A stretch of 38,629 nucleotides of DNA from Candidatus Staskawiczbacteria bacterium RIFOXYB1_FULL_37_44. Its GTDB lineage: Bacteria; Patescibacteriota; Minisyncoccia; Minisyncoccales; Staskawiczbacteraceae. The notes under the pieces were generated by a model. The model did no database searches and was not told the DNA's origin. It saw only the letters and a program-made list of their open reading frames with translations. The stretch spans positions 1 to 38,629 of the forward strand of contig MHPJ01000009.1 of NCBI GenBank assembly GCA_001822065.1. The letters are read 5' to 3'. This document shows, piece after piece, positions 1-38,629 of this stretch (positions within the stretch are counted from its first letter, which is position 1; every line of letters begins with the position of its first letter). The position numbers and the translations under genes are program-made.

Positions 1-111
1 AAATACAATACGACATACAAACTTGGCTAATCCAACGCGTGTTTGGATTGTTCAAATTTATGCATCAAAGTTGCATTTCGTAATTCAAAGAAATTTTGTT
101 CCTGCTCGAAG

Positions 112-182
112 GCCGTGTCGAGCGCGCGCACTGAGCATCTTTGGAAGGATGCGGTAGAGGCGTTGCGCTCCACGGCTTTTTT
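112..182 (+). terminator. Structured intrinsic terminator or small structured RNA
   Basis: GCCGTG (112-117) pairs with CACGGC (171-176), and GAGCGC (120-125) pairs with GCGCTC (165-170), leaving a 2-nt bulge. Six T residues follow (177-182). The stem encloses a second hairpin, GCATC (135-139) with GATGC (148-152). It would end transcription from upstream just before rnhB. The internal hairpin makes it larger than a plain terminator, so a structured RNA is possible. No convincing gene is visible in bases 1-110. Confidence 0.6.
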
Positions 183-210
183 ATTTGCAAAATAATGATA
201 AGATAAAAAA

Positions 211-1026
211 ATGAAATATCCTAATTTTAATGAGGAAAAAAAATTGTGGCGCAAAGGATATAAATGTGTTGCGGGCATAGACGAAGCGGGAAGAGGACCG
301 CTGGCGGGACCGGTTGTGGCGGGCGCAGTAAACTTTATGCCTGGTGTCATTGCGAGGAGCGAAGCGACGAAGCAATCTATGGTATGTACAAAAAACTCTG
401 GATTGCCACGCCCCGCTTTGGCGGGGCTCGCAATGACGGGTATAAAAGACTCTAAAAAGTTGACAGAAAAACAAAGAGAAGAAATTTACGAAGTTTTAAT
501 AAAACATCCAGAGGTTAAATGGGGGATTGGCATAGTTTCAGAAAAAGTTATAGACAAAATAAATATTTTACAGGCCACAAAACTGGCAATGCAAAAAGCT
601 CTTATTGATTTGGAATTGTCATTCCCGCGAAAGCGGGAATCTATAGTATTAGCCGAAGAATCCTGGATTCTCAATCAAGTTGGGAATGACGTCGCGAAAA
701 TTGATTTTGTTCTGATAGACGGGAATTTTAAATTAGATTTAAAGGAAGCCGCCTTCGTCAAAGGCTATGGCGCGCCAAAGCAAAAAAGCATTATAAAGGG
801 CGACCAAAAAGTTTTTTCAATTGCCGCAGCTTCCATTATAGCCAAAGTTACGAGAGACAGAATAATGCAAAAAATGCATAAAAAATATCCGCAATATAAT
901 TTTGTAAAACATAAGGGCTATGGCACAAAGGCTCATTTTGAAAGCTTGGAAAAATTCGGACCTTGTAAAATTCATAGAAAGACATTTTGGCCGGCTTGCG
1001 TTTGTTTACAAAAAAAGTTAAAATAA
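211..1026 (+). CDS. rnhB: Ribonuclease HII with two in-frame palindromic-element insertions
   Basis: RNase HII removes RNA from RNA-DNA hybrids and cleaves at misincorporated ribonucleotides. The N-terminal motif GIDEAGRGPLAGP (about residues 23-35) carries the catalytic Asp-Glu pair. GIKDSKKL, VLIDGNFKLDL and the KVTRDRIM region are also typical. At 271 aa the protein is longer than usual, because two segments do not belong to the family: residues about 46-76 (VIARSEATKQS...LAGLAMT) lie between the glycine-rich loop and GIKDSKKL, and residues about 136-160 (LSFPRKRES...GNDVA) lie just before VLIDGNFK. Both are translations of palindromic repeats and keep the frame. The catalytic motifs are intact, so the enzyme is probably functional with two surface loops. 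It heads the block leading to rpmF, nusB, rnc and rpsP. Confidence 0.95.
   Translation: MKYPNFNEEKKLWRKGYKCVAGIDEAGRGPLAGPVVAGAVNFMPGVIARSEATKQSMVCTKNSGLPRPALAGLAMTGIKDSKKLTEKQREEIYEVLIKHPEVKWGIGIVSEKVIDKINILQATKLAMQKALIDLELSFPRKRESIVLAEESWILNQVGNDVAKIDFVLIDGNFKLDLKEAAFVKGYGAPKQKSIIKGDQKVFSIAAASIIAKVTRDRIMQKMHKKYPQYNFVKHKGYGTKAHFESLEKFGPCKIHRKTFWPACVCLQKKLK
346..437 (+). repeat. Palindromic element family A, copy 1, inside rnhB
   Basis: The element begins GTCATTGCGAGGAGCGAAGC and ends GGCTCGCAATGAC, so its ends are inverted copies. The centre has AGCAATCTATGG and later GGATTGCCACGCC, which is another inverted pair. It lies in the rnhB reading frame, starts at a codon boundary and contains no stop. 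Related copies are at 4955, 11746, 17410 and as the arms of 18827-19215. Confidence 0.9.
618..690 (+). repeat. Palindromic element family B inside rnhB
   Basis: It begins GTCATTCCCGCGAAAGCGGG and ends GGGAATGAC. Inside it, GGAATC and GGATTC form a second inverted pair. It resembles the ATTCCC-N8-GGGAAT type repeats known from other bacteria (for example dRS3 of Neisseria), but is clearly different from family A. It is read through in frame in rnhB. Confidence 0.85.
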
Positions 1027-1050
1027 ATAAATAAAATTAATTAAAAAAAT

Positions 1051-1491
1051 ATGGACAAAAAATTTTCGGCTTTAATAATAGTTTCGGCATTCGCATTTTT
1101 AGTTGTTGGTTTGGGCGTTGGCGTGGTATATCAAAAGCAAGCAGATGCCTCACAGGTTGAAAAAAGTCCGAAAACAAAAGCAATAAATATTTTATCTTCA
1201 AAAATAATTCCCTCAATAACTGCTTTTGGAGAAGTTACAAAAATTGACGGCAAAAATATTACTTTGAGTTTTGGGGGAGATAATCTTACCGTAAAAATTA
1301 ACGATGATGCCCAAATTTATTTTCCCGCCCGAGACACTAAAGACGAAAACGGCAAGCCGATAACCGCCCCCCAGAAAATAGTTAAATTTTCCGATATAAA
1401 AATAGGAGATGATGCCAGTATTAATGTTAAGTTGCTTCCTGACGGCAAAATGGAAGGCCAGTTGGTGGTAGTATTGCAAAAGAATAAATAA
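1051..1491 (+). CDS. Small membrane-anchored exported protein, unknown function
   Basis: This 146-aa protein begins with a lysine pair and a hydrophobic stretch (about residues 6-28, ALIIVSAFAFLVVGLGVGVV). That can be an uncleaved anchor or a signal peptide. The outer part (residues about 55-146) is rich in short beta-strand-like segments, such as GEVTKIDGKNITLSFGG followed by LTVKINDDAQIYF. This resembles small OB/DUF5666-like extracellular domains, but the match is only by pattern. It lies 24 nt after rnhB on the same strand and may be co-transcribed. Nothing in the sequence shows a substrate or partner. I see it as a real gene because of codon structure, a sensible start and conserved-looking beta pattern. 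Confidence 0.75.
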   Translation: MDKKFSALIIVSAFAFLVVGLGVGVVYQKQADASQVEKSPKTKAINILSSKIIPSITAFGEVTKIDGKNITLSFGGDNLTVKINDDAQIYFPARDTKDENGKPITAPQKIVKFSDIKIGDDASINVKLLPDGKMEGQLVVVLQKNK

Positions 1492-1549
1492 TCTGGTATA
1501 CTTCATTATAATTTAAAATTTTAAATTTCAAATTTGAAATTACAAGGAT

Positions 1550-1789
1550 ATGGCAGTACCAAGACACAAGCATACAAGAGCAAAAGTTGGCAAGACAAGA
1601 ATGCATAAGCACATAAACCGTGTGCTTTTAAATGTCTGTCCAAAATGCAAAAAACCTGTTTTATCGCATACAGTTTGTTTGAATTGCGGATATTATAAGG
1701 GATCTGAAGTTATCAATGTTTTATCAAAACTTACAAAAAAAGAAAGGAAAATTAAAGAGAAAGAAATAACGCAAGCAGAAAAGAAATAA
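1550..1789 (+). CDS. rpmF: 50S ribosomal protein L32
   Basis: L32 is a small zinc-ribbon protein of the large ribosomal subunit. The start MAVPRHKHTRAKVGKTR is typical. The zinc site is a CPKC pair (residues about 27-30) and a CLNC pair (about 40-43), followed by GYYKGSEVI, a standard L32 ending. The protein then continues with a lysine- and glutamate-rich tail (about residues 57-79), somewhat longer than in many bacteria. It sits upstream of nusB and rnc, a common neighbourhood for L32. The gap before it (1492-1549) is AT-rich and holds a TTTCAAATTTGAAA palindrome. Confidence 0.97.
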   Translation: MAVPRHKHTRAKVGKTRMHKHINRVLLNVCPKCKKPVLSHTVCLNCGYYKGSEVINVLSKLTKKERKIKEKEITQAEKK

Positions 1790-1796
1790 AATCCGA

Positions 1797-1890
1797 AGCA
1801 CGAAATCCGAAATCCGAAACAAATCAGAATTTTCAAAATAAAAAAATTCAAAACCTGTTTCGAATTTCGAAATTTGAATTTCGAGTTTCA
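1797..1890. repeat. AT-rich degenerate intergenic repeat
   Basis: Tandem CGAAATC-type units (1799-1820) are followed by mixed AATTTCGAAATTTGAATTTCG segments with overlapping small palindromes. Similar low-complexity spacers occur before rpmF (1500-1545), before rpsP (3096-3209) and downstream of pilB (18724-18780). No gene is seen in them. Confidence 0.6.
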
Positions 1891-1897
1891 GCCATTT

Positions 1898-2323
1898 ATG
1901 GCATATAGGCACCTTTCAAGAAGCATAGTGATGCAAAGTTTATACGAATGGGATTTTTATGGAAAGCAAACCGATGCTTTGCAAAAAATTGTTCAAAGAA
2001 ACATTGATGATTTTGGTCCTGGATTGGAAGATTTGGATTTTATTTGGGAATTGACCGGCGGGGTAACAAAGCATTTGGCTGACATTGATAAAATAATTGA
2101 AAAAGCAGCTCCTGAATGGCCGATGGCGCAAATCGCAATAATTGACAGGAATGTTTTAAGAATAGGGCTTTACGAACTTTTATTCGCCAATAAAGAAGAA
2201 GTTCCACCTAAGGTTGCCATAAATGAAGCAATCGAGTTGGCAAAAACCTTTTCTGGCCGGACTTCTGGTAAATTTGTCAATGGAGTTTTGGGCACAGTTT
2301 ACAAGCAAATCGAAGAGAAATAG
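1898..2323 (+). CDS. nusB: Transcription antitermination factor NusB
   Basis: NusB binds boxA RNA together with S10 (NusE) and supports antitermination of rRNA operons. The start [20 protein letters not shown] is the classic first helix of Nus[32 protein letters not shown] and FVNGVLGTV are the conserved later motifs. I prefer the ATG at 1898 over one 24 nt upstream, because the upstream residues derive from the AT-rich repeat spacer. At 141 aa the length is normal. The stop (2321-2323) directly abuts a perfect inverted repeat that separates it from rnc. Confidence 0.95.
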
Positions 2324-2396
2324 GGAAGAAATAAAAATATTTTTTCGTTCGGGTTGGCCGTGGGCAGGCGCGCGAAAAAATATTTTTATTTCTTCC
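2324..2396 (+). promoter_or_regulatory. Perfect 24-bp inverted repeat in the rnc leader
   Basis: Bases 2324-2347 (GGAAGAAATAAAAATATTTT plus TTCG) are exactly reverse-complementary to 2373-2396, with a 25-nt GC-richer loop between. The structure begins one base after the nusB stop and ends six bases before the rnc start. RNase III cleaves long double-stranded RNA, and in other bacteria its own leader is such a target. Self-regulation is therefore a reasonable inference. There is no T-run after the second arm, so it is not a standard terminator. Confidence 0.75.
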
Positions 2397-2402
2397 GAGA
2401 AT

Positions 2403-3095
2403 ATGGATTTTACAATATTTGAAAAAAAATTAGGATTGAATTTTAAAAATAAGGACTTGCTGACGCAGGCATTTACGCACAGATCTTATTTGAATGAGAA
2501 TCCGAGTTTCAGTTTAGATCATAATGAAAGGCTAGAATTTTTAGGAGACGCTGTAATAGAATTAATTGTAACCGAACATTTATATAAAGAATATCCTGAA
2601 AAAGCCGAAGGCGAACTTACCAATTGGAGGGCGGCGCTGGTTAACGCCAAAATGATGACGAGCGTGGCTGAAGAACTTGGATTTAATGATTTTCTTTTGC
2701 TGTCGCGCGGAGAAGCTAAAGAGGGCGGAAAAGCAAGAGCATATATTTTAGCAAACACTTTTGAGGCTTTGCTGGGAGCGCTTTATTTGGATTCGGGATA
2801 CAAGCCATGCGATGAATTTGTTAAAAAATATTTGCTGAAAAACTTGCCGGATATTATAAGAGACGGATCTTATAAGGATTCAAAATCAAAATTACAAGAA
2901 AAGGCGCAGGAAAAAGTTTCAATAACGCCGAATTATAAAGTTTTAAAAGAATCCGGTCCTGACCACGAAAAAAAATTCATAGTTGGAGTTTTTCTTAGTT
3001 CGGAATTGGTGGCAGAAGGCGAAGGGTTATCAAAACAAGAAGCCGAAGAAGCCGCCGCCCAACTGGCACTTGAAGTAAAACACTGGAATAAATAA
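2403..3095 (+). CDS. rnc: Ribonuclease III
   Basis: RNase III cuts double-stranded RNA in rRNA maturation and mRNA turnover. The nuclease signature HNERLEFLGDAVIELIVTE is complete (about residues 40-58), with the second acidic site in ANTFEALLGALYLDSGY. A C-terminal double-stranded-RNA-binding domain follows (about 155-228: DSKSKLQEKAQEK, then PNYKVLKESGPDHEKKFIVGV, then LSKQEAEEAAAQLAL). The 230-aa length is normal. The start at 2403 gives the usual N-terminus (MDFTIFEKKLGLNFKNKDLL). An open frame continues upstream through the hairpin and the end of nusB, but carries no family sequence. Confidence 0.96.
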   Translation: MDFTIFEKKLGLNFKNKDLLTQAFTHRSYLNENPSFSLDHNERLEFLGDAVIELIVTEHLYKEYPEKAEGELTNWRAALVNAKMMTSVAEELGFNDFLLLSRGEAKEGGKARAYILANTFEALLGALYLDSGYKPCDEFVKKYLLKNLPDIIRDGSYKDSKSKLQEKAQEKVSITPNYKVLKESGPDHEKKFIVGVFLSSELVAEGEGLSKQEAEEAAAQLALEVKHWNK

Positions 3096-3209
3096 TTTTA
3101 AATAACAAATTTTAAATTTTAAATCAAATCTAAATTAATAAATTTTAAAACATTTTAACATTAGAGCATTTATTTAAAATTTATAATTTAAAATTGAAAA
3201 TTAGAAAAT

Positions 3210-3626
3210 ATGCTCACAATCAGACTTACAAGAAAAGGAAAAAAGAACCAGCCATTTTTCAGAGTGGTTTTGGTGGACAAAAGAAGATCGTCAACCGGCG
3301 GAAGGGCTGTTGAGGATTTGGGTTATGTTGATCCTTTGAAAAAGAGGAAAAGTTTTAAAAAAGAAAGGATTTTATATTGGATTTCAAAAGGAGCCAAACC
3401 AAGCGCGACAATTCATAATTTATTGATTTCAGAGAAAATTGTTGACGAGAAAAAAGTTAAAATTTTTAATATCAGCAAGAAAAAGCAAACAGAAATATCG
3501 AAAGCGAAAACAGATGCCGCCGCCGTCATTGCGAGCGAAACAAAGAAATCTCAACCCTCAATGGAAGAGGCTAAACCCGAAATACCAGCCGAAACCCCGC
3601 CAGCAGGAGAGAAAAAACAAATATAA
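3210..3626 (+). CDS. rpsP: 30S ribosomal protein S16 with repeat-derived C-terminal tail
   Basis: S16 is an essential protein of the small ribosomal subunit. MLTIRLTRKGKKNQPFFRVV, then VVDKRR-like VLVDKRRSS, then EDLGYVDPLKK and RILYWISKGAKPSATIHNLL are diagnostic and cover about residues 1-80. The remaining 55 residues are a low-complexity Lys/Ala/Glu/Pro tail. Inside it, VIASETKKSQP (about residues 109-119) is the translation of a half copy of palindromic family A. S16 with disordered tails is known in this kind of genome; a repeat-derived part is the odd feature. The gene ends the block and is followed by a terminator at 3654-3679. Confidence 0.95.
   Translation: MLTIRLTRKGKKNQPFFRVVLVDKRRSSTGGRAVEDLGYVDPLKKRKSFKKERILYWISKGAKPSATIHNLLISEKIVDEKKVKIFNISKKKQTEISKAKTDAAAVIASETKKSQPSMEEAKPEIPAETPPAGEKKQI
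3535..3567 (+). repeat. Partial family A element in the rpsP tail
   Basis: GTCATTGCGAGCGAAACAAA followed by GAAATCTCAACCC matches the left arm of family A (GTCATTGCGAGCGAAG...GCAATCT), with drift. No right arm is visible. It is read in frame in the rpsP C-terminal extension, so it is probably an old, decayed copy. Confidence 0.6.
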
Positions 3627-3653
3627 AAATTTAAACAATCTTAAAATACTCTC

Positions 3654-3679
3654 ATACTCCCGTAAATAGGAGTATTTTA
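3654..3679 (+). terminator. Intrinsic terminator after rpsP
   Basis: ATACTCC (3654-3660) pairs with GGAGTAT (3669-3675) across an 8-nt loop, followed by TTTTAT. It closes the rnhB-rpsP block. Confidence 0.75.
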
Positions 3680-3700
3680 TTGTGCGACAGGTGCAAGCTA

Positions 3701-3730
3701 TTGACACGTATGCTGGTAGTATGGTATACT
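3701..3730 (+). promoter_or_regulatory. Sigma70-type promoter for the TraR/DksA-like gene
   Basis: TTGACA (3701-3706) and TATACT (3725-3730) are separated by 18 bp. The leader then holds a C/T-rich run and a hairpin (AGTTCG 3770-3775 with CGAACT 3789-3794) before the gene. Confidence 0.8.
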
Positions 3731-3832
3731 AAATATATAGGGTAAAAAAGTTTCCCCCTTTTTTTTCGGAGTTCGTGAATTGTTTTCGCGAACTGCGAGA
3801 AGGAGCACCTTTTAAGGATGAGGGGGATTGCC

Positions 3833-4282
3833 ATGAGAAAGGAAATGTTGGCAGTTTATCGGCTAGCTCTTGTTAAGAAATTACAGGCTCTGATAGGAGC
3901 TCAAATTTCGGACAGGGCAATTTTGGGGGCAGATGACGGACGTTTAGGCAATGCCGATTTGCCGGCTATGGCTCTGCACGCTGCTGAGACGGAAGTTTCT
4001 GCGGTGCTTGTTACGGAGCGGGGCAATGAACTTCGTCACGTGAAAGCCGCGCTTGAACGCGTAGGAGATGGAACCTTTGGGTTTTGCGAGATGTGTAGTA
4101 TGCCGATCCCGCAGGTACGGCTAAAGGTTGTGCCTCACGCTACCCGATGCGTGGCATGTCAGCGCGAAGCGGAACGAAGACTCTGTATTTTTCAGAGAGA
4201 GCCCGACACGCTCCTGAATTTGCAGGACCCTGATTTCGCCGAAATCGATTTTACGGGTCTCGAGAGTTGTACGCGTTTTTAG
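3833..4282 (+). CDS. TraR/DksA-family C4-type zinc-finger protein
   Basis: Proteins of this family bind the RNA polymerase secondary channel and change promoter response, or are small phage/plasmid relatives of it. The 149-aa protein has an N-terminal helical part, the stretch RHVKAALERVGDGTFGFCEM (about residues 66-85) and a zinc site built from CEMC (about 83-86) and CVAC (about 104-107). GTFGFCEMCSMPIP...RLKVVPHATRCVACQ is the family signature. I choose 3833 because a purine-rich GAGGGGGA sits just upstream; another ATG at 3818 is possible. The gene has its own promoter (3701-3730) and terminator (4323-4356) and looks richer in GC than its neighbours. It may be a recent arrival. Confidence 0.85.
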   Translation: MRKEMLAVYRLALVKKLQALIGAQISDRAILGADDGRLGNADLPAMALHAAETEVSAVLVTERGNELRHVKAALERVGDGTFGFCEMCSMPIPQVRLKVVPHATRCVACQREAERRLCIFQREPDTLLNLQDPDFAEIDFTGLESCTRF

Positions 4283-4322
4283 TGCTGGCATTGTCGCAAC
4301 AACGCCAGCGCAAAGGCCTACC

Positions 4323-4356
4323 GGGAAGAGGCATAATGTCTTCCCCTCTCTTTTTC
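4323..4356 (+). terminator. Intrinsic terminator after the TraR/DksA-like gene
   Basis: GGGAAGA (4323-4329) pairs with TCTTCCC (4339-4345), followed by the pyrimidine tract CTCTCTTTTTC. A second hairpin, GCTGGC (4284-4289) with GCCAGC (4304-4309), lies just before it. Confidence 0.75.
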
Positions 4357-4430
4357 AAATCATTATCTATAAATAACAAAGAATAACCGAATATCAGATT
4401 TGTTCTGAATTTCCAGAAGTCATAAATTTC

Positions 4431-4456
4431 TTTGTCCTGAGTTTTTTCGAAGGATT
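4431..4456. repeat. Family D repeat, intergenic copy
   Basis: TTTGTCCTGAGTTTTTTCGA followed by AGGATT has the inverted pair TCCT...AGGA and the TCCTGAG...TTCGAAGGA layout of a repeat common in several bacterial groups. A related copy in the opposite orientation is read in frame in hsdR (27998-28020). Confidence 0.5.
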
Positions 4457-4491
4457 TAGTGGTTTGAAAAAGTGAGTTAAAAAATAAAATA

Positions 4492-4519
4492 TTGACAAGA
4501 TATATTAAAAAAGTATAAT
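4492..4519 (+). promoter_or_regulatory. Sigma70-type promoter for the KH-domain gene
   Basis: TTGACA (4492-4497) and TATAAT (4514-4519) are separated by 16 bp, about 45 bp before the start codon at 4563. Confidence 0.75.
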
Positions 4520-4562
4520 AAGAATATAAAGGTCGCAGAATGAATAATTGAATAAAGAAAAT

Positions 4563-4877
4563 ATGGCAACAGATAATGATAAAGAATTTCTTGAGTACAT
4601 TGTCAAGGAATTAGTTGACCACCCAAAAGACGTCAAAGTTGAAAGAAAAGTTGACGAAATGGGAGTATTGCTTTCATTGAAAGTAAACCCGGAAGATATG
4701 GGCCAAATCATTGGAAGAGAAGGATCAACTGCCAAGGCAATCAGGAATTTGGTCCGGATTGTTGGACTAAAGAACCACGCCAGGGTAAACCTCAAAATTG
4801 AGGAACCAGAAGGCGGACGCGCTCCAAGAGCTGAGAGAAAAGCATCTCCGGACGACATCGAAAACATTTCTCTGTAA
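4563..4877 (+). CDS. khpA: KH-domain RNA-binding protein (KhpA-like)
   Basis: KhpA-type proteins bind RNA through one KH domain and often sit between rpsP and trmD. This is exactly the position here. The 104-aa protein shows DKEFLEYIVKELVDHPKDV (helix at the N-terminus) and VNPEDMGQIIGREGSTAKAI, which contains the GxxG loop (GREG) of the KH fold, then RNLVRIVG. The C-terminus (EEPEGGRAPRAERKA) is charged and probably disordered. I use ATG 4563; a TTG at 4548 in the same frame is a less likely start. It has its own promoter, and a strong terminator follows. Confidence 0.92.
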   Translation: MATDNDKEFLEYIVKELVDHPKDVKVERKVDEMGVLLSLKVNPEDMGQIIGREGSTAKAIRNLVRIVGLKNHARVNLKIEEPEGGRAPRAERKASPDDIENISL

Positions 4878-4908
4878 TATTAACGGGTCGAATGACTCGT
4901 TTACAGAA

Positions 4909-4948
4909 AAACAAAAAAGTGCTATTATAACTTAGCGCTTTTTTGTTT
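4909..4948. terminator. Strong bidirectional terminator
   Basis: AAACAAAAAAGTGC is matched by GCGCTTTTTTGTTT over a short loop, giving A-rich and T-rich flanks on either strand. A small hairpin (CGGGTC/GACTCG, 4884-4899) precedes it. Confidence 0.8.
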
Positions 4949-4954
4949 ATTATC

Positions 4955-5049
4955 GTCATTGCGAGGAGCCCGCAGGTCGAAGATCCTGTAAGGGCGACGT
5001 GGCAATCTATAACTCCGGATTGCTTCGTCGCTTCGTTCCTCGCAATGAC
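4955..5049 (+). repeat. Palindromic element family A, copy between khpA and trmD
   Basis: Full-length copy: it begins GTCATTGCGAGGAGC, has GGCAATCTATAACTCCGGAT in the centre and ends CGTTCCTCGCAATGAC. It ends eight bases before the trmD start codon and therefore forms the trmD leader. Confidence 0.9.
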
Positions 5050-5057
5050 AACGGAGA

Positions 5058-5807
5058 ATGCTTAGATTCGATATAATTACAATTTTTCCGGAAATGTTTA
5101 AGTCCTATTTGGGCGAGAGTTTGATTGCGCGGGCGCAGGAAAAAAAGTTTATAAAAATAAATGTGCATAATTTACGCAGGTGGACAAATGACAACCATAA
5201 AACAGTTGACGACAGGCCGTATGGAGGCGGCTTAGGCATGGTGTTAAAAGTGGAGCCAATATACAAAGCCGTTAACGCGATTAGATTGAATAAACCAGCT
5301 ATACATAAAATTTACGATCGTGAAAATCTTGTAGGGCTGAATAGTTTTAAAAAAAAGAAAAAATCGAAAGTTATTTTGTTTACGCCAAGAGGAAAAAAGT
5401 TTGACCAAAAATTAGCGTATAAACTTAGTAAATTAGATCAAATAATTTTTATTTGCGGACGGTACGAAGGCGTTGATGAACGTGTTGCGCAAAAGATTGC
5501 GGATATGGAAATTTCAATTGGCGACTATGATTTAATGGGAGGCGAATTACCTGCGATGGTGGCAATAGAAACAATTTCCAGGTTGGTTCCGGGAGTTTTA
5601 GGAAAACCGCAATTGCTAAAAGAAAGAATTTCAAAAACCGGAGGATTTTTAGAATACGCGCAATATACTCGGCCCGAGGTTTTTTCACCACATTGTTTAA
5701 CCCCTCGGGTTAAACAATGTGAGTGGCGCGTGCCGAAAGTTTTGCTTTCCGGAAAGCAAAAAGAAATTAATGAATGGAAAAACGCGCACGGTAAAGTAAT
5801 TGAATAA
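5058..5807 (+). CDS. trmD: tRNA (guanine-N1)-methyltransferase with an in-frame palindrome
   Basis: TrmD methylates G37 in tRNAs with a G36-G37 sequence, using S-adenosylmethionine, and prevents frameshifting. The start [19 protein letters not shown], the substrate loop [18 protein letters not shown] and the knotted SAM site ([14 protein letters not shown], then [16 protein letters not shown]) are all present. The family C-terminal signature is ...YTRPEVF...W.VPKVLLSG. Here that signature is interrupted by residues 211-221 ([11 protein letters not shown]), the exact translation of a 33-bp palindrome (11 codons). The interruption lies in the C-terminal domain that contacts tRNA. The catalytic parts are intact, so the enzyme is probably active. 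Confidence 0.95.
5689..5721 (+). repeat. Palindromic element family C inside trmD
   Basis: CACATTGTTTAACC (14 nt), a 5-nt spacer, then GGTTAAACAATGTG, a perfect inverted repeat. It is 33 bp long, so insertion preserves the reading frame. A second copy with the same core is at 9855-9885. Confidence 0.9.
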
Positions 5808-5836
5808 TGGGATATTTTATGTTATAAATTTATTAT

Positions 5837-5922
5837 GGGCGTGTGGCTGAGCAGCAAAGGCAACAGACTGTAAATCTGTCGGGGTTTCCCCTTCGTAGGT
5901 GCAAGTCCTACCGCGCCCACCA
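5837..5922 (+). tRNA. tRNA-Tyr (anticodon GUA)
   Basis: The acceptor stem GGGCGTG pairs with CGCGCCC (one G-U pair). The anticodon loop is CTGTAAATC with GTA, the variable arm is long (GGGGTTTCCCC) as expected for class II tRNA-Tyr, and the T arm is GTAGG/CCTAC with TGCAAGT. CCA is encoded at the end. Confidence 0.95.
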
Positions 5923-5954
5923 GTTTGATAGACGCAGTATTTTACAGAAAGAGG

Positions 5955-5983
5955 TTGAACATAAAATAATAATGGCTTATAAT
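5955..5983 (+). promoter_or_regulatory. Sigma70-type promoter before the homing-endonuclease-like gene
   Basis: TTGAAC (5955-5960) and TATAAT (5978-5983) are separated by 17 bp. Transcription from here would cover the nuclease-like gene and the split tRNA-Thr. Confidence 0.7.
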
Positions 5984-6000
5984 AAAATAAAGTCATTGTT

Positions 6001-6603
6001 ATGAATAATTTAACGGAGGAAAAACTTAGAAGATTCTATATAAAGGATAAAAAATCGGTGGCGGATATTGCTAAACTGTTTAACCGTTCTGAACACGGGA
6101 TAGATTATTGGATAAAAAAATATAATATTCCCAAGAGAACGATAAGTGAAGCGATATACATAAAATGTAATCCGGGCGGAGATCCGTTCAAAGTAAAGAA
6201 AGTGCTTGGCAAAAGGGACGTAGAACTCAAAAATCTCGGGTTGGGGATATATTGGGGAGAGGGCGATAAGAGTCCGAATAATACATCAGTCAGGCTTAGC
6301 AATACAGACCCCTTTTTATTAAAAAAATTTAGAGAATTTTTAAGGAAAATATATAAGGTAGAGGAAAAGAAAATACAATACGGTTTAATATTATTCAATG
6401 ATTCCAAGGAGAGCGATGCGGTTGCTTTCTGGGAAAAACATCTAGGAATTGAAAGAAATCAGTTGGGTAAAATAACTGTTATACCACCCCAAGGAAAGGG
6501 TACCTACAAAAGAAAAAGTAAACACGGTGTATTAATAATCATATTCACTAATAAAAAATTAAAAGAAATAATCTTAGAGGAAATAAACAATTTTAAAAAA
6601 TAA
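6001..6603 (+). CDS. LAGLIDADG-like homing endonuclease with N-terminal HTH
   Basis: The 200-aa protein starts with a DNA-binding helix-turn-helix of the Hin/resolvase type (about residues 8-48: KKSVADIAKLFNRSEHGIDY, then WIKKYNIPKRT). Next comes the motif LGLGIYWGEGDK (about 80-91), which resembles a single LAGLIDADG helix ending in an acidic residue. A mixed alpha/beta part follows, with SVRLSNTDPFLLKKFREFL and a terminal basic segment (GKGTYKRKSKHGVLIIIF). A single motif would act as a dimer. The stop codon is one base before the tRNA-Thr gene that carries an intron. That placement suggests a role in intron spread, although the gene is outside the intron. Family assignment is by motif only. 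Confidence 0.65.
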   Translation: MNNLTEEKLRRFYIKDKKSVADIAKLFNRSEHGIDYWIKKYNIPKRTISEAIYIKCNPGGDPFKVKKVLGKRDVELKNLGLGIYWGEGDKSPNNTSVRLSNTDPFLLKKFREFLRKIYKVEEKKIQYGLILFNDSKESDAVAFWEKHLGIERNQLGKITVIPPQGKGTYKRKSKHGVLIIIFTNKKLKEIILEEINNFKK

Positions 6604-6604
6604 C

Positions 6605-6864
<260 letters not shown>

Positions 6865-6892
6865 CACTTAATATAATTTAAAATTAAAAAGT

Positions 6893-7054
6893 ATGGCAAC
6901 AAAAAAACCGTTCACAAAATTGGCATGCACTGTTTGTAAAACAACAAATTATTTTACAAAGAAAACAAAAGCATCAGCCGAAAAAAAACTCGAGCTGAAA
7001 AAGTTTTGTTCAACCTGCAAAAAAACTACTCTGCACAAAGAGAGCAAAAGGTAA
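6893..7054 (+). CDS. rpmG: 50S ribosomal protein L33
   Basis: The 53-aa zinc-ribbon protein of the large subunit begins MATKKPFTKLACTVCKTTNY. It has two Cys pairs, CTVC (about residues 12-15) and CSTC (about 39-42), between basic segments (KKLELKKF and KKTTLHKESKR). Length and layout are those of L33. It follows tRNA-Thr by 28 nt, as in the common tRNA-Thr/rpmG neighbourhood, and its stop is convergent with the pilus operon, only 9 nt away. Confidence 0.93.
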   Translation: MATKKPFTKLACTVCKTTNYFTKKTKASAEKKLELKKFCSTCKKTTLHKESKR

Positions 7055-7063
7055 ATAGAAGAT

Positions 7064-7390
7064 TTACTGGAACGGGTCTGGATAAGTTTTTTGAGAAAAA
7101 TTTGAAAGTTTTTGGTCTCTATCCTGCCATTGGGATAAAATTTTCTGGTAAGCATCTTCCTTGAATTTAAAGGTGGCTTTGCTTGCGCTGTTTTTTTCTC
7201 TTTCGGCAGAATATATATATTTATAAAACATATATCCGCCAATTAACATATCTACTAAAATTAGAATTATAATAACGGAAAATGCATGTCTTCCTATAAG
7301 CCAAAGTATTCTTTTTAAACTCGCTAATTTTTCTTTTGCTCGCGCAAGAGTTTTTTTATAGTCTAAATTTAAATTTGTTTTCATAGCCAT
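7064..7390 (-). CDS. Small single-pass membrane protein, last gene of the pilus operon
   Basis: The 108-aa protein has a basic N-terminal part (about residues 1-33), one strong membrane segment (about 36-56, AFSVIIILILVDMLIGGYMF) and a charged helical outer part ending in KTYPDPFQ. It starts inside the pilO stop (TAATG, one-base overlap), so it is translationally coupled to pilO. This is the position where a PilP-like alignment-complex component would sit, but it has no recognisable PilP domain or lipobox. I infer a pilus accessory role only from position and topology. Confidence 0.75.
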   Translation of the reverse strand: MAMKTNLNLDYKKTLARAKEKLASLKRILWLIGRHAFSVIIILILVDMLIGGYMFYKYIYSAEREKNSASKATFKFKEDAYQKILSQWQDRDQKLSNFSQKTYPDPFQ

Positions 7391-7935
7391 TATTTCGCCA
7401 AAGCTTTAATTGATATGCTGGATTTTACCCCAGTTAAAGCAGCTTGTTTTTCTGCATTGGCAACACCTTTGTTGCTGCCGATATTTATGTTTTGTATTTG
7501 AATTAAATATGGCCCGGATTCAAGTTTTCCTATAAATTTTAGCGTGCCAGAAAAACTTCCTGAAGAAGAAAATTGGAAATTTTCGTATAATACAGATGAT
7601 TCTTTGGAAAGAGTCGGGGCTGAAATTTTCAGATCAACTCCCAATTCGGAAGCGATTTTTTCCAAATACTCAATAAAGCCGACAGGGTTTTGCGAATCAA
7701 CAAACAAGCCATCTATTTTATCTAAGTTTTGCCGGTAATCCGCATATTTTTCTTTAAAGCTTTTTACCTCGTTAAACTGGCCTTCCAGAAAAAGCCGGCT
7801 GTCTTTTTGCATTATTAATTCATTGGATTTTTGAGAAATTTCTTGTGAAAGGGGATATATTACAAACATCGCTAAAAATACAGCCGCCAGGAAAAACGCA
7901 GATGTTATGATGTAAATTGTTTTCTTAGTTTCCAT
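7390..7935 (-). CDS. pilO: Type IV pilus inner-membrane protein PilO-like
   Basis: PilO forms dimers and heterodimers with PilN in the inner-membrane alignment complex. The 181-aa protein has a membrane helix (about residues 8-30, IITSAFFLAAVFLAMFVIYP), a coiled-coil segment (about 31-80, with repeated QK, KSNELIMQKDSR and FLEGQFNEVKSF) and a ferredoxin-like outer domain (GFIEYLEKIASELGVDLKIS, then FSGTLKFIGKLESGPYLIQI). Order and length are typical. It lies two bases after pilN. Confidence 0.85.
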   Translation of the reverse strand: METKKTIYIITSAFFLAAVFLAMFVIYPLSQEISQKSNELIMQKDSRLFLEGQFNEVKSFKEKYADYRQNLDKIDGLFVDSQNPVGFIEYLEKIASELGVDLKISAPTLSKESSVLYENFQFSSSGSFSGTLKFIGKLESGPYLIQIQNINIGSNKGVANAEKQAALTGVKSSISIKALAK

Positions 7936-7937
7936 TT

Positions 7938-8477
7938 TTATTTTTCCGGATTAAATTGTAATGTAAGGCTGAAGTTATTGTTAACAGGATTTATCCAGCT
8001 GCTTGCCGCAAAAGAAACATTTTTTATTGAAGGATGGCTTTCTAAGTTTTTTTGGAAGGAAATGAGATTTTCTCTGGTATTGCTTGTTCCTGAAATACTT
8101 ACGCTGTTTTTAGCATCTATAGAAATGCTCGTAAAATATAATCCGCCGGGTTTTGGAATTTCAGAAATTACAGCCAAAATATTGCTGAAAAATTTTTCAT
8201 TTTTATAATATGAAACAACCAGCGGAAAGGACTTGTTGTATTTTTCAATAATGCCTTTAAAATTTTCCATATCCGGAGTTTTGTATTTTTCCACAGTGGA
8301 GGCCAAGAGGAATTTTTGATAGTCAACTTCGGCCAAAATGTAAAATTTTAGCGACAACAAAACAAGGATGGAACAAATTAAGAAAATTATAATTATGGCG
8401 CCCAAAACAAGCGCCAGATTTTTAATCCGTTTTAAAAGAAGTTCGTTTTTTTCTTGTTGAGGTAAAAGGTTAATCAT
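7938..8477 (-). CDS. pilN: Type IV pilus inner-membrane protein PilN-like
   Basis: PilN binds cytoplasmic PilM through its N-terminus. That motif is present as MINLLPQQEKNELLLKR. A membrane helix follows (about residues 21-47, LALVLGAIIIIFLICSILVLL) and then a periplasmic/extracellular alpha-beta domain (GLYFTSISIDAKNSVSISGT, then LISFQKNLESHPSIKNV). I use the ATG at 8477; a TTG two codons upstream is less likely. It overlaps the end of pilM by eight bases, so the two are translated together. Length (179 aa) fits the family. Confidence 0.88.
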   Translation of the reverse strand: MINLLPQQEKNELLLKRIKNLALVLGAIIIIFLICSILVLLSLKFYILAEVDYQKFLLASTVEKYKTPDMENFKGIIEKYNKSFPLVVSYYKNEKFFSNILAVISEIPKPGGLYFTSISIDAKNSVSISGTSNTRENLISFQKNLESHPSIKNVSFAASSWINPVNNNFSLTLQFNPEK

Positions 8478-9432
8478 TTTCAATGTTTACGCCTCCCAAG
8501 GCCGAGCCCAAAGCTGTTGCATAGGGCAGAAATCCGGCATCTTGAGCTGCGTTTTTTAAAAGCGGAGAATTTATAAAAGGGTTTCCCAGTTCGGTTTTGA
8601 TACCCAGTTTTTCAGTTAAAAATTCCGGCAGTTTTTTTAGGCTGGATCCTCCCCCGCAAAGAATAATTTTTTTAACTTTGCTTTCCAGAAAAAGATGTTC
8701 GTGGGAGGCATGTTCTTGATAGAAATTTATATATTTTTTAATTTGTTCGGCAAGCTCGCCAAGGTTTTCTTCAGTTGCCTGCATTGATAAAGAGCTGGTA
8801 AAGCGTATTGCGTGGCCTGAAAAAACTATAAAATTAATATTATTATTTCCAATATCAAGTATTACAACGGGGAATTCACTGGTGTCATTTTTTATTAAAG
8901 CTCTTGCGATTGACTGTGATTCTAGCTCGGCGGCAAGCGTGGTAAGTCCGGCGGCTTTAATGCATAAAAGATACGCGTCAACCAATTGCATTGGCATTGC
9001 CGCCACCAAAACATCAACGTGGTCAAGGTCGTCTTTTATGGGTTCAATTACTTGGAAATCTAAATAAACCTGCTTGATTGGCAGTGGAATATAATTTTCA
9101 GCTTCAAAAAGAATTGCTGATTTTAATTCTTCCGCGGTCATTTTTGGCATTTGTATGACCTGCAAAAAAGATTGCTCTTCGGGCAAAGAAATTACTGCGT
9201 GTTCGGCTTTGAGCTTTTTTCCTTTTACGGTTTTATAAACAAGCCTTATGGCCTCAGCCAATTCTTTTGCATTTTTAATTATTCCCAATTCAACTGTGCC
9301 TGGCTTTAATTTTGTTTGGCCGTAAGATGCTACAACAAATTTTCCTCGCTTTTTTTCGAGTTTTACAATTTTAACAGATGAGTCGCTTATGTCCAAACCG
9401 AAGGCTCCATATTTTAAATCAAGTAGTTGCAT
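8470..9432 (-). CDS. pilM: Type IV pilus assembly ATPase-like protein PilM
   Basis: PilM is an actin-like cytoplasmic protein that anchors PilN to the motor. YGAFGLDISDSSVKIVKLEK (about residues 9-28) is the phosphate-1 motif. LPEEQSFLQVIQMPKM, FPVVILDIGNNNINFIVFSG (phosphate-2) and KIILCGGGSSLKKLPEFLTE (adenosine motif) follow in the expected order. The length of 320 aa is close to the family value. The gene follows a small membrane protein and overlaps pilN, giving the usual MNO order. Confidence 0.93.
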   Translation of the reverse strand: MQLLDLKYGAFGLDISDSSVKIVKLEKKRGKFVVASYGQTKLKPGTVELGIIKNAKELAEAIRLVYKTVKGKKLKAEHAVISLPEEQSFLQVIQMPKMTAEELKSAILFEAENYIPLPIKQVYLDFQVIEPIKDDLDHVDVLVAAMPMQLVDAYLLCIKAAGLTTLAAELESQSIARALIKNDTSEFPVVILDIGNNNINFIVFSGHAIRFTSSLSMQATEENLGELAEQIKKYINFYQEHASHEHLFLESKVKKIILCGGGSSLKKLPEFLTEKLGIKTELGNPFINSPLLKNAAQDAGFLPYATALGSALGGVNIEND

Positions 9433-9468
9433 TTGATTATATATAAAATATATCGCTACGCTATTTTA

Positions 9469-9846
9469 TTATATCACCTTTTTATATTTTAAAACACCAA
9501 GCCATATTGCAACAAGCAAAACTGAAATTGAAAATACTGTCCATGGCAAATTTATCGCGCGCGATTTTTTAGTTGACGGATTATTTTTAGCTGACGGGCT
9601 ATTGTTTTGCGCAAATTGTTCTGGATGGGATGCTTCATTTTCATTTTGAATAGGTATAGGAGTATTCTGGGTTGCATTGTTAGTGTTTGCTGAGTTGCTG
9701 AATGAAGGAAAATAGGCTGGATTAACAGGAATTGTGGGCTCTGGATCCTTTGGAAATTGACTTGAGTGTTTTACTGCAAAAACGCTTGCTCCAGAAAATA
9801 AAATAAAGAAAATTATAATTGCAATAAATTTTTTATATAATTTCAT
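9469..9846 (-). CDS. Small exported protein with C-terminal membrane anchor
   Basis: The 125-aa protein has an N-terminal signal peptide (about residues 1-24, KKFIAIIIFFILFSGASVFA), a polar Asn/Pro/Ser/Gln-rich linker (about 25-95) and a C-terminal membrane segment (about 101-119, WTVFSISVLLVAIWLGVL) ending in a lysine pair. This signal-linker-anchor layout resembles a surface protein kept in the membrane, but there is no LPxTG motif. It lies between a pilin-like gene and pilM in the pilus operon, separated from its upstream neighbour by a family C palindrome. Function is unknown. Confidence 0.7.
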   Translation of the reverse strand: MKLYKKFIAIIIFFILFSGASVFAVKHSSQFPKDPEPTIPVNPAYFPSFSNSANTNNATQNTPIPIQNENEASHPEQFAQNNSPSAKNNPSTKKSRAINLPWTVFSISVLLVAIWLGVLKYKKVI

Positions 9847-9854
9847 ATCACATT

Positions 9855-9885
9855 AAAGTGTTTAACCCGAGAGGTTAAACACTTT
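9855..9885. repeat. Palindromic element family C, intergenic copy
   Basis: AAAGTGTTTAACC (13 nt), CGAGA, then GGTTAAACACTTT: a perfect palindrome with a 5-nt spacer, sharing the TTTAACC-N5-GGTTAAA core with the copy in trmD. It lies between two pilus-operon genes and could act as a terminator-like hairpin in the mRNA. Confidence 0.85.
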
Positions 9886-9890
9886 CATTT

Positions 9891-11732
9891 CTAATTTACA
9901 ATTCGCCAGTAATTTAATTTGTAGGTTGAATTTAATACCGGGCAGTATGGCGGAGGCGCGCTTAAAAATCCGCTGTCATAGTTAAAGTTCCAATTTTGGT
10001 ATCCTGCGGGCTGGCTATTGCCAAAATAGCTTTTGCCATTGCTTATAAACGATCCAAAGGTTGTGAGAGTACCTTTATCTGTGTCTCTGCAATCTGCGTC
10101 CGAGCTGCAAGTAACGCCTGTGACGTTTATGCATAATCCGCTGTTGCAGGTGCCTCCGGTGTAGGTAAGGCGTCCAATGCTTTTGTATTGAGTAATCAAT
10201 GATCCGTCAACTTCAAGGTTGGCAGGAGCGTCGTGTGATATTAAAATATAATTTTGTGAAATTAATCCCAAGGCGCATAAGCCGTTGCAGGCGCTTGTGT
10301 TGTAAACAAGATTGTTTGGAATAAATATGGACGGAAAAACAGTATAACCGCCGTTATATGGCAAGGTTGCAGCCGCAACTGTTACCCTGCCTTTTACTGT
10401 GCCTTCCACCCAGACATTGCGATATCCGTTTTCAACATAAATTACAAAATCGTTTTCCGGAATAACAAAACTTTCTCCAGAGCAAGTGGCTCCAGCCACG
10501 GTGTTGCATATTACTTTGGTTCTAGTTACGTAATCTGTTGAATCTGTAGAATGGCTGGTTGTTTGCCCATTAGTGCCTGTGCCATCCAAATAAACAGCAT
10601 CGGTGTATGCAGGGCTTAATGTGTTAACTTTATAAACATCAAAAGTGCCTTCGGGGTTAAATACAATAGAACATCCGTTATTGCCTCCTGCAACTGCGTT
10701 CAAATTAATATATCTGGTATTGGCAGGCGTAGTTATTCCAATATAATAGCCATAGTAGCCTATTGTGCTATCGGTTTTGGCTTTTATTGTGCCCAAAACT
10801 CCATCACTTATTGTGGATGTCCATGTTATGTCTGCGTCTAATGGTTCTGTCCACCAGCTTTTTGCGCTGGTTGTTGAAACGCCAGCGCAATCATCGTCCG
10901 TTGAACAGGCTGTGCCAGTGTTTCCGCCGATAATACAAGTGCTTGTTGTTGAGTCGCACGTTGTAATGCTTGCGCAGTCGCTATCTGCCGAACAAATTTT
11001 TTTTGTTGATGCTGGCGTTCCATTTATAGTGCATTGGTTTGATGTGTTGCAATAAGTGTTAAATATAGCGGGCATTGCGGCTGCGCCGTCGCAGGGCATA
11101 TTGTCTTCAACCGGACAAACATAAGTTGAGTAGGTTGAGCAGTCGCTATTGGCGCATTTTTGAGAAATTATAGAGGCGCTTGCTGTGGGTATAACATCTC
11201 TAACTCCGCTGGTAGAATAAAACTTGCCTCCAATGTTTGTAAAAATATAACCTGGGCTGTTGGTTAAAACCGCATATTGCGCTACGGAGTCTCTGTAGTA
11301 TTTTGCCTCAACTGTCCTTTTGACATTTGGATATTCATTTGTCCAACCCGTTGATTGGACAATTATATTGTCAGCTCCCTGTGGCGGCTGGATTATATGC
11401 AATGAAAAATAACCAATTACTTGTTGGGTTTCGGTATCTGTGTAGTCGCGCGCAGGAATGTCATATGCCTGCTCCGTTGCGCCGGCAAGATCGGTTGCGC
11501 CGTCGTCATTGTAGTCGCCCGGAAATTTAATAAAATGCCATTCATAATAATTTCTTCCGGCTTCCGCAATTTGAAAAGCCTGCTCTCTGGCAATTGAAAG
11601 CTTTAAGAGTTGCATTCTGGAAATAAGGCTTGCAACAACAGGAATCATTATCATTGTAAAAATAAAAATAATAATTATTACAAAAATAATTAAACTGCCT
11701 TTTTGTTTTGATTTTGATTGTTCTAGTTTCAT
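9891..11732 (-). CDS. PilX-like minor pilin with cysteine-rich outer domain
   Basis: The 613-aa protein begins with a positive stretch and a pilin-like hydrophobic helix (KQKGSLIIFVIIIIFIFTM, about residues 8-26). QAFQIAEAGRNYYEWH (about 49-64) is the PilX/GspK-type signature in which residues follow the helix. There is no glutamate at +5, as in PilX/GspK proteins. The rest is extracellular. It contains repeats of a CSxDxDC type motif (CSADSDC, CSTDDDC, CSSDADC), polar beta-rich sequence and a late GLISQNYILISHDAPANLEV stretch. The true start is probably ATG 11732. The frame is open further upstream, but that part is only a family A repeat. It would belong to the tip complex with the two other minor pilins. 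Confidence 0.8.
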   Translation of the reverse strand: MKLEQSKSKQKGSLIIFVIIIIFIFTMIMIPVVASLISRMQLLKLSIAREQAFQIAEAGRNYYEWHFIKFPGDYNDDGATDLAGATEQAYDIPARDYTDTETQQVIGYFSLHIIQPPQGADNIIVQSTGWTNEYPNVKRTVEAKYYRDSVAQYAVLTNSPGYIFTNIGGKFYSTSGVRDVIPTASASIISQKCANSDCSTYSTYVCPVEDNMPCDGAAAMPAIFNTYCNTSNQCTINGTPASTKKICSADSDCASITTCDSTTSTCIIGGNTGTACSTDDDCAGVSTTSAKSWWTEPLDADITWTSTISDGVLGTIKAKTDSTIGYYGYYIGITTPANTRYINLNAVAGGNNGCSIVFNPEGTFDVYKVNTLSPAYTDAVYLDGTGTNGQTTSHSTDSTDYVTRTKVICNTVAGATCSGESFVIPENDFVIYVENGYRNVWVEGTVKGRVTVAAATLPYNGGYTVFPSIFIPNNLVYNTSACNGLCALGLISQNYILISHDAPANLEVDGSLITQYKSIGRLTYTGGTCNSGLCINVTGVTCSSDADCRDTDKGTLTTFGSFISNGKSYFGNSQPAGYQNWNFNYDSGFLSAPPPYCPVLNSTYKLNYWRIVN

Positions 11733-11745
11733 ATTTTTAGTATTC

Positions 11746-11838
11746 GTCATTGCGAGGAGCGAAGCGACGAAGCAATCTATGGTATATGTTCCGAACTCCT
11801 GGATTGCCACGCTCACCTGTGGGTTCGCTCGCAATGAC
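11746..11838 (-). repeat. Palindromic element family A, copy in the pilus operon
   Basis: A full copy with ends GTCATTGCGAGGAGCGAAGC and TTCGCTCGCAATGAC, and a centre with GCAATCTATGG and GGATTGCCACGC. It fills the gap between the 558-aa pilin and the PilX-like gene and overlaps neither predicted coding region. Confidence 0.9.
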
Positions 11839-11845
11839 GGGGAAG

Positions 11846-13522
11846 CTACTGGCCTAAGCCATTTGCCGATCTTAAACTTCTTATTGTCGCGCCGGCTGTA
11901 ATTGTAAAAGTATTTTTCATGGCTTGTTCTATAAAACTTCCTGCCTCAACGGTTTCTTCTGTCGAAAAATTCAACTCTGCGTCTGCTTCATTCATATTAT
12001 AATATTCAAACTTTATCCACTGGGCAGAACGCGCGGTGTTGGAGATGCGGACTTCGTCAAGAACTTTTACACCGCCAGAATAGCTTCCATTGCCGTAAGC
12101 ATTAATGCCTAAATTTTCTCCGCTATCAGAAACACTGCTTGCGGATAGAGGACTGCCCTGAGCCACACCATCAAGATAAATTCGCAGATTTGTTCCGTCA
12201 AATGTCCCAACGACATAATGCCAATTATTATTTGCGATACTTCCTTCCGGTATGTTTGACGAGGAAGCGTTTCTCATATAAAATCTTAAACCATTATTTT
12301 CATAAAACCAGTATGATCTGTTGGCACCAGTGCCTTTAGAAAGCATTACTCTGTCACCAACAAGATCGCTAGTTTTTACCCATAATGATACGGAAACATT
12401 ACTAGTTGCTATAGAATTAGAGTGGGGAACTAAAATATATTGCGAACTAAAATTTTCTGCCATGGCTATTTTGCCCGAGGACGTAACTACTGGCTGGCTT
12501 ATAGTGCTTGTGCTATTGTTAGCGTTATTGGTGCTGTCTTTATAATCGCCTACAGTGGCAGAACCGGTTTCTTTTAAGTGCCATACAGATGCAAAATTTC
12601 CATTCCATACATTAATAGCGTCTTGGTCGTCTTCAGCATCTATGTTGCCATAATAAACATATATATCTGTGTCTGTTGAGCCTGAAATTACGGGCACTTT
12701 AACCCAAAAATTGGCTGTTACCGGATTCCCGCCTCCGCCTACCCAGCTTTCTTTTTCGTAATCTAACAATGTTGTGCCGTCAGCCAAAGTAAAACGTATA
12801 TCATCGCCGTCGCTTTGCGCAGAACTGCCAATTTCAGCATCATTTGCAATTTTTACGTATAACGGAAAATATGTAAGATCGGTGTCAACATTTGCAGTGT
12901 CAATTGTTATTTTTTTTCTGTAACTCCACCCAGCAAGCTTTTCCTCGCTGCTTGCCGGATTTAATTTTTGCTTTACTATTGGGAGGCTGATTTTAATAAA
13001 CTGAACCGATGCCATGGCAGTAATTGGCTGCGGCATAGGGTTCCCGCTTCCGTCATAAGTATTGCTGTAATAATAAAATATTGGGTCGTTGCTAATGGTG
13101 TCAAGATTAGACAAAACTGCTTTTATTTGCTCTGCAGAAGTATAAACATAACCCGAACCGTTAAAAGAAGGCGAGGTTACGCCTTTGTACAAAACGCTTC
13201 CGGTTACATAGTAACGGATTTTGTCTATGTCTAATTGGGGATTGATATCTAGCCTGCGCGAGTCAATACAAAAAATTACTTGGTTGTCAGTAGCTGATTC
13301 AATGGGAGAAGCGCCTCCGGCGCAGCTTATCGCGCTGCGTATTTCAGTAATAAATTTATTTGAAACAGCTCTTGCTTGGTCTATTTGGTTTATTGCAGCT
13401 GTTTCAGCTTTTGGAGCCTGAAAAATATTCAAAAGCATTGCAATAAGCGCAAACATTAAAACGTTGAAAATAGAAACAACAACTATTGCTTCAATTATTG
13501 TGAATCCTCTTGTTTTATTCAT
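11846..13522 (-). CDS. Prepilin-like protein carrying DUF2341 and LamG-like domains
   Basis: A class III prepilin leader is clear: NKTRGFTIIEAIVVVSIFNV, with cleavage expected after G and glutamate at +5. A pilin-like part follows (about residues 30-195). Then comes WSYRKKITIDTANVDTDLTY (about 198-217), the start of a DUF2341 domain with FWVKVPVISGSTDTDIYVYY, and a LamG/concanavalin-like jelly roll (about 315-520: VWHLKETGSATVGDYKDSTN, then VSLWVKTSD and FDGTNLRIYLDG). The end (FIEQAMKNTFTITAGATIRS) looks like a pilin C-terminus again. The sugar-binding-type module therefore appears to be inserted in a pilin fold. It would be displayed at the pilus tip and may bind glycans or host cells; binding is inferred. 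Confidence 0.85.
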   Translation of the reverse strand: MNKTRGFTIIEAIVVVSIFNVLMFALIAMLLNIFQAPKAETAAINQIDQARAVSNKFITEIRSAISCAGGASPIESATDNQVIFCIDSRRLDINPQLDIDKIRYYVTGSVLYKGVTSPSFNGSGYVYTSAEQIKAVLSNLDTISNDPIFYYYSNTYDGSGNPMPQPITAMASVQFIKISLPIVKQKLNPASSEEKLAGWSYRKKITIDTANVDTDLTYFPLYVKIANDAEIGSSAQSDGDDIRFTLADGTTLLDYEKESWVGGGGNPVTANFWVKVPVISGSTDTDIYVYYGNIDAEDDQDAINVWNGNFASVWHLKETGSATVGDYKDSTNNANNSTSTISQPVVTSSGKIAMAENFSSQYILVPHSNSIATSNVSVSLWVKTSDLVGDRVMLSKGTGANRSYWFYENNGLRFYMRNASSSNIPEGSIANNNWHYVVGTFDGTNLRIYLDGVAQGSPLSASSVSDSGENLGINAYGNGSYSGGVKVLDEVRISNTARSAQWIKFEYYNMNEADAELNFSTEETVEAGSFIEQAMKNTFTITAGATIRSLRSANGLGQ

Positions 13523-13537
13523 TTTTATTCTAAAATT

Positions 13538-16500
13538 TTACGGAAACAACCAGCCGGTGTTGCATTCAACTCCGCTGTCCTGAACATCAACTGAATTTGC
13601 GCCTGCATGCCATGTTAAGCTGTCGTTTGGCATTGCATGGCTGTCTTGAATGGATAAATAGTCAGACGTATTAACTGTTCCTCCGCCAGCTTTTGTAAGC
13701 GTAAAAGCATAATTGGGGCAGGTGCTTCCGCTGGGGTTTCCTGTGCCAGACGAGCCAGATCTTAAGGTTACTAAATTATTTGAATCGCTACCATTGGCTG
13801 AAAAGTTTGTAATTGTTTGATTTGTCAATTGTGTAAAGCTGATAGTTTTTTTACCGGTAATTGCAAGATTTGCAAAAGTGTTGTTGCCTGTTATGGAAAT
13901 ATTTTTTGATCCATCAGTAATTGAAACTATTCCATTAAAGATATTGTTGCCTGTTAACGAAATGCTTTTTTGCCCGGCATCTCCGTGTATTGTTAAATTA
14001 TTGTAAGTTAACCCGCCTAAAGTTAGCGTGTCAGTCGCGGCCGCCGCGGCATTGTTTGAAATGTCTATGGTTGAACCGGTTGTTATTAATTGCGCAGCGG
14101 TGCCGCCTGTTGACCATGGCGTTATTGCGCTAGTTGATGTGTTTGACAAATACCATGTACAGGATCCGTTGCACATTGTTAAGGCGCCTCCATTTTTTTG
14201 GAAAGATGACAGTCTTATCGTGCTGTTGTTTGGGTTTGTAACTGTTCCGCTATACATATAGAAAGGTCTGCCAAGTGTCAGATCGTCTTGTATGGCAACT
14301 GAACCTGTGCCAAAGCCGGTGCCATATCCCATATTGAACATAATCCCTCCGGTAACAGTTACTCCGTCTGTAGCCAAGGTATAAGCGTTCCGGCCCATCA
14401 TTGCAATATAATTTCCAGAGCTTAAAGCCATTCCATTTTTAAGTGTCAAAGAGCCGTATATTTGCGGATACAAATTGCCAAAAGCCCATGTTAATACGCC
14501 TCCTAAAGTTGCGCCAGACCAATCTACTGATCCTGTACTGACCACATCTATAGTTACTGTTTTTCCTGCTACAAAATTTTTATCCATAATTGCCGTGTCT
14601 TGGCAAAGCGGAACTCTTGAAGTCCAATTTGTTGCAGTTGACCATTTGCCGTCGCCAGATGTATCTGTAAAATGCTGTGTGGTTGGGTCTGTGAAGCGTG
14701 CGTGTTCGGAATTGTTGTTTCCGCAGTCTCCGGATAAACCTGTAATATTTTTCAAATTAATTGATCCGCCGGCAGAAGAAAATAAATCTATATCTCTAAA
14801 ATCTACGTTGGAATAATTAGCTCCGCCTGTATTGGGGGCAGTCAGTCTTACCTGGGTTCCTAATGTGTAGCTTGCAACTAGTAACCTTTGGGTTGTATTG
14901 TTGGTTCCAGATAAAGTCAAAGAGTGTGTTGCTGTTAGCGGCGCTAATATTTGAATGGCTGCGTTAATGCCAGCGCCTGCAACTGAAAGATCATAAAGTG
15001 GGTTTGTTGCTGATGTTTGAATATAAAAATTGCTCGTTATTCCGGTAGCAGAAATTACTGATGTTCCGCCAGTAAATACTGCGCCGTTGTAAGCATAAAA
15101 ATAGGTGGGATTCGCTAAAGCAATATTATGATTATTTGTGTTCCATGTTGCCCCGTTGGATCTAAATACAAAACCGTGGCCACTTGTTGTAATATCGTCT
15201 TGCTGTTGTATTGTTCCGCTTCCGCCGCCGTTAACATAAATATATGGCACTGTTTTTCCATTTGTTGTGAAATTAATTGTTGTTCCTGTTGTTGGCAGTA
15301 TATTAAAATATCCGGTCCAAGTACGGGTCATGCCAGCTCCAAATGCAATAGCTATGGTTCCGGAAGCGGGGGCTATCGCAATATATTGACTGCCGGATAA
15401 AGTGTTAGTGTAATTTGTTAAGTCAAAAGAATTTAAATTGGCAGTGGCAACATTTACAATCAAGTTTCCGGATGTTGAAGAGGCCGTAACATTGTCGCCG
15501 TTTTGTGGGAAAGTGCCGTTACAATTATTGGCGGGCACAGGATCATCGTGCTTCCAAGATAAAGGATCATTCCAGTTTCTTGAGCCTCCGCTGTCGCTGA
15601 TCATACAAGTATATGTTCCAGCCACTATGCAGGGACCCCACACAAGGGTTGTCTGGCAAGTTTGAGTTCCTGGACCTGTTACAATATCCGGGCATTTTCG
15701 AGTGCTTCCGGCAGGCGTACAGGTTGTAGGCGATACTGATGAAAATGAGGCTGAAATTGTGTGGTCTTCAGTAACATTTGTGAAATTATATAAGTAAGGA
15801 GAATTGTAATCAGTTCCTTGAGAAACTCCATCAACTAAAATATTTGCAATTGTGTTTCCCACGCCGGCGGTAATTGTAAATGCTTGATCATCTCCGTCAT
15901 TAACAAGTTGATTTCCGCTTGGAGAAATTGTTCCTCCACTTGTGCTAATTGAAGCTATTATTTTATGCCTTATCTGATAAGTTCCAGTCTGGACAAGCGC
16001 AACGCTTTTTGCCATATATCCGTTAATATTTAAGCCGCTTATTGTGTTTGGCTGGAATCCGTCGGCGCTAACTGTTAATTGATAAGGATTTTCAACCGAG
16101 TCCAACGCAAACATTGTTTGTCCAGGCGTAAGGCTTGAGCCGTTGCAGCTTAAAACCGAGCCGGTTGCGCGGTTTATTGTATTGTCTGATGCGTCGGTTA
16201 AGCTTACAGTTGCTCCATTAATATAATAACCTGCTTCTGTTGGATTTTTCGAAGGATCAATTACAGTTACCAACAAACTATTTTCTGTGTATGGCCCAAT
16301 TATTAAATTTTCTGTTTGGGTTGTATCTGCTTTTACAGAAAATGGCACGGCATCGGGCGAGCTTCCGTAAATCATGTTTGTTGCGCCAAGTAAAGCAGGA
16401 GTGTAAGTATCCCACTCAATGCCTGAAAGTGAAATTTGCCCGCTTGCGTTTGAAGTAAAATTTTTGTCGTATTTGTAAAGGCTTGGCGCAACTCCAATTT

Positions 16501-17398
16501 TTTTGCTTCCGCGGACTTCCAAGCCGATTCCTGCCACAGGCAAACAGTTGCCGTCTTCGTCAGGATTTGCTCCATCAATTGTTGTTAAAGTTAAATTGCT
16601 TAGCTTGTCAATTTGAAAATCAAGATAAGTTGCTTGTTTGTAATAAACTGTTGCATCCGTCGGAGTTGGGGTAGAGGGGGAGGTTTCTGTTGCGGTGTAG
16701 GTTCTGTCTGTGGAATAATTTGCGTTGTAACTTGGGCAGGCAGAATCATTTGCAGTAATGTGGTAATCGCTTAATCCGGCAGCCCCGCAAGAACCGCCGG
16801 CCGTCGAAGAGCAGGGGACTCCAATTTCATTCCATGCTCCGTTTATGTCGGTAATTCTGCATAAATCAATGCTGGGAGCAACCGTATTGTTTACAATGTG
16901 GATATTTATTCCAGCTAAAGGTCCGCCCAAAGAATTATAAGCTTTTATGTTTAATGCGCCCACAAATCCTTGGAATATGCTGGACGAGGCAATCCATGTT
17001 ACAAATGTATTTATGGTGTTACTGCTTAATTCTTTTACGTAAAGCTTTACTTGTTTATAATTTTGCGCAGCCGGGTCGCCAACAGGATCATTTGAAATTG
17101 TGGTTATAACGTAATAAACTTGGTAGTTGTACCTGTCCACAGTAACTGTTAAAGGATTTGCTGCATCAGGAAGATTTCCTGCGGGGTTTCCGTTTATTGT
17201 TCCAAGATTGTCATAAGACATATTTCTGGCAATTTCCATATAGTTGTTTGCCAAGCTGGAAACAGTGGCTCTTTCTCTGTAATGGCTAATTCCTTTAACA
17301 ATTGAAAAGTACAATTGAAAAATTGACAAGCTCAAAAACGACACAATTGTGATAACAACTATAAGCTCAACAATTGAAAATCCTTTATTATTATCCAT
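13538..17398 (-). CDS. Giant prepilin-like surface protein (1286 aa)
   Basis: The class III prepilin leader is DNNKGFSIVELIVVITIVSF, with G at -1 and glutamate at +5. After a pilin stalk (about residues 30-145) come carboxypeptidase-regulatory-like beta domains (LNIKAYNSLGGPLAGINIHI and the later INGATVSLTDASDN), an InlB/Flg-like repeat (SISTSGGTISPSGN, then NILVDGVSQGTDYNSPYLYN, about 480-560) and a Cys-rich segment (CTPAGSTRKCPD). A long part rich in Thr, Asn and Gly with repeating beta-strands resembles a beta-helix adhesin. Most known pilins are 100-200 aa, so this is exceptional. It probably sits at the pilus tip with the 558-aa and PilX-like proteins. Adhesion is an inference. Confidence 0.82.
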   Translation of the reverse strand: MDNNKGFSIVELIVVITIVSFLSLSIFQLYFSIVKGISHYRERATVSSLANNYMEIARNMSYDNLGTINGNPAGNLPDAANPLTVTVDRYNYQVYYVITTISNDPVGDPAAQNYKQVKLYVKELSSNTINTFVTWIASSSIFQGFVGALNIKAYNSLGGPLAGINIHIVNNTVAPSIDLCRITDINGAWNEIGVPCSSTAGGSCGAAGLSDYHITANDSACPSYNANYSTDRTYTATETSPSTPTPTDATVYYKQATYLDFQIDKLSNLTLTTIDGANPDEDGNCLPVAGIGLEVRGSKKIGVAPSLYKYDKNFTSNASGQISLSGIEWDTYTPALLGATNMIYGSSPDAVPFSVKADTTQTENLIIGPYTENSLLVTVIDPSKNPTEAGYYINGATVSLTDASDNTINRATGSVLSCNGSSLTPGQTMFALDSVENPYQLTVSADGFQPNTISGLNINGYMAKSVALVQTGTYQIRHKIIASISTSGGTISPSGNQLVNDGDDQAFTITAGVGNTIANILVDGVSQGTDYNSPYLYNFTNVTEDHTISASFSSVSPTTCTPAGSTRKCPDIVTGPGTQTCQTTLVWGPCIVAGTYTCMISDSGGSRNWNDPLSWKHDDPVPANNCNGTFPQNGDNVTASSTSGNLIVNVATANLNSFDLTNYTNTLSGSQYIAIAPASGTIAIAFGAGMTRTWTGYFNILPTTGTTINFTTNGKTVPYIYVNGGGSGTIQQQDDITTSGHGFVFRSNGATWNTNNHNIALANPTYFYAYNGAVFTGGTSVISATGITSNFYIQTSATNPLYDLSVAGAGINAAIQILAPLTATHSLTLSGTNNTTQRLLVASYTLGTQVRLTAPNTGGANYSNVDFRDIDLFSSAGGSINLKNITGLSGDCGNNNSEHARFTDPTTQHFTDTSGDGKWSTATNWTSRVPLCQDTAIMDKNFVAGKTVTIDVVSTGSVDWSGATLGGVLTWAFGNLYPQIYGSLTLKNGMALSSGNYIAMMGRNAYTLATDGVTVTGGIMFNMGYGTGFGTGSVAIQDDLTLGRPFYMYSGTVTNPNNSTIRLSSFQKNGGALTMCNGSCTWYLSNTSTSAITPWSTGGTAAQLITTGSTIDISNNAAAAATDTLTLGGLTYNNLTIHGDAGQKSISLTGNNIFNGIVSITDGSKNISITGNNTFANLAITGKKTISFTQLTNQTITNFSANGSDSNNLVTLRSGSSGTGNPSGSTCPNYAFTLTKAGGGTVNTSDYLSIQDSHAMPNDSLTWHAGANSVDVQDSGVECNTGWLFP

Positions 17399-17409
17399 TT
17401 TTAGTGAGC

Positions 17410-17485
17410 GTCATTGCGAGGAGGTCGCAACCGACGAAGCAATCTAAAGTATTTTAGAGATTGCTTCGCTGCGGCTCGCAATGAC
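17410..17485 (-). repeat. Palindromic element family A, short copy
   Basis: Ends are GTCATTGCGAGGAGGTCGC and CTGCGGCTCGCAATGAC; the centre has GAAGCAATCTAAAGTATTTT and GATTGCTTCG. At 76 bp it is shorter than the other copies. It fills the space between pilC and the giant pilin gene. Confidence 0.9.
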
Positions 17486-17493
17486 GGGAAAAG

Positions 17494-18708
17494 CTAACCG
17501 ATAAATTGCAAAGATGAATACATAGGTTCAATTACTGAAAAGGCAAAAAATGCCACAATGGCTCCCAGAAAAATTATTAAAATTGGCTCAATGGCGGTTG
17601 ATAATTTGGCGGTGGTGGCAATAAGCTCGTCTTCATAAAAATCCGCCAATGTTTTTAAAACCGTGGAAGTTTTTCCGGTTTCTTCTCCAACTTGCAACAT
17701 TTCTATTGCTCCAAAAGGGAAAATGTCGCGATAGGGAATTAAGGATTCATATAGTTTTTGCCCTTTTTTAATTTTTTCCAAAGCGTCAACAATAGCTCGT
17801 TTGAAATAATAATTATTTACGGTTCCAATCGCCACTTCTAAAGATTTTGTCATTGGCACGCCCGAGCTTAAAAGCGAACTTAAAGAACGGATTAAAATTG
17901 CGCAATTATTTTTTTTGACAAGCGCGTTAATTAGCGGAACTTTAAGAAAAAGAGTGTCGCGCGCCCATTGGCCGATTTTTGTTTTTAAAGACAATATAAT
18001 AGAAAAAACAAAAGCAGCCGGTATAATAATTAAAACCGGCCAATTTTTTGTTGAGAATTTTCCAAAATTGATCAACGCCCTGGTGTAAAAAGGGATTGAG
18101 GCATTCATACTGCTGAAAAACTGGTCTAATTTTGGCAAAACCACAAGCACAATAATAATGCCCACCACCAAAAGCAAAGAAATAACAATGGCAGGATAAA
18201 TCATTGCTCCTTGCACTTCGGATTTTAGCCGGTGCTCTTTTTCAATTTGCAAGGCCAGAATTTTTAAAACTTCTTCAAGCGTTCCGGATTCTTCTCCAAC
18301 TTGTATCATACTTAGGAAAAAATTGGAAAAAACATCGGGGTGTTTTTCCATTGCAGAATGCAAGCTGTCGCCCTTGTTTATTTTTTCCTTAACTGCCATA
18401 AGCGCGCTTTTCAATTTGGGATTTTTTGCCTGCGCCGCCAGCACGTCAAAACTGTTCACAATTGGCAAACCCGTTGCCACCATAACAGACAAATTTCTTG
18501 TCATCATTATTTTTTCGGTCGCGGAAACTCCTTTTGAAAAAGAAAAATTATACCATTTCGCGCGTTTTTCGTCGTTTAATGTGGCGCGTATCAAAATTAA
18601 GCCTTCGTCTTTTAAGCTGTGTGAAAGCTCGCTTGTATTTTGAGCAATATATTTTCCTGTTACTGTTTTTCCGCTCAAAGATTTGGCGGTGTAAAAATAA
18701 TTTGGCAT
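17494..18708 (-). CDS. pilC: Type IV pilus inner-membrane platform protein PilC
   Basis: PilC is the membrane platform on which the PilB motor acts. The 404-aa protein starts MPNYFYTAKSLSGKTVTGKY (ATG at 18708; a TTG five codons upstream is less likely). Two T2SSF domains are visible. The first has GVSATEKIMMTRNLSVMVAT and MIQVGEESGTLEEVLKILAL. The second has CAILIRSLSSLLSSGVPMTK and EMLQVGEETGKTSTVLKTLA, ending IEPILIIFLGAIVAFFAFSV. Membrane helices are near residues 165-190, 215-235 and 370-395. The gene is separated from pilB by the GIY-YIG element. Confidence 0.95.
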   Translation of the reverse strand: MPNYFYTAKSLSGKTVTGKYIAQNTSELSHSLKDEGLILIRATLNDEKRAKWYNFSFSKGVSATEKIMMTRNLSVMVATGLPIVNSFDVLAAQAKNPKLKSALMAVKEKINKGDSLHSAMEKHPDVFSNFFLSMIQVGEESGTLEEVLKILALQIEKEHRLKSEVQGAMIYPAIVISLLLVVGIIIVLVVLPKLDQFFSSMNASIPFYTRALINFGKFSTKNWPVLIIIPAAFVFSIILSLKTKIGQWARDTLFLKVPLINALVKKNNCAILIRSLSSLLSSGVPMTKSLEVAIGTVNNYYFKRAIVDALEKIKKGQKLYESLIPYRDIFPFGAIEMLQVGEETGKTSTVLKTLADFYEDELIATTAKLSTAIEPILIIFLGAIVAFFAFSVIEPMYSSLQFIG

Positions 18709-18723
18709 AATAACAATTTTCAA

Positions 18724-18826
18724 TTAGCAATTTTCAATTTTCATTGAATTTTGCAATTATTCAATTTCTCAATCTTATTTTTTAATTTTTGCTTCTTAAT
18801 GAGTTTGTAATTTTTATATTTTTACG
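18724..18826. other. AT-rich spacer between pilC and the GIY-YIG element
   Basis: About 100 bases of low-complexity AATTTTCAATT-type sequence. No gene, promoter pair or terminator is visible. Confidence 0.5.
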
Positions 18827-19215
18827 GTGTCATTGCGAGCGAAGTTCGCCCTTCGGGCGACGAGCGCGGCAATCCAGAGTTAAAACTTTTCAGATCGGTC
18901 ATTCCATGTTGGATTTTCTTTTTCAATCAGCAAAATCTTTTTCTTTCGCGACCACGATTTAATCTGTTTTTCTCTTTCTATGGCGACGTTTACATCCGTT
19001 GTTTCTTCATAATAAACTAAATTGTGAACATTATATTTTTCAGTAAATCCCTTTATTAAATTATTTTTATGTTCGTAAATTCTTCTTTCCAAGTTGTCGG
19101 TAACGCCAACATATAATGTTCCGTTTCGTTTACTGGCTAAAATGTATACATAATATGTTTTGCTGGTCATACTCTGGATTGCCACGCCCCGCTGCGGCGG
19201 GGCTCGCAATGACAC
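18827..19215 (-). mobile_element. Candidate mobile element: family A arms around a GIY-YIG gene
   Basis: The left arm starts GTGTCATTGCGAGC (18827-18840) and ends GGCAATCCAGAGT (18868-18880). The right arm starts ACTCTGGATTGCC (19171-19183) and ends GCTCGCAATGACAC (19202-19215). Each pair is exactly reverse-complementary. The arms are the two halves of a family A repeat, and the 291-nt GIY-YIG gene exactly fills the space between them. No target-site duplication is obvious. Confidence 0.75.
18880..19170 (-). CDS. GIY-YIG endonuclease (COG2827/UPF0213 type)
   Basis: The 96-aa protein is a stand-alone GIY-YIG nuclease domain: YYVYILASKRNGTLYVGVTD (GIY and YIG motifs at about residues 6-22), the catalytic arginine in NLERRIYEHKNN, and a conserved glutamate in AIEREKQIKSWSRKKK. 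Its ATG (19168-19170) touches the right repeat arm and its TAA (18880-18882) touches the left one. The frame continues upstream from a GTG inside the right arm, but those residues are just repeat translation. It sits between pilB and pilC, where it is unlikely to serve the pilus. A nicking or homing role for the surrounding element is inferred. Confidence 0.88.
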   Translation of the reverse strand: MTSKTYYVYILASKRNGTLYVGVTDNLERRIYEHKNNLIKGFTEKYNVHNLVYYEETTDVNVAIEREKQIKSWSRKKKILLIEKENPTWNDRSEKF

Positions 19216-19223
19216 TCGAAATA

Positions 19224-20975
19224 TTATTCGGTAATTACGCGTAATATTTCTTCTATAGATGTTAAACCTTTGGCGGCTTTTATAAACCCGTCTTCAACCA
19301 TTGTCCGCATCCCGTTTTTTTTGGCAAGCTTTGAAATTCTGTTTGTCGCCGATTTTTTGATGATTAAAGATTTTATTTCATCGGTTACCGCCAAAACTTC
19401 GTATATTCCAATTCTGCCTTTGTAGCCGTCTGAGCATTCAGGAGAGGGTTTTGCTCTGTAAAAGTTAATGTCTGCCATTTTATCTTTGTCTTTTGCCAGT
19501 CCTTCATGTTTTAAAATTTTTAAAATTCTGTCAAGTTTTGCATATTTTGCCAAATTTTTTAAAGCTGCGTCGTCTAATTTATAGGGTTCTTTGTCTTCAT
19601 AAATTTTTCTTACCAGCCTTTGGGCGATAATCAAATTTAAAGTTGAAGAAATCAAAAACGGTTCTGCCTTCATATCTATAAGGCGGGGGATTGCTCCGGC
19701 GGCCTCGGTGGTGTGCAGGGTTGACAAAACCAGGTGGCCGGTTAAAGCGGCGTTAATGGCAAGGTCGGCGGTTTCGTCGTCTCTAATTTCTCCCACCATA
19801 ATAATGTCTGGGTCTTGCCTTAACAAAACTCTTAAGCCAGAGGCAAAAGTTAAACCAATTTTGTCATTAACTTGAGTTTGGTTTATTCTTGGCATTCTGT
19901 ATTCAATTGGGTCTTCAACGGTAGAAATATTTACTTCAGGAGTATTTAGCAATTCCATCATTGTGTACAAAGTTGTTGTTTTTCCAGAACCGGTTGGCCC
20001 TGTCACCAAAATCATTCCGGTTGGCTTTTCCAAATTGTCGCGCACAAGCTCTAAAGACGAGCCAAAAAACCCTAGTCCTTCCAATGAAATTGCTTTTACA
20101 TCTTCAGATAATAGTCTCATAACGATTTTTTCTCCGTTGTAAACCGGCAAAACAGAAACCCTAATGGAATATTTAAATTCTTCTGTTTCAATTTTAAACC
20201 TGCCGTCTTGGGGAAGCCGGTGTTCGTCAAGTTTTAGGCTTGAAAGCACTTTTATTCTTGCCACAATTCCCGGAGCCACAGAAGAAGGCAAGGTCATAAC
20301 AATGCGCAAAATTCCGTCAATTCTGTATCGCACAATAACTTCTTTTTCCAAAGGCTCAATGTGAACATCGGAAGCTCTTTGCAAAATTGCGTGTTTTAGC
20401 AATGTGTCAACAACTTTTATAACCGGCAATTCTTCGGCGGCTTTTTGCAAAGATTCTTTTTGGTTTGCTTCGTCGCCTTCTTTTATATGCTTTATTCCTT
20501 TTGACTCCTCTTTTACAATGTCGCCAAACTCTGTTTCAAGCGTTTGCTGATATTGCGCGATTGCGCTTTTTATCGCGGCATTGGTTGTAAGCCTTGGCAA
20601 AATTTTCAGCGAAGAGTCTGTGCGGCGCATAAATTCAATGGTGCGCAAATCTTCCGGGTCAAGCATTGCAACCTCAAGATTGCTTCCGGTTTTTCTAAAA
20701 GCAATAATGTTGTGAGCCCTGGCAATTGGCTCTGGGATAATTTTTAAAATTTCGGCGGGAATTGTTTCGTTTTCTATATTAATAAAGGGAATGCCGGAAA
20801 TGTAAGCTTTTACGCTGGCAATTTGTTCTTCTGTAACAAGCCCGTCGGAAATTAAAATGTCGCTGATTTTTTGCTTGGTTTTTTCGCTTTTTTTCAAGGC
20901 GTCGTCAAATTGTTTTTCAGAAATTAGCTTCCCGTCTAAAAGAAATTCTTTTAAATTTTGAGAATTTATTTCCAT
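19224..20975 (-). CDS. pilB: Type IV pilus extension ATPase PilB
   Basis: PilB is the hexameric cytoplasmic motor that drives pilus growth. The 583-aa protein has an N-terminal MshEN/GspE-N part (about residues 1-140) and linker, then the ATPase core: RASDVHIEPLEKEVIVRYRI, Walker A GPTGSGKTTTLY (about 326-337), the Asp box and Walker B region DPDIIMVGEIRDDETADLAI, and the His box TGHLVLSTLHTTEAAGAIPR. The late CxxC zinc motif common in PilB is not complete (only PECSDGYKGRIGIYEV is seen). It is the first gene of the pilus operon, with a promoter at 21006-21035. Confidence 0.95.
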   Translation of the reverse strand: MEINSQNLKEFLLDGKLISEKQFDDALKKSEKTKQKISDILISDGLVTEEQIASVKAYISGIPFINIENETIPAEILKIIPEPIARAHNIIAFRKTGSNLEVAMLDPEDLRTIEFMRRTDSSLKILPRLTTNAAIKSAIAQYQQTLETEFGDIVKEESKGIKHIKEGDEANQKESLQKAAEELPVIKVVDTLLKHAILQRASDVHIEPLEKEVIVRYRIDGILRIVMTLPSSVAPGIVARIKVLSSLKLDEHRLPQDGRFKIETEEFKYSIRVSVLPVYNGEKIVMRLLSEDVKAISLEGLGFFGSSLELVRDNLEKPTGMILVTGPTGSGKTTTLYTMMELLNTPEVNISTVEDPIEYRMPRINQTQVNDKIGLTFASGLRVLLRQDPDIIMVGEIRDDETADLAINAALTGHLVLSTLHTTEAAGAIPRLIDMKAEPFLISSTLNLIIAQRLVRKIYEDKEPYKLDDAALKNLAKYAKLDRILKILKHEGLAKDKDKMADINFYRAKPSPECSDGYKGRIGIYEVLAVTDEIKSLIIKKSATNRISKLAKKNGMRTMVEDGFIKAAKGLTSIEEILRVITE

Positions 20976-21005
20976 AAAAATACTCTATAATACAAATATT
21001 CATAC

Positions 21006-21035
21006 ATTATAACACAAAGCAAAAAAATACATCAA
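21006..21035 (-). promoter_or_regulatory. Promoter of the pilus operon
   Basis: On the minus strand TTGATG (21035-21030) and TATAAT (21011-21006) are separated by 18 bp. The predicted start of transcription is only about 20-25 bases before the pilB ATG, so the leader is very short. Confidence 0.7.
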
Positions 21036-21089
21036 TACCAAGTTATCCACTGATTTAAAATAGTAAGTTTTGTGTTTTTTGCTTGGCGC

Positions 21090-21262
21090 GGGCGCAGAAG
21101 GAAAAAATGTAAATGCCTGTTCGGTAATTTTGGCGCACAATCGCCAGAGGAAAATGCCCGTACAGTTTTAAAGAAAATAAATTAACGTTAAAACAAAAAG
21201 GTTTTGTTGGCATTCTTGAAATAGCGCGCCGAGGTAACGTCTCATACGATTAAAAATTCAAG
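21090..21262 (+). pseudogene. Possible gene remnant in the pilB-hsdM gap
   Basis: Two short protein-like pieces occur in different frames: CLFGNFGAQSPEENARTVLK (about 21114-21173), and KQKGFVGILEIARRGNVSYD (about 21197-21256) ending in TAA. A terminator follows at 21272. They may be fragments of one decayed gene, with a frameshift near 21180. A second reading frame is also open across the first piece, so coding status is uncertain. Confidence 0.3.
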
Positions 21263-21271
21263 TTTAAGTTT

Positions 21272-21306
21272 AACGGCTCATCACTTTTAGCGCTGAGCCG
21301 TTTTGT
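21272..21306 (+). terminator. Intrinsic terminator in the pilB-hsdM gap
   Basis: AACGGCTCA (21272-21280) pairs with TGAGCCGTT (21294-21302), followed by TTGTATTTT. It would end a transcript from the possible remnant gene. Confidence 0.7.
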
Positions 21307-21385
21307 ATTTTGGTTGGTTTTTTGGCGCCACCTTGAAGCAAGATGCGCAAGCAAGATTGAATTTCCGCCCAAAAAGTAGTAAATT

Positions 21386-21424
21386 AGGTTGACACTTGAC
21401 AACCTGATTTAAATTTGCTAAAAT
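21386..21424 (+). promoter_or_regulatory. Promoter and palindromic operator of the type I R-M operon
   Basis: TTGACA (21396-21401) and TAAAAT (21419-21424) are separated by 17 bp. The -35 box lies inside the inverted repeat AGGTTG-ACACTTGA-CAACCT (21386-21405). A DNA-binding protein at this site would block the promoter. The first gene product has an N-terminal HTH and is a candidate for it. Confidence 0.7.
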
Positions 21425-21443
21425 AGAACAAATCAAAAAAATT

Positions 21444-23228
21444 ATGAAAAAAGAAGAATATATTTCAACAGCTGATTTGGCGAGAACTCTAGGGGTGACT
21501 CGTCAGGCGGTGCAAAAAATGCTGAAGGGCGAAACAGGACTTGAGGTTAAAGAAGTCGGAACCGGTTTTATGTACAAAGTAGACAGTTTACCGCAGGAGC
21601 TCAAAGAGAGAATTACAAAAGAACAAAAAGAGGCTGTTAGTAGCGCCGTAGAACTTGGGCAATCTTCCAAAAAAGATTTAAATTTTGAAAAAGATCTGTG
21701 GAAGGCGGCTGATAGATTAAGGGGCAACATAGACGCATCAGAATATAAACACGTTGTGCTTGGTTTATTATTTTTAAAATATGTTTCTGATTATTTTTAT
21801 CAAAGGCGATTTAATTTAGAGCAATGGACAAGTGACCCAAAAAACAAAGAATATTATATTCCGAACGAAAAAGACAGAAATTTTATTATAGAAGATAAAG
21901 ACCATTATAAAAGTGAAGGGGTTTTTTATATCCCAGAAAAAGCGCGCTGGGAATATTTGCAGGCAAGAGCCATGCACGCAGAAATTGGAAAATACATTGA
22001 TGAAGCAATGGAATCAATTGAAAACGAGAATATAAAACAGCTCAAGGGTGTTTTGCCTAAAATTTTTACTCAAACAAAACTCGATGGGCAAGTTATTGGA
22101 GAATTAGTTAATATTTTTTCAAAAATTAAGTTTGACCATAATATAGAGAAGGAAAAAGATATACTTGGTCGCGTATACGAATATTTTTTGGCTCAATTTG
22201 CCACAAGCGAAGGCAAGCGCGGTGGAGAATTCTACACCCCTCGTTCTATTGTTAATGTAATAGTGGAAATATTGGAGCCTTTTGAAAACGCCAGAATTTT
22301 TGACCCCGCCGTTGGTAGTGGAGGAATGTTTGTACAATCGGGTGAATATTTAAAAAATAAACATAAAGATTCATCTCGCGTTGCGTTTTTTGGGCAAGAG
22401 AGCAATCCAACAACTTTACGTCTTTGCAAAATGAACCTTGCTATAAGGGGTATTTTTGGACAAATAGAGCATGGCAATTCCTATTACGAGGATAAATTTC
22501 CCGACTTAAGGGCAGATTTTGTTTTAGCAAATCCTCCTTTTAACGCAGAATGGGAGCCGGGCCGTTTAAGTAATAACGACCCAAGAATTAAGTATGGAAT
22601 CCCGCCATCGGGAAATGCTAATTTTTTATGGATTCAACATTTTATTCATCACTTAGCGCCAAATGGCATAGCTGGTTTTGTTATGGCGAATGGAGCTTTA
22701 GCAGTAAGCGGAAAAGAAGGAGAAATAAGAAAGAAAATTGTTGAAGATGATTTAATTGATGTTATTGTGGCTTGCCCGCCAAAAATGTTTTACAGTGTGG
22801 CATTGCCAGTTTCACTTTGGTTTGTTACAAAAAATAAAAAAGAAGGTAAATTTAGGGATAGGACGGGCGAAACGCTTTTTATAGATGCAAGAGAAACCTT
22901 TGAACCAATTTCTAGAAAACAGGTTATATTCAACCCAGAGCAAATTCAAAAAATTGCTAATACTGCCCGCGCTTGGCGTGGAGAAAAAGGAGCCGGAGAA
23001 TATAAAGATATTGCTGGATTTTGTAAATCTGTGAAAAAGGAAGAAATTGCAAAAAATGGATATGTTTTAACTCCGGGCAGATATGTTGGTATTGCCGAAG
23101 AAATAGATGATGGCATCCCATTTAAAGATAAAATGAAAAAACTAACTGGTGAATTAGAACAGTATTTTTACGAAAGCCGAAAACTAGAAAAACAAATTGA
23201 AGATAATTTAAAGAATCTAAAATTATGA
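21444..23228 (+). CDS. hsdM: Type I restriction-modification methyltransferase subunit with N-terminal HTH
   Basis: HsdM methylates adenine at sites chosen by HsdS. Residues about 70-200 form the HsdM N-terminal helical domain (DLWKAADRLRGNIDASEYKH and FLKYVSDYFYQRRF). The SAM site is FDPAVGSGGMF (about 285-295) and the catalytic motif NPPF is at 363-366. The first 55 residues are extra: STADLARTLGVTRQAVQKML forms a helix-turn-helix and FMYKVDSLPQELKERI resembles the end of a Mu-type wHTH. A short linker joins the parts. The palindrome over the promoter makes self-repression plausible, but this is inferred. Length is 594 aa. It shares ATGA with the next gene. Confidence 0.93.
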   Translation: MKKEEYISTADLARTLGVTRQAVQKMLKGETGLEVKEVGTGFMYKVDSLPQELKERITKEQKEAVSSAVELGQSSKKDLNFEKDLWKAADRLRGNIDASEYKHVVLGLLFLKYVSDYFYQRRFNLEQWTSDPKNKEYYIPNEKDRNFIIEDKDHYKSEGVFYIPEKARWEYLQARAMHAEIGKYIDEAMESIENENIKQLKGVLPKIFTQTKLDGQVIGELVNIFSKIKFDHNIEKEKDILGRVYEYFLAQFATSEGKRGGEFYTPRSIVNVIVEILEPFENARIFDPAVGSGGMFVQSGEYLKNKHKDSSRVAFFGQESNPTTLRLCKMNLAIRGIFGQIEHGNSYYEDKFPDLRADFVLANPPFNAEWEPGRLSNNDPRIKYGIPPSGNANFLWIQHFIHHLAPNGIAGFVMANGALAVSGKEGEIRKKIVEDDLIDVIVACPPKMFYSVALPVSLWFVTKNKKEGKFRDRTGETLFIDARETFEPISRKQVIFNPEQIQKIANTARAWRGEKGAGEYKDIAGFCKSVKKEEIAKNGYVLTPGRYVGIAEEIDDGIPFKDKMKKLTGELEQYFYESRKLEKQIEDNLKNLKL

Positions 23229-24014
23229 AAAATTACTTTGGTTTTATAGACGAAACAGGAATTTTGCAAAGCGATGTAAAACAAAGATTTTTTGGGTTGG
23301 GTCTTTTAAAATTAGATGATACCGCCGAATTTTATAATTTGTTATCAAAATATTACCACAAAATAATTTCAAATATAGAGGCAAAAAGAATATCTAAAAT
23401 TAAGGACTTGCCAGATATGGCTGAAAAAGGAAAGGTTTTAGGTTTGATACAAAATAATAAGCGCTTCGAATTTAAATTCAACAAATTAGATGAAGTGTCC
23501 TTATCTGATTATATGGGGCTAATAGATTTATATGTTCAATTTCCAAATAATTATTTTTGCTCTTTAGTTATAGATAAGGACGATCCTACGTTTGATTTCC
23601 GTGGATATTTTGATGCGGCATGGGGAGCATATATCGGTTATTCAAAGACACTCACGAGATGCAATATAAAAGAACAGGAAAATATAGCGATTATAGCCGA
23701 TTATGTTAATATGCCCCACAATTCAATAAAATATTTTGAAAGAGAACTAAATATGGTTTCGGGGGGTTTATAATTCTTGCAGGGTGGAGTCGGATGCTTC
23801 TTTATACATTCAAATGGTAGATGTTTTATTGGGTTGTATTGTATATGATTTTAAAATTCAGAACGGAATGATGATTGAGGATAAAGAAAATCCGAAAACA
23901 AAATTATTAAATTATTTGAAAGAAAAATATAAAACCGATAATTTTGCTAAAAATCAGACCATTCATAAACCGAATTATTTAAGCGTATGGTCGTTTAAGG
24001 GACAGCCGAAGTAA
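23225..24014 (+). pseudogene. DUF3800 protein, frameshifted in a G tract
   Basis: MKNYFGFIDETGILQSDVKQ is the start of a DUF3800 domain (RNase H-like fold, often near restriction or defence genes). The frame ends at a TAA after MVSGGL. Removing one G from the G6 run at 23761-23766 joins it to the second part: MVSGVYNSCRVESDASLYIQ, then MVDVLLGCIVYDFKIQ, ending WSFKGQPK. Together they give about 262 aa, a normal size. Later acidic motifs (ESDASLYIQMVD) are typical of the family and are lost in the first product. It is translationally coupled to hsdM. It may be a pseudogene, a phase-variable switch or a sequencing error. Confidence 0.8.
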
Positions 24015-24142
24015 AACAAAAGGGCTGTCGGCCAACGCACGACGCCCCTAATATCTGTGTAGTGTTTTTTGAAGTTAATGGTGACACTTGGCTACAGCTT
24101 GGATAGCCGTGACAGGGCCAAGGCCCTCCAAATGTCAATTTA

Positions 24143-24172
24143 AGTATAGCATACGTCAAGATTAAAAGTCAA
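24143..24172 (-). promoter_or_regulatory. Minus-strand promoter, possible antisense RNA
   Basis: On the minus strand TTGACT (24172-24167) and TATACT (24148-24143) are separated by 18 bp. No minus-strand gene follows. The transcript would contain the hairpins GGGCC-TT-GGCCC and GGCTA...TAGCC and run toward the end of the DUF3800 gene. A GACAGCC/GGCTGTC inverted repeat lies at 24001-24029. A small RNA is possible but not shown. Confidence 0.4.
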
Positions 24173-24193
24173 TTAACCTGTGGATAACTTAAA

Positions 24194-24496
24194 ATGAGTA
24201 AAAAATTGATAAAAATTACAGAGGATGACTTGAAATTTATTTACGGCAAAGAATACAGTATTTTTCAGGAGAAGGTTTTGACGACTTGTTTTTGCCATAA
24301 ATGCACAATGGAAGAGCAAGGGCACCTTGTAAAAATTAGAAATTACGAAATTTTTATAAACCATTTAAACGATGTTGAATTGCAAGGATTTTGCACTGAC
24401 TGCGGCGGTCCGGTCGGCCGTTATTCCGAAACCGGCGAAGTTGAAGAAACCGCAAAAAGAGTCAAAAAAGTAATGAAGAAATATGATAAAAAATAA
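24194..24496 (+). CDS. Small zinc-ribbon-like protein in the R-M island, unknown function
   Basis: The 100-aa protein has two Cys pairs placed as in a zinc ribbon: CHKC (about residues 34-37) and CTDCGG (about 67-72), separated by a beta-rich segment (GHLVKIRNYEIFINHLNDVE). The C-terminus is a basic helix (AKRVKKVMKKYDKK). The N-terminus, KKLIKITEDDLKFIYGKEYS, is helical. It overlaps the next Cys-rich gene by 14 nt, so they form a pair. I do not recognise the family. Its place inside a type I R-M operon suggests an accessory defence role; that is inference only. Confidence 0.7.
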   Translation: MSKKLIKITEDDLKFIYGKEYSIFQEKVLTTCFCHKCTMEEQGHLVKIRNYEIFINHLNDVELQGFCTDCGGPVGRYSETGEVEETAKRVKKVMKKYDKK

Positions 24497-24968
24497 AACA
24501 ATAACTAAAATTCCGCCGTGCGGGTTATGCGGCAAGTCAAGGAAGCCAAGGCAAAAAACCGAATGTTGCGGAAATTGGGTGTGCGGCAATGAAAACGAAT
24601 ATGTTATGTTTTCATATTCGCGCAATATTTGTTCTCGAAATCATAGGCGGTTTACACTGTGCGCATATCACCATACAGAAAATCATAAAGGTGATTGGAA
24701 AACATGTAAAAAATGCCGTGATAGTTTTGAGCATGAATTAGAAATGTATGTATGGTATGGCACAAACGAATATAATTTTAAAAAACTTTCTAATCCGCCG
24801 ACATTCAAACCGACTTATTGTTCCAAATGCGGGAAAAGAATAGTTTTGCCCGAAGGCGGTTTTTCGTCATTGTGCGGAGTTTATCGCTGTGATAATTGTC
24901 CAGTCACGGATGACGAACGAGAAAAAATTATTAGCGACTATAAAAAGAAAACTGGCGAAGACGCTTAA
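24483..24968 (+). CDS. Cysteine/histidine-rich zinc-binding protein in the R-M island
   Basis: The 161-aa protein has at least four CxxC-type pairs: CGLC (about residues 13-16), CCGNWVC (28-34), CKKC (75-78) and CSKC (113-116), with CDNC near the end (about 136-139). CAYHHTENHKGDWKTC adds several His residues. It probably binds two or more zinc ions. Between the clusters lies YVWYGTNEYNFKKLSNPP. The gene overlaps its partner upstream and lies five bases before hsdS. I know of similar unnamed proteins but no function. RNA or DNA binding, or a role as an R-M accessory, is possible. Confidence 0.7.
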   Translation: MIKNKTITKIPPCGLCGKSRKPRQKTECCGNWVCGNENEYVMFSYSRNICSRNHRRFTLCAYHHTENHKGDWKTCKKCRDSFEHELEMYVWYGTNEYNFKKLSNPPTFKPTYCSKCGKRIVLPEGGFSSLCGVYRCDNCPVTDDEREKIISDYKKKTGEDA

Positions 24969-24973
24969 ATTTT

Positions 24974-26260
24974 ATGCCAAAAATTAAATCACAACCTAAA
25001 AATTGCTTGCGCGACGAAGCTTCAGCGAAGGCGTGGCGGAAAGTGAAGCTGGGAGAACTGGGAAGTATTATCACTGGTACGACTCCGCCAACTGGCAGGA
25101 AAGATTTTTTTGGTGGAGATTTTCCATTTATTACTCCGACAGATATAGTGGACTTTAATATTAGATATAATTATAAGACGGAAAGATTTCTTTCCGAAAA
25201 ATGGAAGAATAAAGCAGAAAGAATTTTAATCCCCAAAGATGCAGTCTGTTTTGTTTGTATAGGTTCAACAATAGGGAAAATTTGCCTAGCAAATAAAAAA
25301 TCTTTTACTAACCAGCAAATAAATACATTCGTTGCTGATCCAAAAAAAGTAAATTCAAAATTTATTTATTATTTATTGAAAGATAATCAGGAAAATATTA
25401 TAAAACAGTATGGTGGAAGTGGTTCCGGGAAAGAAATAATAAATAAAAGCACATTTAGTGGCATAGAACTTTTAATTAATGGAGATATTAAAGAGCAAAA
25501 AAGGATTGCAGATGTTCTTTCTGGGTTTGATGATAAAATTGAATTGAATAATAAAATCAATCAAAATTTAGAGCAAGCCGCGCAGGCGATTTTTAAGGAA
25601 TGGTTTGTAAGGTTTAAATTTCCTGGTTATGAAAAAATAAAAATGATTGATTCTGAATTAGGTAAAATACCGGAAGGTTGGAGTGTTGGTTATTTAGGAG
25701 ATGAAAATTTAACGGATATAATTTCGAATGGAGTTGAAAAATTTGAAGGAGAAAAAATATATTTAGCAACAGCTGATGTTAGTAGTAAAGAAATATCTAA
25801 TACAAACATAAAAATTTCTTATAAAAACAGACCTTCTCGGGCAGATATGCAACCGGTATTAAATAGTATATGGTTTGCTAAAATGGTTAATACTTACAAG
25901 GTTTTATTTTTCTTCGATGCGAATAAAAATGACTTAAATAAATTTATTCTTTCGACGGGATTTATGGGTGTTAAATGTAATAAAGATTCCGAATTTTATA
26001 TTTATATTCTTATCTCATCATTAGGATTTCATAATTTGAAGGACACATTAGTACAGGGAGCGGTTCAGGAGGCTTTGACTTTGGGAAATATAAAAAAAGT
26101 TAAAATTTTAATCCCTTCAAGAGAAATTTTGTCTAAATTTAATGAGATAATAAGGCCAATGTTTAGTGAAATTTATAAAAACCGAAATGAAAATCAAAAA
26201 TTAGCATCTCTCCGTGATTTACTTTTACCAAAATTAATGAGTGGAGAAATAAGAGTATAA
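24974..26260 (+). CDS. hsdS: Type I restriction-modification specificity subunit
   Basis: HsdS recognises the bipartite DNA target and holds HsdM and HsdR. Two target-recognition domains are visible. The first is near residues 20-200 (WRKVKLGELGSIITGTTPPT, ending GDIKEQKRIADVLSGFDDKI). The second is near 235-420 (GKIPEGWSVGYLGDENLTDI). Conserved coiled-coil spacers follow each (INQNLEQAAQAIFKEWFVRF and NRNENQKLASLRDLLLPKLM). The end SGEIRV is standard. Residues about 10-20 (NCLRDEASAKAWR) come from a GACGAAGCTTCAGCGAAGG repeat-like stretch. At 428 aa the length is normal. Confidence 0.93.
   Translation: MPKIKSQPKNCLRDEASAKAWRKVKLGELGSIITGTTPPTGRKDFFGGDFPFITPTDIVDFNIRYNYKTERFLSEKWKNKAERILIPKDAVCFVCIGSTIGKICLANKKSFTNQQINTFVADPKKVNSKFIYYLLKDNQENIIKQYGGSGSGKEIINKSTFSGIELLINGDIKEQKRIADVLSGFDDKIELNNKINQNLEQAAQAIFKEWFVRFKFPGYEKIKMIDSELGKIPEGWSVGYLGDENLTDIISNGVEKFEGEKIYLATADVSSKEISNTNIKISYKNRPSRADMQPVLNSIWFAKMVNTYKVLFFFDANKNDLNKFILSTGFMGVKCNKDSEFYIYILISSLGFHNLKDTLVQGAVQEALTLGNIKKVKILIPSREILSKFNEIIRPMFSEIYKNRNENQKLASLRDLLLPKLMSGEIRV
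25003..25038 (+). repeat. Possible small repeat in the hsdS N-terminus
   Basis: GCGACGAAGCTTCAGCGAAG followed by GCG holds a GAAGCTTC palindrome and resembles the GACGAAGC/GCGAAG parts of family A. It is read in frame before the first conserved motif of HsdS. I cannot show a second copy in this window. Confidence 0.35.
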
Positions 26261-26286
26261 AATTTTAATAAAAAAAATAAAATAAT

Positions 26287-27117
26287 ATGAATAAAAAAGA
26301 ATTAGATCAAAAAGTAATTGAAATTGATGCTGTGTTAAAAGCACTTGGTGATCTCAACGTTCTTGTGCAGCAAAGTAAGAATTTACCAAATATAATTAAT
26401 GACGCCCAGGCAGGAAAAACAAATATCGAAAAATTTCTCAATGAACTGCCCGCTCATAGCGAAGAAATTAAAAAATTGACTTCCGAAGTCACTATATTAA
26501 AAGACCAGGTAAGTGCTAAAAATAGTGAGGTTTCTGAATTGGTAACTCAAACGAAGGATACTCAAAATAAAGTCGGAGAATTAATCGCAGAAACAAAAGT
26601 GCAGTTGGGTGTCGCGGCTAATGCAAAGCTAGCCAGCACGTTTGAACAAGTAAAAAATGGTTTAATAAATGATAAGAATAGATGGTTTAAATGGTGGGTT
26701 GGAGCAGTAATTGTATTCATTGTTGCAACCGGTTTAGTCGTATTGTGGCAATTGAAGGATTTTGGTACTCTTTATCATTATAATTTTCTCATTAAGTTAG
26801 CGTTAACATCTCCATTTGCTTATTTTGTCGTTTTTATTAATCGTGAATATAGTCGGACAAGAAATCTTATAGAAGAGTACACATTCAAAGCGGCAATTGC
26901 TCGTTCTTTTGAGGCGTACAAAGAAATTGTGCAAAGCACTGATCAGGAAAATTGTGTAAGCACGCATAAATTTATTATTGATTCCATAGGGAGCTTATAT
27001 TCTTCTCCAATGGTGAATGTTAAAAGAAATAGTCATAAAGAAAGAGAAAGTACACCCGATATTTTATCTAGTATTCGTTCAATAATGGAGGATTTTTTTC
27101 CAAGCAAAAATGACTAA
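26287..27117 (+). CDS. Coiled-coil membrane protein in the R-M island
   Basis: The 276-aa protein has a long N-terminal coiled-coil region (about residues 1-125, with heptads such as LTSEVTILKDQVSAKNSEVS and TQNKVGELIAETKV). Two membrane segments follow: about 138-155 (WWVGAVIVFIVATGLVVLW) and about 168-185 (LIKLALTSPFAYFVVFI). A C-terminal cytoplasmic part begins REYSRTRNLIEEYTFKAAIA. It overlaps hsdR by eight bases, so the two are coupled. Membrane proteins with coiled coils beside type I R-M genes are known, but their job is not. It might be an effector or a sensor for the island; this is inferred from position. Confidence 0.75.
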   Translation: MNKKELDQKVIEIDAVLKALGDLNVLVQQSKNLPNIINDAQAGKTNIEKFLNELPAHSEEIKKLTSEVTILKDQVSAKNSEVSELVTQTKDTQNKVGELIAETKVQLGVAANAKLASTFEQVKNGLINDKNRWFKWWVGAVIVFIVATGLVVLWQLKDFGTLYHYNFLIKLALTSPFAYFVVFINREYSRTRNLIEEYTFKAAIARSFEAYKEIVQSTDQENCVSTHKFIIDSIGSLYSSPMVNVKRNSHKERESTPDILSSIRSIMEDFFPSKND

Positions 27118-30100
27118 AAAATTTAATGAGGATAATTTAGCGGAGCAGCCGGTGATAGAGTGGCTCAAAGAGATGGGCTATGATTATGAGTTTGGGCCGG
27201 ATTTGGCGCCGGGTGGAAGTTTACAGGAACGAAATTCTTTTCGTGATGTTGTTTTAGTTCCACGATTAAAGCGTTCTATAAAAAGATTAAATTCTGAATT
27301 ATGCGATGAGGCAATTGACGAGGCAGTCATGAAAATTATGGCGGTTGAGCACCCAAGCCCAGATATAGTTAATAAAGAAATTTATAAACTATTAACCGAA
27401 GGCGTAAAATTTGAGGCAAAAGATAAAAATGGAGTGGAAAAGGGCAGAGTAGCCAAGATTTTTGATTTTGAAAATCCATTGAATAATGAGTTTTTAGTTG
27501 TAAACCAATTTGCCATTCAGGGAGTTGAAACCATTCGCAGGCCAGATTTAGTTATATTTATAAACGGCATTCCAGTTATTATTTTTGAAGTAAAGAGTCC
27601 AACAGCTAATACGGGAACAATAAAGTCCGCTTTTTATCAGTTGCAAGGTTATAAAAAGGACATCCCAGATATTTTTAAATATAATCAGTTTTTAGTTGTA
27701 AGCGATTTGATTAAAGCAAAGCATGGAACAATCTCATCTGACTGGGAGTGGTTTGCTCCGTGGAAGGGAATTGAAAGCGAGGATGAAAAAAATCAAGGCA
27801 TTTCACCTTTAGAAATTTTGACGCAGGGGATGTTTAATAAAATAAGATTGATAGACATTATAAAGAATTTTATTGTTTTTGAAGCAGACAGCGAGAAAGA
27901 CACCGCAAAATTTACAAAAAAAATGTGCTTATACCACCAATATTTTGGTGTAAACAAAGCAATAAATGAAACTTTGCGGGCAACTGCGCCAAAAGGCCCT
28001 TCGGCAAGCTCAGGACAAGGAAATAAAAAAATTGGGGTTTTTTGGCATACGCAGGGAAGCGGAAAGTCGCTTTCAATGGTTTTTTATGTTAATAAGGCAA
28101 AGCAATTAGAAGCTTTAAAAAGTCCGACCTTTTTATTTTTAACAGATAGAAACGATTTAGATGGCCAATTTTATAAAACATTTCAAAGAACAGGTTATCC
28201 TTTGGCCAAACAAGCAGAAACAATAAAAGGATTAAAAGAAAAATTAAAAACAGCCGGTGGAGAATTAATTTTTGCAACTATTCAAAAATTTGATACGGAA
28301 AACGAGGTTTTATCTGAAAAAGAAAATATAATTGTTATTGCAGATGAAGCTCACAGGTCACAATACGCAAAGTTTGCTGGCAATGTTAGGATGTCTATAC
28401 CCAGCGCTTCTTTTATGGGTATAACAGGAACTCCAATTAGTTTGCAAAATAGGGACACTCGGTTAGTTTTTGGAGAACATATTAGCGCCTATCAAATAAA
28501 TAAAGCAGTTGAAGACGGAGCCACGGTGCCAATTTATTATGAAGGACGGCTTGTTCCGCTTCATTTGGTAAATGATTTCATTGATGAAGAATTTGAGGAT
28601 TTAATGGGAGAACATGAATTTAATGTTAAAGAAATTGTTAAAAGAAAATGGGCAAGATTAGAGCAGGCAGTTGGTTCGCCAGAGAGAACAAAACAGATTG
28701 CCAAAGATATAGTAGATCATTTTAATAACCGCGGGTTAGAGGGCAAGGGAATGATTGTAACAATGAGCAGAAGAATTGCCGTTGAAATGTATGGTTTGAT
28801 TTCTAAAATGCCAGATGCTCCCAAAATTGCGGTGGTTGTTTCAAAACCAGAAGATTTTACTGGAAAAATTCAGAATGAGTTAAATTACAAGGAATTGGAA
28901 AAGCAGTTTAAAAATCCAAATGATCCATTAAAAATGGTTATAGTTTGCGATATGTGGCTAACTGGTTTTGATGTTCCGCCTTTGCACACAATGTATATTG
29001 ATAAGCCGCTAAAAAATCACACTTTAATGCAAGCAATCGCCAGGGTAAATAGAGTTTTCAAAGATAAGCCGGGCGGTTTGATAGTTGATTATATCGGTAT
29101 TGCCGATAATATCAAAAAAGCGCTAAGTATTTACAGTTCTGATATACAAAAGCAGGCTATGGTGCCGTTGCAGGAAATTATAGACAAAATGCACGAAAAG
29201 TATGATGTTGTAAAAAATATACTTATTGATGTTGATTTCTCTAATTGGAAGAAGTTAGAGAAAACTGAACTGGTTCGTTTGTTTCAAAAAGCAGTTAATG
29301 CTGTTATCACAGATAAAAAAACCGAGAGACTGGATGAAGAGAATAAAAAAAGATTTTTAAAAGAAAGCGAAATTTTGTTTAAAGTTTTTGCTTTAGTAAT
29401 GCCGAACCATGAAGCGGTAAAAATACGAAATGATGTAGAATTTATTCAGGCGGTAAAAAAAGCGATTGTGAAAAGGATTATTGTTGATGGGTCTCCGGAA
29501 ATTGATTTGGAAATAGAGTCGGCCTTGAGGGAACTTGTCTCAAAAAGCATCGCCGCAGAGGGGGTGATTGATATTTTTGCGATGAAAGATAAAAATAAAC
29601 CAGACATTTCTATTTTTGATGAAAAGTTTTTAGAAGAGGTGAAAAATATGAAATTTAAGAATTTGGCTATTGAAACTCTTAAAAAATTATTGAAGGACGA
29701 ATTAAGGTTAAGAATGAAAAGGAATTTAATTCGCTATAAAACCCTTTTAGAGTTATTGGAAAATATAATTGAGGAATATGAAAATAATATTATAAACTCA
29801 ACTAAAGTTATTGAAAAATTGCTTCAACTGGCCGAAAAAATTAAATCGGCTGAAAAAGCGGGAAATAGTTTAGGATTAACCGAAGAGGAGATGGCTTTTT
29901 ACGACGCGATATCGGTGGGTAAAAAAACTTTACAAAAAGACGAAAAGACGAAATTTTTAATTAAAGAATTAGTTAAAATTATAAAAAGAGATGTTTCCGT
30001 TGATTGGACGAATAACGAAATAGTAAAAGCTAGGATAAGAGCAGATGTTAGGTTATTGTTGTTAAGAAATGACTTCGCGCCGACCGAAAACGAAATTTTA

Positions 30101-30154
30101 CTTGATTCAATCTTTCAACAAGCAAGATTTTTATATGCAGATTACATCAAATAA
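27110..30154 (+). CDS. hsdR: Type I restriction endonuclease/translocase subunit
   Basis: HsdR moves DNA using ATP and cuts it after collision. The 1014-aa protein has the nuclease domain near residues 130-170 (RRPDLVIFINGIPVIIFEVK, the D...ExK motif). Walker A QGSGKS is at 315-320, Walker B DEAH at 412-415, motif III MGITGTPI follows, and the second RecA domain has WLTGFDVPPLHTMYIDKPL and MQAIARVNRVF. The long helical C-terminus would bind HsdM/HsdS. Residues about 296-303 (GPSASSGQ) are a translated family D repeat just before Walker A, in a loop. All catalytic motifs are intact, so the protein is probably functional. Confidence 0.95.
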   Translation: MTKKFNEDNLAEQPVIEWLKEMGYDYEFGPDLAPGGSLQERNSFRDVVLVPRLKRSIKRLNSELCDEAIDEAVMKIMAVEHPSPDIVNKEIYKLLTEGVKFEAKDKNGVEKGRVAKIFDFENPLNNEFLVVNQFAIQGVETIRRPDLVIFINGIPVIIFEVKSPTANTGTIKSAFYQLQGYKKDIPDIFKYNQFLVVSDLIKAKHGTISSDWEWFAPWKGIESEDEKNQGISPLEILTQGMFNKIRLIDIIKNFIVFEADSEKDTAKFTKKMCLYHQYFGVNKAINETLRATAPKGPSASSGQGNKKIGVFWHTQGSGKSLSMVFYVNKAKQLEALKSPTFLFLTDRNDLDGQFYKTFQRTGYPLAKQAETIKGLKEKLKTAGGELIFATIQKFDTENEVLSEKENIIVIADEAHRSQYAKFAGNVRMSIPSASFMGITGTPISLQNRDTRLVFGEHISAYQINKAVEDGATVPIYYEGRLVPLHLVNDFIDEEFEDLMGEHEFNVKEIVKRKWARLEQAVGSPERTKQIAKDIVDHFNNRGLEGKGMIVTMSRRIAVEMYGLISKMPDAPKIAVVVSKPEDFTGKIQNELNYKELEKQFKNPNDPLKMVIVCDMWLTGFDVPPLHTMYIDKPLKNHTLMQAIARVNRVFKDKPGGLIVDYIGIADNIKKALSIYSSDIQKQAMVPLQEIIDKMHEKYDVVKNILIDVDFSNWKKLEKTELVRLFQKAVNAVITDKKTERLDEENKKRFLKESEILFKVFALVMPNHEAVKIRNDVEFIQAVKKAIVKRIIVDGSPEIDLEIESALRELVSKSIAAEGVIDIFAMKDKNKPDISIFDEKFLEEVKNMKFKNLAIETLKKLLKDELRLRMKRNLIRYKTLLELLENIIEEYENNIINSTKVIEKLLQLAEKIKSAEKAGNSLGLTEEEMAFYDAISVGKKTLQKDEKTKFLIKELVKIIKRDVSVDWTNNEIVKARIRADVRLLLLRNDFAPTENEILLDSIFQQARFLYADYIK
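27998..28020 (-). repeat. Family D repeat read in frame in hsdR
   Basis: CCTTCGGCAAGCTCAGGACA followed by AGG is the TCCTGAGC...GAAGG type seen in reverse. It adds about eight codons between ATAPK and GNKKIGVFWHTQG, where related HsdR proteins have only a short turn. Confidence 0.6.
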
Positions 30155-30160
30155 AAAAAT

Positions 30161-30247
30161 ATGGCGGAAAATTTAAAATCGTCAGACGACGAACAATCAA
30201 AAAAAGAGGAAATCAAAAGATTCTCCGGTGATGGGAATAAAACTTAG
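30161..30247 (+). CDS. Possible 28-aa peptide after hsdR
   Basis: ATG at 30161 gives MAENLKSSDDEQSKKEEIKR followed by FSGDGNKT and TAG. It is very charged and probably unstructured. It starts six bases after the hsdR stop. The rest of the gap to 30350 is AT-rich with no clear feature. It could be a fragment of a longer gene. Confidence 0.25.
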   Translation: MAENLKSSDDEQSKKEEIKRFSGDGNKT

Positions 30248-30350
30248 TGACATTAAAAAAGTAAAAAATAATTAAGGAACAAAAAATAAGGCGGGCAAAA
30301 TGATTGCCTCGGGCATTGGGTTTTAAAAATATAATTAAATTTTAAAAAAT

Positions 30351-30836
30351 ATGGCAAACGAAACAGTAAAATCAACGGGGTGCTGCGAGCCGTTTAATTC
30401 AGAACCCTGGCAAGAAAAAGAAATAACATGGAGCAATAAAGTTTTTGTAAAAGACCATGTTGCAAGTTTTTTGCATATTCCGCTTAACTTTGGCCAAAAA
30501 GTGGTAAAGAATATGAAATTGATTGAAAAAGCGGGAGCTAAAGCGCCATATCAGCTAATGCTCACCGACGAAAACTCGCTTTGGGGAGCAGACATTTATA
30601 TTGATGTTTCAAAAAAAGTTCCCGAAGCCGAAATGGCGGCTCTTTCCGGAACTTTTTTGACAAAAGTTTTTGAGGGGCCCTATCAAAATGCCGGAAAATG
30701 GGCGCAAGAAATGCAGAGGTATGTAAAAGGCAAAGGGAAAGAAATAAAGAAATTATATTTTTTTTACACCACTTGCCCCAAGTGCGCCAAGGCCTACGGT
30801 AAAAACTACGTAGTTTTGTTTGCAAAAGTTAATTAA
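30351..30836 (+). CDS. Conserved protein of unknown function with two cysteine pairs
   Basis: The 161-aa protein begins MANETVKSTGCCEPFNSEPW and has the stretches FLHIPLNFGQKVVKNM and LSGTFLTKVFEGPYQNAGKW. It ends FYTTCPKCAKAYGKNYVVLF with a CPKC pair. Similar proteins with CCEPF at the start and TTCPKCAKxYGKNYVV at the end occur in many bacteria without a known role. The fold may be GyrI-like, but that is only an impression. It stands alone, with no close partner, and the next gene has its own promoter. Confidence 0.75.
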   Translation: MANETVKSTGCCEPFNSEPWQEKEITWSNKVFVKDHVASFLHIPLNFGQKVVKNMKLIEKAGAKAPYQLMLTDENSLWGADIYIDVSKKVPEAEMAALSGTFLTKVFEGPYQNAGKWAQEMQRYVKGKGKEIKKLYFFYTTCPKCAKAYGKNYVVLFAKVN

Positions 30837-30864
30837 AAGTGGACGGGATAATTGGGGCAAAGGC

Positions 30865-30893
30865 TTGACAAAGGATTATAAATTTGATATAAT
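30865..30893 (+). promoter_or_regulatory. Strong sigma70 promoter for the glycosyltransferase
   Basis: TTGACA (30865-30870) and TATAAT (30888-30893) are both consensus and separated by 17 bp, about 22 bases before the ATG at 30916. Confidence 0.85.
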
Positions 30894-30915
30894 AAATATA
30901 TAGCTAAAAACTTGT

Positions 30916-32049
30916 ATGAAAATTTTAACACACATAAAATTTGCCCAAACAGGCGGAATTGCCCAGGTTGTTTTAGCTTTCATGGAATTTGTTGAAAAAA
31001 GCAAAGGAAAAAATTTGAGCATTGTTGCTGTAAATATAACAGACAGCAAAAAAACAAGCGTCAAAAAAGTTAATGCCAAAAAAACAAGCACCATATCGGT
31101 TGAAATTCAAGTGCCTGCTATAGCAAAAGTTGTCGGCAGAGCAAAAAATCTTGCGGAAGTTAAAAAAGAATACGAAGGAATTATTCTCGCATATCAGAAC
31201 GCAATAAAAGAGGAAAAGCCTGATTTGGTTTTGATTAACGGCACGTATTTTATGCCATGGTGCCTGCTTTTAGCTGCCGAAAGGGAAAATATTCCCGCGG
31301 TTGTGCATTACCACGGCGTGCTTGCAAAAGAAGTGCAAAATTGGGAAAAACGCCAAAGAAAAATATTTTTGGACATGGAAAGGTGTTTTGACAAAAAGAA
31401 TATTTTTTATATATTCCCTTCAAAAATGACAAAGAACGTTGTTGAAAAAGAGGTTTTTAAGCATAAAATAAAAAAATCCGCTATTATTCCAAATCCTGTG
31501 CCCGAATACTTTTTTGAACAGGAATATAAAGCTGAAAATAAAAATATAGGAATAGTCAGCAGATGGACGGGAGTAAAAAATGTCCGTTTTTGCGAAAAAC
31601 TTGCCATTTATAACAATGAAAACGGCAATAGGTTTGTGGTAAATGTTATTACCGATCTGGATAAAAATAATAAGAGATATAAAGAACTGGCAAAACTGAT
31701 TAAATTCCATAAACCAAGAAGCAACGAAAAACTGGCGATATTCTACAAAAATATGGGGGTTGTAATAAGCCCGTCTCATTTTGAAACCTACGGAAATGTG
31801 GCAAAAGAATCTATTGCCACGGGAACTCCGGCAATGGTAAGTTTGAATATGGGCGTTTCTGAAGCATTCAAAAATTTAGGTTTGCATGACTGGATTATAA
31901 ATTTTGATTCGGTTGAGGAAGTTTATGGGAAAATAGAAAATGTGATGGGAGAAAGAGTGCGCGGAAACGTCAAAGACAAAATGAAAGAGCTGTATGCGCC
32001 CTGTAAGATATTTAAAAAAATGGTTTCTGTTTTAAACAGCGCAACCTAA
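30916..32049 (+). CDS. Glycosyltransferase, GT-B fold (family 1/4 type)
   Basis: The 377-aa protein has the two Rossmann-like halves of GT-B enzymes. The N-terminal half starts MKILTHIKFAQTGGIAQVVL with a glycine-rich acceptor loop and has KPDLVLINGTYFMPWCLLLA and VVHYHGVLAKEV. The C-terminal half has NKNIGIVSRWTGVKNVRFCE and the donor-binding motif ISPSHFETYGNVAKESIATG, in which the E-x7-E pattern is present. Such enzymes move a sugar from a nucleotide donor to a lipid, glycan or protein. The acceptor is unknown. It stands alone with a strong promoter, so no pathway can be read from neighbours. Confidence 0.85.
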   Translation: MKILTHIKFAQTGGIAQVVLAFMEFVEKSKGKNLSIVAVNITDSKKTSVKKVNAKKTSTISVEIQVPAIAKVVGRAKNLAEVKKEYEGIILAYQNAIKEEKPDLVLINGTYFMPWCLLLAAERENIPAVVHYHGVLAKEVQNWEKRQRKIFLDMERCFDKKNIFYIFPSKMTKNVVEKEVFKHKIKKSAIIPNPVPEYFFEQEYKAENKNIGIVSRWTGVKNVRFCEKLAIYNNENGNRFVVNVITDLDKNNKRYKELAKLIKFHKPRSNEKLAIFYKNMGVVISPSHFETYGNVAKESIATGTPAMVSLNMGVSEAFKNLGLHDWIINFDSVEEVYGKIENVMGERVRGNVKDKMKELYAPCKIFKKMVSVLNSAT

Positions 32050-32231
32050 CCGGAACGATTGGGAAAATACAAAATACACCCCGGAAGTCCGCGCAATGAT
32101 TTTTGATTTATTGTGCGACAACGGCTCAACCGGTTGAGCCGATTAAAATTATTTAAGCGTTGTTTTATGGTTATTTTTATGCTTATATAAATAGTCAAAC
32201 AGTTCCTTGACAATTTAATAGGGAAAACATT
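32050..32231. other. Gap with perfect 20-bp palindrome and weak promoter
   Basis: CGGCTCAACCGGTTGAGCCG (32122-32141) is a perfect palindrome without a T-run. Before it a short frame reads NDWENTKYTPEVRAMIFDLL then CDNGSTG and stop, without a start codon, perhaps a gene fragment. After it, TTGTTT (32160-32165) and TATATA (32184-32189) form a weak promoter with 18-bp spacing. Confidence 0.4.
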
Positions 32232-32687
32232 ATGGCTGAAGTACAGTTAGACAATCAAGAAAACTATCGCACAGAGTATAGAGAGGTAGCGACGACTTAC
32301 CGTTTTCAGATCAGTCTGCGGTTTATTATTAACGCTTTTACGGCTACCATCCAGTCTGCACTTCTCAGTCTTTACGGCCAAGCCCTGCAGAAGCCTCCAA
32401 TACCAGTTCATACAATCCTGATTCCTGTTCTTGGCATCATAATGATGTTTGCCGTCTTCGCTATCGAACAACGGACCATCAGTGTATTTCGTGCGATGAT
32501 ACGGCGTGGCAAGGATTTAGAATTCAATTTGGGATTAATTGGAGGGCAGTTTAGCTGGTTAGGAGCTCCGGAAATAATCAGACCAAAAGGTTTAAGAAGA
32601 TTTATTACTCACACCTGGGGCATTAGACTTATATATGGCGTTATTTCCACCATGTGGATAGTACTTTGGGCTCTTTTACTTACTTGA
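32232..32687 (+). CDS. Small multi-pass membrane protein, unknown function
   Basis: The 151-aa protein has a polar N-terminus (MAEVQLDNQENYRTEYREVA), then about three hydrophobic segments: about residues 30-47 (FIINAFTATIQSALLSLYG), 58-78 (TILIPVLGIIMMFAVFAI) and 130-149 (IRLIYGVISTMWIVLWALLL). Between them is a basic loop (EQRTISVFRAMIRRGKD). A GGGAAAAC stretch before the start may serve as a ribosome-binding site. It is followed 22 nt later by another small membrane protein, and the two share a terminator. I do not recognise the family. The codon choice looks different from the AT-rich neighbours, which suggests transfer. Confidence 0.7.
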   Translation: MAEVQLDNQENYRTEYREVATTYRFQISLRFIINAFTATIQSALLSLYGQALQKPPIPVHTILIPVLGIIMMFAVFAIEQRTISVFRAMIRRGKDLEFNLGLIGGQFSWLGAPEIIRPKGLRRFITHTWGIRLIYGVISTMWIVLWALLLT

Positions 32688-32708
32688 CTAACAAGAAGGG
32701 GACTAACA

Positions 32709-32882
32709 ATGTCACAGTACAGTGTTAATGGCCGTACAGATCTGCACCCCGAAAATCCACAGCTAATGAAAGATGATGAAGAATTTCCTTGGTTTACGAT
32801 CATTATGATGGCACTCTGCCTGGTCACATTGATCGCATACCTCGTAAAGTTTGTCATCATAGCCATTAAATATGGCTTATAG
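32709..32882 (+). CDS. 57-aa single-pass membrane protein
   Basis: The peptide starts MSQYSVNGRTDLHPENPQLM and has one membrane segment (about residues 30-53, FTIIMMALCLVTLIAYLVKF). An AGAAGGGG sequence (32693-32700) eight bases before the ATG is a good ribosome-binding site. It follows the 151-aa membrane protein on the same strand and precedes a terminator, so the pair forms a small two-gene cassette. The function is unknown. Confidence 0.7.
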   Translation: MSQYSVNGRTDLHPENPQLMKDDEEFPWFTIIMMALCLVTLIAYLVKFVIIAIKYGL

Positions 32883-32900
32883 GGATGCAAAGTGAGTTTG

Positions 32901-32928
32901 CCAGTTCTACTAAAAACTGGTGTTTTTT
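32901..32928 (+). terminator. Intrinsic terminator of the membrane-protein pair
   Basis: CCAGTT (32901-32906) pairs with AACTGG (32915-32920), followed by TGTTTTTT. Confidence 0.8.
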
Positions 32929-32943
32929 ATTGCATTCGGGGTG

Positions 32944-32994
32944 TGTCAACGCAATTTAATACGGTGTTGACAAGTAATAAGGGTAAGCTAAAAT
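32944..32994 (+). promoter_or_regulatory. cysS promoter with overlapping inverted repeat
   Basis: TTGACA (32967-32972) and TAAAAT (32989-32994) are separated by 16 bp. TGTCAAC (32944-32950) and GTTGACA (32966-32972) are inverted copies, and the second overlaps the -35 box. A repressor site is possible but not shown. Confidence 0.65.
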
Positions 32995-33007
32995 AAAGGA
33001 TAACAAA

Positions 33008-34375
33008 ATGAACATGTCAGACGAAATTAAACTTTTTGACACTTACACTAGGAGTAAAAGATTATTTGTTCCGCTAGAGTCGGGAAAAATTAAGGTTTAT
33101 ACTTGCGGACCAACAGTTTATGACTATCCACACATCGGAAACCTGCGCGCATATGTTTTTGCCGATATTCTTCGACGAATGTTTGAGTTTAACGGCTATG
33201 ATGTAACACACGTGATAAACATTACCGATGTCGGACATCTTGCATCTGATGCTGATGAGGGCGAGGATAAAGTTGAAGCCAGCGCAAGAGAACAAAAACG
33301 TTCGGCTTTGGAGATAACTAAATTTTATGCCGAGATTTTTAAGCAAAATCTCATAAGTTTGAACATTGAGTCTCCAACTGTTTGGAGCGTTGCGACTGAG
33401 CATATCGCAGAGCAAATCGCCCTGGTTGAGCGTCTTGAAAAACTTGGTTATACCTATAAAACTTCTGACGGGGTTTATTTCGATACGTCTAAACTTTCTG
33501 ATTACGGACATTTGGGAAGGTTAGACATTAATGGAATGATGTTTGGCGCGCGCGTCGAAGAAAACCGTGAAAAACGAAATCCGACAGATTTTGCCCTTTG
33601 GAAGTTTTCGCCTAAAGGCAAAAAACGCCAAATGGAGTGGGATAGTCCTTGGGGTGTGGGTTTTCCTGGCTGGCATATTGAGTGCAGCGCCATGGCGATG
33701 AAATATCTTGGAGAAACTATAGACGTGCATACCGGCGGAATTGACCATATTCCCATTCACCACACCAATGAAATTGCGCAATCCGAGGCAGTAACTGGAA
33801 AGCAATTTGCAAGATATTGGATGCACGTTGCGTTCTTGTCTGTTGACGGCGGGAAAATGGCAAAAAGTTTGGCTAATTTTTTTACTCTTCAAGATTTGGT
33901 CGATAAGGGATATGACCCCCTTTCTTTTAGATATTTGCTATTGACAGCAAAGTACCGCGCTAGTTTGAATTTCACGTGGAAAAGTTTAGATGGGGCGCGT
34001 GAGGCGCTATCTTCACTAAGAGAACGAATCGCTGAATTGGGTGATAATGCCTCTGAGCCAAAACGTGAGCTGGTCGAAGAATTTAGGGGCTGCATAAACG
34101 ACGATTTAAATACTTCGGAGGCAATTGCGCTTCTTTGGAAGGTCACAGGTCTGCCAATTGATCCAGCAGTCAAAAAAGCCACGATTGCCGAGTTTGATAA
34201 GGTTTTGGGAGTAGGCCTAATGAATAAAAATGAGGTTGACATATCTGAAAGTATCAAAATCCTTATTGCTAACCGGGAGGCTTTGCGAAAAGAGAAAAAA
34301 TGGGAGGAGGCTGACAAAATTCGAATTGAACTAGGGGCGTGTGGATTTAAGGTTAAAGACACAAAAAAGTTATAG
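33008..34375 (+). CDS. cysS: Cysteinyl-tRNA synthetase
   Basis: CysS charges tRNA-Cys. The 455-aa class I enzyme has the zinc and HIGH region YTCGPTVYDYPHIGNLRAYV (about residues 31-50; HIGH appears as HIGN), the conserved NITDVGHLASDADEGEDKVE, the zinc site in PGWHIECSAMAMKYLGETID (C and later HTGGIDHIPIHHTNEIAQSE), and the KMSKS loop as GGKMAKSLANFFTL. The C-terminal helical domain ends with EKKWEEADKIRIELGACGFK. It has an AAAGGA site before the ATG and its own promoter. The next gene starts 20 nt later. Confidence 0.97.
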   Translation: MNMSDEIKLFDTYTRSKRLFVPLESGKIKVYTCGPTVYDYPHIGNLRAYVFADILRRMFEFNGYDVTHVINITDVGHLASDADEGEDKVEASAREQKRSALEITKFYAEIFKQNLISLNIESPTVWSVATEHIAEQIALVERLEKLGYTYKTSDGVYFDTSKLSDYGHLGRLDINGMMFGARVEENREKRNPTDFALWKFSPKGKKRQMEWDSPWGVGFPGWHIECSAMAMKYLGETIDVHTGGIDHIPIHHTNEIAQSEAVTGKQFARYWMHVAFLSVDGGKMAKSLANFFTLQDLVDKGYDPLSFRYLLLTAKYRASLNFTWKSLDGAREALSSLRERIAELGDNASEPKRELVEEFRGCINDDLNTSEAIALLWKVTGLPIDPAVKKATIAEFDKVLGVGLMNKNEVDISESIKILIANREALRKEKKWEEADKIRIELGACGFKVKDTKKL

Positions 34376-34394
34376 ATATTTATTTTTAAAACAT

Positions 34395-35522
34395 ATGAAG
34401 TCTAGTTTAAAAAGAGGAATTTATGAATTTCATTTTGAAGTTACGGGAAATTGCAATTTAAATTGCGTTTATTGTTATAATTCTGACTGCAAGGATCCAA
34501 AATATAGAGAAAAAGAGTTATCTATTGAAGAAATAAAAAGTTTAATAAAAGAAACTAAAAAATACGGGACTAAATTGTATACGGTATCTGGCGGAGAACC
34601 TTTTATGCGAGAAGATTTTTTTGAAATAATAAAACAAATGGCTGGTTGTTCTGTGTCAATTTTGACAAATGGAAAGGTTTTAACAAAAGATTTAATAAAA
34701 GAGCTCAAAAAATATCCGCAGATTAAAGAATTTAAATTAAGTTGGGATGGATTCGATTCTCATAATAAGTTAAGAATAGGCAGTAATTGGAAAGATGTAG
34801 AAAAAACAATTGTAGAATTAAAAAAGAATGGTTATAAGGTGGTTATAAATACGATTGTTTTAGATGTTAACCAAAAGGATATTTATAAATTGTATCATAA
34901 GATTAAAAAGCTCGAGGTTGACCGTTGGCGTGTAGACATGCCTTTTATATTTGGCAGATATATAAAAAACATTAAAAAATATGCGCCACCAGATCCAAAA
35001 TATTTTACGGAGATATTCAAAAAAATTATTCAGGAAGAAAACAAGAATGGGAATAAGATGATTTTAGAGATATTCAATTTGTACAAGTCTCAATTTAAGC
35101 CAAGCAATACAGTTGTTTTTGACACAAATACCCATCCTTGCGAATATAAAAGAGAATTGCTTTCTATGAAGCCGAATGGGGACATAATTTTTTGTCCAAG
35201 TTTAAATTTTGCAATGGCCAACTATCGCATTGACGGTAGCTTATCGGGCGCTTTCAAAAAAGAGAGGAAGCACTCTTTTTATAATATTAAAACAAGTGAT
35301 CTGAAGGATTGCGTAAATTGTAGATATTTAAAAATATGTGGAGGTGGTTGTAGGGCTAATGCAATTTATGAATTTAATGATTATTGTGGCAAGGATTCAA
35401 CGGCTTGCGCGACGTTTCCTGAGTGGGAGAAAACAATATTACCCATATTAAAAAAATCTCACAAAGAATATTTTAAAAAATTAATAAATTATAACGGTAA
35501 AAATCCAATAAAATCATATTAA
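34395..35522 (+). CDS. Radical SAM/SPASM-domain protein
   Basis: The 375-aa protein has the radical SAM cluster CNLNCVYC (CxxxCxxC form, about residues 20-27) in EVTGNCNLNCVYCYNSD. Next comes the SAM-binding GGEP in YTVSGGEPFMREDF (about 68-81), with NGKVLTKDLIKELKK and FKLSWDGFDSHNKLRIG following. The SPASM part near the C-terminus has HPCEYKRELLSMKPNGDIIF and CVNCRYLKICGGGCRANAIY, then YCGKDSTAC, giving additional iron-sulfur clusters. SPASM proteins often modify peptides or proteins. No clear precursor peptide is next to it. It follows cysS and ends in a strong terminator. Confidence 0.9.
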   Translation: MKSSLKRGIYEFHFEVTGNCNLNCVYCYNSDCKDPKYREKELSIEEIKSLIKETKKYGTKLYTVSGGEPFMREDFFEIIKQMAGCSVSILTNGKVLTKDLIKELKKYPQIKEFKLSWDGFDSHNKLRIGSNWKDVEKTIVELKKNGYKVVINTIVLDVNQKDIYKLYHKIKKLEVDRWRVDMPFIFGRYIKNIKKYAPPDPKYFTEIFKKIIQEENKNGNKMILEIFNLYKSQFKPSNTVVFDTNTHPCEYKRELLSMKPNGDIIFCPSLNFAMANYRIDGSLSGAFKKERKHSFYNIKTSDLKDCVNCRYLKICGGGCRANAIYEFNDYCGKDSTACATFPEWEKTILPILKKSHKEYFKKLINYNGKNPIKSY

Positions 35523-35634
35523 TTATTGAATAAAGGTCGATTTATTATTATAAAAAAGTTCCAAGCGGAACTAAAAAAATGAAAGCGCCAATCGTATTAA
35601 AAGGACACTGCTCTGACTAACATAGCGGTGGCAC
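35523..35634 (+). other. Gap after the radical SAM gene with a tiny frame
   Basis: A 13-codon frame (35579-35620) reads MKAPIVLKGHCSD. A GTTCC-AAGC-GGAAC hairpin lies before it. Neither a ribosome-binding site nor a leader is seen. It may be nothing more than chance. Confidence 0.25.
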
Positions 35635-35665
35635 AAAAAACCCGAGATTATAATCTCGGGTTTTT
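35635..35665. terminator. Strong intrinsic terminator
   Basis: AAAAAACCCGAGATTATAAT followed by CTCGGGTTTTT forms an almost perfect hairpin with T and A runs on both sides, so it can work on both strands. Confidence 0.85.
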
Positions 35666-35690
35666 AGTTAAAATTTTTGCAAACAAAAAA

Positions 35691-35754
35691 GCCCTCATGG
35701 CTTTTTTGCTTGCTCGCGGTGCAATGCGCGCGCAAGCTTCAATCCATTGAGGGC
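35691..35754 (-). terminator. Terminator of the minus-strand secreted-protein gene
   Basis: On the minus strand GCCCTCA pairs with TGAGGGC and is followed by TTTTTTG. The interior holds an additional GCTTG/CAAGC stem. It overlaps the stop codon of the gene at 35754. Confidence 0.75.
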
Positions 35755-36743
35755 TATCGTTGAGTCACGCTTTGCGCGACCCTTGACGGCTCTGCTTCTT
35801 GACGGAAAACCTTCCAGCGGAAGACGATTTTCTCGTCGGTCACTCCGCCGAACTCGATTGCCGTGCACTTATTGCCGACCTTGATTAGCCTGATGAAGGT
35901 GGTTCCGTGCGGAGACGGAAAACTTAATCCGATGTTGATGACCCCACTGGAGCTAGTAATCCGTTCGAGTTTGGCTGAGAAGGGATCAATATCGCTAAGC
36001 GGCATGTATTTACTGTTGCCTATTTCTCCCTCCCACATCTTCATCAATTTTGTGTGGACTTCGAAGTCGAGTGATACCCAGCCATCGTACTCACCTGGCT
36101 TTGCGCCGCCGAAGCGGGGATTCGGATTCCACAAGAACACAATGCCCTTGCCGATGTCTGGAATAAAGAACTCCTTCATCGGCGCGATCTTGGCGGTATT
36201 GATGCCCGTTGCCTCGTCCACCGTGAATTCCAGCTCTCCGGCGTTTTTCTCGGCAACAGCTTTCAGCCACAGCTTGGCATCGTATGCCAGAGGAGACTTA
36301 GCTATGTTTTCTGCGGGGAACAACGCAAGATACTTGTTGTAGTATTTGAGCATCAGCGTTGAGCCGTTTGGCACAGCCACCGCAGGAGACGTCGGGAATC
36401 GCGAAGCGCCTTTCCCGGGCTCTTTACTGGACTGGGTGATCGGCGCGCTAAGATTCAAACTTCGGTAGAGAAACTGTGTGGGGTCTGTGATGTTTTCAAA
36501 CTTCATTTTTCCGGCCGGCACCACGCAAAACTGGAAGTGCTGGATCCGTATGAAGTTGACCCTGCCGTTGCTTCCATCCCATTGCAGTTTGAACCCGCCA
36601 ACTTTGAAGTCGCTCCATGACTGGCCTTTGGTAGCCTCAACGGCTCCCTGTGCCTGTTTGAATGGAAACTCGCGCTGTTGACCATCCGTAGCCAACGAAA
36701 CTGCGCAAAACAACGAAACGCACGCAAAAATTGCGGTCTTCAT
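35754..36743 (-). CDS. Secreted protein of unknown function, GC-richer than neighbours
   Basis: The 329-aa protein begins with a signal peptide (MKTAIFACVSLFCAVSLATD). The mature part is beta-rich and mostly hydrophilic, with stretches such as FKVGGFKLQWDGSNGRVNFI, VFLWNPNPRFGGAKPGEYDG and GVINIGLSFPSPHGTTFIRL. No repeats, anchors or catalytic motifs are clear to me. The start has AAAGGG upstream and a promoter at 36804-36833. Base composition is visibly richer in G and C than cysS, the radical SAM gene or the next gene, which suggests recent transfer. It is flanked by terminators on its downstream side and stands alone. Confidence 0.75.
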   Translation of the reverse strand: MKTAIFACVSLFCAVSLATDGQQREFPFKQAQGAVEATKGQSWSDFKVGGFKLQWDGSNGRVNFIRIQHFQFCVVPAGKMKFENITDPTQFLYRSLNLSAPITQSSKEPGKGASRFPTSPAVAVPNGSTLMLKYYNKYLALFPAENIAKSPLAYDAKLWLKAVAEKNAGELEFTVDEATGINTAKIAPMKEFFIPDIGKGIVFLWNPNPRFGGAKPGEYDGWVSLDFEVHTKLMKMWEGEIGNSKYMPLSDIDPFSAKLERITSSSGVINIGLSFPSPHGTTFIRLIKVGNKCTAIEFGGVTDEKIVFRWKVFRQEAEPSRVAQSVTQR

Positions 36744-36803
36744 AGTAACGCCCTTTCGTAATGACTGGTGACTTGGTAATTTGTCAAGATGCTTCCTGCT
36801 TTA

Positions 36804-36833
36804 ACTGTACAATAAAGCAATACGCAGTGTCAA
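36804..36833 (-). promoter_or_regulatory. Promoter of the secreted-protein gene
   Basis: On the minus strand TTGACA (36833-36828) and TACAGT (36809-36804) are separated by 18 bp. The rest of the gap to 36977 is AT-rich; it holds TATAAT at 36941-36946 on the plus strand, without a well-placed -35 box. Confidence 0.65.
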
Positions 36834-36977
36834 GCTTTTTTCTATTTTTTATGCGTTGCTTAATTTTTGTACATTTTGCCTTAATTTTGTGTTAAAAAGT
36901 TATCCACAGCTTGACGTTTGTTTATGTTTTTTAAAAGAAGTATAATAAAGAAACAATAAAAACGTAACAATAAAAAC

Positions 36978-38629
36978 GTGGATACTAAAAAAGTTCTAAT
37001 TTTTTTGATTACATTGACGGCTGTTTTGTTTTTTAATTATAGTTATGTTTTTGCCAAGGATGGCGATTCTTGTAGGATTAATTTAGGTTCTACTGATTGC
37101 CCTGCTTTTTGTTCTTCTACCGGCGCAATAAATATTGGTTATTGCGAAATGGATTCAGCCGACGATGAAACAGCGCCCGGAACCTGTCGTTCTATGCCCC
37201 AAGATTGCGCCACTGCAGATAACAAGCCAGCAACAATAACAAAATGTAGCAATGACGGCAAATCGGTAATAACTCAAAATTATACGTGCCCAATTAGTAA
37301 AAATGCTTGTGAATATGTTGACAGTCCAACACAGCAATTTTGTGGAGGAAATCCAACATGCGACACAGATCCTGCAGATGGAAAAATAAAGCTAAAAACT
37401 GCCAATCCAATTTGTAAAGTAATTAATTCAACACTTGCGCAATGCGCGCCGACATATTCTTATTACGATTGCGTAAACAAAAATTCTTGCGGCGGCAATA
37501 TTGCCACAAATTATGTTTGCGGCGCAGATGAGTCGGGGCAGGAAGATTGTGTTGCGAAGACTCCGGCTAATTGCAACAATCTAACGAGCTACGCATGCAA
37601 CACAGCAAAAACTATTTTAACCACCACGACATATACTTGCAACAAAGATACTGCAACACACGTTGCTTCATGCGACCCAAATACCCCAACAAATAAAAAA
37701 TGTTCTGACGACGACACTTGCGAAGGCAATGTTCTTAAAAAGCATAAGTGCGGTTTAAACAGCGACAGAAAAAATGCATGCGTTCCTGCAACAGATGACG
37801 ATTGCGATGCAAGAACTAGAATTTCTGCGCGTTGTGAGCAGACAGCCGACAATACTTTTCGGAATACGCTTGTTTATACAAAATATACCTGTAGTAATAG
37901 TGAAAAAAAGTGTAAAGGTGAAAACAAATCAGAGAATTGCGATATTACCAGAATGTTTAAATGCGAAACAGTAACGGTACCTGGCGACGGGGAATGCACC
38001 ATTGCTGATGAAAAACTTGGTTTGTGCCACGCTAAGGCTTATAGGACAGATGTGCGGTGCGATGATCAAAAACTGATGTGTGTGCCGCAAAAAGATGCAA
38101 ATGGGGAACCAAAATGGGAACAGCTTGAAGATTGCGGAGTAACTCATGTTTGCAACGGGCAAACCTGCCAAACACTTGGTACTGGAAAATCCAATCCTTT
38201 TGAATCAAACACTACTCATAAATGCGTTATTAGCGCAAACCATGACGGCTATTCTTGTGAAAATGAAAACAATATCGGGGCAATAGATTCCTGCGAGGCT
38301 CATAACGCGCCAACTAGTCCGCCGTTTTGCGGTTCAGATGAAGAGCAAGGTTCTGGTATCGAGGAAGATATCCAAACATATGTTTGCGCGGATTTGGGTG
38401 TTCAGGTTTATACTTGTACTTCTGGCTATCCCGCGATGAGCGCTACTAATCCTTATGCCGCGCCAAAAGCAAATTGTGTCAAAGGTCCGATTGAAAAAAT
38501 GTTTATTCCTTGCGGGCCTCCGGGAGAAGCAACTGTTACTTATTGCACCCCCGGGGTCGATAGTGTGCGATGCACTATTACTATAAAAAATCCAGGAGAA
38601 TGTGAAACAACAGCCACGGGTCCCATTTG
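36978..38629 (+). CDS. Large cysteine-rich secreted protein, partial (no stop in window)
   Basis: The frame is open from GTG 36978 to the window end, about 550 codons. It starts VDTKKVLIFLITLTAVLFFN (GTG start; signal peptide about residues 1-28, ending SYVFAKDGDSC). The GTG is preferred because the first in-frame ATG (37149) would remove the signal peptide. The mature part has dozens of Cys residues in spaced pairs (CSDDDTC, CNGQTC, YTCNKD) and many Thr, Asn and Asp residues. This resembles the Cys-rich part of the PilX-like protein at 9891-11732. It is probably an extracellular disulfide-rich surface protein. The function is unknown. Confidence 0.8.
   Translation, partial: MDTKKVLIFLITLTAVLFFNYSYVFAKDGDSCRINLGSTDCPAFCSSTGAINIGYCEMDSADDETAPGTCRSMPQDCATADNKPATITKCSNDGKSVITQNYTCPISKNACEYVDSPTQQFCGGNPTCDTDPADGKIKLKTANPICKVINSTLAQCAPTYSYYDCVNKNSCGGNIATNYVCGADESGQEDCVAKTPANCNNLTSYACNTAKTILTTTTYTCNKDTATHVASCDPNTPTNKKCSDDDTCEGNVLKKHKCGLNSDRKNACVPATDDDCDARTRISARCEQTADNTFRNTLVYTKYTCSNSEKKCKGENKSENCDITRMFKCETVTVPGDGECTIADEKLGLCHAKAYRTDVRCDDQKLMCVPQKDANGEPKWEQLEDCGVTHVCNGQTCQTLGTGKSNPFESNTTHKCVISANHDGYSCENENNIGAIDSCEAHNAPTSPPFCGSDEEQGSGIEEDIQTYVCADLGVQVYTCTSGYPAMSATNPYAAPKANCVKGPIEKMFIPCGPPGEATVTYCTPGVDSVRCTITIKNPGECETTATGPI

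Follow-up and report, generated by a model that had tools for sequence, protein, structure and literature searches.

A palindromic repeat translated within RNase HII of a Staskawiczbacteria genome, and GIY-YIG nucleases as candidate agents of its spread

The RNase HII gene (rnhB) of Candidatus Staskawiczbacteria bacterium RIFOXYB1_FULL_37_44 contains a palindromic DNA element which is translated as part of the enzyme, raising the question of how such an element came to lie in the frame of a working gene. Here, we analyzed the element in its window (a stretch of 38,629 nucleotides, contig MHPJ01000009.1), in the 836-kb genome, and at related loci of other bacteria.

Palindromic inserts in rnhB and other coding genes

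The rnhB gene (211..1026, forward strand) was delimited as an open reading frame of 271 aa with two palindromic inserts and was characterized by Pfam and AlphaFold2. Its product matches the RNase_HII family of Pfam (5.3e-30), the match being split into three stretches. The first insert is a short element of family A with YGTCAT ... ATGACR ends (345..438, forward strand; 94 nt, outer Y/R bases included), the frame is open across it, and its translation VIARSEATKQSMVCTKNSGLPRPALAGLAMT makes up residues 46–76. The preliminary description had placed a complete family A element at 346–437 in the rnhB frame, and apart from the slightly wider boundaries this holds. The ends form a perfectly complementary inverted repeat (GTCATTGCGAG at 346–356 and CTCGCAATGAC at 427–437), belonging to a left arm hairpin, TGTCATTGCGAGGAGCGAAGCGACGAAGCAATC (345..377), and a right arm hairpin, GATTGCCACGCCCCGCTTTGGCGGGGCTCGCAATGACG (401..438), both given on the forward strand. 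The single-strand fold of the element has a z-score of −4.85.

For comparison, RNase HII was examined in 27 relatives from the same genus, family or order, and a peptide of the VIARSEATKQSMVCTKNSGLPRPALAGLAMT type was absent from all of them (27/27). GPLAGPVV and DSKK are 42 residues apart in the rnhB product versus a median of 19 in the relatives (range 16–42), and those relatives with a long spacing carry unrelated sequence there. Subtracting the 31 inserted residues leaves 11, which is below every relative and suggests that part of the native loop was lost. Consequently, the earlier figure of about 31 added residues is correct for the translated segment (46–76), but the net gain amounts to only about 23 residues.

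The AlphaFold2 model shows a core with pLDDT >90 (pTM 0.82), while both inserts are of low confidence, the insert residues reaching a pLDDT of about 46–57. Such low values are expected of disordered loops, here on an intact enzyme core. Furthermore, D24, E25, D170 and D198, presumably the catalytic acidic residues, are invariant among 20 sequences, in line with the catalytic motifs having been kept. The open frame and the intact core would also be compatible with a normal RNase HII segment kept by selection in the host lineage; no relative has these residues, the DNA is a repeat present elsewhere in the genome and the segment is modelled as a disordered loop, so that this reading is refuted by the present results and hardly credible.

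The second insert in rnhB is a family B element, TGTCATTCCCGCGAAAGCGGGAATC ... GGGAATGACG (617..691, forward strand), whose family has 20 arms in the genome; at its position the RNase HII of relatives has a short loop or other inserts. Repeat-like peptides such as RQAQGE were also noticed in RNase HII loops of relatives (L043, L048, L049, L059, L061, L065), and these loops therefore seem repeat-tolerant. One relative's rnhB (L068, G017) carries an intein-like insert of roughly 380 residues directly after GLDEAGRG.

Beyond rnhB, the uvrC gene of the same genome holds two family A inserts, and the uvrC of a relative has an apparently independent insert in the same loop. In-frame insertion in coding genes was accordingly found in rnhB and twice in uvrC, with relatives lacking the inserts. 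A half copy with only the left arm (3524..3549, forward strand) is translated within the C-terminal extension of an ORF reading as ribosomal protein S16 (rpsP; AAVIASETKKSQPS).

The dispersed repeat and the genes between its arms

When the genome was searched with the full rnhB element, dozens of places matched, and 32 distinct two-armed short copies with outermost tags could be extracted from them; the comparison with other family A copies proposed earlier thus confirmed a dispersed DNA repeat. The window contains 11 occurrences of the 11-mer end motif, versus 0.31 expected. Short family A copies (forward strand) lie in intergenic DNA at 4954..5050 and 17409..17486, and another (11745..11839) at the 5′ end of a pilus-type ORF (9891–11834, reverse strand), possibly upstream of its true start. 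The left arm of the rnhB element recurs at 11745 and, inverted, at 5018–5050. Among 37 copies, the base beside TCAT is G at 74/74 ends, followed by Y at 73/74, and no direct repeat beyond chance, as a target-site duplication would leave, was observed at these copies. An intron or structured RNA at the insertion was ruled out, a tRNA being the only Rfam match in the window.

The same type of arms was found around a gene. A full-length element (18828..19214, reverse strand), recognized by its outer and a 17-nt inner inverted repeat, contains a GIY-YIG nuclease gene of 96 aa (18880..19170, reverse strand; Pfam GIY-YIG, PF01541, 2.7e-18) between one arm at 18828..18874 and the other at 19171..19214 (forward-strand coordinates). 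The ATG of the gene directly follows ...CCAGAGT and its TAA overlaps ACTCTGG..., so that the inner boundaries are those of the short copies; both the outer and the inner inverted repeats are common to short copies and GIY-YIG elements. The 43-nt stretch holding the right arm of the rnhB element is 95% identical to the arm of this element at 19171–19213. That the same arms enclose the GIY-YIG gene at 18828–19214 suggests how the rnhB insert arrived.

In the genome as a whole, this exact enclosure by arms is seen at five intact GIY-YIG genes and at a broken one; of the intact genes, four have family A arms and one has family B arms. Family A arm pairs are either 72–136 bp long without a gene or 354–396 bp long with a GIY-YIG gene, and among the arm pairs of the genome no other gene was found between family A arms. 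Neither a remote GIY-YIG paralogue nor uvrC of the same genome is enclosed by arms. The GIY-YIG copies of the genome show dN/dS values of 0.07–0.17; the nuclease is under purifying selection.

In their architecture the elements resemble several known systems. With MITEs and their parent insertion sequences they share short copies that bear the terminal inverted repeats of a longer, gene-bearing form, but here neither a target-site duplication nor a known transposase is seen. Like REPIN/RAYT systems they combine short palindrome dimers with a single gene that has these palindromes on both sides; the tag is GTAG there and GTCAT (YGTCAT ends) here, and the gene encodes a Y1 tyrosine transposase there and a GIY-YIG nuclease here. 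They are also like the CGTC-tagged REPs (Di Nocera 2013), including dRS3 of Neisseria, which have the same unpaired CGTC/TGTC tag at the end, the same A-T as first stem pairs, the same head-to-head dimers and intragenic copies. The family B hairpin, ATTCCCGC-GAAA-GCGGGAAT, with its 8-bp stem and 4-base loop fits the CGTC-1 plan, whereas the longer, interrupted family A hairpin (5 bp, internal loop, further stem) differs from the 8–9 bp stem and 4–5 base loop of these REPs. Another difference is the GIY-YIG gene itself, since the survey which defined the CGTC REPs reported no dedicated transposase gene (PMC3733652).

The likeness to Rickettsia palindromic elements pointed out in the preliminary description holds in kind: dispersed palindromes are translated in frame in protein genes, including repair genes, and RPE-4 and RPE-6 are members of the CGTC-tagged REP superfamily (PMC3733652), the shared tag described there being the only link. 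The lineage differs, Patescibacteria here, with a linked GIY-YIG gene. The different lineage and the essential-type enzyme are less of a surprise than supposed, because in-frame REP insertions of 20–30 residues in DNA-repair genes of other lineages have already been described (PMC3733652). The rnhB insert is accordingly a further example of in-frame REP insertion, and the GIY-YIG partner is the part that is new to us.

Arms and nucleases across bacteria

At 73 homologous loci from many phyla, GTCAT upstream together with ATGAC downstream (≤130 nt) was present in 47, compared with 0–6 of 54–70 loci at control offsets. A 12-nt inverted match between the upstream and the downstream flank was found at 38/73 loci and at none of the controls (0/67, 0/60 and 0/55; 0/182 altogether). 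About a third of the GIY-YIG homologues are without arms recognizable by the simple test. Left and right arms match each other far better at the same locus (4.72 of 6) than across loci (2.86 of 6, p < 5e-5), and arm type covaries with protein similarity (Mantel r 0.37, or 0.30 without pairs ≥70% identical, shared ancestry not being corrected for).

Within the genus, arms are absent at 15 remote GIY-YIG paralogues (28–43% identity); close homologues have them. The remote paralogues of genus and family, devoid of palindromic arms, often lie beside tRNA-like sequences (L174, L175, L178–L181, L184, L186, L202–L204). Both the close nuclease and the family A repeats are patchily present in genus and family. 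Among 36 genomes of the family, family A arms occur in 7/7 genomes with a close GIY-YIG gene versus 7/29 without one (Fisher p 4e-4). The main exception is the relative G039, which has 159 arm matches and neither an arm-enclosed nor a close GIY-YIG gene.

In more distant bacteria, the homologue of N. gonorrhoeae (55% identity to the GIY-YIG protein of the window) lies among dRS3-like repeats, surrounded by GTCATTCCCGC...GCGGGAATC repeats, and arms were also found at homologues in Azospirillum, Rhizobium sp. CIAT894, Shinella and Aeromonas. In Azospirillum lipoferum, the GIY-YIG gene and its arms separate sufB from sufC, which stand close together and without the element in three relatives. The Azospirillum gene lies between two complete dimers, not inside one, and these are the only matching dimers in 50 kb. 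The 50-kb regions of Azospirillum provide an empty locus; a base-exact junction, and hence a base-exact empty site, was not found in them. Five 50-kb regions of Rhizobium plasmids contained no complete elements and therefore yielded no empty sites, and phages and viral contigs offered no useful relatives.

Two further observations concern the surroundings of the homologues. At L091, L096, L118 and L130 (Nitrospirae-type genomes) about 100 nt of element flank are common between the loci, as if these GIY-YIG elements were nested in a larger repeat. At L150, on a Planktothrix plasmid, a GIY-YIG gene and CTGA-type repeats lie between the gene of a type IIL restriction enzyme and drmA of DISARM.

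How the elements may spread

We consider it somewhat probable that the rnhB insert is a MITE- or REPIN-like copy and that the GIY-YIG nuclease mobilises both the long and the short forms. The insert would then be a non-autonomous short copy of a CGTC-tagged palindromic element, whose autonomous form would comprise about 390 bp with two hairpin arms, YGTCAT...ATGACR ends and a single gene for a nuclease of ~96 aa. We infer that the nuclease binds its own type of arm, probably as single-strand hairpins, and that its cut at the tag would lead to movement of long and short forms with insertion proceeding without target duplication. A short copy that happens to enter a surface loop in frame, as seen for RnhB and UvrC, would add a floppy peptide that the protein tolerates. 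Because the same arms surround its gene here and in many other phyla, the GIY-YIG nuclease is a good candidate for the enzyme which spreads CGTC-tagged repeats. Against its role as a mobiliser stand the arm-rich relative G039 without a close nuclease, the third or so of homologues whose arms the simple test does not recognize, and the position of the Azospirillum gene between two dimers. Moreover, a base-exact empty site was not found, and GIY-YIG enzymes are not known to us to act as transposases.

The chief rival, which we regard as rather unlikely, is that the GIY-YIG gene parasitizes the repeats. As a homing-type nuclease, its product would cut the palindromes and copy its own gene into their spacer, the palindromes would spread by other means and the nuclease would not have brought the insert to rnhB. 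GIY-YIG enzymes are classic homing nucleases, and the best NCBIfam match of the present protein, although below the cut-off, is a group I intron endonuclease. The covariation of arms and protein is as much in keeping with adaptation of a nuclease to its target as with a mobiliser, and G039 shows that many repeats can be present with no close nuclease. However, no other gene was found between family A arms, so that homing would require an unseen mobiliser. No genome of the family has a close nuclease and lacks the repeats, which speaks for mobilisation by the nuclease, but homing predicts the same.

It is improbable that repeats and nuclease are kept by selection because they serve the host, for instance by limiting or steering DNA uptake, instead of spreading selfishly. 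Purifying selection on the nuclease and the repeats around the N. gonorrhoeae homologue would be consistent with such a function, as would Ssn of Neisseria (2025), reportedly a GIY-YIG single-strand nuclease that has a repeat as its target and influences transformation. The patchy presence in genus and family and the inserts in rnhB and uvrC suggest spread rather than design, although both ideas can hold. Ssn, too, is a small GIY-YIG protein with a link to a repeat, but it is said to be a transformation modulator, not a mobile element that has short copies in frame in genes; the Ssn family tied to Neisseria repeats may comprise the same enzymes as the arm-enclosed nucleases.

RAYTs are thought to move GTAG-tagged REPs, the palindromes look REP-like, and the genome has three Y1_Tnp matches with one short element copy near one of these Y1 fragments; movement by a tyrosine (Y1/HUH) transposase is nevertheless very improbable, as family A or B arms enclose none of the Y1 genes. 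The best of these genes (L224) has on its flanks a palindrome of its own, GTTGAAGTCAGACTTCAAC, which is unrelated to both families, and in the 2013 survey CGTC repeats were not found to flank any tyrosine transposase (PMC3733652). None of the three matches being arm-enclosed, a Y1 partner is unsupported.

Returning to mobilisation by the nuclease, a wider reading, for which we would give slightly less than an even chance, is that GIY-YIG nucleases are the dedicated mobilisers of bacterial CGTC-tagged REPs, including dRS3 and some Rickettsia palindromic elements. If true, this would define a class of minimal mobile elements that consist of hairpin arms and a single nuclease gene, have no transposase and produce no target duplication; their short copies would be a source of new peptide segments in essential proteins. 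Many bacterial phyla contain CGTC-tagged REPs, and the agent of their spread has been an open question since the 2013 survey (PMC3733652). As that survey found no transposase, the association of arms and GIY-YIG genes would answer the question in outline, if this has not already been done in the work on Ssn. A gene lying between the arms across phyla, with arms that track the protein, makes the question testable with a protein of 96 aa and ~90 nt of DNA, and a positive answer would name the engine for the in-frame insertion of peptides into working enzymes.
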